From contig JAIXZY010000012.1 in assembly GCA_027489355.1 (NCBI GenBank), positions 1-64,000 on the forward strand: a stretch of DNA of 64,000 nt. Reading direction: 5' to 3'. Below, one piece after another: positions 1-64,000 of the stretch. Source of the DNA: Paracoccaceae bacterium (GTDB lineage: Bacteria; Pseudomonadota; Alphaproteobacteria; Rhodobacterales; Rhodobacteraceae). The notes under the pieces were generated by a model. The model ran no database searches, was not told the origin of the DNA, and saw only the letters and a program-made list of their open reading frames with translations. Each line of letters starts with the position of its first letter. Within the stretch, counting starts at the first letter, position 1. The position numbers were made by a program, and so were the translations under genes.

Positions 1-1380
1 ACGCAAGGCATCCTGACCGGCCGCTTCCGCCCCGCCGCCAGAATGCCGTCGTCGCGGGGCCTTGCGGAACACCTCGGCGTCAGCCGGATCACCGTGACGC
101 TGGCCTATGCCGACCTCGTCTCCTCGGACTACCTCACCGCGCAAGGTAGGTCGGGCTATTTCGTTTCGGACACCGCCCCCCTGGCGCCGGAGTTTCCCCA
201 GGCCGAACCCCGTGCGGACGCCATCGATTTCAAGGGCTTGACCCAGGGCCGCTTCACCCTGGTGCCCAAGGTGGAACGGCCCGAGGACTGGGACCGCTAC
301 CCCTATCCCTTCATCTATGGCCAGGCGGACCCGACGCTTTTCGACCACCAGAACTGGCGGCAATGCGCCCTCCGCGCCCTTGGCAAGCGCGACTTTGCGG
401 CCCTGACCACCGACTACTACGAACGCGACGACCCCCTGCTGATCCAGGAGCTTCTGCGCACCATCCTCCCCCGCCGGGGCATCGCGGCGCGGGAAGATGA
501 GGTGTTGCTCACCTTGGGCGCGCAGAACGCGCTCTGGATCGCCGCCAATGCGCTCCTGGCCCCCGGGCGCCGCGCCGTGGTGGAAAATCCCGGCTATCCC
601 GCCTGGCGCGCCATCGTCGCGGCCACCGGCGCCACCGCCGTCCCCGTGGACGTCGACGCCCAGGGCTTGCCTCCGCAAGTGCTTGACGCCGATGTGGTTT
701 TCACCACCCCCTCGCACCAGTGCCCGACAAACGCCACCATGCCCGTCGACCGCCGCGTGGCCCTTTTGGAGGCCGCAGAGGCGAAAGGCTTCGTCATCAT
801 CGAGGACGACTACGAATTCGAGATGTCCTTCCTGAAACCCGTCGCCCCGGCGCTGAAGTCGCTCGACCGGGGCGGCCGCGTCATCTATGCCGGCAGCTTC
901 TCGAAGTCCGTCTTCCCCGGCCTCCGCCTTGGCTACCTCGTCGGCCCCCCCGGCTTCATCGCCGAGGCGCGGGCCTTGCGTGGCCTGATGCTGAAGCACC
1001 CGCCCGGCCATATCCAGCGGACGATGGCCTATTTCCTGGGCCTCGGCCACTACGACGCCCTCGTCAACCGCATGAAGAACGCCTACCGCCGCCGTCGCCA
1101 GGTCATGGCCGAGGCCATCTCGGCCGAGGGGCTGAGCGTGGCGGGGCAGGGCGGCTTCGGCGGATCGAGCTTCTGGATGCGCGCGCCGGACGACGTGGAC
1201 ACCGAAGAACTGGCCCTATCCTTGCGCGGCGATGGCGTCCTCATCGAACCCGGCCGCGCCTTCTTTGCCGGGGACGGCCCCCGCAATTTCTACCGCCTGG
1301 CCTATTCCTCCATCGCCCCGCAGCGTATCCCCGAGGGCGTGGCGCGGATTGCGAAGGCTCTGGCTCTAGCAGGCCGATGA
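1..1380 (+). CDS. tauR: MocR/TauR-family transcriptional regulator, 5' end outside window
   Basis: The reading frame is open from the first base, so the start codon lies upstream; an internal ATG at 43 is not the true start because the residues before it (TGRFRPAARMPSSR) are part of a GntR winged helix. The N-terminal HTH (LAEHLGVSRITVTLAY) is followed by a fold-type I aminotransferase-like domain with the PLP-lysine motif SFSKS (Lys about in-window codon 302). This is the MocR architecture. TauR regulators of this type activate taurine genes in Rhodobacter capsulatus in the presence of taurine (established for that family). The next gene is xsc, and the 84-bp gap to it holds two repeats matching the known TauR site, so assignment as TauR is strong. 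Other MocR regulators (PdxR, GabR) share the architecture but not this context. Confidence 0.9.
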   Translation, partial: TQGILTGRFRPAARMPSSRGLAEHLGVSRITVTLAYADLVSSDYLTAQGRSGYFVSDTAPLAPEFPQAEPRADAIDFKGLTQGRFTLVPKVERPEDWDRYPYPFIYGQADPTLFDHQNWRQCALRALGKRDFAALTTDYYERDDPLLIQELLRTILPRRGIAAREDEVLLTLGAQNALWIAANALLAPGRRAVVENPGYPAWRAIVAATGATAVPVDVDAQGLPPQVLDADVVFTTPSHQCPTNATMPVDRRVALLEAAEAKGFVIIEDDYEFEMSFLKPVAPALKSLDRGGRVIYAGSFSKSVFPGLRLGYLVGPPGFIAEARALRGLMLKHPPGHIQRTMAYFLGLGHYDALVNRMKNAYRRRRQVMAEAISAEGLSVAGQGGFGGSSFWMRAPDDVDTEELALSLRGDGVLIEPGRAFFAGDGPRNFYRLAYSSIAPQRIPEGVARIAKALALAGR

Positions 1381-1382
1381 AA

Positions 1383-1436
1383 CTGGCCCTAAGCTGCGGC
1401 GGGCCGCGGCGATAGGTTGCGCGCAACTGGCCTTAT
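1383..1436. promoter_or_regulatory. Two TauR-site-like direct repeats upstream of xsc
   Basis: CTGGCCCTAA at 1383-1392 and CTGGCCTTAT at 1427-1436 are direct repeats 44 bp apart, start to start. The TauR recognition sequence described in Rhodobacter capsulatus is a direct repeat of CTGGACYTAA; both copies differ from it by A to C at position 5, and the second also ends in T. They fill the tauR-xsc gap, the first beginning 2 bp after the tauR stop codon, so they probably control the xsc operon. Site identity is inference from similarity. Confidence 0.7.
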
Positions 1437-1464
1437 CGGGCCGCACAGGACATGGAGACAGACG

Positions 1465-3240
1465 ATGAAGATGACGACCGAGGAAGCCTTCGTGAAGGTC
1501 CTGCAGATGCACGGGATCGAGCACGCCTTCGGGATCATCGGCTCGGCCTTCATGCCGATATCTGACCTGTTCCCCAAGGCCGGGATCACCTTCTGGGACT
1601 GCGCCCACGAAGGCTCGGGCGGGATGATGGCGGACGGCTTCACCCGGGCCTCGGGGAAAATGTCGATGATGATCGCCCAGAACGGGCCGGGGATTACCAA
1701 CTTCGTCACCGCAGTGAAAACCGCATACTGGAATCATACTCCTTTACTTCTGGTTACCCCGCAGGCCGCCAACAAGACCATCGGGATGGGTGGCTTCCAG
1801 GAAGTGGAGCAAATGTCGCTTTTCAAGGACATGGTCTGCTACCAGGAGGAGGTCCGCGACCCCTCTCGCGTGGCCGAGGTGCTGAACCGCGTGATCCTGC
1901 AGGCCAAGCGCCAGTCGGCGCCGGCGCAGATCAACATGCCGCGGGACTACTTCACCCATGTCATCGACATTGCTCTGCCCGCGGTGGTGGAGTTCGAGCG
2001 ACCCTCGGGCGGTGAGGAGGCCATCGCCCAGGCGGCGCAGCTGTTGTCCTCGGCCAAGTTCCCGGTGATCCTGAACGGCGCGGGCGTGGTGATCGGGGGC
2101 GCGATCCCGGCCTCGATGGCCTTGGCCGAACGTCTGACCGCCCCGGTCTGCGTCGGCTACCAGCACAACGACGCCTTCCCCGGCTCGCATCCGCTGTTTG
2201 CGGGGCCCTTGGGCTACAACGGGTCGAAGGCGGGGATGGAGCTGATCGCGCAGGCCGACGTCGTGCTCGCTCTGGGGACGCGGCTGAACCCGTTCTCGAC
2301 GCTGCCGGGCTACGGGATCGATTACTGGCCGAAGGGGGCCAAGGTGATCCAGGTCGACATCAACCCGAACCGGATCGGCCTGACGAAGCCGGTGACGGTG
2401 GGGATCGTGGGCGACGCGAAGAAGGTGGCCGAGGGGATCCTGGCGCAGCTGTCCAAGACGGCGGGAGACGCGGGGCGGGCGGAACGCAAGGCTCTGATCG
2501 CGCAGAAGAAATCCGCCTGGGCGCAAGAGCTGTCGTCCATGGACCACGAACAGGACGACCCTGGCACCACCTGGAACGAACGGGCGCGCAACGCGAAACC
2601 CGATTGGATGTCGCCCCGCATGGCTTGGCGCGCGATCCAGGCGGCGCTGCCGAAAGAGGCGATCATCTCGTCGGACATCGGCAACAACTGCGCCATCGGC
2701 AACGCCTATCCGTCGTTCGAGGCGGGCCGGAAATACCTCGCGCCGGGTCTCTTTGGCCCTTGCGGCTATGGCCTGCCGTCGATCATCGGCGCCAAGATCG
2801 GCTGCCCGGATGCGCCCGTCGTGGGCTTCGCCGGAGACGGGGCTTTCGGCATCGCGGTGACGGAACTGACCGCCATCGGGCGCAAGGAATGGCCCGCGAT
2901 CACCATGGTCGTCTTCCGCAACTACCAGTGGGGGGCGGAAAAGCGGAACTCCACGCTCTGGTATGACGACAACTTCGTCGGCACCGAGCTTGACACCGAC
3001 GTCAGCTACGCCGGGATCGCCAAGGCCTGCGGGCTGCAAGGCGTGCAGGCGCGGACGATGGAGGAGCTGACGGCGGCGCTGCGGAAGGCCATCGACGACC
3101 AGATGAACCACGGCAAGACCACGCTGATCGAGGCGCTGATCAACCAGGAGTTGGGCGAGCCCTTCCGCCGCGACGCGATGAAAAAGCCGGTCGAGGTCGC
3201 GGGGATATCGAAGGCTGACATGCGGCCCCAGGTCGTCTGA
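1465..3240 (+). CDS. xsc: Sulfoacetaldehyde acetyltransferase
   Basis: This is a thiamine-diphosphate enzyme of the acetolactate-synthase superfamily, 591 aa, the usual Xsc length. It converts sulfoacetaldehyde plus phosphate into acetyl phosphate and sulfite in the cytoplasm, the desulfonation step of taurine and isethionate catabolism. Visible features are the N-terminal TPP glutamate in CAHEGSGG (Glu49), a central Rossmann-like domain, and the C-terminal TPP/Mg motif starting GDG (457-459) and closing with the Asn of FRNYQWG. The ATG at 1465 is preferred over upstream in-frame codons (from 1417) because GGAGA at 1454-1458 is spaced 6 nt from it and the protein then begins MKMTTEEAFVKVLQ, as in homologues. 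The stop overlaps the next start (TGATG), so translation is coupled to the exporter gene. Confidence 0.96.
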   Translation: MKMTTEEAFVKVLQMHGIEHAFGIIGSAFMPISDLFPKAGITFWDCAHEGSGGMMADGFTRASGKMSMMIAQNGPGITNFVTAVKTAYWNHTPLLLVTPQAANKTIGMGGFQEVEQMSLFKDMVCYQEEVRDPSRVAEVLNRVILQAKRQSAPAQINMPRDYFTHVIDIALPAVVEFERPSGGEEAIAQAAQLLSSAKFPVILNGAGVVIGGAIPASMALAERLTAPVCVGYQHNDAFPGSHPLFAGPLGYNGSKAGMELIAQADVVLALGTRLNPFSTLPGYGIDYWPKGAKVIQVDINPNRIGLTKPVTVGIVGDAKKVAEGILAQLSKTAGDAGRAERKALIAQKKSAWAQELSSMDHEQDDPGTTWNERARNAKPDWMSPRMAWRAIQAALPKEAIISSDIGNNCAIGNAYPSFEAGRKYLAPGLFGPCGYGLPSIIGAKIGCPDAPVVGFAGDGAFGIAVTELTAIGRKEWPAITMVVFRNYQWGAEKRNSTLWYDDNFVGTELDTDVSYAGIAKACGLQGVQARTMEELTAALRKAIDDQMNHGKTTLIEALINQELGEPFRRDAMKKPVEVAGISKADMRPQVV

Positions 3241-3980
3241 TGCCCTTCGATCTTGGACCGCTGGCGCTTCTGTGGCTGGCGGTCTCCTGCTTCGTCGCGG
3301 GGTTCGTGCGGGGATATTCGGGGTTTGGCTTCTCGGCCCTGCTGATCACAGCTTCCAGTCTGGTGACCAATCCGCTGAACTTCGTCGCGGTTGTCGTCGT
3401 TCTGGAAACGGTGATGTCGCTGCAGGCCGCCAAGGGGGCCGGGCCGGATGTGGACTGGAAGCGGGTCGGCTGGCTTCTGGGCGGGGCGGTCATCGGATTG
3501 CCACTGGGGCTTTGGGTTCTGACCGGGGTCAGCGAGGACACGGCCCGGGCGGTCATTTCGGGCTATGTGCTGCTGATGTGCGTCGTCCTGCTGGCCGGCT
3601 GGCGGCTGGCCTCCGAAGTCGAGGGCGTGCCCAACGGGGTTGCGGGGGTGATCTCGGGCCTTGCCAACGCGCCTGGAATGGGGGGGCTGCCAGTGGCGGC
3701 CTTCTTCGCGGCGCAACCGATGCCTGCGGCCGTGTTCCGGGCCACGCTGATCGCCTACTTCCCGCTGCTCGACCTTTATTCCGCGCCGCTTTACTGGCTG
3801 GCAGGGCTGGTGACCTGGGACACGCTCTGGGCCAGCCTTATCGCGCTGCCAGTGACGCTTATTGGGAACTGGCTGGGCGGGCGGCATTTCTTCGGCACCG
3901 ATCCGCAGGACTTCCGCCGCTTCGCGATCATCCTGCTGGCCGGTCTCGCCGTCCTGGGTCTGGGCAAGGCGCTGGTCTGA
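3240..3980 (+). CDS. TSUP-family (TauE/SafE-type) membrane exporter
   Basis: 246 aa, strongly hydrophobic, with about seven to eight predicted membrane segments and the N-terminal TSUP signature around GYSGFGFSALL. The internal repeat half begins near ISGLANAPGMGGLP, matching the duplicated glycine-rich motif of TauE/SafE permeases. Members are proposed exporters of sulfite, sulfate or sulfonates. Placed between xsc (sulfite producer) and ackA-soeABC (sulfite oxidiser), it probably relieves sulfite or sulfate build-up. Start and stop both overlap neighbours in TGATG, so it is inside a coupled operon. The exact anion exported cannot be read from the sequence. In related clusters the unrelated or distant exporter is called TauZ, so no symbol is assigned. 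Confidence 0.88.
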   Translation: MPFDLGPLALLWLAVSCFVAGFVRGYSGFGFSALLITASSLVTNPLNFVAVVVVLETVMSLQAAKGAGPDVDWKRVGWLLGGAVIGLPLGLWVLTGVSEDTARAVISGYVLLMCVVLLAGWRLASEVEGVPNGVAGVISGLANAPGMGGLPVAAFFAAQPMPAAVFRATLIAYFPLLDLYSAPLYWLAGLVTWDTLWASLIALPVTLIGNWLGGRHFFGTDPQDFRRFAIILLAGLAVLGLGKALV

Positions 3981-5056
3981 TGTGGCTGATCGTAAATGCC
4001 GGGTCGTCGTCGCTGAAGCTGAAGGTCTTTGACGGGGAGCGCGAGGTTGCCAAGGCCTTCGTGGGCGAGATCGGGCCGGACGGGCACAAGGCGGCGATGG
4101 CCGAGGGGCTGGCGCAGGCGGGCGTCTCGGTGCACCGGCTGACGGCGGCGGCGCACCGGGTGGTGCATGGCGGAGAAGGGCTGACGACGACCTGCCGGGT
4201 GACGCCGGACGTGCTGCGGCAGATCGAGGCCTGCGTGCCTCTGGCCCCCCTGCACAACCCGGCGAACCTGGTGGGGATCGAGGCGCTTGCGACCCTTGCT
4301 CCCGACCTGCCACAGTATGCGGCCTTCGACACGGCCTTCCACGCGACGAACCCCGAGGTGGCCACGACCTACGCCTTGCCGAAGTCCGACCGCAATCGGG
4401 GCCTGCGCCGGTATGGCTTCCACGGGATCAGCTATGCCGCGCTGGTGCGCATTCTGCGGGGCAGGGGAGAATTGCCAAGGCGGCTCCTCGCCTGCCATCT
4501 TGGCAACGGCTGCTCTCTGGCGGCGATCCTGGACGGGCGGTCGGTGGCGACGACGATGGGCTATTCGCCGCTCGACGGGCTGACCATGGGGACGCGGACC
4601 GGGGGCATCGACGGCAATGCTGTCCTCCGGCTGGCCGAGCTGCACGGCGTGGAAAGGGCGGGCCGTATCCTGAACCGGGAGAGCGGGCTTCTGGGCCTCG
4701 GCGGGATGAGTGACGTCCGCGCGCTTCAAGCGGCAGGGACCGAAGAGGCGCGGTTCGCGCTGGACCATTTCGCCTATTGGGCGGTGCGTCATGCGGGCAG
4801 CATGGTCGCCGCGATGGGGGGGCTCGACGCCGTGGTCTTCACTGGCGGCATTGGCGAGAACGACCCGTGGATGCGGAAGGAAATCCTGTCCGGGCTTGGC
4901 TATCTGGGAGTTTCTTCCGACCCCGACCGCAATGCCCGGAACGAAACCACCCTGCATGATGCGACATCCCGTGTCGTTATCCTTCTTGTGCCCGCCGACG
5001 AGGAGCGGCAGATTGCCCTCGAAGCGCAGGCCGTCAGGGCAGGGGAGGGCGCGTGA
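3980..5056 (+). CDS. ackA: Acetate kinase
   Basis: 358 aa. Catalyses acetyl phosphate + ADP to acetate + ATP. ASKHA-fold motifs are present: N-terminal NAGSSSLK with Asn6, AHRVVHGG, the catalytic Asp in AFDTAFH, YGFHGISY with the conserved His, the Arg in TMGTRTGG and the C-terminal FTGGIGEN. The protein is somewhat shorter than the roughly 400-aa enzymes because the N-terminal domain is trimmed. The ATG at 3980 overlaps the exporter stop in TGATG; in-frame sequence back to 3272 is a shadow of the exporter. Its place directly after xsc means acetyl phosphate from desulfonation can give ATP by substrate-level phosphorylation. Many taurine clusters carry pta here instead. No pta is visible in this window. 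Confidence 0.95.
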   Translation: MWLIVNAGSSSLKLKVFDGEREVAKAFVGEIGPDGHKAAMAEGLAQAGVSVHRLTAAAHRVVHGGEGLTTTCRVTPDVLRQIEACVPLAPLHNPANLVGIEALATLAPDLPQYAAFDTAFHATNPEVATTYALPKSDRNRGLRRYGFHGISYAALVRILRGRGELPRRLLACHLGNGCSLAAILDGRSVATTMGYSPLDGLTMGTRTGGIDGNAVLRLAELHGVERAGRILNRESGLLGLGGMSDVRALQAAGTEEARFALDHFAYWAVRHAGSMVAAMGGLDAVVFTGGIGENDPWMRKEILSGLGYLGVSSDPDRNARNETTLHDATSRVVILLVPADEERQIALEAQAVRAGEGA

Positions 5057-7911
5057 ACCAGCCGAGGGTCGAGACGCAACGCGAAGTCGGCGACGAGGTC
5101 CGCCAGACCACCTGCTACATGTGCGCCTGCCGCTGCGGGATCAACGTTCATCTGAAATCCGGGAAGCTGGCCTACATCGAGGGCAACCGGGATCATCCGA
5201 TCAACAAGGGCGTCCTCTGCGCAAAGGGTGCGAGCGGGATCATGCAGGTCACGGCACCGTCCCGCCTGAAAGCGCCGTTGCGGCGGGTGGGGCCGCGTGG
5301 GTCTGGTGCCTTCGAGGAGATCACCTGGGAAGAGGCGCTGTCCACTGCCGTCGCCTGGATGAAGCCGCTGCGGGAAACCGCGCCGGAGAAGCTTGCCTTC
5401 TTCACCGGCCGCGACCAGAGCCAGAGCCTCACCGGATGGTGGGCGCAGAACTTCGGCACGCCGAACTATGCGGCGCACGGGGGGTTCTGTTCCGTCAACA
5501 TGGCGGCGGGCGGCATCTACACCATCGGTGGCGCTTTCTGGGAATTCGGCCAGCCGGACTGGGATCGGACGAAGCTTTTCGTCATGTTCGGGGTGGCCGA
5601 GGACCATGACTCGAACCCGATCAAGATCGGTCTTGGCAAGCTGAAGGCCCGGGGGGCGCGGGTGATTTCCGTGAACCCAGTCAGGACGGGCTATTCTGCG
5701 GTGGCGGACGACTGGATCGGTATCACGCCTGGGACGGACGGTTTGCTGATCCTGTCGCTGATCCATTGTCTGCTGGAAGCCGGGAAGATCGACCTCGACT
5801 ACCTAGCTCAATGGACCAACGCGCCGCTTTTGGTGACGGAAGCGGACGGGCCAGAGAAGGGCCTCTTCGTCCGCAATGCCGAAAGCCAGCCCTTCGTGAT
5901 CGACCGCCGCACCAGCCACCCGGCGCCCTGGGACGGCAAAGACGTGCAGCCCGACCTCGGCGCCGAATGGCAGGGCAACCGCACCGTCTTCCGCCACATG
6001 GTGGAGGAGTACCTGAAGCCCGGCTACGCGCCCGAGGCCGTGGCCGCGCGCTGCGGCGTGACGGCGGCCCGGATCCGCCAGCTGGCCGCCGAACTCGCCG
6101 ACGTGGCCTTCAACCATGCCATCACCCTCGACCGCCCCTGGACCGACTTCCGGGGCAACGAGCACCCGAACATGCCCGGCCGCCCGGTCAGCTTCCACGC
6201 CATGCGCGGGATCTCGGCCCATTCCAATGGCTTCCAGACCGCCCGCGCGCTGCACCTCCTGCAAATACTGCTGGGAAGCCTCGAAACCCCTGGCGGCTAC
6301 CGCCTGAAACCGCCATACCCCAAGCCCATCGAGGCGCACCCGACGCCCCATTTCGTCTCCACGCCCGGCAAACCCCTGACCGGCCCGCACCTGGGCTATG
6401 TCCGCTCGCCCGACGACCTGTGCCTGCTGCCCGACGGCCAACCGGCCCGCATCGACAAGGGCTTCTCCTGGGAAAACCCGTTCTCGGCGCATGGGTTGAT
6501 GCACATGGTCATCCCGAACGCCCATGCCGGGGACCCGTACAGGATCGACACGCTGTTCCTCTACATGGCGAACATGTCCTGGAACTCCAGCATGAACTCC
6601 GCCCGCGTGATGGAGATGCTGACCGAGGAGCGTGACGGGGACTATGTGATCCCCCGGATCATCTACTCCGACGCCTACGCCTCCGAGATGGTCGCCTACG
6701 CCGACCTGATCCTGCCCGACACAACCTATCTGGAACGCCACGACTGCATCAGCCTTCTCGACCGACCGATCAGCGAACCCGACGCGGCGGGGGATGCCAT
6801 CCGCTGGCCGGTGATCGAACCCGACCGCGAAGTGCGCTGCTTCCAGTCGGTGCTTCTGGAACTTGGCGCGCGCCTTGGCCTGCCGGGGATGGTGAACGAG
6901 GACGGGACGCCGAAGTTCAAGGACTACGCGGACTATATCGCCAACCACCAGCGCCGTCCGGGCGTCGGTCCGCTGATGGGCTTCCGGGGGAATGGCGAGG
7001 CGGAAGGGCGGGGCGCGCCGAACCCCGACCAGCTCAACCGCTACATCGAGAACGGTGCCTTCTACCAGGCGCATGTCCCCGAGGAAGCGGCCTTCTACAA
7101 ACCCTGGAACGCGGCTTACCAGGACTGGGCGGTGAAGCTTGGCCTTTACGAGACGCCGCAGCCCTATCTCTTCAACATCTGGTCCGAACCGATGCGCCGC
7201 TTCCAGCTGGCCGCCGAGGGTTTCGGCCCGCGCCAGCCGCCCGACCACCTCCGCGCCCGCCTCAAACAGGCGATGCACCCGCTGCCGATCTGGTATGCGC
7301 CCTATGGCGACGAGGACGCGGCCTTTGGTTACCCGGTCCATGCGCTCACGCAGCGGCCGATGGACATGTACCATTCCTGGGGTAGCCAGAACGCCTGGCT
7401 GCGGCAGATCAAGGGGCATAACTACCTGTATCTGCCCACGAAAATCTGGGTAGAGCAGGGGTTTCAGGACGGCGACTGGGCGCGGGTGTCCTCGCGGGCC
7501 GGGACGATCGTGGTCCCCGTGGCGCATATGGCCGCGCTGAACGAGAACACTGTCTGGACCTGGAACGCCATCGGCAAGCGCAAGGGGGCCTGGGCGTTGG
7601 ATGCCGACGCGCCCGAGGCGACGACGGGGTTCCTGCTCAATCACCTGATCTCGGAACTTTTGCCCGACCGCGACGGGCTGCGGCTCTCGAACTCCGACCC
7701 CATCACCGGGCAGGCCGCCTGGTTCGACCAGCGGGTGCGAGTAGAGCGGGTTGCGGCCGAGGACCACCCCAGGGGAACGGTGGAGCCGATGTTTGAACGC
7801 CTGCCTGATCCACCCCGCGCGGGTGGTGGGCGGGACCACAATTCTTCTGCGAAGAATTGGACTGCGAGTTTTCGCAGAAAATTCGTCGCGCCGGTGGGGG
7901 GCGAGACATGA
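5053..7911 (+). CDS. soeA: Sulfite dehydrogenase (quinone) molybdopterin subunit SoeA
   Basis: 952-aa DMSO-reductase-superfamily protein. Cys21, Cys24, Cys28 and Cys56 form the C-x2-C-x3-C-x27-C site for a [4Fe-4S] cluster; a candidate Mo-ligand Cys is in GGFCSVN. There is no Tat signal, so the subunit faces the cytoplasm, as known for SoeABC, which oxidises sulfite to sulfate and reduces quinone. SoeABC was defined in Allochromatium vinosum and is linked to taurine-derived sulfite in roseobacters. GTG at 5053 is chosen because it gives a 4-nt GTGA overlap with the ackA stop. The gene is followed by Fe-S and DmsC-like subunits. The last 30 or so residues are translated from paired hairpin DNA (see 7811-7884) and look like a recent extension. 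Polysulfide or thiosulfate reductases are the nearest alternatives. Confidence 0.88.
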   Translation: MNQPRVETQREVGDEVRQTTCYMCACRCGINVHLKSGKLAYIEGNRDHPINKGVLCAKGASGIMQVTAPSRLKAPLRRVGPRGSGAFEEITWEEALSTAVAWMKPLRETAPEKLAFFTGRDQSQSLTGWWAQNFGTPNYAAHGGFCSVNMAAGGIYTIGGAFWEFGQPDWDRTKLFVMFGVAEDHDSNPIKIGLGKLKARGARVISVNPVRTGYSAVADDWIGITPGTDGLLILSLIHCLLEAGKIDLDYLAQWTNAPLLVTEADGPEKGLFVRNAESQPFVIDRRTSHPAPWDGKDVQPDLGAEWQGNRTVFRHMVEEYLKPGYAPEAVAARCGVTAARIRQLAAELADVAFNHAITLDRPWTDFRGNEHPNMPGRPVSFHAMRGISAHSNGFQTARALHLLQILLGSLETPGGYRLKPPYPKPIEAHPTPHFVSTPGKPLTGPHLGYVRSPDDLCLLPDGQPARIDKGFSWENPFSAHGLMHMVIPNAHAGDPYRIDTLFLYMANMSWNSSMNSARVMEMLTEERDGDYVIPRIIYSDAYASEMVAYADLILPDTTYLERHDCISLLDRPISEPDAAGDAIRWPVIEPDREVRCFQSVLLELGARLGLPGMVNEDGTPKFKDYADYIANHQRRPGVGPLMGFRGNGEAEGRGAPNPDQLNRYIENGAFYQAHVPEEAAFYKPWNAAYQDWAVKLGLYETPQPYLFNIWSEPMRRFQLAAEGFGPRQPPDHLRARLKQAMHPLPIWYAPYGDEDAAFGYPVHALTQRPMDMYHSWGSQNAWLRQIKGHNYLYLPTKIWVEQGFQDGDWARVSSRAGTIVVPVAHMAALNENTVWTWNAIGKRKGAWALDADAPEATTGFLLNHLISELLPDRDGLRLSNSDPITGQAAWFDQRVRVERVAAEDHPRGTVEPMFERLPDPPRAGGGRDHNSSAKNWTASFRRKFVAPVGGET
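7811..7884. repeat. Palindromic element read through as the SoeA C-terminus
   Basis: Three inverted repeats are packed here: a GC-rich near-palindrome (CACCCCGCGCGGGTGG, 7812-7827), AATTCTTC-TGC-GAAGAATT (7840-7858, perfect) and CTGCGA-GTTT-TCGCAG (7862-7877, perfect). The outer arms TTCTGCGAA and TTCGCAGAA are also reverse complements, so the whole can fold as one long hairpin. The paired-hairpin design resembles the intergenic elements at 35763-35806 and 45189-45236, but here it lies in frame inside soeA, just before the soeB start. Confidence 0.75.
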
Positions 7912-8636
7912 CCGGTCTGCCGGGAGCCACCGAAAAACGCCTGGGCCTGGTGATCGACCTTGACACCTGCGTCGGCTGCCAGGCCTGCGTCACCGCCTGC
8001 AAGGGCTGGAATGACGGGGGCATCGGCCTTTCGGACCAGGACCCCTACGGCGCCGACCCCTCAGGCACCTTCCTCAACCGCGTCCATTCCTACCAGGTCG
8101 CCATCCCCGACGCGCCAGCGCAAGTCGTGACCTTCCCGCGCTCCTGCCTGCACTGCGACAACGCGCCCTGCGTCACTGTCTGCCCGACCGGGGCCAGCTA
8201 CAAGCGGGCCGAGGACGGGATCGTGCTGGTCAACGAGGACGCCTGCATTGGCTGCGGCCTTTGCGCATGGGCCTGCCCTTACGGCGCGCGCGAGATGGAT
8301 GCGGCGCAGGGCGTGATGAAGAAGTGCACGCTCTGCGTCGACCGGATCTACAACGAGACTCTGCCGGAAGAGGACCGCGAGCCCGCCTGCGTCCGCACCT
8401 GCCCGACGAACGCGCGCCACTTCGGCGATCTGGCGGACCCGGACAGCAAGGTGTCGCAGCTGGTGGCGCAGCGGGGCGGCTATGACCTGATGCCGGATAT
8501 GGGGACGAAGCCCACCAACAAGTACCTGCCCCCCCGTAAGAAGGGGCCGGGCGAGGCAAGCCCGCTGGCTCCGCTCCTCGACATCAAGGCCACCGGGATC
8601 GCCGGGTGGCTCGACCGGATGCTGGGGAAGATCTGA
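7908..8636 (+). CDS. soeB: Sulfite dehydrogenase iron-sulfur subunit SoeB
   Basis: 242-aa polyferredoxin of the DmsB/NrfC type that passes electrons from the SoeA molybdenum site to the membrane subunit. Four cysteine groups are visible: CVGCQACVTAC (Cys21-31), CLHCDNAPCVTVCPTGA, CIGCGLCAWACPYGA and CTLCVDRI with CVRTCPTNA, enough for four [4Fe-4S] clusters. The ATG at 7908 overlaps the soeA stop by 4 nt (ATGA); the frame is open further upstream, but only through the hairpin element, and those codons are not family-like. No signal peptide, so it is cytoplasmic with SoeA. The stop codon is immediately followed by the soeC ATG. Confidence 0.92.
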   Translation: MTGLPGATEKRLGLVIDLDTCVGCQACVTACKGWNDGGIGLSDQDPYGADPSGTFLNRVHSYQVAIPDAPAQVVTFPRSCLHCDNAPCVTVCPTGASYKRAEDGIVLVNEDACIGCGLCAWACPYGAREMDAAQGVMKKCTLCVDRIYNETLPEEDREPACVRTCPTNARHFGDLADPDSKVSQLVAQRGGYDLMPDMGTKPTNKYLPPRKKGPGEASPLAPLLDIKATGIAGWLDRMLGKI

Positions 8637-9509
8637 ATGCATCCCGCGCCATCGGTCATCCTGTTTTCCACCCTCTCGGGCCTGGGGTTCGGCTTTCTCG
8701 CCTTCCTCGGCTGGGGAGCGCTTTTGCCGTCAGGCGGGGCAGCTTTCTCCCTCTGGGGCCTTGGCTACGGGCTGGCGGTCGCGGGTCTTTTCGCCTCGAC
8801 CTTCCACCTCGGCAATCCGAAGAACGCGCTGAAGGCCTTCACTCAATGGCGCAGCAGTTGGCTGTCCCGCGAGGCCTGGGCCTCGGTCGCCACGCTTCTC
8901 ATCCTCGCCCCCGTGGCCCTGTCCGACATCTTCGACCTCGAGCTGCCGCGCATCGTCGGCCAGATCGGCGGCACTCTGGCGATCCTCACCGTCCTGACCA
9001 CCGCGATGATCTATACACAGATCAAGGCCGTGCCGCGCTGGCACCACTGGCTCACGCCGGTCATGTTCCTGACCTTTGCGCTGGCCGGGGGAGCCATGCT
9101 CTCCGGCTGCGCCTTGGCGCCGGTGCTGCTGCTTGCGGTGGGGGCGGTGCTCGTCGCCGTCTGGCAGGTCGGAGACCAGGCCTTTGCCAAGGCTGGCCAG
9201 ACGCTCGGCACCGCGACCGGCCTCGACCGGCTGGGGACGCCCTCGGTCCTTGATCCGGCCCATACGGCGGGAAACTACCTCAAGCGCGAGATGATCTTCG
9301 TAGTGGGCCGGAAACACGCGGCGAAGCTGCGGAAGATCGCGCTGGCGCTTTCAGCCCTCCTTCCGGCGCTGGTCCTTCTCCTCCCGCTGGGAGTCTACAG
9401 CATCGCGCTGGCCGCCGTTCTCCACCTTGCCGGAGCCCTTGCCGCCCGCTGGCTCTTCTTCGCGGAGGCAGAACATGTCGTGGCACTTTACTACGGCGCG
9501 CGGGGATGA
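8637..9509 (+). CDS. soeC: Sulfite dehydrogenase membrane anchor SoeC (DmsC-like)
   Basis: 290 aa with about eight hydrophobic segments, resembling the DmsC/NrfD-like anchor that binds SoeAB and donates electrons to quinone. The loop after the second segment (STFHLGNPKNALKAF, then QWRSSWLSREAW) is the DmsC family signature. Start ATG abuts the soeB stop with no gap, so it is the third coupled subunit. It ends 12 bp before the phosphomutase gene, which could be co-transcribed but has no functional link that can be seen. DmsC of a different oxidoreductase is the alternative if SoeA is misassigned. Confidence 0.88.
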   Translation: MHPAPSVILFSTLSGLGFGFLAFLGWGALLPSGGAAFSLWGLGYGLAVAGLFASTFHLGNPKNALKAFTQWRSSWLSREAWASVATLLILAPVALSDIFDLELPRIVGQIGGTLAILTVLTTAMIYTQIKAVPRWHHWLTPVMFLTFALAGGAMLSGCALAPVLLLAVGAVLVAVWQVGDQAFAKAGQTLGTATGLDRLGTPSVLDPAHTAGNYLKREMIFVVGRKHAAKLRKIALALSALLPALVLLLPLGVYSIALAAVLHLAGALAARWLFFAEAEHVVALYYGARG

Positions 9510-9521
9510 TCCTGTCGGCCC

Positions 9522-10877
9522 ATGAGCGCGTTCAAGACCTATGACATCCGCGGCCGTCTCGGAACGGACCTGACCGAAGCCATCGCCCACCGGATCGCCC
9601 GGGCCTTCGCGGTCGTTACCGGTGCACAGGCCGTGGTGCTGGCGCGGGATTGCCGGGAAAGTTCGCCCGCGCTGGCCGATGCCGTGGCGGCGGGGCTGGT
9701 GGCGCAGGGCGTTCGCGTGCTGGACCTCGGGATGGCGGGGACCGAGGAGATGTATTTCGCCACCGCCCATCTGGGGGCAGGGGGCGGGATCTGCGTCACC
9801 GCCTCGCACAATCCGCGCGAATACAACGGGATGAAACTGGTCGGACGCGGCGCCATTCCGCTGCCGGATGCCGACTTCGCCCGCATCCGCAGCCTGACCG
9901 AATCCGGTGACGTCCTTTCCCCGGCTGCAGGCGGATCGCGCGAGGATTGGTCCTCCGTCCGCGCCGCCTACGTGGAGCATGTGGCGAGCTTCGTAGGGGC
10001 CGGCGATCTTGGCCCGTTGCGCATCGTGATGAATGCGGGCAACGGGGCGGCAGGTCCGACGCTCGATGCGCTGGCGGACGGACTTGCGCGCTGCGGTCAG
10101 CACGTCGACCTCATCCGTCTGCATCACGAACCGGACGGGAGTTTTCCGAACGGGATCCCGAACCCGCTGCTGCCCGAAAACCGCCCCGTGACTGCACAGG
10201 CCGTCCGGCGGGCGCAGGCCGATTTCGGGGTGGCGTTCGACGGGGACTTCGACCGCTGCTTCCTGTTCGACGGCGACGGCAATTTCGTCGACGGCGAGCA
10301 TGTGGTGGCGCTGTTGGCATCGGCGCACCTGGCCTTGCAGCCCGGCGCAACGATCGTCCACGACCCTCGCGTCGTCTGGGCGGTGCAGGATGCCGTCCGC
10401 AAGGGGGGAGGACGGTCGGTCCTTGCCCCGACAGGGCACGTCTTTCTCAAGGCCGCGATGCGCCGCGAAGGCGCGGTCTACGGCGGCGAGATGAGCGCGC
10501 ACCACTATTTCCAGGGCTTCATGTATTGCGACTCCGGGATGATACCCTGGGTGAAGGTTGCCGAGCTTCTGTCGCATCGGGGACAGAGCCTGACCGACCT
10601 TGTCGGTGCCATGCGGCGCGACTTCCCCTCATCCGGCGAGATCAACTTCCGCGTCGCCGACCTTCCCGCCGTCGTGGCCCGCGTCAAGGCGGCGCTGGAG
10701 CCGGAGGCCCGGTCGACGGACCGCACTGACGGCCTAAGCCTCGATTTCGGGGACTGGCGGATGAACCTGCGCGCCTCGAACACCGAGCCGCTCCTGCGGC
10801 TGAACGTCGAGGCGCGCGGAGACGCGGGTCTGGTGGCCAGTGGCGTGGCCCGCGTTCAGGCGCTGATCGAGGGCTGA
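9522..10877 (+). CDS. Phosphomannomutase/phosphoglucomutase (alpha-D-phosphohexomutase)
   Basis: 451 aa. Interconverts hexose 1- and 6-phosphates, supplying sugar nucleotides for polysaccharide or lipopolysaccharide. Four-domain phosphohexomutase signatures are present in order: catalytic phosphoserine loop VTASHNP (Ser95), metal-binding loop DGDFDR (240-245), sugar-recognition loop with GGEMSAHHYF, and C-terminal phosphate-binding loop RASNTEP. The GEMS-A-H motif is the CpsG/AlgC type, so mannose and/or glucose phosphates are likely substrates. It follows soeC by 12 bp without a clear terminator, so it may be read from the sulfonate operon, though its function is unrelated. Specificity is not decidable from sequence alone. 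Confidence 0.9.
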   Translation: MSAFKTYDIRGRLGTDLTEAIAHRIARAFAVVTGAQAVVLARDCRESSPALADAVAAGLVAQGVRVLDLGMAGTEEMYFATAHLGAGGGICVTASHNPREYNGMKLVGRGAIPLPDADFARIRSLTESGDVLSPAAGGSREDWSSVRAAYVEHVASFVGAGDLGPLRIVMNAGNGAAGPTLDALADGLARCGQHVDLIRLHHEPDGSFPNGIPNPLLPENRPVTAQAVRRAQADFGVAFDGDFDRCFLFDGDGNFVDGEHVVALLASAHLALQPGATIVHDPRVVWAVQDAVRKGGGRSVLAPTGHVFLKAAMRREGAVYGGEMSAHHYFQGFMYCDSGMIPWVKVAELLSHRGQSLTDLVGAMRRDFPSSGEINFRVADLPAVVARVKAALEPEARSTDRTDGLSLDFGDWRMNLRASNTEPLLRLNVEARGDAGLVASGVARVQALIEG

Positions 10878-10880
10878 CCC

Positions 10881-11060
10881 TCACGCCGAAACGGCGGCAC
10901 CGGTCGATTTGCGCAGGATCGGCCAGCCGCGGCGGAAGACTGGGATCGGCGGCAGATCCTCGGCCATCGCCTGCAACCGGCTTTCGCGCTGCTGCAGGCG
11001 GGCGATTTCTGCGCGGATCTCCGCCAGTTCATCGGCGAGTGTCAGACGGGAAGCGGCCAT
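10881..11060 (-). CDS. Small coiled-coil protein, 59 aa
   Basis: Unrecognised small protein encoded opposite and just after the phosphomutase (stop codons 3 bp apart). A very strong ribosome-binding site (AAAGGAGGA at 11066-11074 on the minus strand) stands 5 nt before the ATG at 11060, which makes this a real gene. Residues 6-34 are an amphipathic, heptad-like helix (LADELAEIRAEIARLQQRES), predicted coiled coil; the tail is basic and proline-containing (PPIPVFRRGWPILRKS). The upstream in-frame extension seen to 12026 is a shadow of the membrane-protein gene on the other strand. No signal peptide, no membrane span; function unknown. Confidence 0.75.
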   Translation of the reverse strand: MAASRLTLADELAEIRAEIARLQQRESRLQAMAEDLPPIPVFRRGWPILRKSTGAAVSA

Positions 11061-11210
11061 CTTGGTCCTCCTTTGTTCTTCCCCGCCAGCATCCATGCGA
11101 TTCCTGAAGACTTCGCTAAGTGACAGAACGAAGGCAGATTGTTTCTGCCTGGGCGGCTTGTCTTGCGTCGGCGGCAGGCGCACCCTGATCGGGCTTGCAG
11201 GGTGGGTAAC

Positions 11211-12155
11211 ATGTGGGAACTCAGTGTGATCCGGGCGCTGGGGCTGCTGCTGCGGACCTTGCCCCTTGGTGTCTGTCGGGCAGCAATCTGTCTGGCGATT
11301 GCCGGCGGACTGGTGGCTGCCGCAGGGATCGGTGCGGCCCTTGGTCAGGCCGCTTTCGGACTGGGTGAGGACCGGACGGCGGCGGGTTGGGGGGCTCTTC
11401 TGGGCCTCGGATTCGGCGTCATCACGTTCCGTCTCTTGCGGGGCCGGCTGCTTTGGCCGCTGACGGCGGCGCAGATCGCGGCGATGGTCGAACTTCTGGA
11501 CCGGCGCCCAATGCCGATCGGTCGCGGACAGGTTGCCCAGGCCCGCGCGCTGGTCCGCCAGCGGTTCGGCGACGCTCCGTCGTTGCGCGCGCTGGACCGG
11601 CTGGTCCGGGGCGTGATCCGCACGGCGACGGGTCTGGTGGACGGACTGCTGGTTGAACTGGTGCCGATCCCGGCCCTGGACCGCCTGGCGCGCGCGACGG
11701 GCAGCCACCTCGTCCTCACCCTCGACCTGATCGACGGCGCGATCCTGGCCCATGCGCTGCGCACCCGGTCCGAAAACGCCTGGGAGGCTGCACATGACGG
11801 TCTGGTGCTGTACACGCAGAATGCCCGGACCCTGCTGACCAATGCCTTCTGGCTGGCGCTGACCGGCTGGGTGCTGGCGGGGCTGTTGTTTCTTGCGACC
11901 CTCTCGGCGCTCGCCTCGCCGGTGTGGGTGCCGGGGGCGGGGCTTCTGCTTGCGGCGATCTTCGCCTGGGCGGTGAAGTCCGCAGTCTATGATCCCTTCG
12001 CTTTGGCCTGCCTGGTGCAGCTTCATCTGCGTCTGGCCGACGGCCAGGACCCACTGCCGGAATGGCGCGGCCGCCTGACCCAGGTCTCTGACAAGTTCCG
12101 CCAGCTTGGCGACCGCGCGCTTCGATGGACGGCAGTGGAGGCGCAGGACGCCTAG
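11211..12155 (+). CDS. Uncharacterised integral membrane protein
   Basis: 314 aa, not recognised as a characterised family. Two hydrophobic segments near the N-terminus (LGLLLRTLPLGVCRAAICLA, then a glycine-rich span) and two near the C-terminus (AFWLALTGWVLAGLLFLATL and a following segment) flank a central soluble, arginine-rich region of about 130 residues. The ATG at 11211 is preferred over an upstream in-frame ATG at 11139, whose extra residues are basic and unlike a membrane leader. A weak AGGGTGG precedes it. The gene stands alone between the coiled-coil gene and the PCMT-TolC pair. The C-terminal half ends in a soluble tail. Confidence 0.8.
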   Translation: MWELSVIRALGLLLRTLPLGVCRAAICLAIAGGLVAAAGIGAALGQAAFGLGEDRTAAGWGALLGLGFGVITFRLLRGRLLWPLTAAQIAAMVELLDRRPMPIGRGQVAQARALVRQRFGDAPSLRALDRLVRGVIRTATGLVDGLLVELVPIPALDRLARATGSHLVLTLDLIDGAILAHALRTRSENAWEAAHDGLVLYTQNARTLLTNAFWLALTGWVLAGLLFLATLSALASPVWVPGAGLLLAAIFAWAVKSAVYDPFALACLVQLHLRLADGQDPLPEWRGRLTQVSDKFRQLGDRALRWTAVEAQDA

Positions 12156-12266
12156 ACCCTATCCGGCAATCCCGCAAATCCATGAAAATGAACTGAAGGC
12201 CGGTTGCGGCACCCCGGCTTCTGTGGCAAGACTGGCCCAGAAGCCAATCAGACCGATGAGTTCAGA

Positions 12267-12920
12267 ATGAGCGAGTTCGCCACCCGCCGTGTGATGATGG
12301 TGGATACGCAGGTCCGCCCCTCGGACGTGACCAAGTTCCCGATCATCGACGCCATGCTGACCGTTCCTCGCGAAACCTTCGTGCCCGACGACAAGCGCGA
12401 GGCGGCTTATGTCGGCGAGAACCTGCCCCTGGCCCCCGGCCGTGTGGTGCTTGAGGCGCGGACGCTGGCAAAGCTTCTGGATGCGCTGGACGTGCAGCCC
12501 TCGGAACTGGTGCTGGACGTGGGCTGCGGGCTTGGCTACTCGGCCGCCGTGATCGCGCGCCTTGCCGAAACCGTTGTCGCCGTCGAGGAAGACGAAAGCC
12601 TTGCCGCCGATGCGCAGCGGCTTTTGTCGGAAGAGGGCGTGGACAATGCCGTGGTGATCGCCGGCAAGCTGGTCGAAGGCGCGGCGAAATGCGCGCCCTA
12701 TGACGTGATCACCATCGAAGGTGGCGTCGAAGATGTGCCCGCCGCGATCCTGGCGCAGCTGAAGGACGGTGGCCGGATCGGCGCAGTTTTCATGGACGGC
12801 GCGGTTGGAACGGCGCGCATCGGCTACAAGACGGGCGGCAGCCTGACCTGGCGCCCGGTGTTCAACGCGGCGGCCCCCGTGCTTCCGGGCTTTGCCCGGC
12901 CGCGGGGCTTTGCGCTCTAG
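12267..12920 (+). CDS. Protein-L-isoaspartate O-methyltransferase-like protein
   Basis: 217-aa class I SAM methyltransferase of the PCMT family. SAM-binding motif I is VLDVGCGLGYSA (from residue 82), followed by the acidic post-motif VVAVEEDE. The N-terminal region MVDTQVRPSDVT matches the short alphaproteobacterial PCMT-like proteins that are habitually encoded next to TolC. These proteins lack clear demonstration of isoaspartyl repair, so the substrate is uncertain. The ATG at 12267 is chosen because the family begins MSEFATRR; upstream in-frame sequence from 12204 has no support. It probably forms a transcription unit with tolC about 90 bp downstream. Confidence 0.85.
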   Translation: MSEFATRRVMMVDTQVRPSDVTKFPIIDAMLTVPRETFVPDDKREAAYVGENLPLAPGRVVLEARTLAKLLDALDVQPSELVLDVGCGLGYSAAVIARLAETVVAVEEDESLAADAQRLLSEEGVDNAVVIAGKLVEGAAKCAPYDVITIEGGVEDVPAAILAQLKDGGRIGAVFMDGAVGTARIGYKTGGSLTWRPVFNAAAPVLPGFARPRGFAL

Positions 12921-13013
12921 GCCGGGATGGCCCTGTCCGGCCGGGAACGACCCGACCGGACCACGAAGCAATGCCCGGCCGACCGGCTGCGGCCCAGGAT
13001 GAGGCGGGACAAG

Positions 13014-14387
13014 ATGCGTGGATGGCTTCTGTCGGTGATGGTGGTGCTGGTCGCGCTGGCGGCATCTCCGGGTGCAAGGGCCGAAACGCTCGCCGATGCG
13101 CTGGTCGCGGCCTACAAGAATTCGAACCTGCTTGACCAGAACCGCGCCGTGCTGCGCGCCGCCGACGAGGGCGTTGCCGAGGCTGTCGCGGCCCTGCGTC
13201 CTGTGGTCTCCTACACGATGCGGGGGTCCTGGCAGCGGGCCGACGTGTCGGGCCTGTTCGGGACTACCGTCCGTGAGGGGCTGTCCGCCGCGCTGACGCT
13301 CACCGCCGAGCTGACGATCTGGGATGCCGGGCGGCGGCGCCTGGGGATCGAGATCGCAAAGGAAAGCGTGCTGGCCACGCGACAGGCTCTGGTCGACGTG
13401 GAACAGAACGTGCTGCTGGCCGCGGTCCGCGCCTATGTGGATGTGCGGCTTGCGCAAGAGGTGGTCGCGCTGCGGCAGAACAACCTGCGGCTCATTACCC
13501 AGGAGCTTCGCGCGGCGCAGGACCGGTTCGACGTGGGCGAGATCACCCGCACGGACGTTTCCATCGCCGAGGCGCGACTGGCCGCATCGCGTGCAGCTCT
13601 GGCTTCCGCCGAAGGTCAGCTGATGATCGCGCGCGAGGCCTACAAGGCCGCGACGGGGGCCTATCCGGGTAACCTCGCCCCGCTGCCCAAGGCCCCGGCG
13701 CTGCCGCGCACGATGGAGGAAGCGCAGGCCGTGGCGCGGGGCACCCACCCGCTGATCCGTCAGGCCCAGCACCAGGTGACGGTCGCCGACCTCCAAGTCG
13801 ATGTCGCCGAGGCGAACCGCGCCCCCACCATCGGGCTTGGCGCCACGTTCAACGCTGACGACGACAACCTGGAGTCGCAGACCCTTGGCCTGACCATGAG
13901 CCAGACGATTTACGCCGGTGGCAAGCTTTCGGCCCTGCAGCGGCGCGCGATCGCTGGCAAGGACGCGGCCCGGGCCGCCCTGCAGCAGACCGCCGTGGGC
14001 GTGGTGCAGAACGTCGGCGTCGCCTGGGCGAACCTTGCCGTCGCTGCTGCGTCGATCGAAGCCTCGGACCTGCAGATCCGCGCCGCTCAGGCGGCCTTCG
14101 ACGGCGTGCGCGAAGAGGCTGCTGCCGGCACCCGCACCACGCTGGATGTCCTGGACGCCGAGCAGGAGTTGCTGGATGCCCGCAACGCCCGCCTTCAGGC
14201 CGAAGCGCAGCGTTACGTCGCGGTCTACCAGGTCCTTGCGACCATGGGCCTTCTGACCGTTGACCACCTTCAGCTGGGCATCCCGACCTACGACCCCGAG
14301 GCCTATTACGGCGCGGTTGAGAAGGCCCCCGCACATTCGGCACAGGGCAAGAAGCTGGACCGGATCCTGGAAAAGATCGGCAACTAG
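13014..14387 (+). CDS. tolC: TolC-family outer membrane efflux protein
   Basis: 457 aa. Outer-membrane channel for type I secretion and drug efflux. A signal peptide is visible (hydrophobic core LLSVMVVLVALAASP, cleavage after ARA before ETLADAL). Two OEP repeats follow: long alpha-helical stretches rich in A, E, Q and R, with TAELTIWDAGRRRLG and the second-repeat counterpart TMSQTIYAGGKLSALQRRAI marking the two beta-strand/helix junctions. ATG at 13014 is chosen because the signal peptide starts there and GAGG lies 9 nt before it; an in-frame ATG at 12999 and a farther one at 12927 would add a basic leader. Order PCMT-like, tolC, PopZ-like is a conserved alphaproteobacterial arrangement. Confidence 0.92.
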   Translation: MRGWLLSVMVVLVALAASPGARAETLADALVAAYKNSNLLDQNRAVLRAADEGVAEAVAALRPVVSYTMRGSWQRADVSGLFGTTVREGLSAALTLTAELTIWDAGRRRLGIEIAKESVLATRQALVDVEQNVLLAAVRAYVDVRLAQEVVALRQNNLRLITQELRAAQDRFDVGEITRTDVSIAEARLAASRAALASAEGQLMIAREAYKAATGAYPGNLAPLPKAPALPRTMEEAQAVARGTHPLIRQAQHQVTVADLQVDVAEANRAPTIGLGATFNADDDNLESQTLGLTMSQTIYAGGKLSALQRRAIAGKDAARAALQQTAVGVVQNVGVAWANLAVAAASIEASDLQIRAAQAAFDGVREEAAAGTRTTLDVLDAEQELLDARNARLQAEAQRYVAVYQVLATMGLLTVDHLQLGIPTYDPEAYYGAVEKAPAHSAQGKKLDRILEKIGN

Positions 14388-14483
14388 GCCGGCCTCCGCA
14401 GTCCAAGGTGAAATCTGTTGCTATGCCTGGGCTTGGGGCGGTAAGTTGACATGCAACGCAGTGCAAGCAGGCGGATGATCCCT

Positions 14484-15329
14484 ATGGCGGGGCCTCTGAG
14501 TTCTGAGGAAATCGAGGATGTCGTCTCCTCGGTCAGGCGGCTTGTGTCGAACGAACAATCGTCCCGCAAGCTCAGCCGCGATCTGAACGCCGAACGGCTG
14601 CTGCTGACGTCCGCCCTGCGCGTGGTGTCGGAAGCCAGCCCGCTGGCCCCGCTGATTCTGGACGAGAGGGTCGAAGAGCAGCCCGCTTCCCCCGATCCCG
14701 TGGTCGAGCCGGGGCCTGCCGAGGATGACGTCGACCTGATCGAGGCCGAGTGGGAGGATGAGCTCTGGCCCGAGCCCGAGGTGATCTCGCTTGGCGAGGT
14801 CGCGCTTGGTGCCGAGGAGGCAGAGGTTGTGCTGCCCTCGGCCGATGTGGCCGAAGATCTCGTCGCCGAAGCCGAAGCTCTGCCAGACGCCTGGTCCGAG
14901 GTTGGACCGGACTTTGTCGAGGACGAACCCATCCCCTTCGTGCCGCTGCGCCGCCGCGCCGAAAGTCTGGCCGCGCGTCTTGCAGCCGGTGCCGTTACCG
15001 AAGCGGAGCCCACGGAAGCCGCTCTTTCGACCGCAGAGGCGCTTCCGGCAGAGGTGCATCAGGATGCTCTGCCAGAGATCCCCGAACCTGAAGTGTCTGA
15101 AGCACCTGACGTGCCAGAAGCGCCCGCAGAACCTCGCCTCACGTCCGGGATCGTCGATGCCGACGGGACCGAGCTTGCGGTCCTGGATGAGGCGGCGCTG
15201 CAGGAAATCGTGCGCCAGATGATCCGCCACGAGCTGCAGGGTGACCTGGGCGAGCGGATCACCCGCAACGTGCGCAAGCTGGTGCGGGCCGAGATCAACC
15301 GCGCGCTGATCGCGCGCGACCTCGACTGA
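14484..15329 (+). CDS. Acidic PopZ-like protein (DUF2497-type organisation)
   Basis: 281 aa. A short conserved N-terminal helix (EEIEDVVSSVRRLVSNE) is followed by about 180 residues of disordered sequence very rich in E, A, P and V, and by a conserved C-terminal helical block (LDEAALQEIVRQMIRHELQG, then a basic stretch RNVRKLVRAEINRAL). This head - acidic linker - oligomerising helix layout is that of PopZ, the polar organiser of Alphaproteobacteria, and the position after tolC fits. Identity is inferred from architecture; direct sequence similarity to Caulobacter PopZ is weak. In-frame ATGs at 14451, 14475 and 14484 are all possible; 14484 places the conserved EIEDV helix where relatives have it. 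Confidence 0.7.
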   Translation: MAGPLSSEEIEDVVSSVRRLVSNEQSSRKLSRDLNAERLLLTSALRVVSEASPLAPLILDERVEEQPASPDPVVEPGPAEDDVDLIEAEWEDELWPEPEVISLGEVALGAEEAEVVLPSADVAEDLVAEAEALPDAWSEVGPDFVEDEPIPFVPLRRRAESLAARLAAGAVTEAEPTEAALSTAEALPAEVHQDALPEIPEPEVSEAPDVPEAPAEPRLTSGIVDADGTELAVLDEAALQEIVRQMIRHELQGDLGERITRNVRKLVRAEINRALIARDLD

Positions 15330-15345
15330 CGCTGACCCTGCACAA

Positions 15346-15371
15346 ATGAAAACGCGCCCCGCAGGGCGCGC
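15346..15371 (-). terminator. Rho-independent terminator of the minus-strand DUF6280-type gene
   Basis: Perfect 7-bp stem CGCGCCC/GGGCGCG (15353-15359 and 15364-15370) with a CGCA loop. Read on the minus strand it is followed by TTTTCATTT, so it serves the gene ending at 15396. On the plus strand no T-run follows. Confidence 0.75.
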
Positions 15372-15395
15372 ATCGGCGGTGCTGGACGGCGCGGT

Positions 15396-15722
15396 TCAGG
15401 CGGCTTCGGCCTGCTCCAGTTCCAGCGCGTGACGACGCTCGGATTCCTCGCGCGACAGCGCGACCGAAGTGCGGATGCCCTTGGCGACGAATTCCATCAG
15501 ACCCTTAACGACACGCTCGTTCGGGTCGATCCCGGCGCAGGACAGCACCTCACGGCCGTCGCGCGAACGCGCCCAGCGGGCGATCTGGTCCGGGCCGTTG
15601 CCATACTTCTTGTCGTCGGCAATGGCATCGTCCAAAGCCGCCAGAACCACGGCGGCAAAAAGCTTGCGTGCACGCTGGCCCTGCTCGAAGTTGAAGGCTG
15701 TGCTGTCGATGGTGTCACGCAT
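15396..15722 (-). CDS. DUF6280-type conserved protein
   Basis: 108-aa soluble protein with no signal peptide or membrane span. It looks like the short Rhodobacterales family listed as DUF6280; conserved-looking stretches are TAFNFEQGQRARKLFAAVVL and ARWARSRDGREVLSCAGIDP. Mostly helical, acidic at the N-terminus, ending in an E/R-rich helix. Function unknown. The ATG at 15722 has AAGGA in the preceding 12 nt, and a good hairpin-plus-T terminator follows the stop, so it is an independent monocistronic gene. The plus-strand frames across it are shadows. Confidence 0.8.
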   Translation of the reverse strand: MRDTIDSTAFNFEQGQRARKLFAAVVLAALDDAIADDKKYGNGPDQIARWARSRDGREVLSCAGIDPNERVVKGLMEFVAKGIRTSVALSREESERRHALELEQAEAA

Positions 15723-15937
15723 CTGATTTTCCTTTTTTCTTGCTCTTGTGTTTCGCGACGTCCGTGGGTTTTAGCGGTTTGAACACGATTCGGGCTGACT
15801 GGTTTTGGAATGACTGCTATGCGTCTGGTGCATGGCGCTTGCCCGGCAAAACTGTATCTAGTCGTCGAACCCGGACCTGCCCGCCGAAATATGGGGGAGG
15901 TCGTCGCAGTTTCAACCTTTGGTTAAGAAAATTTGCG

Positions 15938-16705
15938 TCAGGCGGAAGGGTCGGAGATGTGCAGGGTTGCACCTCCGGCCTTGAGGGGCCCGCCGGACCG
16001 GTCAAGCCGCAAATGGGCGAGTCCGCGACCCCCGGACTGGGTGAACAGCGTCCCAACTGGCCTGCCGTCCAGGGTAATCTCGGTACCGGGGGGCGCTGCC
16101 CCCTCGACCACGACCTGCACCAGACCCTTGCGCAGCTCGGTCTTGTGCTTCATCCGCGCGGTCACTTCCTGGCCGACATAACAGCCCTTGCGGAAGTCGA
16201 CGCCGTGCAGGCGCTCGAACCCGGCTTCCAGGATGTACGTGTCCTCCGGCAACAGTTCGATTCCGCTTTCCGGGATGACATGGTCTACCCGGATCGCATC
16301 CCAGTCGACCGGCGCGGCGGAGTACGGCTCAAGACCGTAGAGCCGCCACCCAAGGGCCGGATGGCGCGGATCGGGCAGGGCGCCTTCGGGGGCGGTGCCC
16401 AGTCCTCGGCTGACAGTCAACTGGGACGGTCCGATCTGCACCTGCGCCCGCAGCCGGTAGAGCGTCAGACGCCGCAGCGTGTCGGCGGCAAGGGGCGTGG
16501 CAATGTCGATCAGAAGCTGCCCGTCCGGCGTATGCACCACGAAGAAGTCGGCCAGATACTTGCCCTGCGGCGTCAGCAGCGCCGCCCAGACGATGCCGGG
16601 ACCCTTCTCCAGCGGGCGCATGTCGTTTGACACCAGCCCTTGCAGGAAGGTCAGGGCGTCCTTGCCGGTCAGCGTCCAGATCGTGCGGGAAAAGTCCTGG
16701 GTCAT
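15938..16705 (-). CDS. ygfZ: YgfZ/GcvT-family folate-binding protein
   Basis: 255 aa. YgfZ proteins bind tetrahydrofolate and help maintain certain iron-sulfur enzymes, notably MiaB-type radical-SAM proteins. The diagnostic motif KGCYVGQE is present (RKGCYVGQEVTARMKHKTEL), with the conserved Cys. The N-terminal part (LTGKDALTFLQGLVSNDM) matches the GcvT-like domain. Shorter than the E. coli protein (about 326 aa) but typical for alphaproteobacteria. It is followed (39 bp) by the ABC exporter gene on the same strand, with no functional link known. Symbol given by family. Confidence 0.9.
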   Translation of the reverse strand: MTQDFSRTIWTLTGKDALTFLQGLVSNDMRPLEKGPGIVWAALLTPQGKYLADFFVVHTPDGQLLIDIATPLAADTLRRLTLYRLRAQVQIGPSQLTVSRGLGTAPEGALPDPRHPALGWRLYGLEPYSAAPVDWDAIRVDHVIPESGIELLPEDTYILEAGFERLHGVDFRKGCYVGQEVTARMKHKTELRKGLVQVVVEGAAPPGTEITLDGRPVGTLFTQSGGRGLAHLRLDRSGGPLKAGGATLHISDPSA

Positions 16706-16744
16706 GGTGCGAAGTCTAGGCAGAGGCTTCGGGAAGCGGAAGCC

Positions 16745-18523
16745 TCAGTCACGCAGTTGTGCCTCGTGCAGCTGGGCATAGGGGCCGCGCCGCGCGATCA
16801 GCTCGTCGTGGGTGCCTTCCTCGACCAGCCGGCCGCGGTCCAGCACGATGATCTTGTCCGCCCCTTTCACCGTCGACAGCCGGTGCGCGATGACCAGCGT
16901 CGTGCGGTCAGTCTGCGCCCGCGACAGCGCAGCCGAAACGGCGGCCTCGGTCCGCGTGTCCAGGGCCGAGGTCGCCTCGTCCAAAAGCAGCACCGGCGCA
17001 TCGGCCAGCAACGCCCGCGCAATCGCCACCCGCTGCCGCTGCCCCCCCGACAGGGCCGAGCCGCGGGCACCCGCCCGTGTGTCCAGCCCCTGCGGCAGGG
17101 ATGCGACAAAGGCGGCGACTTCCGCATCCTCCAGCACCCGGGCCAGTCGGGCCGGGTCCCGGTCGGTCCGGCCGAGCAGAAGGTTTTCGCGCAGCGTTTC
17201 GTCGAACAGCGCCGCGTCCTGGCTGACCGAGGCCAGCAGCGCCCGCTGGTCCGAAAGGCTCAGGTCCTGCACATCGACCCCGCCGATCAGGATGCGGCCC
17301 TCCTGCGGCTCGATCAGCGCGGCGATCAGCTGGAAGACGGTGGACTTGCCCGCGCCCGAGGAGCCGACCAGCGCCGTGACTTTCCCGGCCTCGGCAGTGA
17401 AAGTCAGCCCGTCCAGGACGGGGCGGTCGGGGTAGCTGAAGCTGACGTTCTCGAAGCGGATCTCGGGCGCGCCGGCGGGCGGCTGCGCGCGGCTTTGCGC
17501 CGGACGCTTGCCCGAGGGGCGGGTGTCGAACAGCGTGAAGATGCGTTCCAGGCTGGCTTCTGCGACCTGCCATTGTCCCGCAAGATCGCTGAGCCGCCGG
17601 ATCGGCTGGAAGGTCAGCGCCATGGCGGTGAAGAAGGACATGAACTCACCCGTCGTGCGCTGGCCGCTGGCGACCTCGGCTCCGCCCAGCATCAGGACGG
17701 CAAAGAAGCCAAGCCCAGTCACCACGTCGACCAGCGCGGGCATGGCGGCACGGCCAAGCGCGGTCTTCACCTCGGCGCGCAGGATGGTTTGCACGATCCG
17801 CTGGAAGCGCGACGCCTGGTAGTCCTCCATCCGGTTCAGCTTGACCGCCTGGATGCCGTGGAAGATCTCGTCCAGCCGGGTGGCGCGCAGGCCCGACTGT
17901 TCCCGCGTCAGCATCGCCTTCTTCCTCAGGTACCGCCGCAGCACATAGGCGGGCAGCAGCAGAAGCGGCGCGCCGATCAGCGCGGCGGCAGTCCACCACG
18001 GATCGATCAGGATTGCCACGACGAAAAGCCCGATCAACGAGACAAGGTCGCGACCCACCCCCCCGATCACCAGCACCGCAGCCCCCTGCGCCGCCATCGT
18101 GTCGCCCTGCACCCGCTCGATCAGCTTGCCGGGGGAATGGTCATGGAAGAACGCCGCGTCCAGCGTCAGCAGATGCCGCACCAGGTCGACCTGCATTGCC
18201 CCGGCGGCATGCTGGTTCACATAGGTCAGCAGCCAGCGCCCGATGATCGAGGTGATTGCCCGCAGCACGAACAGCCCCAGGATCGCAAGCCCCACCCAGA
18301 TCAGCGCGCCGGACCCGCCCTCGGCGAAGACCACGTCGAACAGCGGCTCCAGCATGTAGGACAGAAGGCCGAGGGTGGAGCCCTCGATCATCATCACCAG
18401 GAAGGCCAGCAGCATCACCGGCAGGTGCGGGCGCAGGTAGCCGGCCCAGAACCGCCGGAAAAGCTCGCGCGAGGAATAGGGACGGGCTTGATCCAAGAGG
18501 GGCCTGCGTGGTGGCTGCCCCAT
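16745..18523 (-). CDS. MsbA-like ABC exporter, fused permease and ATPase
   Basis: 592-aa half-transporter that dimerises in the inner membrane. Residues about 25-330 form a six-helix type I exporter membrane domain (first spans LLAFLVMMIEGSTLGLLSYM and LIWVGLAILGLFVLRAITSI). The ATPase carries Walker A GSSGAGKS (387-394), signature LSGGQRQR, Walker B VLLLDEATSALD and the switch His in VIAHRLS. Likely substrates are lipids such as lipid A core or a drug; the sequence does not decide. The gene stands 39 bp downstream of ygfZ in the same direction; a proline-rich linker (RAQPPAGAPE) separates the domains. Confidence 0.9.
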   Translation of the reverse strand: MGQPPRRPLLDQARPYSSRELFRRFWAGYLRPHLPVMLLAFLVMMIEGSTLGLLSYMLEPLFDVVFAEGGSGALIWVGLAILGLFVLRAITSIIGRWLLTYVNQHAAGAMQVDLVRHLLTLDAAFFHDHSPGKLIERVQGDTMAAQGAAVLVIGGVGRDLVSLIGLFVVAILIDPWWTAAALIGAPLLLLPAYVLRRYLRKKAMLTREQSGLRATRLDEIFHGIQAVKLNRMEDYQASRFQRIVQTILRAEVKTALGRAAMPALVDVVTGLGFFAVLMLGGAEVASGQRTTGEFMSFFTAMALTFQPIRRLSDLAGQWQVAEASLERIFTLFDTRPSGKRPAQSRAQPPAGAPEIRFENVSFSYPDRPVLDGLTFTAEAGKVTALVGSSGAGKSTVFQLIAALIEPQEGRILIGGVDVQDLSLSDQRALLASVSQDAALFDETLRENLLLGRTDRDPARLARVLEDAEVAAFVASLPQGLDTRAGARGSALSGGQRQRVAIARALLADAPVLLLDEATSALDTRTEAAVSAALSRAQTDRTTLVIAHRLSTVKGADKIIVLDRGRLVEEGTHDELIARRGPYAQLHEAQLRD

Positions 18524-18618
18524 CGGGTTTACCGGGAAAGGCGGGATGCCTCAAGCCGGGCCGGTTGACGGGGGCCGCCGCCGGCCCTAGCCATGGGGAC
18601 CAAGCGAAGGAGAGACGC

Positions 18619-19824
18619 ATGAGCCTTGCCAACGGCCGCCCCTATCTGGCCATTCCCGGACCTTCGGTGATCCCCGACCGGGTCCTGCGCGCGATGCACC
18701 GGGGCTCGCCCAACATCTACGAAGGCCCGCTGATCGACATGGTGGCCTCGCTCTTCCCCGACCTGCGCAGCGTGGCGGGGACGACGGGCCATGTGGCGAT
18801 CTACATCGGCAACGGCCACGCGGGCTGGGAGGCGGCGAACGCGAACCTGTTCTCGAAGGGCGAAAAGGCGCTGGTGCTGGCCGTGGGGCAGTTCGGCCTG
18901 TCCTGGGCCAATTCGGCCCGCGCGATGGGGATCGATGTCGAGGTGCTAGACTTCGGCAAGTCCTCGCCCGCCGACATGGAACGGGTCGAGGCTGCGCTGC
19001 GCGCTGACACCCGGCACGAGATCAAGGCCGTGCTGACGACGCATGTCGATACCGCCAGCTCGATCAAGACCGACATCCCGGCGCTGCGGGCGGCGATCGA
19101 CGCGGCCGGGCACCCTGCGCTTCTGGCGGTGGATTGCATCGCCTCGCTTGGCTGCGACGAATTCCGCATGGACGACTGGGGTGTCGACGTGATGGTCGCC
19201 GCCTGCCAGAAGGGCCTGATGACGCCGCCCGGCCTGGCCTTCGTCTGGTTTAGCGAGGCCGCCCGCCTGCGCTGCGGCACGACCGACCTGGCCACGCCCT
19301 ATTGGGCCTGGGGCGCCCGCGCCCAGCCCGAGGAGTTCTGGCAGATCTGGGACGGCACCGCCCCGACCTCGCACCTTTACGGCCTGCGGGAAGCCCTGGA
19401 CATGATCCGCGAAGAGGGCCTGCCGAACGTCTGGAAGCGCCACCACACGCTCGCCTCGGCGGTCTGGGCGGCGTTCGACCGCTGGTCGGCGGGCAATCCG
19501 GCCATCGGGATGAACGTCGCCGACCCGGCCGATCGCGGCTGGTCGGTCACCGCCGCCCGCTTCGGCGCGCCCCATGCCACGCGCCTGCGCGAGTGGTGCG
19601 AGACGCGGGCCGGGGTGACGCTGGGCATCGGCCTTGGCATGGCGCCCTCGACCGACCCGGCCTACCACGGCTTCCTGCGGGTGGCGCATATGGGCCATGT
19701 GAATGCGCACATGACGCTGGGGGCGCTTGCGGTGATGGAAGCGGGCCTGCAGGCGCTGGACATCCCGCACGGCGACGGCGCCCTTTCGGCGGCGGCGCAG
19801 GTGGTGGCGAAGGGTGCGCTGTAG
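18619..19824 (+). CDS. Class V PLP aminotransferase (serine/alanine-glyoxylate type)
   Basis: 401-aa fold-type I PLP enzyme of the AGXT/PucG/serine-glyoxylate transaminase family. The N-terminus IPGPSVIPDRVLRAM is the family's substrate-binding start, VDCIASLGCDEFRMD carries the PLP aspartate region, and CQKGLMTPPGL contains the Schiff-base lysine. ATG at 18619 is chosen because AAGGAGAG lies 5 nt before it; the frame upstream to 18256 is a shadow of the ABC gene. Likely substrates are glyoxylate with serine, alanine or ureidoglycine; neighbours do not help, since it stands between an ABC exporter and an EamA transporter on opposite strands. Confidence 0.87.
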   Translation: MSLANGRPYLAIPGPSVIPDRVLRAMHRGSPNIYEGPLIDMVASLFPDLRSVAGTTGHVAIYIGNGHAGWEAANANLFSKGEKALVLAVGQFGLSWANSARAMGIDVEVLDFGKSSPADMERVEAALRADTRHEIKAVLTTHVDTASSIKTDIPALRAAIDAAGHPALLAVDCIASLGCDEFRMDDWGVDVMVAACQKGLMTPPGLAFVWFSEAARLRCGTTDLATPYWAWGARAQPEEFWQIWDGTAPTSHLYGLREALDMIREEGLPNVWKRHHTLASAVWAAFDRWSAGNPAIGMNVADPADRGWSVTAARFGAPHATRLREWCETRAGVTLGIGLGMAPSTDPAYHGFLRVAHMGHVNAHMTLGALAVMEAGLQALDIPHGDGALSAAAQVVAKGAL

Positions 19825-19830
19825 CGCCCC

Positions 19831-20709
19831 CTACGCCTTCGCCCGCCGCTCGCGGACCGAGATGTAGATCGCCGATCCGATCAGGATTGTCACGCCCAGC
19901 ACCGTCCAGCGGTCGGGCAGGTCGCCGAAGAAGAGAAAGCCCAGAAGCGTCGCCATCACGATCTCGGTGAAGGCCAGCGGCGCCAGAAGTGAGGCCTCGG
20001 CATGTTCGTAGGCCCGGGTGATCAGCACATGGCCCAGGGTGGCGATCACGCCCAAAGCGGCCAGCATCGCCCATTGCACGGCGGAGGGGGCCGCCCACAG
20101 CACCGGCAGCGCCAGCGTCAGCAGCGCCGCTCCGATCGCCGAGGTCTGGAAGTTCAGCACCATCGCATTCGCCACGCCTGCCATGGCCCGTGTCATCACG
20201 AAATAGGACCCCAGCGCCACTCCGGCTCCCAGCGCGAAGAGCGTTCCGGAGTTCACCTCGACCAGTCCCGGCCGGATGATGATCAGGGTACCCGCGAAGC
20301 CCACGGCGACGGCGGCCCAGCGGCGCGGGCCGACCTTCTCGCGCAGCGCCAGCGCCGAAAGGACCACGACCACCAGCGGGTTGACGAAGAAGATCGCCAG
20401 CGCATCGGCGATGGGCAGGGTCTTCAGCGCCTGGAAGAACAGGAAGGTGGCCCCGAACAGCAGGATCGCCCGCGCCAGCTGCCGCAAGGGCTGCGCCGGG
20501 CGGAACGCCCGCGCGCCCTCGGCCCGCAACGCGAAGGGCAGGGTCATCAGACCGCCGAACAGCGCCCGCGCCCAGACGACGATCAGGATCGGCATCCCGG
20601 CCTGGCCCAGTTTCTTGGCGATCACGTCGATCACCGGCAGGATGGCCATCGCGGCAAGCATCAGTCCGACCCCGACCAGCGGGCGTGGAGTGGCAGAAGG
20701 AAGCATCAT
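19831..20709 (-). CDS. EamA-family (DMT) metabolite transporter
   Basis: 292 aa with ten hydrophobic segments arranged as two EamA repeats, the usual size and topology. The first repeat ends with the characteristic DALAIFFVNPLVVVVLSALA and LREKVGPRRWAAVAVGFAGT, the second with FTEIVMATLLGFLFFGDLP. Probably exports or takes up a small metabolite; substrate unknown. Start is one of two adjacent ATG codons (20709 or 20706). The gene ends 6 bp from the end of the convergent aminotransferase, so their 3' ends nearly touch; no shared regulation is implied. Confidence 0.9.
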   Translation of the reverse strand: MMLPSATPRPLVGVGLMLAAMAILPVIDVIAKKLGQAGMPILIVVWARALFGGLMTLPFALRAEGARAFRPAQPLRQLARAILLFGATFLFFQALKTLPIADALAIFFVNPLVVVVLSALALREKVGPRRWAAVAVGFAGTLIIIRPGLVEVNSGTLFALGAGVALGSYFVMTRAMAGVANAMVLNFQTSAIGAALLTLALPVLWAAPSAVQWAMLAALGVIATLGHVLITRAYEHAEASLLAPLAFTEIVMATLLGFLFFGDLPDRWTVLGVTILIGSAIYISVRERRAKA

Positions 20710-20798
20710 CGATCCTGTCGTGCAGCGTCAGGCCAGGGTGGCGAAACAAGGGATGACGGTCGGCACGCGGCCCGTCGCGGCGGTCCCGGCGGCACCCA

Positions 20799-20848
20799 CC
20801 GGGGGGTTCACACCCCCGGACCCCCGTGGGATATTTGCAGAAGGGAAA
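20799..20848. repeat. GC-rich hairpin repeat of a type common in Rhodobacteraceae intergenic DNA
   Basis: Stem CCGGGGG (20799-20805) / CCCCCGG (20813-20819) is followed by ACCCCCGTGGGATATTTGC. The pairing of a C/G-run hairpin with a nearby ATATTTGC-type sequence is familiar from many Rhodobacteraceae intergenic regions. Only one copy is seen in this window. It interrupts the coding-like text of the degraded region. Confidence 0.5.
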
Positions 20849-21549
20849 GGCATCCGGTCCTCTCTCCTGTCCGGCAGGTTCATCCTCCAGGGGGATGCGG
20901 ATGGTGTCGTAAAGGCTCTGATCGGCCGAAACGTCAAAGGCGCGCGCGCCCCTCTGGCCGCGATCGAGCCGGACCGGTCGCGCGCGACGGGCCAAGGGCG
21001 CGGGCCACCTGCGTCGCCGCCCGCAGGAAGGGGCCGGTCCTGGTTCGGGGGCTTGCGAACCGGTGGCGCAGGATGTCGCGGACGGGCAGGGTGGCGGGCT
21101 TCACGTTCAGAAGCTTGCGCAGGATCCAGGAACGGAAATCTGACGCCGCCTTGCTGGGCGTGCCGGGCCGGATGCAGGTCATGCCTCGCCGCAGTGCGGT
21201 TGCGCCCGGAAAGCTCCGAACGGTCCGGCAGGAGAAGCTCGGCCCTCGCCTTCTGGCTGACATGCCGCGTCGGCAGCGTCAGGTGGAAGCGGTCCGGCGT
21301 CACTTGCACGATGGGCGCCCCGTCGTCCTGCGACCAGGCGAAGACGACCCGCCGGCAAAGGCCCGGCCCGCCTGCGATGGTTTGGAAGCATAGGCGCGTC
21401 AAATCCAGATGCGGGGCATGGTCCGTGGCAACACCCATCGCCCTGGCCACCGCCCGGGCCAGCTGGTCAAGCTGCAGGGACGCGGAAAGGATCGCCTGCG
21501 TCAGCTTTCGGTCCGGCATCCCCGCCGCGCCGAGGATCAGGATTTGCAT
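20830..21549 (-). pseudogene. Degraded minus-strand coding region, at least two frameshifts
   Basis: No intact gene fits between the EamA and DUF305 genes, yet the minus strand shows coding-like text in three consecutive frames. From 21549 an ATG with strong GGAGGGGG upstream opens MQILILGAAGMPDRKLTQAI, which resembles the Rossmann start of an epimerase/dehydrogenase, and runs on with high third-position GC to about 21210. Frame two continues as MTCIRPGTPSKAASDFRSWI to about 21000. Frame three carries FDVSADQSLYDTIRIPLEDE near 20900. This suggests decay of one or two genes. Middle segments vaguely recall a LysR effector-domain end, but I do not assign a function. Sequencing error is the alternative. 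Confidence 0.4.
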
Positions 21550-21603
21550 CGCCCCCTCCGTTTGACCGGAGGGGACCACATCCCGCGCGCAAAGCCAAGC
21601 GGG

Positions 21604-21957
21604 TCAGCCGCCGTTCTTCGCCAGCCAGTCCGTCATCCATTTGATCTCGGCTTCCTGGGCTGCAATGATCCCTTCGGCAAGTTTCTTCACCTCCGGGTCC
21701 TTGCCATGCTCCAGGACGATCTTCGCCATCTCGACGGCACCCTGATGGTGCGCGATCATGCCCTTGATGAAGTCCACATCGGCATTGCCGCTGTATTCCA
21801 TCATCATCGCCTGGTGCATCCTGTCGTTGGCCTCCATGAAAGCCATCGAGGCAGGACCCTGGTCGCCCATCATATGGCCCTCGTGACCGGTCTCCTGCGC
21901 CAGGGCGGGAACGGCGGTGGCAAGGATTGCGGCCAGGGCAAGGTGCTTCAGCATCAT
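21604..21957 (-). CDS. DUF305 (CopM-like) secreted protein
   Basis: 117 aa with an N-terminal signal peptide (LKHLALAAILATAVPALAQ) and a DUF305 helical domain. The hallmark FIKGMIAHHQGAVEMAKI with its adjacent histidines is present, as are several methionines (HEGHMMG, MHQAMMMEY) typical of periplasmic copper-binding DUF305 proteins such as CopM. Likely role is binding copper or silver in the periplasm; inferred from family and residues. It stands alone, with a 7-bp hairpin (21993-22010) in its upstream region. No copper ATPase or oxidase lies nearby. Confidence 0.88.
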   Translation of the reverse strand: MMLKHLALAAILATAVPALAQETGHEGHMMGDQGPASMAFMEANDRMHQAMMMEYSGNADVDFIKGMIAHHQGAVEMAKIVLEHGKDPEVKKLAEGIIAAQEAEIKWMTDWLAKNGG

Positions 21958-22170
21958 CGATCTCCTACATGGTCGGGTAGCCCCGTGTCGGGCCTTCCCC
22001 CGTGGGAAGGAAAGTCATTTCGTCGTGAGCCGGGAAAGGCGGCACTCTGCCGCATTGTTCTGCTCCTGTGCACGACGGAAGCCGATCTGTGCAGCGCCGG
22101 CGGGCTTCTGCCTCTTCCCGAAGGGGGGCGGCGGGCGTATGTTTGCACAACACATCAGGAAAGGCAGGCG

Positions 22171-22971
22171 GTGCAGGTGGCGAAGCACAGGCGGCAGCGT
22201 CCCGTGGTCGGGATCATCGGCAACAGCTACGTGGTCAACAACAGCTATCCCACCCATTCGGCGGGGACGATGAACACGGCTGCCGTGGCCGAGGTCGCGG
22301 GGGCCGTCCCGCTGATCATCCCGTCCGATCCGCGCTACGTCGGGGTCGAGGAACTGCTGGACCTCTGCGACGGCTTCCTGCTGACCGGCGGTCGCCCGAA
22401 CGTTCACCCCAGCGAATACGGCGAGGAAGAGACCCCCGCCCACGGCGCTTTCGACCGCAACCGCGATGCGATCACGCTGCCCCTGATCCGCGCCTGCGTC
22501 GACCGCGGCCAGCCCTTCCTTGGCATCTGCCGCGGTTTCCAGGAGGTGAACGTGGCCCTGGGCGGCACGCTTCACCCCGAGATCCGCGATCTTCCGGGCC
22601 GGATGAACCACCGCATGCCGCCCGATGGCACGCTTGAGGAATGTTTCGCGCTGCGCCACACCGTGACTTTCTCCGAGGGCGGCGTCTTCCACAAGCTGAT
22701 GGGCGCGCGCGAGGTGATGACCAACACGCTCCACGGCCAGGGGATCGCGCGAGCGGGCTGCCGGATCGTGATCGACGGCCACGCCCCCGACGGCACGCCC
22801 GAGGCGATCTACGTCAAGGACGCGCCGGGCTTCACCTTGTCCGTCCAGTGGCACCCGGAATGGAACGCGGGCAGCGACCCGGTTTCGCGCCCGCTTTTCC
22901 AGGCCTTCGGCGAAGCCGTCGCCGCCTGGGCCGAGGGTGAGCGTCCCGCCGCGATGGCGCGGTCGGCCTGA
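22171..22971 (+). CDS. Class I glutamine amidotransferase, gamma-glutamyl-GABA hydrolase family (PuuD-like)
   Basis: 266 aa peptidase C26 protein. The nucleophile motif GICRGFQEVN contains the catalytic Cys, and the His-Glu pair is in QWHPEW. The N-terminal LLTGGRPNVHPSEYGEE is the substrate-loop signature shared with PuuD, which cleaves gamma-glutamyl-GABA in putrescine breakdown. GTG at 22171 is chosen because AGGAAAGG at 22157-22164 precedes it by 6 nt, and the protein then begins near the first beta-strand (RPVVGIIGNSY). The frame is open to 21409, but that stretch is non-coding. No puuA, puuB or puuC is adjacent, so the exact substrate is open. Confidence 0.88.
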   Translation: MQVAKHRRQRPVVGIIGNSYVVNNSYPTHSAGTMNTAAVAEVAGAVPLIIPSDPRYVGVEELLDLCDGFLLTGGRPNVHPSEYGEEETPAHGAFDRNRDAITLPLIRACVDRGQPFLGICRGFQEVNVALGGTLHPEIRDLPGRMNHRMPPDGTLEECFALRHTVTFSEGGVFHKLMGAREVMTNTLHGQGIARAGCRIVIDGHAPDGTPEAIYVKDAPGFTLSVQWHPEWNAGSDPVSRPLFQAFGEAVAAWAEGERPAAMARSA

Positions 22972-23049
22972 CCGGGGCGTGTTGAGCCAGATCAGGGCGG
23001 GGCAGGGCGGTTTCCGCCACAAAGGGTGCAGTCCGCAACGGAGGCTCCC

Positions 23050-23616
23050 ATGTTCCTGCTGATCGCCTATGCCACCACCGACGGCCAGACCCGCAAGATC
23101 GCCCGTTTCGCCGCCGACCGTCTGGTCACCACCGGTCATTCCGTCGAGCTTTTGAATGTCGAGGACGCGGACGGTCTGGACCTGTCCCGCTTCGACGGGG
23201 CCGTCCTCGCCGGCTCGCTGCATGCCGGAGGCTATCAGAAAGCTCTGGCCCGCTTTGCCGGCGATCAGGCTGCCGCGCTGGCCCTGCTGCCGACACTTTT
23301 CCTTGCCGTTTCGCTGTCGGCCGCCGGGAACGATCCCGAAGACTGGTCGGGCCAGCGCCGCTGCCTGGCCGAGTTCGAGACGGAAACCGGCTGGACCCCC
23401 GGCCGGGTCGAACATGTGGCGGGGGCCTTCCGGTTCAGCGAATACGACTTCTTCCGCGCCTGGGCGATGCGCCGGATCGCCGACCAGAAGGGCGAGCAGG
23501 TCGACCCCGGCAAGGACAAGGAATACACCGACTGGGCCGCGCTCATCCTGGCGCTGGACGGCTGGCTGGCGGGGATCGCCCCCCGCGTCAAAGGCGGCGC
23601 AGCTTCAGCCGGGTGA
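23050..23616 (+). CDS. HemG-like flavodoxin-domain protein
   Basis: 188 aa with a flavodoxin fold. The FMN phosphate loop is YATTDGQTRKIA at the N-terminus, and a glycine-rich strand GAVLAGSLHAGGY follows. Overall it resembles menaquinone-dependent protoporphyrinogen IX dehydrogenase HemG, including the C-terminal RIADQKGEQVDPGKDKEYTD that fits the HemG insertion region. HemG activity in this organism is inferred. ATG at 23050 is supported by GGAGG (23040-23044), spaced 5 nt. Its 3' end overlaps the convergent corC gene by 29 nt. Confidence 0.85.
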   Translation: MFLLIAYATTDGQTRKIARFAADRLVTTGHSVELLNVEDADGLDLSRFDGAVLAGSLHAGGYQKALARFAGDQAAALALLPTLFLAVSLSAAGNDPEDWSGQRRCLAEFETETGWTPGRVEHVAGAFRFSEYDFFRAWAMRRIADQKGEQVDPGKDKEYTDWAALILALDGWLAGIAPRVKGGAASAG

Positions 23617-24478
23617 TCCGGTTCTCACGCTTGCCTACGACTTCGAAGCGGAAGCCGTGGAAGCTGAAGACCTGGCCCTCGTTCGGGATCATCTGCGCCT
23701 CGTGGATGACCAGTCCCGCAAGCGTGTTCGCCTCGTCGTCGGGCAGTCGCCAGTCCGTCGCCCGGTTCAGGTCGCGGATCGTCATCGCCCCGTCGACCAG
23801 CCAGGCCCCATCCTCGGTCATGGTCAGCCCGGAATCCTTCCGCACCACGTCGAACTCGTCGGTGATGTCGCCGACGATTTCCTCCAGAATGTCCTCCAGC
23901 GTGATCAGGCCCTGCAGCGTGCCGTATTCGTCGACGACCAGCGCGAAATGCGTGCGCCGCGCCAGGAATTCGCGCATCTGTTCGTCCAGCGCCGTCGTCT
24001 CGGGGATGAAGTAGGGCTTCATCGCCACCTTCACGATGTCCAGCGCCTCGATCCCCTGCGCCTCCTCGCCCCGGATCAGTCGGTCGACCTCGCGCAGCAG
24101 GTCCTTGGCGTGGACGACGCCCAGGATGTTGTCGTCACTTTCGCGGAAGATCGGCAGGCGCGTGTAAGGTGACGCAAGGACGCGGCTGATGATCTCGCCC
24201 GGAGCAAGGTCCGCGTCGATCATCTCGATCTGGCGGCGGTGGCGCATGATCTCGTCCACCGTGCGGTGGCTCAGGTCCAGCGCGCCCAGCAGGCGGTCAC
24301 GGTCGGCCTTCTCCACAGCGCCTTCGGAATGGCCAAGCGCGATGGCCCCGGCGATGTCCTCGCGCAAGGCCTCCATCGCGCTTTCCCGCGTCGCGCGGGG
24401 GAACAGCCGCAGTACCCAGCGGAAGAGGCGGTGCAGAAGCGAAGGGCGGACGGGCAGGGTGGTCGGGTCGCTTGGCAT
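23588..24478 (-). CDS. corC: CorC/HlyC-type protein with tandem CBS domains
   Basis: 296 aa. The N-terminal helical stretch (REDIAGAIALGHSEGAVEKA) leads into paired CBS domains, with VDEIMRHRRQIEMIDADL starting the first and VVDEYGTLQGLITLEDILEE ending the second, then a C-terminal CorC_HlyC domain (GAWLVDGAMTIRDLN). There is no DUF21 membrane domain, so it is the soluble CorC form associated with magnesium or cobalt efflux, and often with apolipoprotein N-acyltransferase in other genomes. It lies 8 bp downstream of xerD, a recurrent order in this order of bacteria. The tail overlaps the convergent flavodoxin gene by 29 nt. Confidence 0.9.
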   Translation of the reverse strand: MPSDPTTLPVRPSLLHRLFRWVLRLFPRATRESAMEALREDIAGAIALGHSEGAVEKADRDRLLGALDLSHRTVDEIMRHRRQIEMIDADLAPGEIISRVLASPYTRLPIFRESDDNILGVVHAKDLLREVDRLIRGEEAQGIEALDIVKVAMKPYFIPETTALDEQMREFLARRTHFALVVDEYGTLQGLITLEDILEEIVGDITDEFDVVRKDSGLTMTEDGAWLVDGAMTIRDLNRATDWRLPDDEANTLAGLVIHEAQMIPNEGQVFSFHGFRFEVVGKRENRITRLKLRRL

Positions 24479-24485
24479 GGGGGTC

Positions 24486-25424
24486 TCAGGCCTTGCGGGC
24501 CAGGGGGTGCTTGGTCAGGACCAGGTCCTTCAGGTGGTCGTCCAGCACATGCGTGTAAATCTCGGTCGTTGCAACATCGGCATGACCGAGCAGCGTCTGG
24601 ATCACCCGCAAGTCGGCACCATGCGCCAGCAGATGTGTCGCAAAGGCATGGCGCAGGACATGCGGCGTCACCCGGGACGGAGAAATCCCCGCCAGCACCG
24701 CCACATCCTTGACCAGGCTGTGGAAATACTGCCGCGTCAGGTGGCCCGCCGCCCCCTCGCCCGGGAACAGGTAGCGCGAGGGCGCGCGCCCGGCCTTCCG
24801 CCCCGCCTCCTCCTCGGCATCCCGATGGGCGAGCCACTCTGCCAGCGCCGTGCGGGCAGGGGACGAAAGCGGCACCATCCGCTCCTTGTCGCCCTTGCCC
24901 TTGACCAGGATCATCCGCGGATTGCCCCGCACGGCGGCAACGGGCAGACCGACCAGTTCGGTGACCCGCAGACCCGTGGCGTAAAGAAGCTCGAACAGAG
25001 CCGTGTCGCGCAGCCGGTCGACCGGATTGCGGCCCCGCGTACGGGCGGCCTCCATCAGGCGCGTGACCTCGGCCTCGGTCAGCGTCTTCGGCAGGCTCTG
25101 CGCCCGGCCCGGTCCGGTCAGCCGCAGCGCGGGGTTGTCCTCGCGCCAGCCCTCCTCGAAGGCAAAGCGGTAAAGTTGCCGGATCGACGACAGCCTCCGC
25201 GCCCGCGTCGCCTTGGACAGGCCCTGCGCGTCGCAATGGATCAGGTAGTCCTCCACCGCCTCGCGCCCCGCAGTCCCCAAGGCAAGCCCCCGCCGGCCCA
25301 GCCAGTCGGCGAAGTTCACCAAGTCGCGGCCGTAGGCCAGCTGCGTGTTCCGCGCGGACCCAAGCTCGGCCGCGCGGGCGTCGAGGAAGGTGGAAATCCA
25401 GCGCCCCGCCTCGGCATCCGGCAT
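24486..25424 (-). CDS. xerD: Tyrosine recombinase XerD
   Basis: 312 aa, the normal XerC/D length. With XerC it resolves chromosome dimers at dif. The N-terminal SAM-like core-binding domain (STFLDARAAELGSARNTQLA) precedes the catalytic domain with Arg153 in ATGLRVTEL, the beta-strand Lys in VKGKGDKERMVP, HVLRHAFATHLL, LGHADVATTEIYTHV and the nucleophile Tyr290. Position next to aroK/aroB on the opposite strand, and before corC, is the chromosomal XerD context, so this is not a phage or integron integrase. It begins 3 bp after the upstream secreted-protein gene stops, suggesting one transcript. Confidence 0.93.
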   Translation of the reverse strand: MPDAEAGRWISTFLDARAAELGSARNTQLAYGRDLVNFADWLGRRGLALGTAGREAVEDYLIHCDAQGLSKATRARRLSSIRQLYRFAFEEGWREDNPALRLTGPGRAQSLPKTLTEAEVTRLMEAARTRGRNPVDRLRDTALFELLYATGLRVTELVGLPVAAVRGNPRMILVKGKGDKERMVPLSSPARTALAEWLAHRDAEEEAGRKAGRAPSRYLFPGEGAAGHLTRQYFHSLVKDVAVLAGISPSRVTPHVLRHAFATHLLAHGADLRVIQTLLGHADVATTEIYTHVLDDHLKDLVLTKHPLARKA

Positions 25425-25426
25425 GG

Positions 25427-26983
25427 TCAGCCCCGCCGCTCCAGGATCATCAGCTCCAACGCCGTGCGCCGCGCCACGCCTTCCAGCCCGGCCAGACGCA
25501 ACAGCGACAGCCCTTCGGTCACGCCGCGCAGATCGCCCTGAACCCCCCGCGCGATGTTGTCGATGGCGGTGATGATCGCCTCGCCCTTCCGGTTGCCGTC
25601 CAGAAGCGCCTTGGCCTCGGTCGATGGCGCGGGCGCCCGGAACGCGGTCGAGATCGCCCGGCCGAGGCTGTCAGGCGGTACCACGCCCTTCGCATCGCCC
25701 ACCGCCAGCGCCACCAGGAAGGCATCCTCGGCACTCGCGGGCTTGTGCTGCTTTGCCACCGCCTCGGCCTGCGGCGACAGAAGCCCGACCCGGAACGCAA
25801 TCGCCGCCGCCTCGCCGGTCAGCGGTATGTCCTGCAGCGCCTTGCCGAAGAGCGTTGCGAACGGCACCTCCAGCTCCACCTCCTGCATCGTCGCCCAGAC
25901 CGGCGGCAGCGTCGCCGCCACGCGGGTCCCGTCCCCCGCGCTGAGTGCCGCCTCGAAGTCCTGAAACGCCGCAACCCGGTCCCAGACCCCGCCCGAGGCC
26001 GCCGGGTCGCGTTCGGTGTAAAGCCCCAGGATCACGTTCGGCGGAATGGTCCCGGCCCGCGTCAGCCGCTCCGCCGCTTCGATCCGCGCCTTCCAGCCTG
26101 ACCGCGGCCCAAGCTCGGCATAGGAAAAGGCCAGCGGCAGGCCCTCGGTCGGCAGGGGCTCGCCGATGGCGGCATAGATCATCCAGTCCAGCGGCGTGAC
26201 CGGATTCGGGGCAGGGGGGACCGGCTCGCCCTCGTAAAGATCGGGGTCCAGGAAACGCGACAGCAGCGCCTCCTGGTCCGCCGTGATCTGGTTCAGCGCG
26301 CGCGAGGTCCGGATCGTCAGCGCCGCCGTATCCCAGTCGCCCGACCGCGCCAGGCAGAAGATCCGCGCAGGCACCGTGGGTGCCAGGTGCGGGGCGTCCG
26401 ACATGGACTGGCAAGCCCGATCCTCGGCCCCGGTCAGCAGAGCCACGTCGAAGGCCCGGCGGAACAGGTCAGGCGTCGTTGCCCCCGCCGCGTCGATCAG
26501 GGCCGCCGCCTGTTCCAGCGCCCCCATCGACAGAAGCTTGTCGATCCGCACCTGCAACAGCTCGCCCCGCCCCCCGGCATCGACGGGCGCCTCGATCTCG
26601 GCCAGAAGGATCGTCAGGAACAGCTGGCGCAGCGCCGGCAGGTCGTCATCCGGGTGCGTCACCAGACGCTCGGCCACCTCGCGCGTCAGGCCCGCGCCCC
26701 AAAGATCGTGCGGAAAGCCCGACACGGCGGGCGCGATCAGCCCCACCCCGTCCGGCGACGGCCCGTCCAGCGCCGAAGTCGTGACCGCCGCGGGCAGCGC
26801 GGCCCCGGCTTCTGTCACCGGCGGCTCGTTAATGGCGGTCGCCGGTGCTGCGCCTGCAGCCGCGGGTGTTGCCACGGATTGCGACAGCCAGTCGATCGCG
26901 GAAAGCGGCCCGCCCGCATCCTGGCCCGCCGCCGGATGCCCCAGCATCAGAAGTGACAGAAGCCCGGCGCTACTGATCCGCAT
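25427..26983 (-). CDS. Secreted helical-repeat protein of unknown function
   Basis: 518 aa. The N-terminal signal peptide (SSAGLLSLLMLGHPAAG, cleavage near AGQ) is followed by an A/P/T-rich linker of about 70 residues and then about 400 residues of helical, alanine-rich, TPR-like sequence (for example LEQAAALIDAAGATTPDLFR and SGDWDTAALTIRTSRALNQI). I do not recognise a named family. Proteins like this recur next to xerD and aroK in related genomes. The start ATG lies inside the upstream 45-aa membrane gene (14-nt overlap), so the two are probably co-translated and may work together at the inner membrane or periplasm (inference). Confidence 0.82.
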   Translation of the reverse strand: MRISSAGLLSLLMLGHPAAGQDAGGPLSAIDWLSQSVATPAAAGAAPATAINEPPVTEAGAALPAAVTTSALDGPSPDGVGLIAPAVSGFPHDLWGAGLTREVAERLVTHPDDDLPALRQLFLTILLAEIEAPVDAGGRGELLQVRIDKLLSMGALEQAAALIDAAGATTPDLFRRAFDVALLTGAEDRACQSMSDAPHLAPTVPARIFCLARSGDWDTAALTIRTSRALNQITADQEALLSRFLDPDLYEGEPVPPAPNPVTPLDWMIYAAIGEPLPTEGLPLAFSYAELGPRSGWKARIEAAERLTRAGTIPPNVILGLYTERDPAASGGVWDRVAAFQDFEAALSAGDGTRVAATLPPVWATMQEVELEVPFATLFGKALQDIPLTGEAAAIAFRVGLLSPQAEAVAKQHKPASAEDAFLVALAVGDAKGVVPPDSLGRAISTAFRAPAPSTEAKALLDGNRKGEAIITAIDNIARGVQGDLRGVTEGLSLLRLAGLEGVARRTALELMILERRG

Positions 26984-27107
26984 TCAACACCACAGGCTTC
27001 TTCACTTCGCCCTGACTGGGGGTCAGATCACCCAGATAGGCATAGCCCGTCAAGCCGATGAAGCCCAAAATCACCAGCACCACCAACGCCTTGATGATCC
27101 GACCCAT
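26970..27107 (-). CDS. 45-aa single-span membrane microprotein
   Basis: Short gene missed by length cut-offs. The protein has a single hydrophobic segment (residues about 4-27, IIKALVVLVILGFIGLTGYA) after MGR and a short polar tail beginning YLGDLTPSQGEVKKPV. AGGAAGG stands 8 nt before the ATG at 27107. The stop codon lies 14 nt inside the next gene, ATGCGGATCAGTAG being shared, so translation of the secreted helical protein is coupled to it. Family unknown, but the arrangement beside xerD and aroK looks conserved. Likely N-in or N-out bitopic protein in the inner membrane. Confidence 0.8.
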   Translation of the reverse strand: MGRIIKALVVLVILGFIGLTGYAYLGDLTPSQGEVKKPVVLNADQ

Positions 27108-27300
27108 CGCCTAGCCCTTCCTCGACCGTCCCGGACGGCTTGATCCGCCCGGCTATTGTTGCTGCGCGCGACCGGATAAGCCCCCGGCGCGGCAGATGCC
27201 ATTGCAAATCTATATAGCATTCGGGAAGACTTCACGCCATTGAGGGGGAAAGATTTCCCGTCGGCAAGTCCTTGCCAGCGGGGTTGCCGGATGGTGTGGC

Positions 27301-27840
27301 ATGGCAAGATTGGTCAAGACGGTGGTCCTTGTGGGCATGATGGGCGCGGGCAAGACCGCGGTCGGCACCGCGCTGGCCCGCCAGCTTGGGGTCGCCTTCC
27401 AGGATTCCGACGAAGAGATCGTCCGCGCCGCCAACCGCACCATCGCCGAGATCTTCGAACGCGACGGCGAACCCTTCTTCCGCGCCCGCGAGACCGAGGT
27501 GATCGGCCGCCTCCTGCGCGGGACGCCTTGCGTGCTGTCGACCGGGGGCGGGGCCTTCCTGTCCGAGACGAATCGCGCCTTGATCCACGACGTCGGCGTC
27601 TCGGTCTGGCTGAAGGCGGACCTCGACCTGCTGTGGCAGCGCGTCCGCCACAAGACGACCCGGCCCCTCCTGCGCACCCCGAACCCGCGCGAGACGCTGC
27701 GCGAGCTTTACGAGGCCCGCCAGCCGCTTTATGCGAAGGCCGACATCGTGGTGGAAAGCGCCGCCGAACGAAGCGTCGAGGACATGGCCTCGCGCGTGAT
27801 CGAGGCGCTGAAGGCACGGCCGGACGTGCTGGAGGTGTGA
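27301..27840 (+). CDS. aroK: Shikimate kinase
   Basis: 179 aa. Phosphorylates shikimate at O3 with ATP in aromatic amino acid synthesis. Walker A is GMMGAGKT (residues 12-19), the shikimate-binding DSDEEI motif follows, then FRARETEV with the conserved Arg and the TGGGAFL motif; the LID arginine is in KTTRPLLR. Start ATG 27301 is 193 bp from the divergent 45-aa gene, a region containing an AT-rich TATATA stretch that could be a promoter. The stop overlaps the possible upstream GTG of aroB. The pair aroK-aroB is standard. Confidence 0.95.
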   Translation: MARLVKTVVLVGMMGAGKTAVGTALARQLGVAFQDSDEEIVRAANRTIAEIFERDGEPFFRARETEVIGRLLRGTPCVLSTGGGAFLSETNRALIHDVGVSVWLKADLDLLWQRVRHKTTRPLLRTPNPRETLRELYEARQPLYAKADIVVESAAERSVEDMASRVIEALKARPDVLEV

Positions 27841-27842
27841 TC

Positions 27843-28946
27843 TTGAATACGGTTGCGGTTGATCTGGGCGAACGCTCCTACCAGGTGCGGATCGGCCAGG
27901 GCCTTCTGGCCCGCGCGGGGGCGGAAATCGCGCCGCTTCTCCGCCGCAAGCGCGTGGCGATCGTGACCGAGGAAACCGTCGCGGCCCTGCACCTGCCCGC
28001 GCTGAAAGCCGCACTTGAGGCCGAAGGCATCGCCTCGACCGCTCTGGCCCTGCCTCCGGGCGAGGGGACGAAGAACTGGGAAAACCTGGCCCGCTGCACG
28101 GAATGGCTGCTGGAACAGAAGGTGGAACGCAAGGACGTGGTGATCGCCCTTGGCGGGGGCGTCATCGGCGACCTCGTGGGCTTTTCCGCCGCCATCCTGC
28201 GCCGGGGCGTCCGTTTCGTGCAGCTTCCCACCTCGCTTCTGGCGCAGGTCGACAGCTCGGTCGGGGGCAAGACCGGGATCAACACCGCGCAGGGCAAGAA
28301 CCTTGTCGGCGCCTTCCACCAGCCAAGCCTGGTGCTGGCCGACATCGACGTCCTCGACACCCTGACTGACCGCGACTTCCTGTCAGGTTACGGCGAAGTG
28401 GTGAAATACGGCCTTCTGGGCGATGCCGCCTTCTTCGACTGGCTGGAGGCGGATGGCCCGGCGCTTCGGGGCGGAAACAAGTCAGCCCGCCTGCGCGCCG
28501 TGACCCGGTCGGTCGAGATGAAGGCCGGGATCGTCAGCCGCGACGAGACGGAAGAGGGCGAACGCGCGCTCCTCAACCTCGGCCACACCTTCTGCCACGC
28601 GCTGGAGAAAGCCACCGGCTATTCCGACCGCCTCCTCCACGGCGAAGGGGTCGCCATCGGCTGCGCGCTCGCGTTCGAGCTGTCGTCACGCCTTGGCCTT
28701 TGCAGCCAGGAAGAACCTTCCCGCGTCCGCGCGCATCTGAAGGCGATGGGCATGAAGACCGACATCCGCGACATCCCGGGCGATCTGCCGGGGGCCGAGG
28801 CGCTGATCGCGCTGATGGGGCAGGACAAGAAGGTGGTGGACGGCAAACTGCGCTTCATCCTGGCCCGCGGGATCGGTCAGGCCTTCGTGGCCGACGACGT
28901 GCCGGGGGACAAGGTCCGCGCCGTGCTGGACGCGGCGCTGCTCTAG
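27843..28946 (+). CDS. aroB: 3-dehydroquinate synthase
   Basis: 367 aa. Converts DAHP to 3-dehydroquinate using NAD and zinc. Motifs include LPPGEGTKNWEN, IALGGGVIGDLVGF (NAD loop), LPTSLLAQVDSSVGGKTGIN, the zinc ligand Glu in GYGEVVKYG and His pair in NLGHTFCHALE and HGEGVAIGC. The start is TTG at 27843, because GGAGG at 27831-27835 is 7 nt before it, the ideal distance; a GTG at 27837, overlapping the aroK stop, would have the ribosome site almost touching it. The 3' end shares CTAG with the stop of the convergent lipoprotein gene. Confidence 0.93.
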   Translation: MNTVAVDLGERSYQVRIGQGLLARAGAEIAPLLRRKRVAIVTEETVAALHLPALKAALEAEGIASTALALPPGEGTKNWENLARCTEWLLEQKVERKDVVIALGGGVIGDLVGFSAAILRRGVRFVQLPTSLLAQVDSSVGGKTGINTAQGKNLVGAFHQPSLVLADIDVLDTLTDRDFLSGYGEVVKYGLLGDAAFFDWLEADGPALRGGNKSARLRAVTRSVEMKAGIVSRDETEEGERALLNLGHTFCHALEKATGYSDRLLHGEGVAIGCALAFELSSRLGLCSQEEPSRVRAHLKAMGMKTDIRDIPGDLPGAEALIALMGQDKKVVDGKLRFILARGIGQAFVADDVPGDKVRAVLDAALL

Positions 28947-29407
28947 AACAAAAGCTTGTAGACGTTGCCGTTGGTGTCCGACGCCTGGCCCGTGCCGCTT
29001 GCCGTGCCGGATCCTACGACGAACGTCCCCTGCACCCGCGTGCCATCGGCGCAGACGGCATAGATCTCGCCGTTGTTCACGCCTGCGACCGTGGCGATCT
29101 CGCGGCCAACTTCGCCGCCGGTCTTCTTCCAGGTCAGCGACATGCCCTTCTTGTTCGACACCGTCCGCGGCGTCAGCGACGACCAGGTGCCCGAGCATTT
29201 GCCGCGCTCCGGAAGGCGGAAGGTCAGGTTGCCAGAGGTGCCGCCGGTATTCGTCGCCGTGGCCTGGATCACCAGCGTCGGGTCCGAATCCGCGATCTCG
29301 CCCTGCAGCGGATACAGTTGCATCCGGCTGTTGCCCCCCGCGCAGGCGGCAAGCGGCAGGATCAGGCCAAGGACCAGCAGGCGGGAACGGGACATCTCGG
29401 CAGTCAT
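28943..29407 (-). CDS. Putative outer-membrane lipoprotein
   Basis: 154 aa with a lipoprotein signal: hydrophobic core LLVLGLILPLAAC, with Cys as the lipidated residue and Ala-Gly-Gly following. The mature part contains short threonine/glycine-rich beta-like stretches (NTGGTSGNLTFRLPERGKCS; VAGVNNGEIYAVCADGTRVQ) and ends in NVYKLLF. No family recognised. ATG at 29407 is the preferred start; a nearer ATG (29395) is possible. Its stop overlaps the aroB stop by 4 nt. The upstream 150 bp to the peroxidase stop holds no gene. Confidence 0.75.
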   Translation of the reverse strand: MTAEMSRSRLLVLGLILPLAACAGGNSRMQLYPLQGEIADSDPTLVIQATATNTGGTSGNLTFRLPERGKCSGTWSSLTPRTVSNKKGMSLTWKKTGGEVGREIATVAGVNNGEIYAVCADGTRVQGTFVVGSGTASGTGQASDTNGNVYKLLF

Positions 29408-29557
29408 CGGCGCGCTGAACTCCGCTTCAAGCAGGACCGGCCGCGGGGCGCATGGGCCCGCGCGCCCGGCGGCGTCTATGCGGTGATTTTGCCGCGCTGT
29501 CCAGTCCCGCCATGCTTGCGGCACCCGCCGAACACCGGGACGTGAGGACGCCGTGCC

Positions 29558-31201
29558 TCAGTCCGCGCCGGGAATGGCCGTGTCGCGCACGGCGAATGTC
29601 AGGAACTTGCGCAGGGTGGTCAGGTTGCCCGCCCCGTTTGTGCGGAGGGGGCTTTGCCGGGGGTGCCAGCGACCGCGGCCATGGGTCAGCACCGAGGCCG
29701 GGTTCAGCCGCAACAGCCCGACGATGGTCTCGGCGATGATATGGCTCGCAGTCGGGCCGATGCGCTGGCCCGTTTCGCAGGCCCGCGCCTCGCACAGGAC
29801 GTAAAGCCAGGCAGGCGTCTCCTCCAGAAGGCCAGCCGCTTCCGCCGGACCCTGCAGACCCGGCGGCAGGGCGGCGCGGATTTCGTCGGGGGTCAGAGGG
29901 GCAAGGCCATAGGCCTTCGCCAGCCGCTGCCCGAACGGGATCCGACGGTGATAGCTGCGCATCAGGTTGCGAAACAGGATCGACCCATGCACCGCCACCC
30001 GCGAATCCCCGACGAGGTTCAGCATGTCCCGCGCAAAGACCATGTCGATCTGCTCCGCCCCGCCAAGTCCCGGACGCAGCGCCGACCCCCTGCGCACCGG
30101 GCTCCGGGTCATCCGGTCCCAGTCGATCACCCAATGGTCAGGCAGGGCCAGCGTCTCGGCCGCGCTCGTCTGCATGTTCTGGTGCGAGGTGAACTCGAAC
30201 AGCTCTTCCAGTGTCGCTCCCCGGTCGCGGATCTTCCCGCCCACCCCGAAATTGGCGTTGAAGTCATAGGCTGCCCCGACCATCGAATGTCCGAAGCGGA
30301 AAGCGGCCGTGGTGAATTCCAGCGGCACTTCCCCCGGCACGGTCAGCCGTGAGGGAAAGTCCGTCAGCGGTTGCACCAGGACCGATGGCGACAGAAGCTT
30401 CGGCAGGAAGTCGTGCAGGATCAGCCAGTGATAGTGCAGCGTGACCAGCTGCCGCGCTGCCCGGAAACACGTGGCCGGGTCGGAATGCTGCGGCTCTAGC
30501 ACCGCCACCGCCTTGTTGTGAAACAGCATCAAGGCCAGGTGCAACTGGCTGACGATCAGGTTCTCGTCATTGCGCCGGTCTGCGATCAGCGCCTTGCCCT
30601 CTCCGCGCGGAATGTCCCGCGCGCCGCGGGCGTGATGCACCCTTGCCGGGTCGATGTTGCGGTCGGTGAAATGCCGGTCCGTCTCGCGCCGGGTCAGGCC
30701 CAGGCGGAACCGCTTGCCGTCGGGTTCATAAAGCGCCCGGATCTCCGGCTCGGCGCTGTCGGGACCCTCGCCGTAAAGGCTGTGCAGCGCCATCGGCTCG
30801 GGGTGTTCGTTGGCGAAATGCGCCAGGATCGTCGCCCGGTCTGCCCGCCGTGTCCGGTCCAGTCCCGGAGGGTCCACCGTCCCGATCACCCCCAGCGGCA
30901 CCGGCGCTGTCGCGCGCACCACATCTCCGACCGGGGCCGAGATGTCGTGGTTCACGAACTGCCCGAAATAGGTATAGGCCGCCGACAGCCGCATCTGCAG
31001 CACCGGCAACCCCGTCAGGGGCGCGCGCGACGCGATTTCGAACGCCTTCAGCCGCTCGCAGGTCTGGGCCGGAGTCGTCCCGGCAAAACAGCCCGCGGCC
31101 TCGTCATCGGCAAGGTCGGGGAATAGGTAGGTATAGCGCGACTGCCCCCGCGCCGTGGCAGGTCGGTCCATCAGGTAATGCGTGCCGGAAATCGCGGGCA
31201 T
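29558..31201 (-). CDS. Animal-type haem peroxidase family protein
   Basis: 547 aa. Animal haem peroxidase (peroxidase-cyclooxygenase superfamily) landmarks are clear: distal histidine in FGQFVNHD (His85) with adjacent Asp, the conserved RRNDENLIVSQLHLALMLFH block, and proximal histidine in FRFGHSMVGAAYDF (His305), followed by HN-type haem contacts. No signal peptide or type I secretion repeats, so it is probably cytoplasmic, unlike many bacterial relatives. It begins 6 bp after the YcaO stop, with GAGG spaced 5 nt before the ATG, so the two are almost certainly one transcript and coupled. A role as the oxidising partner of YcaO is inference; simple antioxidant or defence peroxidase is the alternative. 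Confidence 0.87.
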   Translation of the reverse strand: MPAISGTHYLMDRPATARGQSRYTYLFPDLADDEAAGCFAGTTPAQTCERLKAFEIASRAPLTGLPVLQMRLSAAYTYFGQFVNHDISAPVGDVVRATAPVPLGVIGTVDPPGLDRTRRADRATILAHFANEHPEPMALHSLYGEGPDSAEPEIRALYEPDGKRFRLGLTRRETDRHFTDRNIDPARVHHARGARDIPRGEGKALIADRRNDENLIVSQLHLALMLFHNKAVAVLEPQHSDPATCFRAARQLVTLHYHWLILHDFLPKLLSPSVLVQPLTDFPSRLTVPGEVPLEFTTAAFRFGHSMVGAAYDFNANFGVGGKIRDRGATLEELFEFTSHQNMQTSAAETLALPDHWVIDWDRMTRSPVRRGSALRPGLGGAEQIDMVFARDMLNLVGDSRVAVHGSILFRNLMRSYHRRIPFGQRLAKAYGLAPLTPDEIRAALPPGLQGPAEAAGLLEETPAWLYVLCEARACETGQRIGPTASHIIAETIVGLLRLNPASVLTHGRGRWHPRQSPLRTNGAGNLTTLRKFLTFAVRDTAIPGAD

Positions 31202-31207
31202 CTGGCC

Positions 31208-32263
31208 TCAATAGGGTTCGGGCAGGGTCAGTCTGCCCCCGGGACAAAGCCGCCGGAAGCGTTCGGTCCCGATCCGCCCCCGCATCGCGCACAGGCCCGG
31301 CACCAGGACGCGAAGACTGGACAAGGGGTCCCCCGGCAGCGTCAGGTCAACCGCCAGGGCAGGGTGCCCCAGCGCCGCCAGCCGGTCCAGCAGCGCCTGC
31401 CACCCGATCGGCGCGACCGGGTCCCGCAGCGGACCGGCCCGGAACTGCGGCTGCTCCAGGGTGGAGGCCCGGGCAATCCACTCCCCCGCCTCCAGGTCCC
31501 CGGCCTGCCGCGCAAGGTCCATCCCGACCTCGGTCTGCACCATCTCGGTCACCGCCGCGAGCGCCGCTTCGGCCAGAAGCGGACGCGCCGCCGCCCCCAT
31601 CGCCACGTGACGCCCGTCCACCCCCGAGGAGACGGCCGCCACCACCGGCAGGCCGATGTCCGTGGTCAGGTCCAGAAGCCGCGTCCGCCGCGCCCGCTGG
31701 TCCAGCCACCAGAACAGCCGTGGCTGCAGCGGGTCGATCACCTCCACCGCCAATGCCGCAGCCTGCCGCCCGCCATGCCACCACAGCGCAAGCGCATCCC
31801 GCTCCACGCATTCCCACAGCGCCGTCGTCAGTGCCGTCTCGCGGTCTGGTCCCGCCGCGCACCCGGTCGAGTTCGCGTCCATCCGCAGAGGCTCGCCCAG
31901 CACTGCCGCGCAGTCGAGGTAGACCTCCTGCGCCAGGACCGGCACGCTGGCCCCGCTCCGAAGATCCTCGGCCCGGCAGACCGCCATGCCGTCCTGCCGG
32001 GGCAGGCCCGCCAGCCCGGCGTGCCGCTGCGCGAGGCTGGCGCGCAGCTCCAGCGCCTCGGCCCCGGCGGCCAGCCTCGCCTGCTGCGGCGTCAGCCCCC
32101 GGCCCGCCGGCAACCGCGGCTTCAGCCCGGTGACACCCTCCTCGACAGGCACTGCCACAGCCAGGAACAAGGGCGCCTCGGGCGCCTCCAGCGGCATGAC
32201 CTCGAAATCCGGCGCCAGCGCCGCCTCCACCCGTGCTATGATCTCTGCGAGGTTCCGCCTCAT
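31208..32263 (-). CDS. YcaO-domain protein (ATP-dependent cyclodehydratase/thioamidation-type)
   Basis: 351-aa YcaO protein. YcaO enzymes phosphorylate peptide or protein backbone amides with ATP to make azolines, thioamides or amidines. The ATP/Mg site is visible: ANSTGCAAG (Ser132) and the helix ALWECVERDAL with Glu151, Glu154 and Arg155, then the conserved RVLVPGL strand. It ends LPEPY, only partly like the proline-rich tail of azoline-forming YcaOs. No TfuA, E1-like or flavin dehydrogenase gene lies nearby, so chemistry is not assigned. ATG at 32263 is chosen over 32326 because the first family-like helix (LAEIIARVEAAL) begins there. It leads the haem peroxidase gene by 6 bp. Confidence 0.87.
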   Translation of the reverse strand: MRRNLAEIIARVEAALAPDFEVMPLEAPEAPLFLAVAVPVEEGVTGLKPRLPAGRGLTPQQARLAAGAEALELRASLAQRHAGLAGLPRQDGMAVCRAEDLRSGASVPVLAQEVYLDCAAVLGEPLRMDANSTGCAAGPDRETALTTALWECVERDALALWWHGGRQAAALAVEVIDPLQPRLFWWLDQRARRTRLLDLTTDIGLPVVAAVSSGVDGRHVAMGAAARPLLAEAALAAVTEMVQTEVGMDLARQAGDLEAGEWIARASTLEQPQFRAGPLRDPVAPIGWQALLDRLAALGHPALAVDLTLPGDPLSSLRVLVPGLCAMRGRIGTERFRRLCPGGRLTLPEPY

Positions 32264-32387
32264 GCCGCCATTGGAGGCGCGATGCCGCCGCCGATCAAGG
32301 CCCGAGGCGGCGCCGGGACCGGGCATTTCACGTTGCCATCACGCAGGCGCGCCAGACTGCCGGCAAAGGGACGCAGAGGGACAGGGA

Positions 32388-32768
32388 ATGGTAGGGTTCT
32401 TCAGATTGAAAAGCGATGCGCTTGCCGACCAGGCCGCCACGGGCGAGGCGATCATGCGGGTCAGCAAGAGCGTCTTCAAGGACAGCCCGACGTCGGAGTG
32501 GAAGAAGTTCAACGACGACACCCGCGGCTGGCTGCACGCCAACGGCTACCGCTACGACGGCCCCGGTGCCGGTCCGAACGGCGAGATCCCGGACGATGTC
32601 GAGATCGTTCCGGTTTACGACACGCCGAACCGGATGCATGTCCGCATCCCCTGGTCCGGCATCCTGAAGTCCCCGCCGGTGGTCGAGGACGAACCGAACT
32701 ACGGTGCCTCGAAGGACGTGCGCTTCAAGGTGCTCCTCGCGCGCTACTTCATGCGTCACTGCCGCTAG
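32388..32768 (+). CDS. 126-aa conserved-looking protein, divergent from ycaO
   Basis: Not recognised. 126 aa, soluble, no signal peptide. An N-terminal helix (DQAATGEAIMRVSKSVF) precedes SEWKKFNDDTRGWLHANGYR, an acidic/proline-rich middle (GAGPNGEIPDDVEIVPVYD) and a C-terminal part ending KVLLARYFMRHCR with a penultimate cysteine. Codon use matches neighbours. ATG at 32388 has GAGGGACAGGGA before it. It lies 124 bp divergent from ycaO and its stop shares CTAG with the SARP gene, so it is boxed between the two. As a small neighbour of a YcaO gene it is a candidate substrate or partner; this is only a positional inference, and its length and composition are unlike typical precursor peptides. 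Confidence 0.72.
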   Translation: MVGFFRLKSDALADQAATGEAIMRVSKSVFKDSPTSEWKKFNDDTRGWLHANGYRYDGPGAGPNGEIPDDVEIVPVYDTPNRMHVRIPWSGILKSPPVVEDEPNYGASKDVRFKVLLARYFMRHCR

Positions 32769-34783
32769 GCCAGTTCCGCCGCCATCGCCCGTGCCAGGCG
32801 GATGCCCTGCTGCAGGCTCAGCCGGCCCTCGGGCCAGCAGATCGGCAGGGTGTCCAGCACCCAGGCCTCCAGCGCGTCATCGTCGGGCGGCGTCGGGGCG
32901 TCCCAGGCCTGCGCGGCCATCCGGCGGAAGGTGGCATAGGCCGCCGCCGCCCGGTCTGCCTCGCCCAGATGCGCCCAGGACGCGACGGCCCAGACCCCCA
33001 GATCGGGAAAGCCGTCGGGACATTTCTCGACCGTGGCAATGGTTGCCCTGTGGTCCCCGGCCATGAAGTGAATGCCTGCAAGGTATGCCGTGTAATATTC
33101 CGGGTAGATCGGGTTCAGCTTCACCGCCTGCAGCGCCAGCTCTCGCGCCTCATCGACATGGCCCAGGAAGCCCAGCCCGCTGGCCGCAGCGATCAGCGTC
33201 TCGGCGTCGTTCGGGTTCATGTCGACGGCCAGGCGGAAATGCGAATTGGCCCGTTCCGGCGACCGCGCGATGGCCCAGTTCCAGGCCATGCTGATGTGGC
33301 AGCGCGGATCATAGGGGTCCAGCGCAATCGCCTCACGCGCGTGCTTGAAGGCGGCGGCGCAATCGGCCTTGCGGTTGGCATAGCCGGGCCGGACCATCGC
33401 CCGCGTGCTCAGCACCTGCGCAAGGCTCGCGTGGCTGCCCGCCAGCCCGGGATCCAGTTCGATCGCGCGGCGGAACATCACTTCGGCTTCCGCATCCGCC
33501 TCGGCCGACCAGAGCCGCGACAGCTGGTGCCCCTTCAGCCACAGGTCATAGGCCACCGGGTTGCCGGGCGTGCTGCGGGCATGGCGCAGAAGCGTGATGT
33601 GGTTCACCTGGCTTGCCAGATGCGCCGCCACCGCCCCCGCGACCGAAGAGCTGATCTCCTGCAACTCGTGCTCGCCGACGGGGTAAAGTTGCGACCAGAC
33701 CTCGCTGCCGTCGCGGCAGTCGATCAGCGTGACGAACAGCTTTCCGGTTCCCGTCCGCCAGTCCAGCACGCAGTCCACCGCGAAATCCGCGTCGATGGCC
33801 CGGCCCACAGCACTAAAGTCCACCGCCGTGGCCGACGAGAAGCCCGAGGACGGCCAGGGGATCACGATCCAGCAGCGGAACTTCGACAGGCAGGATTTCA
33901 TCAGGAAGGCGAAGCCCTCGCCCAGATAGTCCTTGCTTGCATCGGTGTGCCGCGTCAGGGGCGGGCGGATGGTGATCCGGGGCGGCCCCTTGCGCGTCAG
34001 AGTTGCCATCGCAGGCTGGGGCAGCGCGGCGGCGCGGGGCAGGGCGACCTCGCCCGCCTTGATCGCGACCAGAAGCTCCTGCGAGGCTTCGCTCGGCTCG
34101 CTGTCCAGCTCTTCGGCCAGCGCCTGTTCCAGAAGCCCGTACTGCCGCAGGGCCGCCGATTGGTCGCCGCGCAGCGCATGGAAGCGCATGATGAACTGAT
34201 GCGCCAGCTCGTGGCTGGGCTCGACGCGCACCAGCTCCTCGGCCACGCGGGTGTCGGTGAAGGCATTGGCGGCAATCAGCTTTTCCAGCTCGTCCGTCAG
34301 CGCGGTCGTCAGGACGGACCGCAGCTGCGACCGCTCGACCTGAAGCCAGGCCTCGAAGACCGGCGCGCTTGGCTGGACCGGACCGAAGAGCTCGCCCCGC
34401 CACAGCGCGGCCGCCGTCAGCAGGGCATTCTGGTCATGCGCGCTGGTGGCGATCAGCTCGCGGAACCGGCGCACGTCCAGGTCGAACCCCGTGGCCTTCA
34501 GCCCGACGGTGAAGCGGTCGGCCTCGACCAGATCCCCGCCCTCCGGCCCCAGCACCTCGCGCAGCTCGCGCAAGGCCTGCCGCAGGCTCGACCGCGCCAG
34601 CGCCTCGGGCGCAGGGTCCCACAGCAGCGAGGCAAGCTTCTCGCGGTTCATCCGCTGGCCGGGGGACAGAAGCAGCAGCCCCAGCAGGCAGCGCGTCTTC
34701 CGCGTCCTGAACGCGACCTCCTCGCCCGAACCAACGCGGGCGATCCGGCAAGAGCCCAGAAGATCGACGTGGAACCGGACCAT
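32765..34783 (-). CDS. SARP-type transcriptional activator with TolB-N-like and TPR regions
   Basis: 672 aa. Residues 1-95 form an OmpR-like winged helix of the SARP kind (TRKTRCLLGLLLLSPGQRMN; SSLRQALRELREVLG), followed by a bacterial transcriptional activation domain of about 150 residues rich in tetratricopeptide-like helices. The middle (SKFRCWIVIPW to DGSEVWSQLYPV) resembles the TolB-N/adenylate-cyclase-associated module, and the C-terminal 250 residues are TPR repeats (AIELDPGLAGSHASLAQVLS). SARPs usually activate nearby clusters, so control of the peroxidase-YcaO genes is plausible but unproved. ATG at 34783 is chosen; an in-frame GTG at 34828 would add 15 residues. A GGAGGT/ACCTCC hairpin (34787-34806) precedes the start. 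Confidence 0.82.
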   Translation of the reverse strand: MVRFHVDLLGSCRIARVGSGEEVAFRTRKTRCLLGLLLLSPGQRMNREKLASLLWDPAPEALARSSLRQALRELREVLGPEGGDLVEADRFTVGLKATGFDLDVRRFRELIATSAHDQNALLTAAALWRGELFGPVQPSAPVFEAWLQVERSQLRSVLTTALTDELEKLIAANAFTDTRVAEELVRVEPSHELAHQFIMRFHALRGDQSAALRQYGLLEQALAEELDSEPSEASQELLVAIKAGEVALPRAAALPQPAMATLTRKGPPRITIRPPLTRHTDASKDYLGEGFAFLMKSCLSKFRCWIVIPWPSSGFSSATAVDFSAVGRAIDADFAVDCVLDWRTGTGKLFVTLIDCRDGSEVWSQLYPVGEHELQEISSSVAGAVAAHLASQVNHITLLRHARSTPGNPVAYDLWLKGHQLSRLWSAEADAEAEVMFRRAIELDPGLAGSHASLAQVLSTRAMVRPGYANRKADCAAAFKHAREAIALDPYDPRCHISMAWNWAIARSPERANSHFRLAVDMNPNDAETLIAAASGLGFLGHVDEARELALQAVKLNPIYPEYYTAYLAGIHFMAGDHRATIATVEKCPDGFPDLGVWAVASWAHLGEADRAAAAYATFRRMAAQAWDAPTPPDDDALEAWVLDTLPICWPEGRLSLQQGIRLARAMAAELA

Positions 34784-34896
34784 GCAGGAGGTCCCCCAAA
34801 ACCTCCCCCCTAGGGTTGCACAAGGCACAAGTCCCTTTCAACAGGCGAGAGCCGGGATGCCTGACCTATTCCGCCGGTTGTGGCGTTCCGGTAGCG

Positions 34897-35730
34897 TCAC
34901 GCGGTGAAGAACGGCCGGGCCTTCATCGTCTCTGGCACCGGAACGCCCATCCGGGTCAGGATCGACGGGGCCAGCGCAAGTTGATCAAGAACCTCATCTT
35001 CGCCCGGCAAGTCGCTGTCGCCAAAGTAATAAAAGGCAAAGTCCCTCTGGTCCTCACCCGTCCCGCCATGATGCCCCCGCGCGTCCTGACCGTGATCGGC
35101 GGTCACGATCACCTCGTACCCGCCCTGCCGCCAGCGGTGGATCCACGGCGCCAGGATTGCATCCATGTGGAAGCACGCGTGGTCCATCTCCTCGCAGTCA
35201 TGGAAAAAGCGGTGGCCCATGCTGTCCAGCGTACAGGTGTGCAGGATGCCGTAGTCGATCCCCTTGACCTCGCAGAGCCGCGTCAGCGTGCCGAAAAGGT
35301 CGTAGTCCGAGGGCGTCATCTGGTTTGCATGCCCATAGCCATGCATCGTGTGGAACCGGCCATGCGTGATCGGCCCCTCCGGCTCATCGTATTCGATGTC
35401 GCGGACCACATCGAACGGCGCGCGGTTGAAGAACTCGGACCAGTAGCTGTGCGTGACCGCCCCGGTGGTCTTCCCCGCCTTCGTCAACTCGCTGAACACA
35501 TCCGGGAAATTCACCCGCCGGATGTCCGCATTGTCCCAGATGTGATGCTTCTGCGGCGGGACGCCCGTGTGGATCGACGCATAGCACGAGGCCGAGGTCG
35601 AGGGCAGCACCGCCCGCATCCGCCTGACCCGCGCCTCGCCCTGTTCGACCCAGCCTTCCAGGTTGCCGAAGAGCCGCCGCCAGTTCCGGTAAGGCACCCC
35701 GTCCAGGATGATCAGAAGCAGTTTTGTCAT
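34897..35730 (-). CDS. Alkaline-phosphatase-superfamily hydrolase (nucleotide pyrophosphatase/phosphodiesterase type)
   Basis: 277 aa. Metal-binding residues of the type I phosphodiesterase family are visible: Asp in LLIILDGVP, the nucleophile region LPSTSASCYASIHTG, HTCTLDSMGHRFF and the C-terminal TADHGQDARGHHGG. Likely acts on a phosphodiester, nucleotide or phosphonate; substrate cannot be inferred. It is the last gene of a minus-strand run, downstream of the peptide ABC operon and separated from it by a paired hairpin (35763-35806), so it may be partly read through from that operon. No signal peptide, so cytoplasmic. Confidence 0.85.
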   Translation of the reverse strand: MTKLLLIILDGVPYRNWRRLFGNLEGWVEQGEARVRRMRAVLPSTSASCYASIHTGVPPQKHHIWDNADIRRVNFPDVFSELTKAGKTTGAVTHSYWSEFFNRAPFDVVRDIEYDEPEGPITHGRFHTMHGYGHANQMTPSDYDLFGTLTRLCEVKGIDYGILHTCTLDSMGHRFFHDCEEMDHACFHMDAILAPWIHRWRQGGYEVIVTADHGQDARGHHGGTGEDQRDFAFYYFGDSDLPGEDEVLDQLALAPSILTRMGVPVPETMKARPFFTA

Positions 35731-35762
35731 GTCTCAAGTCCGTCCCGCAAACCCCCGTGGCG

Positions 35763-35806
35763 CCGGACTTTTCGAAAAGTCCGGACCGGAGCCTTCAAAA
35801 GGCTCC
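35763..35806 (-). terminator. Paired hairpin, probable transcription attenuator after the ABC operon
   Basis: Two perfect inverted repeats in tandem: an 11-bp-arm palindrome (CCGGACTTTTC at 35763-35773, mirrored to 35784) and GGAGCCTT/AAGGCTCC (35788-35795 and 35799-35806). They lie 32 bp past the stop of the ABC ATPase gene. No long T-run follows, so strict Rho-independent termination is uncertain. Same paired layout as at 45189-45236 and inside soeA. Confidence 0.65.
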
Positions 35807-35837
35807 GTCACGATGTCTTCGAAGAAATCGCCGCCGC

Positions 35838-37472
35838 TCAATTCCCCGCGCTTTCCATCTTCCGGTGCGCGATCACCTGCTCCAGCCAGCCCTGTTCCAT
35901 CTCGGGGACCGAACTCAACAACAGGTCCGTGTAGTCGTCGAAGGGGGGTGTCAGCACGTCGGACTTCTGCCCATAGCGCACCACCGCGCCCTTGAACATC
36001 ACGGCGATCTTGTCGGCGATGGCCTTCACCGTCGCCAGGTCATGCGTAATGAAGAGATAGGCCACCTGCTCTTGCGCCTGCAGCTGCAACAACAGTTTCA
36101 GGATGCCGTCCGCCACCAGCGGGTCCAAGGCCGAGGTCACCTCGTCGCAGATGATCAGCCGGGGCTTCGCCGCCAGCGCGCGCGCGATGCAGACCCGCTG
36201 CTTCTGCCCGCCCGACAGCTCGGCCGGGTAGCGGTCGGCAAAGCCCTTGCCCATCTCGATCTGGTCCAGAAGCTCCTGCACGCGCCGGTCCCGCTCGGCC
36301 CCCTTCAGGCCGAAATAGAACTCCAGCGGCCGCCCGATGATCGTCCCCACCGTCTGCCGCGGGTTCATCGCGGTGTCGGCCATCTGGTAGATCATCTGGA
36401 TCTCGCGCAGGTCGTCCTTCGTGCGCCCGGCAAGGTCAGCCGACAGCGTCCGCCCGGCAAAGGTGATCCGCCCCTGACCGGGCGGCAACAGCCCGGTGAT
36501 CGCCCGCGCCAGCGTCGACTTGCCCGAGCCGCTTTCCCCAACCACCGCCAGCGTCTGCCCCGCTGGCAGCTCTACCGAGACGTTCTTCAGCACGTCGAAG
36601 TTCGTCCCCCGATACCGCGCCGTCAGGTTCTGCACCTGCAACACGGGCGGGGCAGGGGCTTTCTCCGTGTGCTCCAGCCCCCGGACCGACACCAGCGCGC
36701 GGGTGTAATCCTGCGTCGGGCGGTGGATGATCTGCCCGGTCTCCCCCAACTCGACCATCCGGCCATGCCGCAGCACCATGATGTCGTCCGCGACCTGAGC
36801 CACCACGGCCAGGTCGTGCGTGATGTACAGCGCAGCAACGTGAGTATCCCGGATCGCTTCCTTGATCGCAGCCAGTACGTCGATCTGCGTGGTCACGTCC
36901 AGCGCGGTCGTCGGCTCATCGAAGATCACCAGGTCGGGCTTGGGACACAGCGCCATCGCCGTCATGCAGCGCTGCAACTGCCCGCCCGAGACCTGGTGCG
37001 GATAGCGGTTGCCGATCGTGTCCGGGTTCGGCAGGCCGAGCTTCCGGAACAGCATCTTCGCCCGCGCTTCCGCCTCGGCCTTGCCCATCAGACCGTGCGA
37101 CAGCGAGGTCTCGATCACCTGCTCCATGATCTGCTTGGCCGGGTTGAAACTCGCCGCCGCCGATTGCGAGACATAGGTCACCTCGCGCCCCCGCAACGCC
37201 CGCAGGGCCTTCGCATTGGCCAGCCGGATCTCGCGCCCGTTCAGCTGGATCGTCCCCCCGGTCAGCCGCACGCCGCCCCGACCATAGGCCATCGCCGACA
37301 GGCCAATGGTCGACTTGCCCGCCCCGGATTCCCCGATCAGCCCCAGCACGCGCCCCTTCTGCAGTGTCAGGTCCACGCCATGCACCAGCGTGACGTTCTT
37401 CGGAGGCTCACCCGGAGGATAAGACGTGGCCTCGATCACCAGGCCCTTGATCTGCAACAGGGGATCAGCCAC
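35838..37472 (-). CDS. Fused double-ATPase of a peptide-type ABC importer (DppD-DppF/GsiA type)
   Basis: 544 aa containing two complete ATPase domains. The first has Walker A GESGAGKS, signature VSGGQLQR and Walker B LVIFDEPTTALD; the second has Walker A GESGSGKS, signature LSGGQKQR and Walker B LIICDEVTSALD. Between them lies the oligopeptide-specific linker region (HRPTQDYTRALVS). It energises the two permeases encoded upstream. GTG at 37472 gives an 8-nt overlap with the permease stop (GTGGCTGA), which fits a coupled operon. Substrate, peptides or opines, is set by the binding protein and not readable here. Confidence 0.92.
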   Translation of the reverse strand: MADPLLQIKGLVIEATSYPPGEPPKNVTLVHGVDLTLQKGRVLGLIGESGAGKSTIGLSAMAYGRGGVRLTGGTIQLNGREIRLANAKALRALRGREVTYVSQSAAASFNPAKQIMEQVIETSLSHGLMGKAEAEARAKMLFRKLGLPNPDTIGNRYPHQVSGGQLQRCMTAMALCPKPDLVIFDEPTTALDVTTQIDVLAAIKEAIRDTHVAALYITHDLAVVAQVADDIMVLRHGRMVELGETGQIIHRPTQDYTRALVSVRGLEHTEKAPAPPVLQVQNLTARYRGTNFDVLKNVSVELPAGQTLAVVGESGSGKSTLARAITGLLPPGQGRITFAGRTLSADLAGRTKDDLREIQMIYQMADTAMNPRQTVGTIIGRPLEFYFGLKGAERDRRVQELLDQIEMGKGFADRYPAELSGGQKQRVCIARALAAKPRLIICDEVTSALDPLVADGILKLLLQLQAQEQVAYLFITHDLATVKAIADKIAVMFKGAVVRYGQKSDVLTPPFDDYTDLLLSSVPEMEQGWLEQVIAHRKMESAGN

Positions 37473-38280
37473 CGCGGCCTCCTTTCAGGCTGGAGGTCCG
37501 GGTCAGGATCCAGTCGGCCACCAGGTTCACGCTGATCGCCAGCGCGGCGATGGCAGCGGCGGGCAACAGCGCCGCGGACTTGCCGTAGATCAGCCCGTCC
37601 TTATTCTCTTTCACCATCCCGCCCCAGTCGGCGAGCGGCGGCTGCACGCCAAGCCCCAGGAAGGACAGGGTCGAGATGAAGAGGACCGCGAAGATGAAGC
37701 GCAGCCCGAACTCGGCCACCAGCGGCGACAGGGCGTTGGGCAGGATCTCGCGGAAGATGATCCAGCCCCATTTCTCGCCCCGCAGCTTCGCGGCCTCGAC
37801 ATAATCCATCACCGCGATGTCGACGGCCACCGCGCGCGATAGGCGGAAGACGCGGGTCGAATCCAGCACTCCCATCACCAGGATCAGGACCGTCAGGTTC
37901 AGCGGCAGCACCGACAGCATGACCAGCGCCACGATCAGCGAGGGAACCGCCATCACCATATCCACGATCCGCGACAGGACCTGATCGATCCAGCCGCCCT
38001 TCACCGCGGCCAGGAACCCCAGGAATGCCCCCAGCGAAAAGGCCAGCAGCGACGAGGCCAGCGCCACGAAGATCGTGATCTGCGCGCCGTAGATCAGCCG
38101 CGACAGGATATCCCGGCCGATGGTGTCCGTCCCAAGCCAGAACTGGGCCGAGGGACCCTCCCATTGCGCGCCCGAGACGTCGGTGATCGCATAGGGCGCG
38201 ATCCATTGCGCGAAGATCGCCACGAACAGGAACAGGCCCGTCAGCACCAGACCGACAAGCGCGGAAAGAGGGATCCTCAT
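37465..38280 (-). CDS. ABC transporter permease, DppC-like
   Basis: 271 aa with about six membrane segments and an N-terminal extracytoplasmic loop (WLGTDTIGRDILSRLIYGAQ), the DppC/OppC family start. The EAA loop is EAAKLRGEKWGWIIFREILP. ATG at 38280 is chosen, giving a 4-nt ATGA overlap with the preceding permease; a longer in-frame extension to 39024 is a shadow of that permease. Pairs with the DppB-like subunit and is energised by the fused ATPase encoded immediately downstream (8-nt overlap). Confidence 0.93.
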   Translation of the reverse strand: MRIPLSALVGLVLTGLFLFVAIFAQWIAPYAITDVSGAQWEGPSAQFWLGTDTIGRDILSRLIYGAQITIFVALASSLLAFSLGAFLGFLAAVKGGWIDQVLSRIVDMVMAVPSLIVALVMLSVLPLNLTVLILVMGVLDSTRVFRLSRAVAVDIAVMDYVEAAKLRGEKWGWIIFREILPNALSPLVAEFGLRFIFAVLFISTLSFLGLGVQPPLADWGGMVKENKDGLIYGKSAALLPAAAIAALAISVNLVADWILTRTSSLKGGRGG

Positions 38281-39233
38281 TTCGGGTGCCTCAGGCGCGG
38301 GTTGGCAAGGATGCCGATGATGTCGGCCAGCATGTTCAGGAAGATGTAGACGGCGGCAAAGATCAGCCCCACCGCCTGCACCACCGGCAGGTCGCGCTTG
38401 GTCACATGGTCGACCAGGTATTGCCCCAGCGCGTTGTAGCCGAACACGACCTCGACCACGACGACGCCGACGACCAGATAGGCCATGTTCAGCATGACCA
38501 CGGACACGACGGGGGCGATGGCGTTGGGCAGCGCGTGTTTCCAGATGATCGTCATCGGGGACAGGCCCTTCAGCTCGGCCGTCTCGATGTAGGCCGACTG
38601 CATGACGTTCAGGATCGCCGCTCGGGTCATCCGCATCATGTGCGCCAGGACGACAAGGACAAGGACGATCACCGGCAGGGCGACGGCCTGCAGCTTGGCC
38701 CAGAAGCTCATGCCCGGAAAGACCATCGCCACGGGCTGGAAGACCGGGAACAGCTGCGTCAGCAGGTAGATGACGAAATAGGCCGCGACGAACTCGGGCA
38801 GGCTGATCGTGGTCAGCGTGATGCCGGAAATCAGCTTGTCCGGCCATTTCCCGGCATAGCGCGCGGCGACGAGGCCCAGGATGATCGCCAGCGGGACCGC
38901 GATCACCGCGGCGCATCCGGCCAGGAACAGCGTGTTGCCAAGTCGCTGCCCGATGGACTGCGCGATGTCCGCGCCATTGGTCAGCGCCTTGCCCAGATCG
39001 CCGGTCAGCACTCCGCCGAGCCACTGGAAATAGCGGGTCAGGGGCGGATCGGTCAGCCCCAGCTTCTCGCGCAGGTTGGCCAGCGCCTCGGGCGTGGCCT
39101 GCTGGCCCAGGATCGCCTGCGCCGTATCCCCCGGCAGCGCCTCGACGCCAAGGAAGATCACGGCGGACACGGCCAGCAGGAGGAGAAGGCCCAGCGCAAC
39201 GCGCTGGACCACCAGTTTCAGGATCGGATGCAC
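38277..39233 (-). CDS. ABC transporter permease, DppB-like
   Basis: 318 aa. The first membrane span (VVQRVALGLLLLLAVSAVIF) precedes the long periplasmic loop with LPGDTAQAILGQQATPEAL and LGLTDPPLTRYFQWLGGVLT, the DppB/OppB signature. The EAA loop is ETAELKGLSPMTIIWKHALP, followed by the last two spans. The start is GTG at 39233, 10 bp after the binding-protein gene ends. Forms the transmembrane pore with the DppC-like subunit, whose start overlaps its stop by 4 nt. Confidence 0.93.
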   Translation of the reverse strand: MHPILKLVVQRVALGLLLLLAVSAVIFLGVEALPGDTAQAILGQQATPEALANLREKLGLTDPPLTRYFQWLGGVLTGDLGKALTNGADIAQSIGQRLGNTLFLAGCAAVIAVPLAIILGLVAARYAGKWPDKLISGITLTTISLPEFVAAYFVIYLLTQLFPVFQPVAMVFPGMSFWAKLQAVALPVIVLVLVVLAHMMRMTRAAILNVMQSAYIETAELKGLSPMTIIWKHALPNAIAPVVSVVMLNMAYLVVGVVVVEVVFGYNALGQYLVDHVTKRDLPVVQAVGLIFAAVYIFLNMLADIIGILANPRLRHPK

Positions 39234-39243
39234 CGCCCGGGCC

Positions 39244-40842
39244 TTACGCGTTCAGCCAGCAGCGGACCTGGGCGCGGCCGTTCATCAGCTCGCCGTTCGG
39301 GTCGTCCTCCCAGCCGCCGATGGTGTCGCTGACACCGGACACGAAGTCGTTGAACATCGGCAGGATCAGCCCGCCCTCGTCGCGCAGGATCTGCGCCATT
39401 TCCGAGTACATGCCCTTGCGCTTTTCCGCGTCCAGCTCGCCCCGCGCGGCAAGCAGAAGCTCGTCGAACTTGGCGTTCTTGAACTTGGTGTCGTTCCAGT
39501 CCGCGGTGGACAGGTAGGCCGTGGTGTACATCTGGTCCTGCACCGGCCGCCCGCCCCAGTAGCTGGCGCAGAAGGGGGCGACGTTCCAGACGTTCGACCA
39601 GTAGCCGTCGTCGGGTTCCAGCTTCACCTGCAGCGGAATGCCCGCCGCATTGGCGCTGGCCGCGAAGAGGTTGGCTGCGTCGACCGCGCCGGGGAAAGCG
39701 CCCGGAGCCGTCGCCAGCACGATGGGGCTGCCGTCATGGCCCGATTTCTTGTAATACTCCGCCGCCTTGGCCGCATCGTATTCGCGCTGCTCGAAGCTGT
39801 CGTCGAACAGCGGATAGGCCGCGTTGATCGGGAAGTCGTTGCCCCGGCTGCCAAGGCCGCCCAGGATCTTGTCGACCATCTCCTGCCGGTTGATCGCATA
39901 TTTCAGCGCCATCCGCATGTCGTTGTTGTCGAACGGCGCCTTGTCGACATGCATGATGAAGACGTAATGCCCCCGGCCCGCCACGGCCTTGATCTGCACC
40001 CCCGGCACACCCTTGAGAAGCTCGACGATTTTCGGGTCCACCCGGTTGATCATGTGGACCTGGCCCGACTGCAGCGCCGCCGTGCGTGCCGTGTTGTCGT
40101 TGATCACCAGGATCTCGATCTCGTCGGCATGGCCGATGGTGCTGTCGAAATAGTTCGGGTGCTTCTTGAACGTGTGCCGCACGCCCGGCTCGTTGATCAC
40201 GACCGAATAGGGGCCCGCGCCGATCCCTGCCGCCGGGTTGTCCACCCCGCCGCCGGGCTGGATCATCAGGTGATAGTCGCCCATCAGGAAGGGCAGGTCG
40301 GCGTTGGCCGCATTCAGCTTCAAGGTGACCATGTCACCCTCGGCCTTCATCTCGGTGATGCCCTGCACGATCCCCAGCGCGCCGGACTGCGCCTTCTCGT
40401 CAGTGTGCCGCTTCAGCGTCGCCACCACGTCCTCGGCCGTCACCGTCCCGCCGCCGTGGTACTCCACACCCTGCCGGATCTTGAACTTCCACTCCGTCGC
40501 GTCTGGGCTGGAGGAAATCTCTTCGGCGATCCGCAGGTCCAGCGTGCCGTCCGGCTTCACGTCGCACAGCATCTCGCCCCAGGTCATGTTGACCTGGAAC
40601 GGCACTTCCGAGGCCGCCACCGCCGGATCAAGGCTGTTCGTCGATTCCCCGCCCTGCATGCCAATGCGGATCACGCCGCCCTTCTTGGCCTCCTGTGCCT
40701 GCGCGGCCTTGCCGAACAGGGCCGAGGCCAACCCGGCCGACACGCCCAAAGCGGTCGTCCGCCCGACGAACTCGCGCCGGGTCATGCGGCCGGCCTTCGC
40801 CTGCGCCACCATCCAGTCAAGCTGCTTGTGCTTGTCGTCCAT
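39244..40842 (-). CDS. ABC transporter solute-binding protein (family 5), Tat-exported
   Basis: 532 aa. The N-terminus carries a twin-arginine signal (MTRREFVGRTTALGVSAG), so it is folded before export. The mature protein is an SBP family 5 peptide/opine-type binder (GGVIRIGMQGGESTNSLDPA; WEFKIRQGVEYHG-like segment reads WKFKIRQGVEYHGG). ATG at 40842 has AGGGAGA spaced 6 nt. It is second in the operon after the CocE-type hydrolase and first of the transporter genes. Peptides, nickel-chelates, opines or glutathione are all possible substrates; the sequence does not decide. Confidence 0.92.
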   Translation of the reverse strand: MDDKHKQLDWMVAQAKAGRMTRREFVGRTTALGVSAGLASALFGKAAQAQEAKKGGVIRIGMQGGESTNSLDPAVAASEVPFQVNMTWGEMLCDVKPDGTLDLRIAEEISSSPDATEWKFKIRQGVEYHGGGTVTAEDVVATLKRHTDEKAQSGALGIVQGITEMKAEGDMVTLKLNAANADLPFLMGDYHLMIQPGGGVDNPAAGIGAGPYSVVINEPGVRHTFKKHPNYFDSTIGHADEIEILVINDNTARTAALQSGQVHMINRVDPKIVELLKGVPGVQIKAVAGRGHYVFIMHVDKAPFDNNDMRMALKYAINRQEMVDKILGGLGSRGNDFPINAAYPLFDDSFEQREYDAAKAAEYYKKSGHDGSPIVLATAPGAFPGAVDAANLFAASANAAGIPLQVKLEPDDGYWSNVWNVAPFCASYWGGRPVQDQMYTTAYLSTADWNDTKFKNAKFDELLLAARGELDAEKRKGMYSEMAQILRDEGGLILPMFNDFVSGVSDTIGGWEDDPNGELMNGRAQVRCWLNA

Positions 40843-40942
40843 TGCCGTCTCCCTGTTGGCCCCGTTCCGGGGATTCTTTTGTTGATTGTGGAATCAATAA
40901 ACCGCGAACCGCCCCGTGCGACAAATCTTTTCTCGCGTGGGG

Positions 40943-42967
40943 CTACACAAAGTCTCGGGCCACCTCCTCGTCCCAGTCGCGCCGGAACACGACGCTTTCG
41001 CCCTCCCAGGCGGTCAGCGTGGCCTGCATCCGCAGATGCGTGGCGGTCGAGGTCATCACCGTCTCGGCCCGCGTCTTCACCCGCCAGTCTCCGCGCGACA
41101 GCCGCTGCTCCCAGGTGATCTCGGCCCGTGCCGACAGCGGGTCCGCGCCGATCTCCCAGCGTTCCGACGTATGCTCGCCGGTGATCAGCCCGTGGGTCAG
41201 GTTCTCCGGGTCGCCCTGGTCGTCCTCGACCACCAGCGCCTGGCGGCCCGCGATCAGGTCCGTCTCGATCCGCCGGCTCGCATGGCCCTCCCGCAGCACC
41301 CGGTGCTTCCAGGGCGGCGCGGTTTCGGCCGGTGGAGGGGTCCATTCCGCATCCCCCGTTCCCTGATGCACCGGCAGGTCCAGGCTGGCCTGCGTCACCA
41401 TCAGCGTCGCGGCCTCGGGGCTGGGCCAGACGAAGGGCCAGTAGGTCGTGGACAGCGCCAGCCGCAGCCGGTGGCCCGCTGCCACCCGGTAGCCCATCTG
41501 GTCCAGAACCAGCACGATGTCCTCCGGCACCCCCGGCAGCATCGGCTCGGGCTTCTCTCGGTCGCGGCGGTGGCAGAGGTTCAGGATGCCATGCGCGATC
41601 CGGGTCGAGGACCCGTCCGGTGCCACGTCGCACAGCCGCGCCACCAGAAAGGCCAGCGGCTTGTCCGAGGCCAGCCGCAGCGACAGCCGCGCCGCCCCCA
41701 GAAGCTCCAGCGGTTCCGCCAAGGGTGCTGCGTCGTAGCAGATCGACAGCGCATCATCCGCCCGCTGGTCGCCCGCCATCTCGGCGTTCAGGCCCATCGG
41801 AAAGAACTCGCCCGCCGTCATCCCCAGATGCTGCGGCGTGCAGATGCTCGTTGACAGCGGCCCCACTACGCCAAGCCCGGCGTCCGACACCAGCATCACC
41901 CGGCGGCTCACGCGCGGCGTCGGCCATTCGGCCTCGGCGATCCAGTGCCCTTCCCGATGCGCCGCGCTCGGGTTCGGCGGCGCGGAATGCAGCATGTAGG
42001 CGCCCAGGGCAGGGTCATCCTCGGCCCCGTTCTCCACTCCCTTCAGCCAGCGGTCCCACCAGCGGATTGCCAGTTGCAGGAACCCGATCTTCGGCCCCGG
42101 CACCGCCGTATGCGGATACTGGTGCACCCAGGGTCCGATGATCCCCTTCACCGGGCCCCGCGCATTCTCCATCAGATGCGCGACGGTGTTCATGTAGTTG
42201 TCGTTCCAGCCGCCGAAGGACAGGATCGGCACCGTCATCCGGTCCCAGTCCTCGCAGATCGAGCCGTGCTTCCAGTAGGCGTCCCGCGTCTGGTGGCTTG
42301 CCCATCCGGGAGCGTGGAAGGGCTGGTTCCGAAGCCGCTCAAGCCACGTCTCCCGCCAGCCGTTGTGCAACAGCGGGTCCCCGGGGCGCGAGGAATAGGA
42401 CAGCATCACGCTGCCCCAGCCGAAGTTCTCGCCTAGCAGCGCGCCGCCCTTGAAGTGGATGTCGTCGGCGAAGCGGTCCGTGGTCGAATAGACGCTGATC
42501 ACCGCCTTCAGGGCAGGGGGCTGCAGGAAGGCCGTCTGCAGGCAATTGAACCCGCCCCAGCTCTTGCCCATCATCCCCACGGTCCCGCTGCACCACGGCT
42601 GCTTCGAAAGCCACGCGATCACGTCGCAGGCGTCCTGCAGCTCCTGGGCGGAGTATTCGTCCTCCATCAGCCCTTCGCTGTCGCCATTGCCCCTTATGTC
42701 CACCCGCACGCAGGCATAGCCGTGGCCCGCGACGTAAGGATGCATCAGCTCATCTCGGGGCAGGGTCCCGTCGCGCTTGCGGTAGGGGATGTATTCCAGC
42801 ACCGCCGGCACCGGCTTCGTCGCGGCATCGGCGGGCATCCAGACCCGGGCAGAGAGCCTTGTACCATCCGGCATCGGAATGCCCAGGTCCTCGATCTCGG
42901 TGATCTGTTCAGGGAAGTTCGAGCGGATCGTCACGGGGTAGGGGCCTTTCCGATTCTCTGAGCCCAT
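40943..42967 (-). CDS. CocE/NonD-family acyl hydrolase (X-Pro dipeptidyl-peptidase-like)
   Basis: 674 aa. The alpha/beta-hydrolase nucleophile is in GKSWGGFN, the active-site Asp region is GGWNDNYMNTV, and a C-terminal galactose-binding-like X-Pro dipeptidyl-peptidase domain follows (AARLSLRLASDKPLAFLVAR). These enzymes cleave esters or N-acyl/prolyl amides. It has no signal peptide. Encoded 100 bp upstream of the peptide-type transporter, it probably processes the imported compound (inference from neighbourhood). The start is ATG 42967, but GTG at 42934 with GGAAAGG 10 nt upstream gives a family-like start at TIRSNFPEQITEIEDL and is an alternative. Confidence 0.88.
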   Translation of the reverse strand: MGSENRKGPYPVTIRSNFPEQITEIEDLGIPMPDGTRLSARVWMPADAATKPVPAVLEYIPYRKRDGTLPRDELMHPYVAGHGYACVRVDIRGNGDSEGLMEDEYSAQELQDACDVIAWLSKQPWCSGTVGMMGKSWGGFNCLQTAFLQPPALKAVISVYSTTDRFADDIHFKGGALLGENFGWGSVMLSYSSRPGDPLLHNGWRETWLERLRNQPFHAPGWASHQTRDAYWKHGSICEDWDRMTVPILSFGGWNDNYMNTVAHLMENARGPVKGIIGPWVHQYPHTAVPGPKIGFLQLAIRWWDRWLKGVENGAEDDPALGAYMLHSAPPNPSAAHREGHWIAEAEWPTPRVSRRVMLVSDAGLGVVGPLSTSICTPQHLGMTAGEFFPMGLNAEMAGDQRADDALSICYDAAPLAEPLELLGAARLSLRLASDKPLAFLVARLCDVAPDGSSTRIAHGILNLCHRRDREKPEPMLPGVPEDIVLVLDQMGYRVAAGHRLRLALSTTYWPFVWPSPEAATLMVTQASLDLPVHQGTGDAEWTPPPAETAPPWKHRVLREGHASRRIETDLIAGRQALVVEDDQGDPENLTHGLITGEHTSERWEIGADPLSARAEITWEQRLSRGDWRVKTRAETVMTSTATHLRMQATLTAWEGESVVFRRDWDEEVARDFV

Positions 42968-43313
42968 CGGATATTATCCGTCCGTGCAATTCAAGCACTG
43001 TGTGGGGGACACCTCCTCGTTCGACTTCGCCCCTCGTCGGGAGAGCAGCCCACGGGAACGACGTAGCCGGCGACGAGACACTTGGACCCAGCGAGGAGCG
43101 ACGAAGTCGACGACGAGCCGCCCCATATTCCAGTCTCCGAAGAGGTTAAGAAACCCCTAACGTCCGCGACCAAGCTATTGAATCCAAAGATCTCTCAGCG
43201 TTTGTCCACCGTGGACACGTCCCCATGTTCACCCCCGCACAGCCTTCGCGCGGCCAGATCGGGATGAAATTCCGGCCCCCGGGGTCTACCTTCCCCTCCA
43301 AAGGAGACCCGCC
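42968..43313. other. 346-bp gene-free stretch between CocE-type gene and pirin gene
   Basis: No gene supported. Contains a perfect palindrome CGGATATTATCCG (42968-42980) just upstream of the hydrolase start, an imperfect inverted repeat (CTCCTCGTTCGACTTCG at 43013-43029 against 43102-43117), the palindrome TGTCCACCGTGGACA (43203-43217), and AAGGAGA just before the pirin start. Short frames on both strands here look non-coding (S/R/P-rich). Base composition is less GC-rich than the flanks at 43130-43200. Confidence 0.6.
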
Positions 43314-44249
43314 ATGTGGAACCCGCTTCTCGACCCCTCGATCCCGATCGGCACCCAGGTCGACCAGATCGAGACCGTCATCGTCCCCCGCGCCCGCGAC
43401 CTCGGCGGGTTCGAGGTCCGCCGCGCGCTCCCCTCGGCCCAGCGTCAGATGGTCGGCCCCTTCATCTTCTTCGACCAGATGGGTCCGGCCGAGTTCCTGA
43501 CCGGGCAGGGCATCGACGTCCGCCCCCACCCCCACATCGGCCTCGGGACCGTCACCTACCTTCTGAAGGGCCGGATGCACCACCGCGACAGCCTGGGGAC
43601 CGACCTCTGGATCGAACCCGGCGCGGTCAACTGGATGCTGGCGGGGCAGGGGATCACCCACTCGGAACGCACCGACGGCGAAGCCCGCAAGGCGCCGCTG
43701 ACCCTTTTCGGGCTGCAGACCTGGCTCGCGTTGCCCAAGGACCGCGAAGAGGACACCGCCGGCTTCGCCCACATCGGGAAGGACCAACTCCCCGAGCTGG
43801 AGGGGGAGGGCAAGCAGGTCCGCCTGATCCTCGGCCATGCCTGGGGCGAGAGGGTGGGTCTCGAGATGCCGTCCGAGGTCTTCTACGCCGACGCGGTCCT
43901 GCAGCCGGGCGCGGCGATTCCGCTGCCCGACGACCACGAGGACCGCGGGGTCTACGTCCTTGAAGGCGAGGTCTCCTGCAGCGGCCAGACCTTCGAGGCC
44001 GGCCGGATGCTGGTCTTCCGTCCCGGCGACCGGGTCTCGGTCCAGGCCGGCCCGCAGGGCGCGCGGGTGATGCTGCTGGGCGGCGCGACGATGGACGGCC
44101 CGCGCTTCATCTGGTGGAACTTCGTCGCCTCCAGCCGCGAGAAGATCGAGGCCGCGAAAGAGGCCTGGCGGGCGGGCGACTGGATGCACGGCCGATTCAG
44201 CCTGCCGCCCGGCGACGACCACGAGTTCATCCCGGCGCCCGACCGATAA
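43314..44249 (+). CDS. Pirin-family bicupin protein
   Basis: 311 aa. Conserved metal-site residues lie in VRPHPHIGLGTVTYLL (two His) and AGQGITHSERTDGE (His and Glu), matching the pirin N-terminal cupin. The C-terminal cupin follows (EGEVSCSGQTFEAGRMLVFR). Bacterial pirins have reported quercetin-2,3-dioxygenase activity or regulate enzymes by interaction; the role here is unknown. AAGGAGA stands 7 nt before the ATG at 43314. Upstream is the palindrome TGTCCACCGTGGACA; downstream are two tRNA-Asp genes, 58 bp away. Confidence 0.9.
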   Translation: MWNPLLDPSIPIGTQVDQIETVIVPRARDLGGFEVRRALPSAQRQMVGPFIFFDQMGPAEFLTGQGIDVRPHPHIGLGTVTYLLKGRMHHRDSLGTDLWIEPGAVNWMLAGQGITHSERTDGEARKAPLTLFGLQTWLALPKDREEDTAGFAHIGKDQLPELEGEGKQVRLILGHAWGERVGLEMPSEVFYADAVLQPGAAIPLPDDHEDRGVYVLEGEVSCSGQTFEAGRMLVFRPGDRVSVQAGPQGARVMLLGGATMDGPRFIWWNFVASSREKIEAAKEAWRAGDWMHGRFSLPPGDDHEFIPAPDR

Positions 44250-44307
44250 AATCCGCGCTTCCCCCATTGACGGCCCCGGGGGAAGCGTCTATCCCGCCCC
44301 ACAGCGC

Positions 44308-44384
44308 GCGGTGGTAGCTCAGTTGGTTAGAGTACCGGCCTGTCACGCCGGGGGTCGCGGGTTCGAGCCCCGTCCACCGCGCCA
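44308..44384 (+). tRNA. tRNA-Asp (GTC), copy 1
   Basis: 77-nt cloverleaf with CCA encoded. Acceptor GCGGTGG pairs with CCACCGC, discriminator G73 (an Asp identity base), anticodon loop CTGTCAC gives GTC, T-loop TTCGAGC. Identical to the second copy over about 88 bp including short flanks. Confidence 0.97.
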
Positions 44385-44418
44385 GCTTCTCCTCAACATC
44401 TTCTGTGACCCGGATGGT

Positions 44419-44436
44419 CTGTCCACCTGTGGACAG
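44419..44436. repeat. 8-bp perfect palindrome CTGTCCAC-CT-GTGGACAG between the tRNA genes
   Basis: Arms 44419-44426 and 44429-44436. Shares TGTCCAC/GTGGACA with 43203-43217 upstream of pirin. Between the tRNAs (44385-44647) no gene is supported; no clear terminator sits immediately after the first tRNA. Confidence 0.6.
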
Positions 44437-44647
44437 GACCCTCATGCCAGCGAAGTCAAGGACTTGGCGGCCGCCGTTTACGTTCTGTCAACTGTCCCCG
44501 CCCCGTCGGACGCGTTCCGTTCGCCCCTCGCGCCTGCCCGCGCGGCGCCCGATGCGGGAGCGCTTCCAGCGATCTGACTCTCCTCCTCTTTCCCCCGCGT
44601 TTCCCGCTTGACGCCCTCCGCGCGACCCTCTATCTGGCCCTCAGCGC

Positions 44648-44724
44648 GCGGTGGTAGCTCAGTTGGTTAGAGTACCGGCCTGTCACGCCGGGGGTCGCGG
44701 GTTCGAGCCCCGTCCACCGCGCCA
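44648..44724 (+). tRNA. tRNA-Asp (GTC), copy 2
   Basis: Same 77-nt sequence as the copy at 44308, anticodon GTC, discriminator G73, CCA encoded. The repeat between the copies is 340 bp from start to start, so tandem duplication with a diverged spacer is likely. The next gene (44810) is a small secreted protein. Confidence 0.97.
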
Positions 44725-44809
44725 GCTTCCTCCCTCAGGGTCATGTTTCCCAGCCTTCGGTCCGTCACGGACCTGGGCTATGTCCGGCCCAACCCGGAAG
44801 GAGAGCGTG

Positions 44810-45163
44810 ATGATCCGCCTTGCAGCCCTTGCCCTGATGCTGGCCCCCGCCGCCCTGCACGCCGCCGAACCCGTCACGCTGCCGACCGGCTTTGATGGGA
44901 GCTACGCGGTCGAGGGCCTGACCTGCGCGGACGATGTGGGCCGGGTCGACGTGCGCAACGGCGTGATGACCGGGGCCGAGTTCGCGATCACCGTCACCGA
45001 CCTTGTCGAATATCCCGGCGAGCCGGACCGGATTTCAGCCACGCTCTGGAACGAGGGCGGGGGCGGGGCCTGGGAGGATTCGGCCGAGATCCGGCGCCTC
45101 GCGGACGGGTTGGAGTTTAGCTATCCGGACGGATCGCGCGTCCTGTGGGCGCGGTGCGCGTGA
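44810..45163 (+). CDS. Small secreted protein of unknown function
   Basis: 117 aa. The signal peptide MIRLAALALMLAPAALHA with cleavage before AEP is clear. The mature part is about 98 residues, acidic, with two cysteines (LTCADDVGR and a C-terminal ARCA end) that could form a disulfide. Not recognised. AAGGAG at 44798-44803 is 6 nt before the ATG at 44810; a GTG three bases upstream is also in frame. The longer frame back to 44651 crosses the tRNA gene and is not coding. Confidence 0.78.
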   Translation: MIRLAALALMLAPAALHAAEPVTLPTGFDGSYAVEGLTCADDVGRVDVRNGVMTGAEFAITVTDLVEYPGEPDRISATLWNEGGGGAWEDSAEIRRLADGLEFSYPDGSRVLWARCA

Positions 45164-45188
45164 CTCCCGACGCTCCGTGCGGCGCGGC

Positions 45189-45236
45189 CAAAATCCTTAA
45201 GCAAGGATTTTGACAAATTTCTTGCTTAAGAAGTTT
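45189..45236. repeat. Paired AT-rich hairpin element
   Basis: First hairpin: AAAATCCTT/AAGGATTTT (45189-45197 and 45202-45210, perfect). Second: CAAATTTCTT/AAGAAGTTTG (45213-45222 and 45227-45236, one mismatch). Their loops are AAGC and GCTT, so CTTAAGCAAG and CTTGCTTAAG are reverse complements. It sits between convergent genes and could end transcription from both sides. Confidence 0.75.
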
Positions 45237-45248
45237 GGGTGCGGCGCG

Positions 45249-45692
45249 TCAGAGCGTCATCCGGTAGCGGATATGCCCGTCGTTGTCGCAGAACTGGTCA
45301 TATAGCCGCCGCGCGGTGGCGTTTTCGATCTCGGTCAGCCAGTAAAGCCGCCGCCAGCCATTCCGGCGGGCGATGGCGACCAGGTCCTCGATCAGGGCAC
45401 GCCCCAGGCCCCGGCCCCGCGCTTCGGGGGCGACGAACAGGTCCTCCAGATAGCCGTCGTCGCCCAGCACCCAGGTCGAGGGGTGGTGCTGGTGGATGGC
45501 GAAGCCCTGCGGCACGCCGTCCAGCACGGCCAGCCGCGCGGTCAGCGGGTTCGCAGGGTCCATCAGGCGGGTCCAGGTGAAGGCCGTCACCTCGGGGTCG
45601 AGTGCGATGCCGTAGCCGTCGAGAAACCCCTGCCAAAGCCGCAGGAAATCGCCTTCATCCGAAGGGGTTGCGTCCCGAAGCTCGACCGTCAT
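45249..45692 (-). CDS. GNAT-family N-acetyltransferase
   Basis: 147 aa. The acetyl-CoA motif A is clear: YLEDLFVAPEARGRGLGRAL (R-G-R-G-L-G core). The C-terminal YWLTEIENATARRLYDQFC is the motif B region found in GNATs that acetylate small amines. Substrate unknown. ATG at 45692 overlaps the stop of the M20 peptidase by 4 nt (ATGA), so it is translationally coupled to that gene. No signal peptide. Confidence 0.9.
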   Translation of the reverse strand: MTVELRDATPSDEGDFLRLWQGFLDGYGIALDPEVTAFTWTRLMDPANPLTARLAVLDGVPQGFAIHQHHPSTWVLGDDGYLEDLFVAPEARGRGLGRALIEDLVAIARRNGWRRLYWLTEIENATARRLYDQFCDNDGHIRYRMTL

Positions 45693-47062
45693 GCGATGCG
45701 GGCCAGGATGCGCGCCCAGGAGCGGATGCCCTTGTGGAAGCTCTCCAGATCGTACTTCTCGTTCGGCGAGTGGATCTGGTCGTCGTCACGGCCGAAGCCG
45801 ATCAGCATCGCGTCCATGCCGAGGATCGTCTTGAAATACCCCGCGACCGGGATCGAGCCGCCGGCGCCCACGAAGGCGGCGGGGCGGCCCCATTCCTGGG
45901 TCAGGGCCTGCCGGGCGGCCTCGAACGCGGGATCCCCGATCTCCATCACGCTGGCGGGTGCGCCGTCGCTGCCGCCGTGCCAGATGATCTCGCAATCGGC
46001 GGGCATCTGGGCTTCGGCCCATTGCTTGAACGCGGCGATGATCTTTTCCGGGTCCTGACGCGAGACGAGGCGGAAGGACACCTTGGCATGGGCCTCGGAC
46101 GGCAGGACGGTCTTGAACCCGGCGCCGGTGTAGCCGCCCCACATTCCGTTCACCTCGGCCGTCGGGCGCGACCAGATCTTTTCCAGCGGCGTTCGGTCCT
46201 GTTCGCCCGCCGGCACCGACAGGCCCACGTCGCCCAGATAGCCCGCATGGTCGAAGGCCAGCGCCTGCCATTGCTGGCGCAAGCTGTCGGGAAGCTCGTC
46301 CACGTCATCGTAGAAGCCCGGAACCTGCACCCGCCCCTGTGAGTCGTGCAGACCCGCCAGAAGCCGCGCCATCAGGTGCAAGGGGTTCTGCGCCAGCCCG
46401 CCATACATGCCGGAATGCAGATCGCGCGAGGCGGCGCGGATGGTGAATTCCGCCTTGCAGAGGCCGCGCAGCATGGTGGTGATCGCAGGCGTGGCTTCCT
46501 CGAACAGCCCGGTGTCGCAGATCAGCGCCAGGTCGCAGGACAGCTCCTCGCGGTTCTGTTCCAGGAAGGGGACGAGCGAGGGAGAGCCCGATTCCTCCTC
46601 GCCCTCCAGGAAGATGGTGAGCTTGCCGGGCAGCGTGCCGTGGACGTGTTTCCAGGCGCGGCAGGCCTCGATGAAGGTCATCAGCTGGCCCTTGTCGTCG
46701 CTGGCCCCGCGCGCGCGGATGACCTTGCCTTTCGGCGTGTCCTGCAGTTCGGGGTCGAAGGGCGGGCGGTCCCAAAGCTCCAGCGGATCAACGGGTTGCA
46801 CGTCGTAATGGCCGTAGAAGAGGATATGGCGCTTGCCCTCGCCGCCGTGGGCCACGACCATCGGGTGGCCGGGCGTCTGGGCCGCGCGGGCCTGGAACCC
46901 CAGGCTTGCAAGGTCCGCCGCCAGCAGGTCGGCCGTGCGGGCGCAGTCGGCCTTGTAGGCGGGGTCGGTCGAGATCGACGGGATGCGCAGCAGCGCCATC
47001 AGCCGGTCGAGCGAGTCGGGCAGGGTTTCGTCGATGCGGGCCAGCACGGCGTCGAGGGTCAT
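45689..47062 (-). CDS. M20-family metallopeptidase (dipeptidase type)
   Basis: 457 aa. Zinc ligands and catalytic residues are in GHYDVQPVDP, GASDDKGQLMTF (bridging Asp), EGEEESGSP (catalytic Glu and ligand) and the C-terminal HSPNEKY histidine. A dimerisation domain (SRDLHSGMYGGLAQNPLHL) lies between. The M20A subgroup with these motifs hydrolyses dipeptides or N-acyl amino acids; specificity is not set by sequence. ATG at 47062 has GGAG 7 nt upstream. The GNAT gene follows with a 4-nt overlap. Confidence 0.9.
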   Translation of the reverse strand: MTLDAVLARIDETLPDSLDRLMALLRIPSISTDPAYKADCARTADLLAADLASLGFQARAAQTPGHPMVVAHGGEGKRHILFYGHYDVQPVDPLELWDRPPFDPELQDTPKGKVIRARGASDDKGQLMTFIEACRAWKHVHGTLPGKLTIFLEGEEESGSPSLVPFLEQNREELSCDLALICDTGLFEEATPAITTMLRGLCKAEFTIRAASRDLHSGMYGGLAQNPLHLMARLLAGLHDSQGRVQVPGFYDDVDELPDSLRQQWQALAFDHAGYLGDVGLSVPAGEQDRTPLEKIWSRPTAEVNGMWGGYTGAGFKTVLPSEAHAKVSFRLVSRQDPEKIIAAFKQWAEAQMPADCEIIWHGGSDGAPASVMEIGDPAFEAARQALTQEWGRPAAFVGAGGSIPVAGYFKTILGMDAMLIGFGRDDDQIHSPNEKYDLESFHKGIRSWARILARIA

Positions 47063-47199
47063 CGGAAGCTCCGGTAAATTTGATCAGGAAGCAGCCTAGC
47101 AGGCGGGATCGGACTGTCCAGACCGGGCAGGGTGGAGTAAGGGGAAGCCACGGCCCGAGCCTTGGGGTGACAAATCGCCTACTTGCGGGATCCGGCCGA

Positions 47200-47213
47200 T
47201 TGACCGAAATCAA
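47200..47213. promoter_or_regulatory. FNR/FnrL-type box upstream of hemA
   Basis: TTGACCGAAATCAA matches the FNR consensus TTGAT-N4-ATCAA with one base different. It starts 64 bp before the hemA ATG. FnrL control of hemA under low oxygen is established in Rhodobacter sphaeroides. Confidence 0.78.
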
Positions 47214-47263
47214 GGCACCCGTGCGCAGGTTCAGTCAGGACCGTCGCAAAAGGAACCGAGGCC

Positions 47264-48496
47264 ATGACCAGATACGACGACGCCATCGACGCCAGCCTGC
47301 AGCGCCTGCACGACGAAGGCCGCTACCGCACCTTCATCGACATCGCCCGCGCGCAGGGGCAGTTCCCGCACGCGGTCTGGACGCGGCCCGACGGGTCGAA
47401 GAAGGACATCACCGTCTGGTGTGGCAACGACTACCTGGGCATGGGCCAGCATCCCGAGGTCTTGGCGGCGATGCACGAGGCGCTGGATGCGACCGGGGCG
47501 GGCTCGGGCGGGACGCGGAACATCTCGGGCACCACGGTCTGGCACAAGGCGCTGGAGGCGGAACTGGCCGACCTGCACGGGAAAGAGGCCGCGCTGGTGT
47601 TCACCTCGGCCTACATCGCCAATGACGCGACGCTGTCGACGCTGCGGGTGATCTTCCCGGGTCTCATCATCTATTCCGACGCGCTGAACCATGCCTCGAT
47701 GATCGAAGGCGTCCGGCGTGGCGGGGGCGAGAAGCGGATCTTCCGCCACAACGACGTGGCGCATCTGCGCGAGTTGCTGGAGAAGGACGACCCGGTGGCG
47801 CCGAAGCTGATCGCCTTCGAATCGATCTATTCGATGGACGGCGACTTCGGCCCCATCAAGGAAATCTGCGACCTGGCCGAGGAATTCGGCGCGCTGACCT
47901 ACCTGGACGAAGTCCACGCCGTCGGCATGTACGGCCCGCGCGGGGCGGGCGTGGCCGAACGCGACGGACAGATGCATCGGGTGGACATCATCAACGCGAC
48001 GCTGGCCAAAGCCTATGGCGTCTTCGGCGGCTACATCGCCGCCAGCGCGCGGATGGTGGACGCGATCCGGTCCTATGCGCCGGGGTTCATCTTCACCACC
48101 TCGCTGCCGCCTGCGGTTGCTGCGGGTGCAGCGGCCTCGGTCCGGTTCCTGAAGGGCGAGGGGGGCCGCGCCCTGCGCGATAAGCACCAGACCCAGGCGA
48201 AGATCCTGAAGACCCGGCTCAAGGCGATGGGCCTACCGATCATCGACCACGGCAGCCATATCGTCCCGGTGCATGTCGGCAGCCCGGTCCACTGCAAGAT
48301 GCTGTCCGACATGCTGCTGGAAGACCACGGCATCTACGTCCAGCCGATCAACTTTCCGACCGTCCCGCGCGGCACGGAACGGCTGCGCTTCACGCCCTCT
48401 CCGGTGCATGGCCCGGGCGAGATCGACAAGCTGGTGCGGGCGATGGACGCGCTCTGGTCCCATTGTGCGCTGAATCGCGCCGAGCAGGTTGCCTAA
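47264..48496 (+). CDS. hemA: 5-aminolevulinate synthase (C4 pathway)
   Basis: 410 aa. Condenses glycine and succinyl-CoA to ALA, the first step of haem (and bacteriochlorophyll) synthesis in Alphaproteobacteria. PLP lysine is Lys249 in [14 protein letters not shown]. Other family features: CGNDYLGM at the N-terminus, [10 protein letters not shown], and HDEV-type aspartate region [11 protein letters not shown]. An FNR-type box lies 64 bp before the start, consistent with oxygen-responsive control. The length fits Rhodobacter HemA. It is a single gene, with rodZ-like 120 bp downstream. Confidence 0.97.
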
Positions 48497-48616
48497 GGGC
48501 TTTGGGCGGTGGAATTGCCCTTGTCCTATGCTACTGTTTGCCCAATACGAACAACGATGTGAGTCGCTGGGGAAGGCGGCCACGCGAACGGGTGCACCGA
48601 AGGGGACGGCGGGCAG

Positions 48617-49837
48617 ATGATCGGTTGGAGGTCGAAACCTTCGACAACCGAAGAGGACAAGCCAAAGGGCTTTGACGACTTCGAGTTGCGGCTCGGCGAT
48701 CTCATGCGCGGCGAGAGGGCCACGCTTGGGAAATCCCTGCTGGACGTTCAGCGTGAGCTGAAGATCAAGGCCACATACATCGCCGCCATCGAGAATGCCG
48801 ATCTCTCGGCCTTCGAGACCCCTGGCTTCGTCGCGGGTTATGTCCGGTCCTATGCGCGCTATTTGGCGATGGACCCGGAATGGGCCTTCGAACGCTTCTG
48901 CGCCGAGGCGGGCTATACCCATCCGCACGGGCTGTCCTCGGCTGCCGCACCGCAGCAAATGGCAAAGGCCCGTGCGCGGGCGGAGTTTTCGGACCCGCTG
49001 GGCGATCCGAACGCCAGCTTCATCCCGCGCGGCGAGGCGATCTGGAGCCATGTCGAACCCGGCGCGCTCGGCTCCATCGCCGTGCTTGTCGCGCTGATCG
49101 GGGCTATCGGCTATGGCGGCTGGTCGGTCCTGCAGGAAGTGCAGCGCGTCCAGCTCGCCCCCGTCGACGAGGCCCCGACCGTCGTGGCCGAGATCGACCC
49201 GCTGGCGACTGCCGGCACGGGCGCATCGCAGATTGCTGTGGCCCGTCCGGCCGAACCGGCCGCCGAGGCCGTTGCCAGCGCCGAAGGCTCGGCAACCCCC
49301 GACGTGATGGACCGGCTCTATCGCCCGCAGGCGCTGGACGTTCCGGTCCTGACCTCGCGCGATGGTCCGATTGCCGCGATCAACCCGCGCGAAACGGGCG
49401 TCCTGGCCGAGGTGGCCGAGGTCGCATCGGTGGACCAGGCCATCGACCAGGCCGTCGAGGGTGAGGTTCAAGTTGTCGCCGAGGCGAAGCAGGGGATCGA
49501 GGTCCTGGCCGTGCGCCCGTCCTGGGTGCGGGTGAACGCGGCCGATGGTACCGTCCTGTTCGAGAAGATCCTCGACGCGGGCGAACGCTATGTGGTGCCG
49601 CCGCTGGAAACCGCCGCGCTGTTCCGCACCGGGAACTCCGGCTCGATCTACTTCGTGGTCGACGGGCTGACTTACGGCCCAGTGGCCCCCGGTGCGCAGG
49701 TCGCCAAGGACATCCCGCTTTCGCCCGAGGCGCTGACGCAAAGCTTTGCCCAGGCCGATCCGACGGCGGACGAGGACCTGGCGAAATTCGCGACCGCCGA
49801 TGCCTCGGACGTGGTCCCGGCCCCGGTCACCGAATAA
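48617..49837 (+). CDS. RodZ-like protein (HTH_25 and DUF4115)
   Basis: 406 aa. N-terminal Cro/C1-type helix-turn-helix (LRLGDLMRGERATLGKSLLD; FETPGFVAGYVRSYARYL), a single membrane span at about 160 (GSIAVLVALIGAIGYGGWSV), a disordered periplasmic A/E/V-rich region, and a C-terminal DUF4115 domain (AVRPSWVRVNAADGTVLFEK). This order is that of RodZ, a cytoskeletal partner of MreB in cell shape. In many bacteria rodZ precedes ispG, as here (67 bp). The assignment is by architecture; alphaproteobacterial members are diverged. Confidence 0.85.
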   Translation: MIGWRSKPSTTEEDKPKGFDDFELRLGDLMRGERATLGKSLLDVQRELKIKATYIAAIENADLSAFETPGFVAGYVRSYARYLAMDPEWAFERFCAEAGYTHPHGLSSAAAPQQMAKARARAEFSDPLGDPNASFIPRGEAIWSHVEPGALGSIAVLVALIGAIGYGGWSVLQEVQRVQLAPVDEAPTVVAEIDPLATAGTGASQIAVARPAEPAAEAVASAEGSATPDVMDRLYRPQALDVPVLTSRDGPIAAINPRETGVLAEVAEVASVDQAIDQAVEGEVQVVAEAKQGIEVLAVRPSWVRVNAADGTVLFEKILDAGERYVVPPLETAALFRTGNSGSIYFVVDGLTYGPVAPGAQVAKDIPLSPEALTQSFAQADPTADEDLAKFATADASDVVPAPVTE

Positions 49838-49903
49838 GCCCGCCCCATTGCCGGGCCGTCCCGCGCCGCCTATGCTGCGCGGGCACGAAACGGAGCGTCC
49901 ACG

Positions 49904-51028
49904 ATGACCCACAACCCCGTCCGCCCCTGGCGCAACATCCAGCGGCGGCCCTCGCGGCAGATCCGCGTGGGCAAGGTGCTGGTGGGCGGCGACGCGCCGA
50001 TTTCGGTGCAGACGATGACCAACACGATCACGTCAGACGTCGCTGCGACCATCGAACAGATCCAGCGCTGTGCGGTGGCCGGGGCGGATATCGTCCGGGT
50101 CTCGACGCCCGACGAGGACTCGACCCGCGCGCTGAAGGAAATCGTGGCGGAAAGCCCGGTCCCGATCGTCGCGGACATCCATTTCCACTACAAGCGCGCC
50201 ATCGAGGCGGCCGAGGCGGGCGCGGCCTGCCTGCGGATCAACCCCGGCAACATCGGCGACGCGAAGCGCGTGGCCGAGGTGGTCAAGGCCGCGAAGGACC
50301 ACGGCTGCAGCATCCGCATCGGGGTGAACGCCGGGTCGCTGGAAAAGCACCTTTTGGAGAAATACGGCGAGCCTTGCCCCGAGGCGATGGTCGAATCCGG
50401 GCTGGATCACATCAAGCTGTTGCAGGACAACGACTTTCACGAATTCAAGATCAGCGTGAAGGCCTCGGACGTGTTCCTTGCGGCCGCCGCCTATCAGCAG
50501 CTTGCCGACGCCACCGACGCGCCGATCCACCTGGGGATCACCGAGGCCGGGGGCCTGATGTCCGGCACGGTGAAATCCGCGATCGGGCTTGGCAACCTTC
50601 TGTGGATGGGGATCGGCGACACGATCCGCGTTTCCCTCAGCGCCGATCCGGTCGAGGAAGTGAAGGTCGGCTACGAGATCCTGAAATCGCTTGGCCTGCG
50701 CCACCGGGGCGTCACGATCATTTCTTGCCCCAGCTGCGCGCGGCAGGGGTTCGACGTGATCAAGACCGTCGCGGCGCTGGAGGACCGGCTGGCCCACATC
50801 ACCACCAGCATGTCGCTGTCGATCATCGGCTGCGTGGTGAACGGCCCGGGCGAGGCGCTGATGACCGACATCGGCTTCACCGGCGGAGGCGCAGGCAAGG
50901 GCATGGTCTACCTGGCCGGCAAGCAGGACCACACGCTGTCGAACGACCGCATGATCGACCACATCGTCGATCTGGTGGAACGGAAGGCGGCCGAGATCGA
51001 GGCGGCCGAAAAGCTCGCCGCGGAATAG
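49904..51028 (+). CDS. ispG: 4-hydroxy-3-methylbut-2-enyl diphosphate synthase
   Basis: 374 aa. Penultimate [4Fe-4S] enzyme of the MEP isoprenoid pathway. The TIM-barrel begins with [19 protein letters not shown]; the iron-sulfur site is in [10 protein letters not shown] and [11 protein letters not shown]. Start ATG 49904 follows ACGGAGCG, 4 nt upstream. It is the standard partner of rodZ. The stop is 3 bp from the end of the convergent LysR gene. Confidence 0.97.
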
Positions 51029-51031
51029 GCG

Positions 51032-51922
51032 TCAGTCCTCGCCCAGTTCGCGCGCCAGGTGGTCGATGAAGGCGCGCAGGCGGGCCGTCACCGACTGGGC
51101 TGACGGGTAGACGAAGTAGATCGCCTTGCGCGGGGTGGACCAGTCGGGCAGGACGCGGACGAGGCGGCCTGCGGCGATCTCGGCCCGGGCGATCATGCCG
51201 GGCAGCGCGGCGACTCCTGCCCCCACCACCACGGCATCGCGCACCGCCAGATGCGAGCCAAGGCGCAGCGGCGGGTCATAGGGCAGGGTGATCTCTTCGT
51301 CGCCGTTCTGCAGCGGCAGGCCGCCGCCCCAGGCCATTGCCAGCCCGACCATAGGAAACCGGCCCAGGTCCGACGGATGGCGCAGCGTCGACAGGTCGGG
51401 CAGTTGCGGCGAGGCGACCAGCATCGCCTGCCCGTGCAAGAGGCGACGGGCGACCTGGGTCGAATCCTCCAGCGGGCCGAAGCGGATGCAGCCGTCGAAA
51501 CCTTCCTCCAAGAGATCGGGGGTGCGGTCGAGGAAATGGATCTCCAGCGTCACCTCGGGATGCAGGGCGCGGAAGCTGGCGGCGATGGGGCCGATCAGAA
51601 GGTTGCCGATCACCTGCGGCACCGCCAGCCGCAGATGCCCGCGCGGCGTCCCGCCGGATTCTCCCAGGGCGCGGCGGATATCTTCGGCCTCGCCCAGCAG
51701 GCGCTCGGCACGGGCGGCCAGGACCTCGCCTTCCTGCGTCGGCCGCAGGGTGCGGGTCGACCGTTCGATCAGCCGCACGCCAAGCTGGCTTTCCAGGTCC
51801 GCGACGCGCTTCGACAGCGTGGACTTCGGCACCCGCAGCGTCAGGGCCGCGGCCGAGAACGAGCCTTCGCGCAGCACGGTGCGAAAGCCGCGCAGGGCGG
51901 AGAGGTCGAGATCATTGTCCAT
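51032..51922 (-). CDS. LysR-family transcriptional regulator
   Basis: 296 aa. N-terminal HTH (LREGSFSAAALTLRVPKSTL) followed by the LysR effector-binding domain (HLRLAVPQVIGNLLIGPIAA). Divergent from an MFS exporter with an 88-bp gap that contains two near-identical 17-bp repeats, the usual layout of a LysR regulator of that exporter. ATG at 51922 is chosen because the protein then begins MDNDLDLSALRGF as LysRs do; the frame is open upstream to 52096 but would enter the exporter promoter. Inducer unknown. Confidence 0.9.
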   Translation of the reverse strand: MDNDLDLSALRGFRTVLREGSFSAAALTLRVPKSTLSKRVADLESQLGVRLIERSTRTLRPTQEGEVLAARAERLLGEAEDIRRALGESGGTPRGHLRLAVPQVIGNLLIGPIAASFRALHPEVTLEIHFLDRTPDLLEEGFDGCIRFGPLEDSTQVARRLLHGQAMLVASPQLPDLSTLRHPSDLGRFPMVGLAMAWGGGLPLQNGDEEITLPYDPPLRLGSHLAVRDAVVVGAGVAALPGMIARAEIAAGRLVRVLPDWSTPRKAIYFVYPSAQSVTARLRAFIDHLARELGED

Positions 51923-51971
51923 GATATTGGACGCACCTTGCAGGAATGGCTGCCTTGTCCATGATGGTGGA
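51915..51971. promoter_or_regulatory. Two near-identical 17-bp direct repeats between lysR and MFS genes
   Basis: TTGTCCATGATATTGGA at 51915-51931 and TTGTCCATGATGGTGGA at 51955-51971 differ at two bases and start 40 bp apart, about four helical turns. Each carries GTCCA-N6-TGGA(C/T), a dyad typical of a LysR half-site pair. The first copy covers the lysR start codon. Likely operator pair for the LysR regulator. Confidence 0.65.
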
Positions 51972-52010
51972 TTGATGCATCTTCTGCAAGACCAATTCAA
52001 GGATGAGCAG

Positions 52011-53216
52011 ATGGAACGGATGGGGGAACCGCCAAGCCGTGCGGTGACAGGCGCGGTGCTGGGGCTGGCGTCGATGACGATCATGGCGAATGCCACGGTC
52101 GCCTCGTCGCTGCCGGGGCTGCGCGAGCATTATGCGGACGTGCCGCATATCGACACTCTGGCCGGGCTGATCGTGACGCTGCCGTCGCTGGCGATCGTGC
52201 TGTCGGCGGGGTTGATGGGCCTGCTGATCGACCGCTGGGACCGGCAGAAGCTTCTGCTGGTGACGGCGGCGCTGTATTGCATCGGCGGGACGTCCGGCCT
52301 CTGGGCGGAAAGCCTGTGGGGGATGCTGGCGGGCCGGCTGGCGCTGGGGCTGGGGGTCGCGGGGACGATGAACCTTGGGATGACCTGGGCCAGCGATCTC
52401 TGGCAGGGTCCGGCGCGGGCGCGGTTCCTGGGGATGCAGGGGGCGGCGATCTCGGCTGCGGGGATCGTGTTCATGCTGCTTGGCGGGGCGCTGGCAAGCT
52501 TGCACTGGCGCGGGGCCTTTGCCGTCTATGCGCTGATCGTTCCCATTGCGGTGCTGGCTTTCCTGACCCTGGAGCCACATGCAAAGGCCATCGCGGCAGA
52601 GCGGGACCGGCCCAAACCCGCGCGGTCCACCGCCGACCGCTTTCCCTGGGCGGCCTATGCCTTCATCGCGCCGCTCGCCTTCCTGTTCCAGGCCGCTTTC
52701 TACGTCACTCCGACGCGTCTGCCGTTCCATCTCGAAGCCTTGGGGACCACGAGCCCGCTGGTCGTGGGTGCGCTGATGGCGGCTCTTGTTACCGTCTCGG
52801 CCCCGGTGTCGCTGATGTATGGCCGCATCCGGGCGCGGCTGAGCGCCATGACGATCTTCGGCCTCAGCTTCGTGCTGATCGGCCTCGGCTTTCTGGCCCA
52901 TGCCACGGCGACGGACTGGCACGGGGTTCTCATGGGCTCGCTGATCGCGGGGCTGGGGATGGGGATTTCCATGCCCAACTACACGACCTGGTTCATGGCG
53001 CGGGTGCCGGCCTCGATGCGCGGCCGGGCCTCGGGCCTTTTGACCACGGCGTTCTTCCTGGGCCAGTTCGCCTCGCCGCTGGTGTCGGCGCCGCTGGTGG
53101 CCTGGCTGGGCCTGGCGGGTACCTTCGGAACGGTTGGCCTTGCACTGGTGACACTGGGCGTCGGCCTCTGGGTCGCCCATGCGGTGCGGCCCGAGCCGAC
53201 GGCGGCCGAGGCGTGA
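52011..53216 (+). CDS. MFS transporter, drug/metabolite exporter type
   Basis: 401 aa with twelve hydrophobic segments. The motif A region is MGLLIDRWDRQKLLLV and a second-half copy of the loop is LMYGRIRARLS. Similar MFS genes next to LysR regulators are small-molecule exporters. ATG at 52011 is chosen for AAGGA at 51999-52003, 7 nt upstream; ATG at 51975 would put the start in the operator repeats. Substrate unknown; regulation by the divergent LysR gene is likely. Confidence 0.88.
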   Translation: MERMGEPPSRAVTGAVLGLASMTIMANATVASSLPGLREHYADVPHIDTLAGLIVTLPSLAIVLSAGLMGLLIDRWDRQKLLLVTAALYCIGGTSGLWAESLWGMLAGRLALGLGVAGTMNLGMTWASDLWQGPARARFLGMQGAAISAAGIVFMLLGGALASLHWRGAFAVYALIVPIAVLAFLTLEPHAKAIAAERDRPKPARSTADRFPWAAYAFIAPLAFLFQAAFYVTPTRLPFHLEALGTTSPLVVGALMAALVTVSAPVSLMYGRIRARLSAMTIFGLSFVLIGLGFLAHATATDWHGVLMGSLIAGLGMGISMPNYTTWFMARVPASMRGRASGLLTTAFFLGQFASPLVSAPLVAWLGLAGTFGTVGLALVTLGVGLWVAHAVRPEPTAAEA

Positions 53217-53258
53217 CGGACGCGGGCGTGTCCGTGAAAGCGGGCGCGCCAGACGGCC

Positions 53259-53594
53259 CTAATGGGTGATGGACTTCGAGAAGAGGTTCACGATCAGCAC
53301 CCCGGCCAGGATGAAGCCCAGACCAAGGATCGCAGCGAAATCGAGCGTCTGCTGGTACCAGATCCAGGCCACCGCGCTGATCAGCACGATGCCCATGCCC
53401 GACCAGATCGCATAGACGATGCCGGTCGGCATCACGCGCAGGGGATAGGACAGCAGCCAGAAGGCCAGCGCATAGCCCGCCACGGCCAGGACCGACGGGC
53501 CAAGCCGCGAGAAACTGGCCGAGCGCGCGAGCGCGGTGGTCGCGATCACCTCGGCCACGATGGCGGCGAGCAGGATAAGGTAGGTCTTGGTCAT
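53259..53594 (-). CDS. SMR-family multidrug exporter (EmrE-like)
   Basis: 111 aa with four membrane helices, the classic small-multidrug-resistance size. The essential membrane carboxylate is Glu15 in LAAIVAEVIATTAL. GMGIVLISAVAWIWYQQTLD is the family's third-helix region. It pumps cationic drugs or guanidinium with proton antiport as a dual-topology dimer. ATG at 53594 (MTKTYLILL) is chosen; an ATG at 53633 would add a basic leader. Not clearly in an operon with the DsbA gene. Confidence 0.92.
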   Translation of the reverse strand: MTKTYLILLAAIVAEVIATTALARSASFSRLGPSVLAVAGYALAFWLLSYPLRVMPTGIVYAIWSGMGIVLISAVAWIWYQQTLDFAAILGLGFILAGVLIVNLFSKSITH

Positions 53595-53666
53595 GATGCT
53601 GTGTCGCCCGCGCCGTTCCGGAATCGCCGGCATCCTGCGCGGGGACTGGCGGCGTGTCGAGGCGGC

Positions 53667-54428
53667 TTAGCCGTCCGCCCGCATGTCGGAGACGAACTCG
53701 CGCATCACGTCCAGCGGGGCATAGCCGCGCATCACCGAATCCCCCATGATGAAGGCCGGCGTGCCGGTGATGTCCATCTGTTCGGCCAGCGCATAGTTGT
53801 CCTGGATGACCGCCATCACCTCGGGCGCGTTCATCCGGTCGAGGATCGGTTTCGCCTCAAGCCCAAGATCCTCGGCCAGACGGGTCAGGGTCTCGGCCGA
53901 CGGCTCGCCGCGCAGCGTCATCAGCGCGTCATGCGCCTTGCCGTAGACCTCGTCGCCGTGCAGCTGCTTCAGCGCAATGGCGAACTGGGCCGACATCATC
54001 GACGCCTCGCCCAGGATCGGGAACTCTTTCACCACGAACCGGATGTTGCCGTCGGACTTGATCAGCTCGTCGACCTCGGCATAGGCCTTGCGGCAGTAGC
54101 CGCAGCGGTAATCCATGAACTCGACCAGGGTGATGTCGCCCTGAAGGTTGCCGCCGACCCAGTCGTTCGGGTTGGCGAAGATCCGTGCGCTGTTGGCGGC
54201 GATGACCTGGGTGTCGCGTTCCAGCCCGGCGGCGTCCTGCCGCTGCTGCAGCACATCCATAGCCTCGATCAGCACCTCGGGATTTTCAAGGAGATAGGCC
54301 CGCACCTCATCCCGGAAGGCCTTGCGCTCGGCCTCGGTCATGGAGGAGGTGGTCCCGGTGGCGGGCTCCTCGGCAAAGGCGGGGAGGGCGGCGAGGCCGG
54401 CGATCAGGCCAAGGGCGAGGCGGGTCAT
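53667..54428 (-). CDS. DsbA-family thioredoxin-fold oxidoreductase
   Basis: 253 aa. A signal peptide (LALGLIAGLAALPAFA) exports it. The active site is Cys109-Gly-Tyr-Cys112 in YRCGYCRKAY, and the cis-proline loop is in DITGTPAFIMGD. An N-terminal helical extension (EAERKAFRDEVRAYLLENPE) makes it like the ScsC/BdbD type that may trimerise. It probably oxidises or isomerises periplasmic disulfides. ATG at 54428 has AGGAG 6 nt upstream. Divergent from the amidase gene with about 130 bp between. Confidence 0.88.
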   Translation of the reverse strand: MTRLALGLIAGLAALPAFAEEPATGTTSSMTEAERKAFRDEVRAYLLENPEVLIEAMDVLQQRQDAAGLERDTQVIAANSARIFANPNDWVGGNLQGDITLVEFMDYRCGYCRKAYAEVDELIKSDGNIRFVVKEFPILGEASMMSAQFAIALKQLHGDEVYGKAHDALMTLRGEPSAETLTRLAEDLGLEAKPILDRMNAPEVMAVIQDNYALAEQMDITGTPAFIMGDSVMRGYAPLDVMREFVSDMRADG

Positions 54429-54562
54429 GAAGGCTCCTGCACAGCCGCGACGCTGCGGCGCGCGAAGGATAGGGGGGGCCTTCGGGCGTGACAAGCCGCT
54501 CGCCGTTTCGTGATCCGAACGGGACAATTTACAAATGCCGGGCAAGCGGGGATAAGGCTGCG

Positions 54563-55771
54563 ATGACCGCGTTCCGCCTGCTTCCGCACCTTCTGATGCT
54601 GCTTCTGGCCCTGGCGCTTCCTGCCCGCGCGCAGGAGCTTTCGGCGCTGGCCAGGGTCGACCCGCTGCGATCGGGGATCGTCGCGACGGGGCAGGGGCTG
54701 GAACTGCGCCTGTCGCTCAGCCAGTCGGTGCCGTGGCGGCTGCGGCTGATGGCCGATCCGCCCCGCATGGTCATCGACGCCCGCGAGGTCGACTGGAAAG
54801 GCGCCGAGGCGCTGGCGGTGGTCAAGCCCGGGGTCTCGCTTAGGGCCGGGCGGTTCCGGCCGGGCTGGTCGCGGATGGTGCTGGAGATGGACGGCCCCTT
54901 CGCCGTCAGCCGGGCCGAGATGACGACGGGCGACGAAGTGCGGCTGGAGGTCGTCCTGACCCCCACCGACGCCGCAAGTTTCGCCGCCGAGGCCGCGCGT
55001 CCCGACCTGCCGGACTGGGCGCTGCCCGAGGCCGCCCAGCTGGTCGCGCCCCTGCCGGAAGGCGGCGGCCCGCTGGTCGTGGTTCTGGACCCCGGCCACG
55101 GCGGGATCGACCCCGGCGCCGAGCGCGAGGGTGCAAGCGAGGCCGCGCTGATGCTGACCTTCGCGCGCGAACTGAAGGAAGTGCTGGTGCGCGACGGCCG
55201 CTTCCGGGTGGTGATGACACGGGACGAGGATGTGTTCGTGCCGCTGGAAACCCGAACCTCGATCGCCCGCGATGCAGAGGCGGACGTCTTCCTGTCGCTG
55301 CACGCTGATGCGCTGGCCGAGGGCGACGCCCAGGGCGCGACGGTCTACACGCTGGCCGAGGAGGCGTCGGATGCGGCCTCGGCGGCGCTGGCCGAACGGC
55401 ACGACCGCGACGACCTGCTGGCGGGGATGGACCTGTCGGACCAGGACGATGTGGTGGCCGAGGTGCTGATGGACATGGCGCGGACCGAGACCCGCCCGCG
55501 CACAGAGCGCCTTGCCAAGGCGATGGTCGCCGCGATCAAGGCGGCCGAGATCCGCATGCATCGCCATCCGCTGCAATCGGGCGGGTTCTCGGTGCTGAAA
55601 TCCCCCGACATTCCGTCGATCCTGCTGGAGGCGGGGTTCCTGTCCTCGGACCGCGATTTCAAGCGCCTGTCCGACCCCGCCTGGCGCGCGACGCTGGCCG
55701 AGGCGCTGCTGCAGGCGCTTGTCGCCTGGTCCGAGGACGACGCCAGCCTGCGTGGGGCGGCCAGCCCCTGA
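54563..55771 (+). CDS. N-acetylmuramoyl-L-alanine amidase with AMIN domain (AmiC-type)
   Basis: 402 aa. The signal peptide is MTAFRLLPHLLMLLLALALP, cleavage after ARA. An AMIN domain (VDPLRSGIVATGQGLELRLS) precedes Amidase_3, with zinc ligands in LDPGHGGIDPG, SLHADA and the catalytic Glu in LLEAGFLSS. It cleaves septal peptidoglycan cross-linked stem peptides from muramic acid to separate daughter cells. ATG at 54563 has AAGG 5 nt before. The gene leads directly to mrcA about 110 bp on, an order shared with many alphaproteobacteria. Confidence 0.92.
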   Translation: MTAFRLLPHLLMLLLALALPARAQELSALARVDPLRSGIVATGQGLELRLSLSQSVPWRLRLMADPPRMVIDAREVDWKGAEALAVVKPGVSLRAGRFRPGWSRMVLEMDGPFAVSRAEMTTGDEVRLEVVLTPTDAASFAAEAARPDLPDWALPEAAQLVAPLPEGGGPLVVVLDPGHGGIDPGAEREGASEAALMLTFARELKEVLVRDGRFRVVMTRDEDVFVPLETRTSIARDAEADVFLSLHADALAEGDAQGATVYTLAEEASDAASAALAERHDRDDLLAGMDLSDQDDVVAEVLMDMARTETRPRTERLAKAMVAAIKAAEIRMHRHPLQSGGFSVLKSPDIPSILLEAGFLSSDRDFKRLSDPAWRATLAEALLQALVAWSEDDASLRGAASP

Positions 55772-55884
55772 CGGCCTGGTCCTGCCTTGCGAAACCCCGC
55801 CCGCACAGCCATTTGTGACCGGCCAAGGTTTTGACGCGCGCCTGCGTCTGGTATACTGCGGGGGCGAAATCAGCGGGGGTTCGC

Positions 55885-58443
55885 GTGCTTCGGTTTGTCG
55901 GCAATGTCCTGGGCGGCCTCTTCACCATGCTGACGCTGGGGCTGATCTTCGCCGCGCTGACCGTGGGCGGGATCTTCTACATGTATTCCCGCGACCTTCC
56001 CAGCCACGAGAACCTGGCGCAGTACACCCCTGCCACCATCAGCCGGATCTATTCGGGCGAGGGGCGGATCATCGACGAATTCGCGCAGGAGCGGCGGCTG
56101 TTCGTCGCCTCCGAGGACATCCCCGACCTGGTCAAGCAGGCCTTCATCAGCGCCGAGGACAAGAACTTCTACCAGCACCACGGCTATGACACCCGCGGCA
56201 TGGTCGCCGCCCTGGTCGAGGCGGTGAAGAGCCGCGGCGAAAGCATGCGGGGGGCGTCCACCATTACCCAGCAGGTGATGAAGAACTTCCTGCTCGACGG
56301 CTCGCGGAGCGTGGAGCGGAAGATCAAGGAGATCATCCTTGCGACCCGGCTGGAACAGACGCTGTCCAAGGACAAGATCCTGGAATTGTACCTGAACGAG
56401 ATCTTCCTGGGGAAGAACTCCTACGGCGTGGCCGCGGCGGCGCAGACCTATTTCAACAAGCCGCTGTCCGACCTTGCCCCGCACGAGGCGGCGATGCTGG
56501 CCGCGATGCCGCAGGCGCCGGGCAAGTACGACCCGGTGACCGCGAAGGAACGGGTGACCGAACGCCGGAACTACGTTCTGCGCGAGATGTGGCAGAACGG
56601 CTATATCGATGAGGCGACCTACCTTTCGGAAAAGGACCAGCCGCTCCGGTCGGTGCAGAACGGCGACTTCGAGGCCTTCCGCGACGCGCTGCCGCCGCGC
56701 GACTACTTCACCGACGAGATCCGCCGCCAGCTTTCGGGCGTCTTCGGCGAGGACGAGTTCTTCTCGGGCGGGTTGACCATCCGTGCAACCGTCGACCGCG
56801 AGCTGCAGAAGGACGCCGCCGCCGCGCTGCGTAAGGGGCTGGAGCAGTACGACCGCAGCCAGGGCGTCTGGCGCGGGACCGGCAAGACGCTGCCTGCGGA
56901 GGTGCTTGGCTCCGAGGAAGCCTGGCGCGCCGCGCTGGCCAAGGTCGAGGTCCCGCGCGACGTGGACAGCTGGTTCCCCGCCGTGGTGCTGGAAGTGGGT
57001 GAGAACGATGCCCGCATCGGCATCGAGGGCGTGATGGACGATGAGGACGGCCATTTCATCCCGGCCGAGGACGTGACCTGGGCGCGCAAGCGGCAGGCGG
57101 ACGGCAAGCTCGGCCCCAAGGCCAAGGTCGCGGGCGATCTCGTCTCGGTGGGCGACGTGGTGCTGGTGCGCGCGGTCACGAACGACGACGGCACGTTTAA
57201 ACGCTGGTCTCTGCGCCAGGTGCCGGAAGTGCAGGGCGCCTTCATGGCGATGGACGTAAACACCGGCCGCGTGCTGGCGATGCAGGGCGGGTTCAGCTAC
57301 CAGGATTCGGTCTTCAACCGCACCACGCAGGCGACCCGCCAGCCGGGGTCCAGCTTCAAGCCCTTCGTCTACGCCGCGGCGCTCGACAGCGGTTTCACCC
57401 CCGCCACCATCGTCGTTGATGCCCCGATCGAGATCGAGACGCCACAGGGCCTCTGGACGCCGAAAAACGCGTCAAACAAGTTCTACGGCCCGACGCCGCT
57501 GCGGACGGGGATCGAGCAGAGCCGGAACCTGATGACCATCCGCATCGCGCAGGAAATCGGCATGCAGACCGTCGCGGGCTATGCGGAACGCTTCGGCGTC
57601 TATGACCGGATGGGTCCGTTCCTGGCGAACTCGCTGGGTGCGCAGGAAACCACGCTCTTCAAGATGGTTGCCGCCTACGCCATGTTCGCCAACGGCGGCG
57701 AGAGGGTGGAGCCGACGCTGGTCGACCGCGTTCAGGACCGGTTCGGCAAGACGATCTACCGCCACGACCAGCGCGTCTGCGAGGATTGCGCCGACCCGAC
57801 CCTGGCGCCGGGGCAGGGGGTGCGGATCGACACCAACCGCGAACGCGTGATGAACGCGATCACCGCCTACCAGCTGACCAGCATGATGCAGGGCGTCGTG
57901 CAGCGCGGCTCGGCCAGCCGTCTGAACCTGCCTGTCCCCATCGCAGGCAAGACCGGCACCACGAACGATGCCAAGGACGTGTGGTTCATCGGCTATTCCT
58001 CGAACATCGTCGCGGGCTGCTACATCGGCTACGACCAGCCCCGCACGCTGGGCGAAAGCGCCTTCGGCGGCACGCTTTGCGTTCCGGTCTTCCAGGACTT
58101 CATGGAGGACGCGATCAAGAAATACGGCGGGGGCGAGTTCAAGGTTCCCCCCGGCGGCTATTTCCGCAAGATCGACCGCTTCACCGGTCAGCCGCTGCCG
58201 GACGACGCCACCGGTGACAACGTGGTCTCGGAATACTTCCGCGAGGGCGAGGACGCCCTGATCGGCCTGGGCCTCGTCGTCGACGGCGGCTTTGCAATGG
58301 GCGAGAACCTGCCCCTTTTCGCCTATGGCGAGGGCGAGGGCAGCGTCGACACCGGCAAGACCGTCACCAATTCGGAAGGCGAACAGGTCGTCGTGCCGAA
58401 GAAGGCCGATTTCGGCACCGTCTCCTCCGGCGGGCTTTACTGA
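55885..58443 (+). CDS. mrcA: Class A penicillin-binding protein PBP1A
   Basis: 852 aa. One N-terminal membrane helix (MLTLGLIFAALTVGGIFYMY), then the glycosyltransferase domain with catalytic Glu in SAEDKNFYQHHGYD and ASTITQQVMKNFLL, an OB-like insertion (SWFPAVVLEVGENDARIGIE), and the transpeptidase with nucleophile Ser489 in PGSSFKPFVY, SRN at QSRNLM and KTG in GKTGTTND. It polymerises and cross-links peptidoglycan. GTG at 55885 is the start because the protein then begins LRFVGNVLGGLF as relatives do; TTG at 55831 would add 18 residues with no family match. Confidence 0.95.
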   Translation: MLRFVGNVLGGLFTMLTLGLIFAALTVGGIFYMYSRDLPSHENLAQYTPATISRIYSGEGRIIDEFAQERRLFVASEDIPDLVKQAFISAEDKNFYQHHGYDTRGMVAALVEAVKSRGESMRGASTITQQVMKNFLLDGSRSVERKIKEIILATRLEQTLSKDKILELYLNEIFLGKNSYGVAAAAQTYFNKPLSDLAPHEAAMLAAMPQAPGKYDPVTAKERVTERRNYVLREMWQNGYIDEATYLSEKDQPLRSVQNGDFEAFRDALPPRDYFTDEIRRQLSGVFGEDEFFSGGLTIRATVDRELQKDAAAALRKGLEQYDRSQGVWRGTGKTLPAEVLGSEEAWRAALAKVEVPRDVDSWFPAVVLEVGENDARIGIEGVMDDEDGHFIPAEDVTWARKRQADGKLGPKAKVAGDLVSVGDVVLVRAVTNDDGTFKRWSLRQVPEVQGAFMAMDVNTGRVLAMQGGFSYQDSVFNRTTQATRQPGSSFKPFVYAAALDSGFTPATIVVDAPIEIETPQGLWTPKNASNKFYGPTPLRTGIEQSRNLMTIRIAQEIGMQTVAGYAERFGVYDRMGPFLANSLGAQETTLFKMVAAYAMFANGGERVEPTLVDRVQDRFGKTIYRHDQRVCEDCADPTLAPGQGVRIDTNRERVMNAITAYQLTSMMQGVVQRGSASRLNLPVPIAGKTGTTNDAKDVWFIGYSSNIVAGCYIGYDQPRTLGESAFGGTLCVPVFQDFMEDAIKKYGGGEFKVPPGGYFRKIDRFTGQPLPDDATGDNVVSEYFREGEDALIGLGLVVDGGFAMGENLPLFAYGEGEGSVDTGKTVTNSEGEQVVVPKKADFGTVSSGGLY

Positions 58444-58462
58444 CCCCACGCCTTCACTAGGG

Positions 58463-58484
58463 CCGCGCCCTTGCCGGGGCGCGG
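58463..58484. repeat. Inverted repeat between mrcA and prfB, possible attenuator
   Basis: CCGCGCCC/GGGCGCGG arms (58463-58470 and 58477-58484) with a 6-nt loop, 20 bp after the mrcA stop. No T-run follows, so it is at best a weak terminator. Confidence 0.45.
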
Positions 58485-58532
58485 TCAAACCCTTATGACG
58501 CCTGCCCAAGACCAAGACAGGATCCGATCCCC

Positions 58533-59660
58533 ATGCGCGCCGAAACCCAAGGCCATGTCGAAGCCATCGAAAAGACGCTGAAGCTTCTGGCGCAGCGGAT
58601 GGACTGGGAAACCGCGCCGCACCGGCTTGAGGAATTCGACGCCATGATCGAGGCGCCGGACCTGTGGAATGACCCGGCCAAGGCGCAGAAGCTGATGCGC
58701 GACCGCCAGGCGCTGCTGGACGCGGTCAATGCCTACAAGCTGATTTCCGGTGGGCTCAAGGACAACGTCGAGCTGATCGAGCTGGGCGAGATGGAAGGCG
58801 ACTCCGAGATCGTGAAGGAGGCCGAGGCCGCGCTGGCGGACCTTGTGAAGGTCGCCGAAGCGAAAGAGCTTGAGGCGCTGCTGGACGGCGAGGCCGACGG
58901 CAACGACACCTTCCTGGAAATCAACGCCGGGGCAGGGGGGACGGAAAGCTGCGACTGGGCCTCAATGCTGGCCCGGATGTACGTCCGCTGGGCCGAGGCG
59001 CATGGCTTCACCGTGGAACTGCAGTCCGAAAGCGAAGGCGACGGCGCCGGGATCAAGTCGGCCAGCTACAAGATCAGCGGCAAGAACGCCTACGGTTGGC
59101 TGAAGACCGAGGCCGGGGTGCATCGCCTTGTCCGCATCTCGCCCTACGACTCCGCCGCCCGCCGCCACACCAGCTTCTGCTCGGTCTGGGTCTACCCGGT
59201 GGTCGACGACAACATCGAGATCGAGGTCCAGGACAAGGACATCCGCATCGACACCTTCCGGTCGTCGGGCGCGGGCGGCCAGCACGTCAACAAGACCGAC
59301 TCCGCCGTGCGGATCACCCACTTCCCCTCCGGGATCGTGGTGACGTCGTCGCTGAAATCCCAGCACCAGAATCGGGACATCGCGATGAAGGCGCTGAAGT
59401 CGCGGCTTTACCAACAGGAACTCGACAAGCGGAACGCCGCCATCAACGAGGCGCATGAGAACAAGGGCGATGCGGGCTGGGGCAACCAGATCCGCTCTTA
59501 CGTCCTCCAGCCCTACCAGATGGTGAAGGACCTGCGCACGGGCTATGAGACCTCGGACACGCAAGGGGTGCTGAACGGCGACCTCGACGGGTTCATGGCG
59601 GCCACGCTGGCACTGAACGCTTCCGGCAAGAAGCGGGGCGAGATCGCGGACGTCGACTGA
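58533..59660 (+). CDS. prfB: Peptide chain release factor 2
   Basis: 375 aa. Recognises UGA and UAA and triggers peptide release. GGQ catalytic motif is Gly248-Gly249-Gln250 in SSGAGGQHVNKTDS. The recognition tripeptide reads Ser203-Pro204-Tyr205 in RISPYDSAARRH, where enterobacterial RF2 has SPF. The gene is continuous in one frame from ATG 58533: there is no in-frame UGA near codon 26 as in Escherichia coli, so no programmed +1 frameshift controls it. Stands 89 bp after mrcA. Confidence 0.96.
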   Translation: MRAETQGHVEAIEKTLKLLAQRMDWETAPHRLEEFDAMIEAPDLWNDPAKAQKLMRDRQALLDAVNAYKLISGGLKDNVELIELGEMEGDSEIVKEAEAALADLVKVAEAKELEALLDGEADGNDTFLEINAGAGGTESCDWASMLARMYVRWAEAHGFTVELQSESEGDGAGIKSASYKISGKNAYGWLKTEAGVHRLVRISPYDSAARRHTSFCSVWVYPVVDDNIEIEVQDKDIRIDTFRSSGAGGQHVNKTDSAVRITHFPSGIVVTSSLKSQHQNRDIAMKALKSRLYQQELDKRNAAINEAHENKGDAGWGNQIRSYVLQPYQMVKDLRTGYETSDTQGVLNGDLDGFMAATLALNASGKKRGEIADVD

Positions 59661-59710
59661 CGGCTGCAATTTCCTTGCCTGACGTTTCGCTGCCCGCTTA
59701 ATCTTCGGGC

Positions 59711-60478
59711 ATGAGCGTCACGCATCCGCCCTCTGCGCCCGAAATCAACCTGGTCGAACCCTCCGACCTGCGGATCAGTCTTGCAGCGGGCTGGCGGGAC
59801 TTTCGCCGCGCCCCAATTCTGGGGTTGGTCTTCTCGGCGGTCTACGTCCTGGGCGGCTGGCTCATCACCTGGGCGATGACGACCAAGGGCCAGGTCTGGT
59901 GGACGCTGCCCGCCAGCGCCGGGTTTCCGATCCTGGGGCCGTTCATTGCCTGCGGCTTCTACGAGATGTCGCGCAGGCTGGAAGCCGGACAGCCGTTGGT
60001 GGCCTCGGAAATCTTCGGGGTGATCTTCCGCCAGAAGGACCGGCAGATCCCGGCCATCGCGGCAGTGATCGTGGTCTACTTCCTGTTCTGGAACTCGCTT
60101 GCGCACATGATCTTCGCGCTGTTTCTGGGCAACGCGACGATGACCAACATCTCATCGTCGCTTGCCGTGTTCCTGTCGCCCGAAGGGCTGATGATGCTCG
60201 CGTTCGGAACGGCCGTGGGGGCGGCCTCGGCGACCCTGCTTTTCTGCCTGACGGTGGTCAGCCTGCCCATGCTTCTGGATCGCGAGGTGGATTTCGTCAC
60301 CGCCATGCTGACAAGCTTTGCCCTGGTGCGCGAGAATCCCCGCGTCATGCTGTCCTGGGGGGCGCTGATCGCGGTCTGCCTGTTCCTTGCGATGCTGCCG
60401 GGGTTCCTGGGCCTGTTCCTGGTCCTGCCGCTTTTCGGGCATGCCAGCTGGCACCTCTACCGCCGCGCCATCACCTGA
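59711..60478 (+). CDS. DUF2189 membrane protein
   Basis: 255 aa with six hydrophobic segments. N-terminal LRISLAAGWRDFRRAPILGL and the stretch GPFIACGFYEMSRRLEAGQP identify the DUF2189 family, whose function is unknown. The loop LDREVDFVTAMLTSFALVRE is also characteristic. Stands 50 bp after prfB on the same strand. Its last 8 nt overlap the end of the convergent MFS gene. Confidence 0.87.
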   Translation: MSVTHPPSAPEINLVEPSDLRISLAAGWRDFRRAPILGLVFSAVYVLGGWLITWAMTTKGQVWWTLPASAGFPILGPFIACGFYEMSRRLEAGQPLVASEIFGVIFRQKDRQIPAIAAVIVVYFLFWNSLAHMIFALFLGNATMTNISSSLAVFLSPEGLMMLAFGTAVGAASATLLFCLTVVSLPMLLDREVDFVTAMLTSFALVRENPRVMLSWGALIAVCLFLAMLPGFLGLFLVLPLFGHASWHLYRRAIT

Positions 60479-61910
60479 CCGGGCGCGCGACCAGCAGCGC
60501 CAGAGCCGCCGCAAGCGCCGCCATCAGGCTTGCGCTCAGGGCCACCGAGCCGAAGGCCGCCCCGGTCGCCGCCAGATGCGCGGGCGTGTCGGCCGTCACC
60601 CCAAATCCGGGTGCGCCCGGCCCGTAGGCCTCGGCCGCCACGCGCCCAAGCAGGGCCACCGCGATCAGCCCCGCGACCCGCGCCACCGCGTTGTTCACGC
60701 CAGAGGCCGCGCCCTGTTCACCGTCCTCGGCCCCCTGCATCGCCGCTGCGGTCAGGGGCGCGACGACCAGGCCCAGCCCTAGGCCGGCCAGCGCGGTGAA
60801 GGGGACGACATGGGTCCAGAACTGCCCGTCCGGCGCAAAGTGCCAAAGGCCCGCATAGGCAACCGCCACAAGCGCCGAGCCCGCCGCCATCAGCGGTCCC
60901 GCGCCCCAACGGTCGGCCAGCCGGCCCGCCGGGGCCGAGAGAACGCCGATCAGAAGCGAGATCGGCAGGAAGGCCGCCGTCACTTCCAGCGCCGTCACGT
61001 TCCAGGCCGTGACGGCGGCCATCGGCAGGTAGAACATCACGCCGTTCAGCGCGAAGTAAAGGACGAAGGTCACGACGTTCGTCAGCGCCAGCGTCCTGTT
61101 GCGAAAGAGGCCGAGACGCAGCATCGGCGTGGGGGTAACCGCCTCCCAGACGAGGAAGGCCGCCAGGCTTGCCACGGAGGCAAAGGCCACCCAGATCGGG
61201 GCCGCTGCGTCGGTCAGCACCCAGGCCATCAGGCCCAGCCCCAACGTCGCCAGGGCGGCTCCGGAAAGGTCGACCCGGACCCCGGGCTTGCCCACATCCC
61301 CCGGCGTGCGCCCCCGCACCAGCCACAGCGCCACCATTCCGAGCGGCAGGTTCAGCCCGAAGACCAGCCGCCAGCCGATCTCGCCGCCCCAGGTCACGAA
61401 CATGCCGCCAATCACCGGACCCATCGCAGTCGTCAGCGTCGAGGCTCCCGCCCACAGCCCCAGCGCGCGCCCGCGCTCGTCCCGCGGATAGGCGCGCGAG
61501 ATCATCGCCATCGATCCCGGCACCATCATCGCCGCGCCCAGGCCCTTCGCGGCGCGTGCGGCGATCATCTGTCCGGGTGACACTGCGAAGGCGCAGGCCA
61601 GCGAGCCCGCCACGAAGACCAGGATCCCCAGCGAGAAGATCCGCGCGATCCCGAACCGGTCCCCCATCGCCCCGCCGACCAGCACCAGGGACGAGACCGC
61701 CAGAAGGTAGGCCGCATTGATCCACTGCGCCTCGGGCAGCGAGGCCCCCAGCGCCTCGCGCATGGCAGGAAGCGCGATCGAGGTCACCGAGGAATCGATG
61801 AACCCCATCGACGAGGCCAGGATCGCCGCCCAGAGGATGATCCGGCGGTCCCCCTCGGCACAGAAGGAAACGGGCACCGGAGTGCCCTCCGATGCCCGCG
61901 CAAGCGTCAT
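60471..61910 (-). CDS. MFS transporter of the DHA2 (14-TMS) type
   Basis: 479 aa with fourteen predicted membrane segments. DHA2 features are present: SMGFIDSSVTSIALPAMREA at the first helix, GGAMGDRFGIARIF as motif A, and motif C GPVIGGMFVTWGGEIGWRLV. These proton antiporters export drugs or lipophilic ions. The start ATG at 61910 lies 12 bp after the bactofilin stop, so it may be read from the bactofilin-M23 unit although no functional link is evident. Substrate unknown. Confidence 0.9.
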   Translation of the reverse strand: MTLARASEGTPVPVSFCAEGDRRIILWAAILASSMGFIDSSVTSIALPAMREALGASLPEAQWINAAYLLAVSSLVLVGGAMGDRFGIARIFSLGILVFVAGSLACAFAVSPGQMIAARAAKGLGAAMMVPGSMAMISRAYPRDERGRALGLWAGASTLTTAMGPVIGGMFVTWGGEIGWRLVFGLNLPLGMVALWLVRGRTPGDVGKPGVRVDLSGAALATLGLGLMAWVLTDAAAPIWVAFASVASLAAFLVWEAVTPTPMLRLGLFRNRTLALTNVVTFVLYFALNGVMFYLPMAAVTAWNVTALEVTAAFLPISLLIGVLSAPAGRLADRWGAGPLMAAGSALVAVAYAGLWHFAPDGQFWTHVVPFTALAGLGLGLVVAPLTAAAMQGAEDGEQGAASGVNNAVARVAGLIAVALLGRVAAEAYGPGAPGFGVTADTPAHLAATGAAFGSVALSASLMAALAAALALLVARPVR

Positions 61911-61922
61911 GGGTGGGGTCGG

Positions 61923-62420
61923 TTATTCGGCTTCGACAGCCGGGGCGTCCAGCCGGACCGTGCCGCCGGGGCGGCCGTTCGACAGCGGGTCTTCCTGGCG
62001 CTGGACCGAGCCCTCGAAATGGGCGCCCGATTCGATGGCGATGGTCTTGTGGATGATGTCGCCCTCGACCCGCGCGGTGGAGGTGAGGCGGACCTTCAGC
62101 CCGCGCACGCGGCCGATCACCCGGCCGTTGACCACGATGTCGTCGGCCACGATCTCGCCGCGGATGGTGGCGCTTTCGCCGACCGTCAGCAGATGCGCCC
62201 GGATGTCGCCTTCGACGGTGCCTTCGACCTGGATGTCGCCGGTGGTGCGCAGGTTGCCCACCACGGTCAGGTCAGAGGACAGGACCGACGCCCCCGCCTT
62301 GCCTTTCGGCGCGGTGGGCGTGAAGTCCATCGAGGGCTTGGTCATCGGGGCCTCCGGGGCTTTGGGCTTCTCGGCCTCGGCCTTCGGGCCTGGCTCGTTG
62401 ATGCGGCTCTTAGAAAACAT
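61923..62420 (-). CDS. Bactofilin
   Basis: 165 aa. The bactofilin (DUF583) beta-helix lies in residues about 40-135, with short repeats such as SDLTVVGNLRTTGDIQVEGT and GEIVADDIVVNGRVIGRVRG. Proline/lysine-rich N- and C-terminal tails are disordered, as usual. Bactofilins polymerise without nucleotide and position cell-wall enzymes. The ATG lies 11 nt inside the upstream M23 gene, so the two are translationally coupled, the typical bactofilin-M23 partnership. Confidence 0.94.
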   Translation of the reverse strand: MFSKSRINEPGPKAEAEKPKAPEAPMTKPSMDFTPTAPKGKAGASVLSSDLTVVGNLRTTGDIQVEGTVEGDIRAHLLTVGESATIRGEIVADDIVVNGRVIGRVRGLKVRLTSTARVEGDIIHKTIAIESGAHFEGSVQRQEDPLSNGRPGGTVRLDAPAVEAE

Positions 62421-63747
62421 TCTTCGCTGCCTTTATGAAGGTCATCGGATTTACGGCGTCTCCGCCAAGGCGGATCTCGTAGTGGAGGTGTGTGCCGGTG
62501 GACCGACCTGAGTTGCCCATATCACCGATCCGGTCGCCGCGCGAGACCCTTTGGCCCACCTCGACCCGGATCTGCGACAGGTGGCCAAAGCGCGTCTCGA
62601 CCCCGAACTGGTGCTTGATCTTGATCAGCCGGCCATAGCCGTTCTCCCACCCGGCATAGGTGACCACGCCGTCGGCGGTGGCATAGATCGGCGTGCCGTA
62701 GGACCCGGCAAGGTCCTGGCCCTCGTGGCGCCGGGTGCTGCCGTTGAACGGGTCATTGCGGTTGCCGAAGCCGCTGGTATAGCGCACGGCATCGCGGACC
62801 GGCATCGAGAACGGCAGCTGGAAGGCCGCGATCCGGTACATGTTCATCCGGTCCAGCCCGCCCAGGATCGCATTCGCCCGCAGCTCTTCGGCCGTGGGCG
62901 CCCCGCCCGAGGTCGAGAAAGAGATCGGCGTCAGCGGTCCGCCCTGGCCGGAATAGCCCTCGCGTACCGCGCCGATCAGGTCGTCCGGAGACATCCCGGC
63001 CTCGCGGAACATCTTGTCCAGCGGCTCGACCGAGACAGTCAGCGCCTCTTCCAGCTTGGTGAAGATCGCGTCGTTGCGCAGCTCCAGCGCCTCTTTCGCG
63101 TCGGCGATGACCTGGACTTCCTCGCGCGCGGCCTCGGCCTCGGCCAGCACCTCGTTGCGCTCCTCGGCGGCCTCGCCCAGGGCGTCGGTCAGGAATTCCA
63201 GTGTCGCCACCGCATCGCCCGCGCGGCCCAGCTCGGTCGCGGTCCCGGCCTGGGCGTTCAGCGCGACGGTCACGCGCTCGGCCTCGGCCTGGGCAAGGTC
63301 GCGCTCCTTGATTGCCTCGCGCAGAGTGTCCTGGATCGCCTCGATCCCGGTTTCCAGCTCGCGCCGGCGGTCTTCCGAGGCCAGGAGCTTCTCCTGCATC
63401 TCGGACACCTGGGTCAGGGCGATGTTGAAGCGTTCCTGCGCCCGCGCCGCCTCTTCGGCGCGCAGGTCGCGGTCGGCGGAAAGCGTGTTCAGCCGTTCCT
63501 CATACAACGCCTGCTGGCGCACCGACTGTTCGCGGGCCGATCCGGCGCCGATCGAGTCCATCATGATCAGCGCGGTGGCGACGATGGTCCAGGCCAGCGC
63601 CAGCGTTCCCCCGACGATCGCCAGGATCTGGGTGCCGGGTCGAAGACGGATGAATCGGGTCTCGGTGTCGGATTTCAGAAAGAGCCGCTGTTCGGGGAAA
63701 TGCCGTTCCAGGGTCTGGTGGAACCGGTAGGCGAGGCGATTCAGCAC
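62410..63747 (-). CDS. M23 (LytM) peptidase with membrane anchor and coiled coil
   Basis: 445 aa. A single membrane helix (about 40-65, AIVGGTLALAWTIVATALIM) anchors it, followed by a long coiled coil (ERLNTLSADRDLRAEEAARA and on to about 240). The C-terminal LytM domain holds zinc ligands in RRHEGQDLAG and HLHYEI, with TSGFGNRNDPF at the start. It likely cleaves peptidoglycan cross-links. Start is GTG at 63747. Its 3' end overlaps the bactofilin start by 11 nt, as known for bactofilin-associated M23 proteins. Confidence 0.93.
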   Translation of the reverse strand: MLNRLAYRFHQTLERHFPEQRLFLKSDTETRFIRLRPGTQILAIVGGTLALAWTIVATALIMMDSIGAGSAREQSVRQQALYEERLNTLSADRDLRAEEAARAQERFNIALTQVSEMQEKLLASEDRRRELETGIEAIQDTLREAIKERDLAQAEAERVTVALNAQAGTATELGRAGDAVATLEFLTDALGEAAEERNEVLAEAEAAREEVQVIADAKEALELRNDAIFTKLEEALTVSVEPLDKMFREAGMSPDDLIGAVREGYSGQGGPLTPISFSTSGGAPTAEELRANAILGGLDRMNMYRIAAFQLPFSMPVRDAVRYTSGFGNRNDPFNGSTRRHEGQDLAGSYGTPIYATADGVVTYAGWENGYGRLIKIKHQFGVETRFGHLSQIRVEVGQRVSRGDRIGDMGNSGRSTGTHLHYEIRLGGDAVNPMTFIKAAKNVF

Positions 63748-63915
63748 GTTGGGGTCATCCGTTCATAGCCTTGGCAGTGGCTTCGCTACGTCATCCCAAG
63801 GGCCGGCTGGCCAGGGTCCGGGACTGATTATCCAGCCCGTTACAGGGTCGCAACAATTTTGACCACATGGAGGGTTTTTCCGCGCGCCGCCCGGATTCGA
63901 TCGGCAAGAAACCGC

Positions 63916-64000
63916 CTAGTCCGCCGTTTCCGCCAGCGGCCAGTAGAAATCGGGCGGCAAACCCGCATCGGCGCGTTTTTCCTCGTTGAAGGGCGGTTTC
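63916..64000 (-). CDS. C-terminal end of a gene continuing past the window
   Basis: Open in frame from the window edge to TAG at 63916; encodes at least 27 residues ending LPPDFYWPLAETAD. Composition and high third-position GC look coding. Not identifiable from this much. The 168 bp between it and the M23 start (63748-63915) contain no gene that I can see. Confidence 0.5.
   Translation of the reverse strand, partial: KPPFNEEKRADAGLPPDFYWPLAETAD

What the first reader, a model, noticed from the sequence alone, without database searches (positions are those of the whole stretch)
29558..32263. YcaO enzyme coupled to an animal-type haem peroxidase
The peroxidase starts 6 bp after the YcaO stop, with its ribosome site at the YcaO stop. 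YcaO activates amides in peptides or proteins; peroxidases oxidise tyrosine, thiols or halides. The pair has no TfuA, E1-like or dehydrogenase partner and no exporter, so it fits no named RiPP class that I know. A possible scheme is ATP-dependent backbone modification followed by one-electron oxidation of the same substrate in the cytoplasm.
Basis: partly seen in the sequence, partly recalled or inferred. Interest (0 to 1): 0.85.

Follow-up and report, generated by a model that had tools for sequence, protein, structure and literature searches.

The report
YcaO–peroxidase module modifying a protein tail
Many alphaproteobacteria carry the same four genes together: a peptide-modifying enzyme (YcaO), an animal-type peroxidase, a regulator, and a small protein ending in a conserved cysteine that is probably what the two enzymes modify, which looks like an undescribed kind of peptide-modification pathway.

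Summary
Confirmed: a YcaO gene (31208-32263, -) is followed after 6 bp by an animal-type haem peroxidase (29558-31201, -). The association is general: YcaO and peroxidase lie in one neighbourhood in 35 loci of at least eight alphaproteobacterial families, including an annotated Mesorhizobium huakuii plasmid. Two further partners recur: a TPR regulator (window 32765-34828) and a small protein (window 32388-32768, 126 aa), the latter found in 34 of the 35 loci (the other is cut by a contig end) and fused to the peroxidase in one. It ends in a conserved Cys, usually second from last. Its profile resembles nitrile-hydratase-like leaders (NHLP) of RiPP precursors and retrieves Cys-rich NHLP precursors beside fused azole-type YcaOs. 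The YcaO is closest to azoline-forming TruD/LynD. Best reading: a RiPP-like system in which YcaO acts at the C-terminal Cys and a haem peroxidase stands in for the usual flavin dehydrogenase. The module is well supported; substrate role and chemistry are inferred. Two loci have YcaO, small protein and regulator without a nearby peroxidase. Searches of the held open-access papers found no description.

The parts
29558..31201 (-). animal-type haem peroxidase (peroxidase-cyclooxygenase superfamily), 547 aa
   Evidence: Pfam PF03098; Q81, H85, R210, H305 invariant in 17 aligned YcaO-linked peroxidases; profile matches lacto-, eosinophil and myeloperoxidase in the PDB
31208..32263 (-). stand-alone YcaO, closest to azoline-forming D proteins, about 351 aa; the longest ORF runs to 32326
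   Evidence: Pfam PF02624; start supported by relatives; profile of 17 module YcaOs matches TruD E=4.3e-63 and LynD E=1.5e-60; all 11 close relatives in A1 end in PEP followed by Tyr or Phe
32264..32387 (.). intergenic region between the YcaO-peroxidase operon and the divergent small gene
   Evidence: divergent arrangement in all 11 close relatives with a YcaO match to the full gene
32388..32768 (+). 126-aa small protein, candidate substrate: NHLP-like body and C-terminal helix ending ARYFMRHCR; Cys125 is its only Cys
   Evidence: 27 aligned small proteins, P88 and C125 invariant; NHLP resemblance; AF2 model mean pLDDT 83.5, lower (51) at the very end; helices 12-27, 37-43, 45-51, 109-122
32765..34828 (-). 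regulator: BTAD/SARP-type N-terminus with TPR repeats, 687 aa from GTG 34828 (an inner start is possible)
   Evidence: Pfam BTAD 55.8 bits and TPR_17 over cut-off; a regulator cluster in 20 of 21 compared loci by BLAST, the 21st being the window, where my gene caller missed it

Best explanation
It is a four-gene, RiPP-like protein modification system. The small protein (window 32388-32768) is the substrate: a folded body related to nitrile-hydratase-like leader peptides, ending in a helix whose last residues carry a conserved Cys. The TPR regulator controls the locus. The stand-alone YcaO uses ATP to activate the backbone amide next to that Cys, most simply closing it to a thiazoline. The cytoplasmic haem peroxidase then uses peroxide to oxidise the same tail, taking the place of the flavin dehydrogenase of ordinary azole pathways (thiazoline to thiazole), or oxidising or cross-linking the Cys or a nearby Tyr. 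Shown here: the module, its distribution, the conserved tail, conserved haem-pocket and YcaO residues, and the kinship of the YcaO to azoline formers. Inferred: substrate role, target residue, regulation, order and chemistry. As no exporter or leader peptidase recurs, the product is probably a modified intracellular protein rather than a secreted antibiotic.
For: YcaO and peroxidase in one neighbourhood in 35 loci. Small protein in 34 of 35; next to the peroxidase on one strand in 20 of the 22 loci outside the Tabrizicola group that hold both, counting the L026 fusion. Cys second from last in 21 of 25 small proteins and within the last five residues in 25 of 25, against 5 and 20 of 255 other genes of like size. 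Profile A8 in 394 family genomes: 9 hits, 8 clear, all 8 in genomes with the module; the ninth is spurious. None of 28 peroxidase loci without YcaO has the small protein by profile. NHLP kinship: HHalign P 1.1e-4 for all, 1.4e-3 for the DYT-type set, 3.6e-5 for the window's clade, 2.1e-7 for L050/L052, and 0 of 60 shuffled profiles as high in each set; the small-protein profile retrieves NHLP precursors ending AGLCCCW, AGRCCC or AGRCCCCC beside fused YcaOs in five loci. YcaO matches TruD/LynD, and the SagD model is the best NCBIfam model for all 8 module YcaOs scanned; it lies outside the 32-row clade that holds the TfuA-linked YcaOs. AU test rejects one clade of YcaO-linked peroxidases, p=0.005, so the pairing may have arisen more than once. 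Precedent: the YcaO MprC acts on NHLP precursors and the flavin oxidase MprD makes the thiazole (PMC12455567, abstract and passages).
Against: No product or activity is known. L036 and L040 have YcaO, small protein and regulator without a peroxidase nearby; L036 has an M74-peptidase-like protein there, so the peroxidase is not essential to the core. No small protein reaches the NHLP model TIGR03793: of ten scanned only L061 gave a hit (E=0.065), and two more gave none; the window's has no Pfam or NCBIfam family. No double-Gly cleavage site. Foldseek finds no PDB match to its model. Several small proteins were first picked out with a C-terminal-Cys filter (L018, L019, L026, L031, L043). Profile A8 misses the cyclase-type members (it found 8 of 15 module genomes of the family), so absence by profile is weak evidence; the cyclase-type set was not compared with NHLP on its own (timed out). 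McbD, also an azoline former, matches the YcaO profile only weakly. Several YcaOs are very diverged (long branches L031, L035, L043, L053). The AU result rests on a quick tree with long branches. The fused peroxidase L026 lacks the distal Arg.
Confidence: 0.55

Rival explanations
1. The peroxidase is the effector rather than a maturation enzyme. The small protein is its dedicated partner (inhibitor, activator or targeting factor), and YcaO modifies the small protein's tail to switch the peroxidase on or off.
For: Small gene beside the peroxidase on one strand in 20 of 22 loci outside the Tabrizicola group, one a fusion. In the window's group the small protein is better conserved (67-90% to the window) than YcaO (62-71%) or peroxidase (58-68%).
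Against: 28 peroxidase loci without YcaO show no small partner by profile, so the fold as such needs none. L036 and L040 keep YcaO and small protein without a peroxidase nearby. NHLP kinship points to a modification substrate.
Confidence: 0.2
2. YcaO does other chemistry (thioamide, amidine or ATP-dependent cleavage) and the peroxidase acts on Tyr or free Cys, for example joining the tail Tyr and Cys.
For: The window-type and DYT-type tails keep a Tyr five positions before the Cys (Y120 in at least 90% of A8); haem peroxidases commonly make tyrosyl radicals (recalled).
Against: That residue is His in L050/L052 and Ile or Phe in the cyclase-type tails. YcaO is closest to azoline formers and outside the clade with the TfuA-linked YcaOs.
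Confidence: 0.2
3. Neighbours by inheritance only, with unrelated functions.
For: In the Tabrizicola group other neighbours (phosphodiesterase, lipoprotein) are syntenic too.
Against: In 21 loci the surrounding genes change while YcaO, peroxidase and regulator stay and the small protein stays by profile; gene order varies; a fusion exists; the pairing may have arisen more than once.
Confidence: 0.02

Closest known systems
NHLP-type azole RiPPs with YcaO cyclodehydratase and flavin oxidase (MprC/MprE/MprD; PMC12455567, abstract and passages)
   Same: NHLP-like substrate, azoline-type YcaO, an oxidase for a second step
   Different: Haem peroxidase instead of flavin oxidase; no E1 or RRE domain found in the window YcaO; a Cys at the very C-terminus with no double-Gly site or separate core; no recurrent exporter or peptidase; in the window's group a strongly conserved precursor
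TOMM/LAP clusters as surveyed by Cox et al. 2015 (PMC4603692, passages only)
   Same: YcaO D-protein with a local precursor and an oxidation partner
   Different: No recurrent C protein, FMN dehydrogenase or exporter; the passages give bottromycin and trifolitoxin as examples of a D protein thought to act without a C protein
YcaO-TfuA thioamidation clusters
   Same: Alphaproteobacterial YcaO loci, at least one with a BTAD regulator (Rhizobium sp. TH2)
   Different: No recurrent TfuA; YcaO in another clade
Peroxidase-cyclooxygenase superfamily (lactoperoxidase, myeloperoxidase, peroxinectin A)
   Same: Profile match and conserved haem-pocket residues
   Different: No signal peptide seen by eye; Asn where the mammalian enzymes have the haem-linked Asp (recalled); genetically tied to YcaO

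Membership tests
TOMM/LAP (azole-forming YcaO RiPP) | YcaO D-protein with conserved nucleotide-site residues | tested here: met
   G75, G77, E90, E93, G155, E172, E175, R176 invariant in 17; TruD/LynD matches; that such residues form the ATP site is recalled
TOMM/LAP (azole-forming YcaO RiPP) | curated SagD-family model reached | tested here: not met
   TIGR03604 is the best model for 8 of 8 scanned but below its 219-bit cut-off: 103 bits for the window, 200 for L117 at most
TOMM/LAP (azole-forming YcaO RiPP) | E1-like/ocin-ThiF or RRE partner | tested here: not met
   Only the YcaO domain in the window protein and in nine relatives apart from one sub-cut-off Pup match; no such gene recurs. 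The nine relatives have 57-156 unassigned residues before the YcaO domain, so a hidden RRE there is possible
TOMM/LAP (azole-forming YcaO RiPP) | FMN dehydrogenase and exporter | tested here: not met
   Only peroxidase, regulator and YcaO clusters recur in more than 5 of 21 loci; ABC ATPases in 5
TOMM/LAP (azole-forming YcaO RiPP) | azol(in)e in the product | not testable with these tools
   needs mass spectrometry
NHLP/proteusin precursor | match to TIGR03793 | tested here: not met
   9 of 10 without a hit, L061 E=0.065, 13.1 bits against a 50.9-bit cut-off; 2 of 2 without a hit
NHLP/proteusin precursor | profile-level kinship to NHLP | tested here: met
   HHalign P 1.4e-3 to 2.1e-7 in four sets, 0 of 60 shuffles as high in each; small-protein profile retrieves NHLP precursors. 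Cyclase-type set not tested on its own
NHLP/proteusin precursor | double-Gly site and separate core | tested here: not met
   Tails run straight into the Cys
YcaO-TfuA thioamidation system | adjacent TfuA and YcaO of that clade | tested here: not met
   No TfuA recurs; tree
Peroxidase-cyclooxygenase superfamily | distal Gln/His/Arg and proximal His | tested here: met
   Q81, H85, R210, H305 invariant in 17 aligned; roles recalled from mammalian enzymes; the Arg and proximal regions are aligned to them, the distal Gln/His region is not

The most novel reading that the evidence does not exclude
A new class of RiPP-like pathway in which an animal-type haem peroxidase is a maturation enzyme: YcaO and peroxidase together build an oxidised heterocycle or cross-link at the C-terminal Cys of a folded NHLP-derived protein, giving an intracellular protein with a built-in, peroxide-dependent cofactor or sensor group. 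The pairing was assembled more than once.
Probability: 0.35. Interest if true: 0.87.

Novelty: new variant of a known kind. Interest (0 to 1): 0.76.

Why it matters
In the YcaO pathways read here the oxidation step is done by flavin enzymes (PMC4603692 and PMC12455567, passages); a haem peroxidase related to lactoperoxidase and myeloperoxidase in that place would be new chemistry. It would also give a function to some of the uncharacterised animal-type peroxidases of bacteria. The small protein with its conserved terminal Cys makes the question testable with one co-expression and one intact-mass measurement.

Tried and rejected
Considered and rejected: YcaO-TfuA thioamidation (no recurrent TfuA, other clade). 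Cyclooxygenase-type peroxidase: by eye the window protein has no Tyr at the COX position (recalled motif, not tested further). Hitchhiking. A precursor after the peroxidase in the window: the 150-bp gap 29408-29557 was noted but not screened; the lipoprotein beyond it is conserved in the Tabrizicola group but did not form a cluster across distant loci.

Led nowhere: Pfam and NCBIfam for the small protein; PDB sequence search with A8, 0 hits; Foldseek on the P0003 model, 7 hits, lowest E 4.7; a second model, of L050's small protein, had mean pLDDT 56.9 and was not searched, though it also shows several helices followed by a C-terminal helix. A plasmid search with the M. huakuii small protein found only itself.

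Selection and dropped rows:'s 36 rows, the two G110 rows are one frame and one row is the window, leaving the 34 neighbourhoods fetched. Of one search's hits, 40 neighbourhoods were fetched; 11 genomes with YcaO frames over 700 aa (fused enzymes) and G650 were not, so they were not checked for peroxidases. Of, every row down to E=1.8e-51 was fetched (34 neighbourhoods); 22 weaker rows, mostly in very long frames, were not. The 25 small proteins include L016 and L061 (no peroxidase seen) and leave out L036, L040, L154, G318 and the other close relatives.
Full report
Observation. The window holds, on the minus strand, a YcaO gene directly followed by an animal-type haem peroxidase gene. Six bases separate the YcaO stop from the peroxidase ATG and a GAGG overlaps the stop. 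Relatives align from about the ATG at 32263, so YcaO is most likely 31208-32263. The genome gives one YcaO match; a second, 28% identical peroxidase lies on another contig.

Close relatives. Searching genomes and MAGs with the YcaO gave 12 loci. In 10 of 12 the peroxidase follows directly; L006 has its first 54 codons before the contig ends; L015 is a distant partial match without it. The group (Tabrizicola, Rhodobacter and relatives) keeps the order phosphodiesterase, BTAD/TPR regulator, divergent small gene, YcaO, peroxidase, lipoprotein where the contig reaches that far. Identity to the window is 67-90% for the small protein (11 relatives), 62-71% for YcaO (10) and 58-68% for the peroxidase (10), so the small protein is the best conserved of the three. 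All 11 YcaOs of alignment A1 end in PEP followed by Tyr or Phe.

Wider survey, family. A profile of the YcaO matched 31 of 394 genomes of the family. I fetched the 34 neighbourhoods other than the window. Thirteen hold a peroxidase of the same family (L016 among them is the same locus as L009). Listing their genes showed a repeated set: YcaO, peroxidase, a small protein of 126-223 aa, and a large regulator, of BTAD/TPR type or, in L020 and L028 by Pfam and in others by eye, with a guanylate-cyclase-like domain in front. In L026 the small protein is fused to the end of the peroxidase. In a further genome, G318, YcaO and regulator lie 12-13 kb from a peroxidase and a small protein ending VADYCILNCA. 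L036 and L040 have YcaO, regulator and small protein (tails SCAQCT and DYTVRQCL) but no peroxidase in the stretch; genome-wide, G389 has only a relative in a 788-aa frame on another contig and G342 only a marginal match. In L036 the gene beside the small protein has a carboxypeptidase-regulatory-like and an M74-peptidase-like stretch.

Wider survey, class and phylum. In 385 genomes of the class 48 matched; of 40 fetched neighbourhoods five hold a peroxidase: L050, L051, L052, L053, L055; 12 hit genomes, 11 of them with fused enzymes, were not fetched. Starting from the peroxidase, 38 of 398 phylum-wide genomes matched; of 34 fetched neighbourhoods six hold YcaO: L090, L108, L109 (YcaO reduced to a fragment), L111, L117, L118. 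A plasmid of Mesorhizobium huakuii NZP2235 has the set with NCBI names: peroxidase family protein WP_322419535.1, hypothetical WP_322419534.1 (133 aa, tail LGDYVMSRCK), hypothetical WP_322419533.1 (TPR and Trans_reg_C matches below cut-off), YcaO-like WP_322419532.1. In all, 35 loci have YcaO and peroxidase within about 4 kb: the window, 10, 12 further, five, six, and L154; they belong to at least eight family codes (f1, f56, f93, f96, f128, f171, f174, f179). In 34 the small protein was found; L041 is cut by a contig end. Outside the Tabrizicola group it lies beside the peroxidase on the same strand, or is fused to it, in 20 of 22; in L050 and L052 it is divergent from YcaO. In 21 compared neighbourhoods BLAST clusters recur as follows: peroxidase in 20, regulator in 20 (the window's own, P0004, was missed by my gene caller), YcaO in 18, ABC ATPases in 5, small protein in 3; the small proteins are too diverged for BLAST and were tied by profile.

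The small protein. In 27 aligned small proteins only Pro88 and Cys125 are invariant. Among 25 representatives the Cys is second from last in 21 and within the last five residues in all 25; among 255 other genes of 100-230 aa from the same loci the figures are 5 and 20. Five members were picked with a Cys filter (L018, L019, L026, L031, L043), but others were found by position, annotation or profile (window, L020, L022, L028, L035, L042, L040, L154, G318). Twelve of the 25 have no other Cys. A profile search of 394 family genomes gave nine hits: eight clear ones, all in genomes with the module, and one spurious. The profile is not exhaustive: it found 8 of 15 module genomes of that sample and missed the cyclase-type ones. 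Among the 34 peroxidase neighbourhoods only the six with YcaO gave a small-protein hit.

Kinship to NHLP. The stretch IPDDVEIVPVYDTPNRMHVRIPW resembles the end of nitrile-hydratase-like leaders. Against eight NHLP stretches from other alphaproteobacteria, profile comparison gave P 1.1e-4 for all small proteins (5.9e-5 with another option), 1.4e-3 for the DYT-type set, 3.6e-5 (probability 72%) for the window's clade and 2.1e-7 (94%) for L050/L052; 0 of 60 column-shuffled profiles reached the real score in any of the four sets. The small-protein profile also retrieves, with E 1e-4 to 8e-3, NHLP precursors ending in AGLCCCW, AGRCCC or AGRCCCCC beside fused YcaOs in L024, L025, L029, L030 and L034. 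TIGR03793 itself is not reached (L061 E=0.065). The model of P0003 has three helices, a short strand and a C-terminal helix ending at residue 122; NHLPs are described as having an N-terminal trihelical bundle and an L(X)4L motif (PMC12455567, passages). L050 and L052 have LREKDL and LNDEDL before the tail (by eye).

The enzymes. YcaO profile A6 matches the cyanobactin heterocyclases TruD (E=4.3e-63), LynD and MusD far better than E. coli YcaO (8.5e-11); McbD, also an azoline former, matches weakly (3e-4). The SagD model is the best NCBIfam model for all eight module YcaOs scanned, though below its cut-off. In an 81-row tree one clade of 32 holds the YcaOs next to which I saw TfuA-like genes; all 26 peroxidase-linked YcaOs lie in another part together with 11 rows that are mainly fused enzymes and with L036, L037, L040 and L061 (quick tree). 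The peroxidases keep Q81, H85, R210 and H305 in 17 of 17 aligned; L026, left out there, lacks the Arg. In a 57-row tree the YcaO-linked peroxidases fall into several groups, and holding them as one clade is rejected (p-AU 0.005, quick tree, long branches present).

Mechanism. Best reading: YcaO activates the amide before the tail Cys and closes a thiazoline; the peroxidase carries out the following oxidation. In the MprC/MprE/MprD pathway an NHLP leader directs the YcaO and a flavin oxidase makes the thiazole with a total of -20 Da (PMC12455567, abstract and passages). Here the peroxidase stands where the flavin oxidase would be. The lack of a recurrent exporter, peptidase or double-Gly site, and the strong conservation of the small protein in the window's group, suggest that the modified protein stays in the cell. 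A rival is that the peroxidase is the effector and the small protein its YcaO-controlled partner.

Print. Full-text searches of the held open-access library for YcaO with peroxidase (31 papers, 30 listed), the same with precursor peptide (1), RiPP with heme peroxidase and biosynthe (18, 17 listed), proteusin with peroxidase (3) and cyclodehydratase with peroxidase (4) showed no paper linking the two by title or start of abstract. One candidate was checked by passages; its peroxidase is a Dyp-type enzyme with encapsulin (PMC8776678). The library lacks most subscription papers, so earlier description cannot be excluded.

Noticed in passing
L024:10102-10362, L025:9533-9991, L029:10345-10620, L030:4839-5147, L034:7773-8045: Loci of the family with fused YcaO enzymes carry NHLP precursors whose cores are bare Cys runs (LCCCW, RCCC, RCCCCC) right after Ala-Gly.
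   Followed up: partly
L036:10370-13156: YcaO, regulator and small protein (tail SCAQCT) with an M74-peptidase-like, carboxypeptidase-regulatory-like protein where the peroxidase would be.
   Followed up: partly
L042:6659-7339: A gene upstream of the peroxidase on the same strand with a weak Amidase_2 match (E=0.0024, below cut-off).
   Followed up: no
L090:6236-13855: Two peroxidases flank the regulator and YcaO; the second groups with the YcaO-less peroxidases in the tree.
   Followed up: partly
L061:1-3211: A second YcaO locus in G622, cut by the contig start, with a 96-aa NHLP-like small protein ending TICGCAD and a cyclase-like regulator.
   Followed up: partly
L155:4627-8824 (Rhizobium sp. 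TH2 pTH2a): A YcaO-TfuA locus also has a BTAD regulator, so this regulator type serves more than one kind of YcaO locus.
   Followed up: no
G000 contig 49, L120:6490-7890: The window's genome has a second animal-type peroxidase; no YcaO or small-protein hit in its 14.5-kb neighbourhood.
   Followed up: partly
28943-29407 and 34897-35730: A lipoprotein and a phosphodiesterase-family protein flank the module in the Tabrizicola group (78-93% identical to the window's) but formed no cluster across the distant loci.
   Followed up: no
L109:10707-10991: YcaO reduced to a fragment while peroxidase, small protein and regulator have open frames.
   Followed up: no
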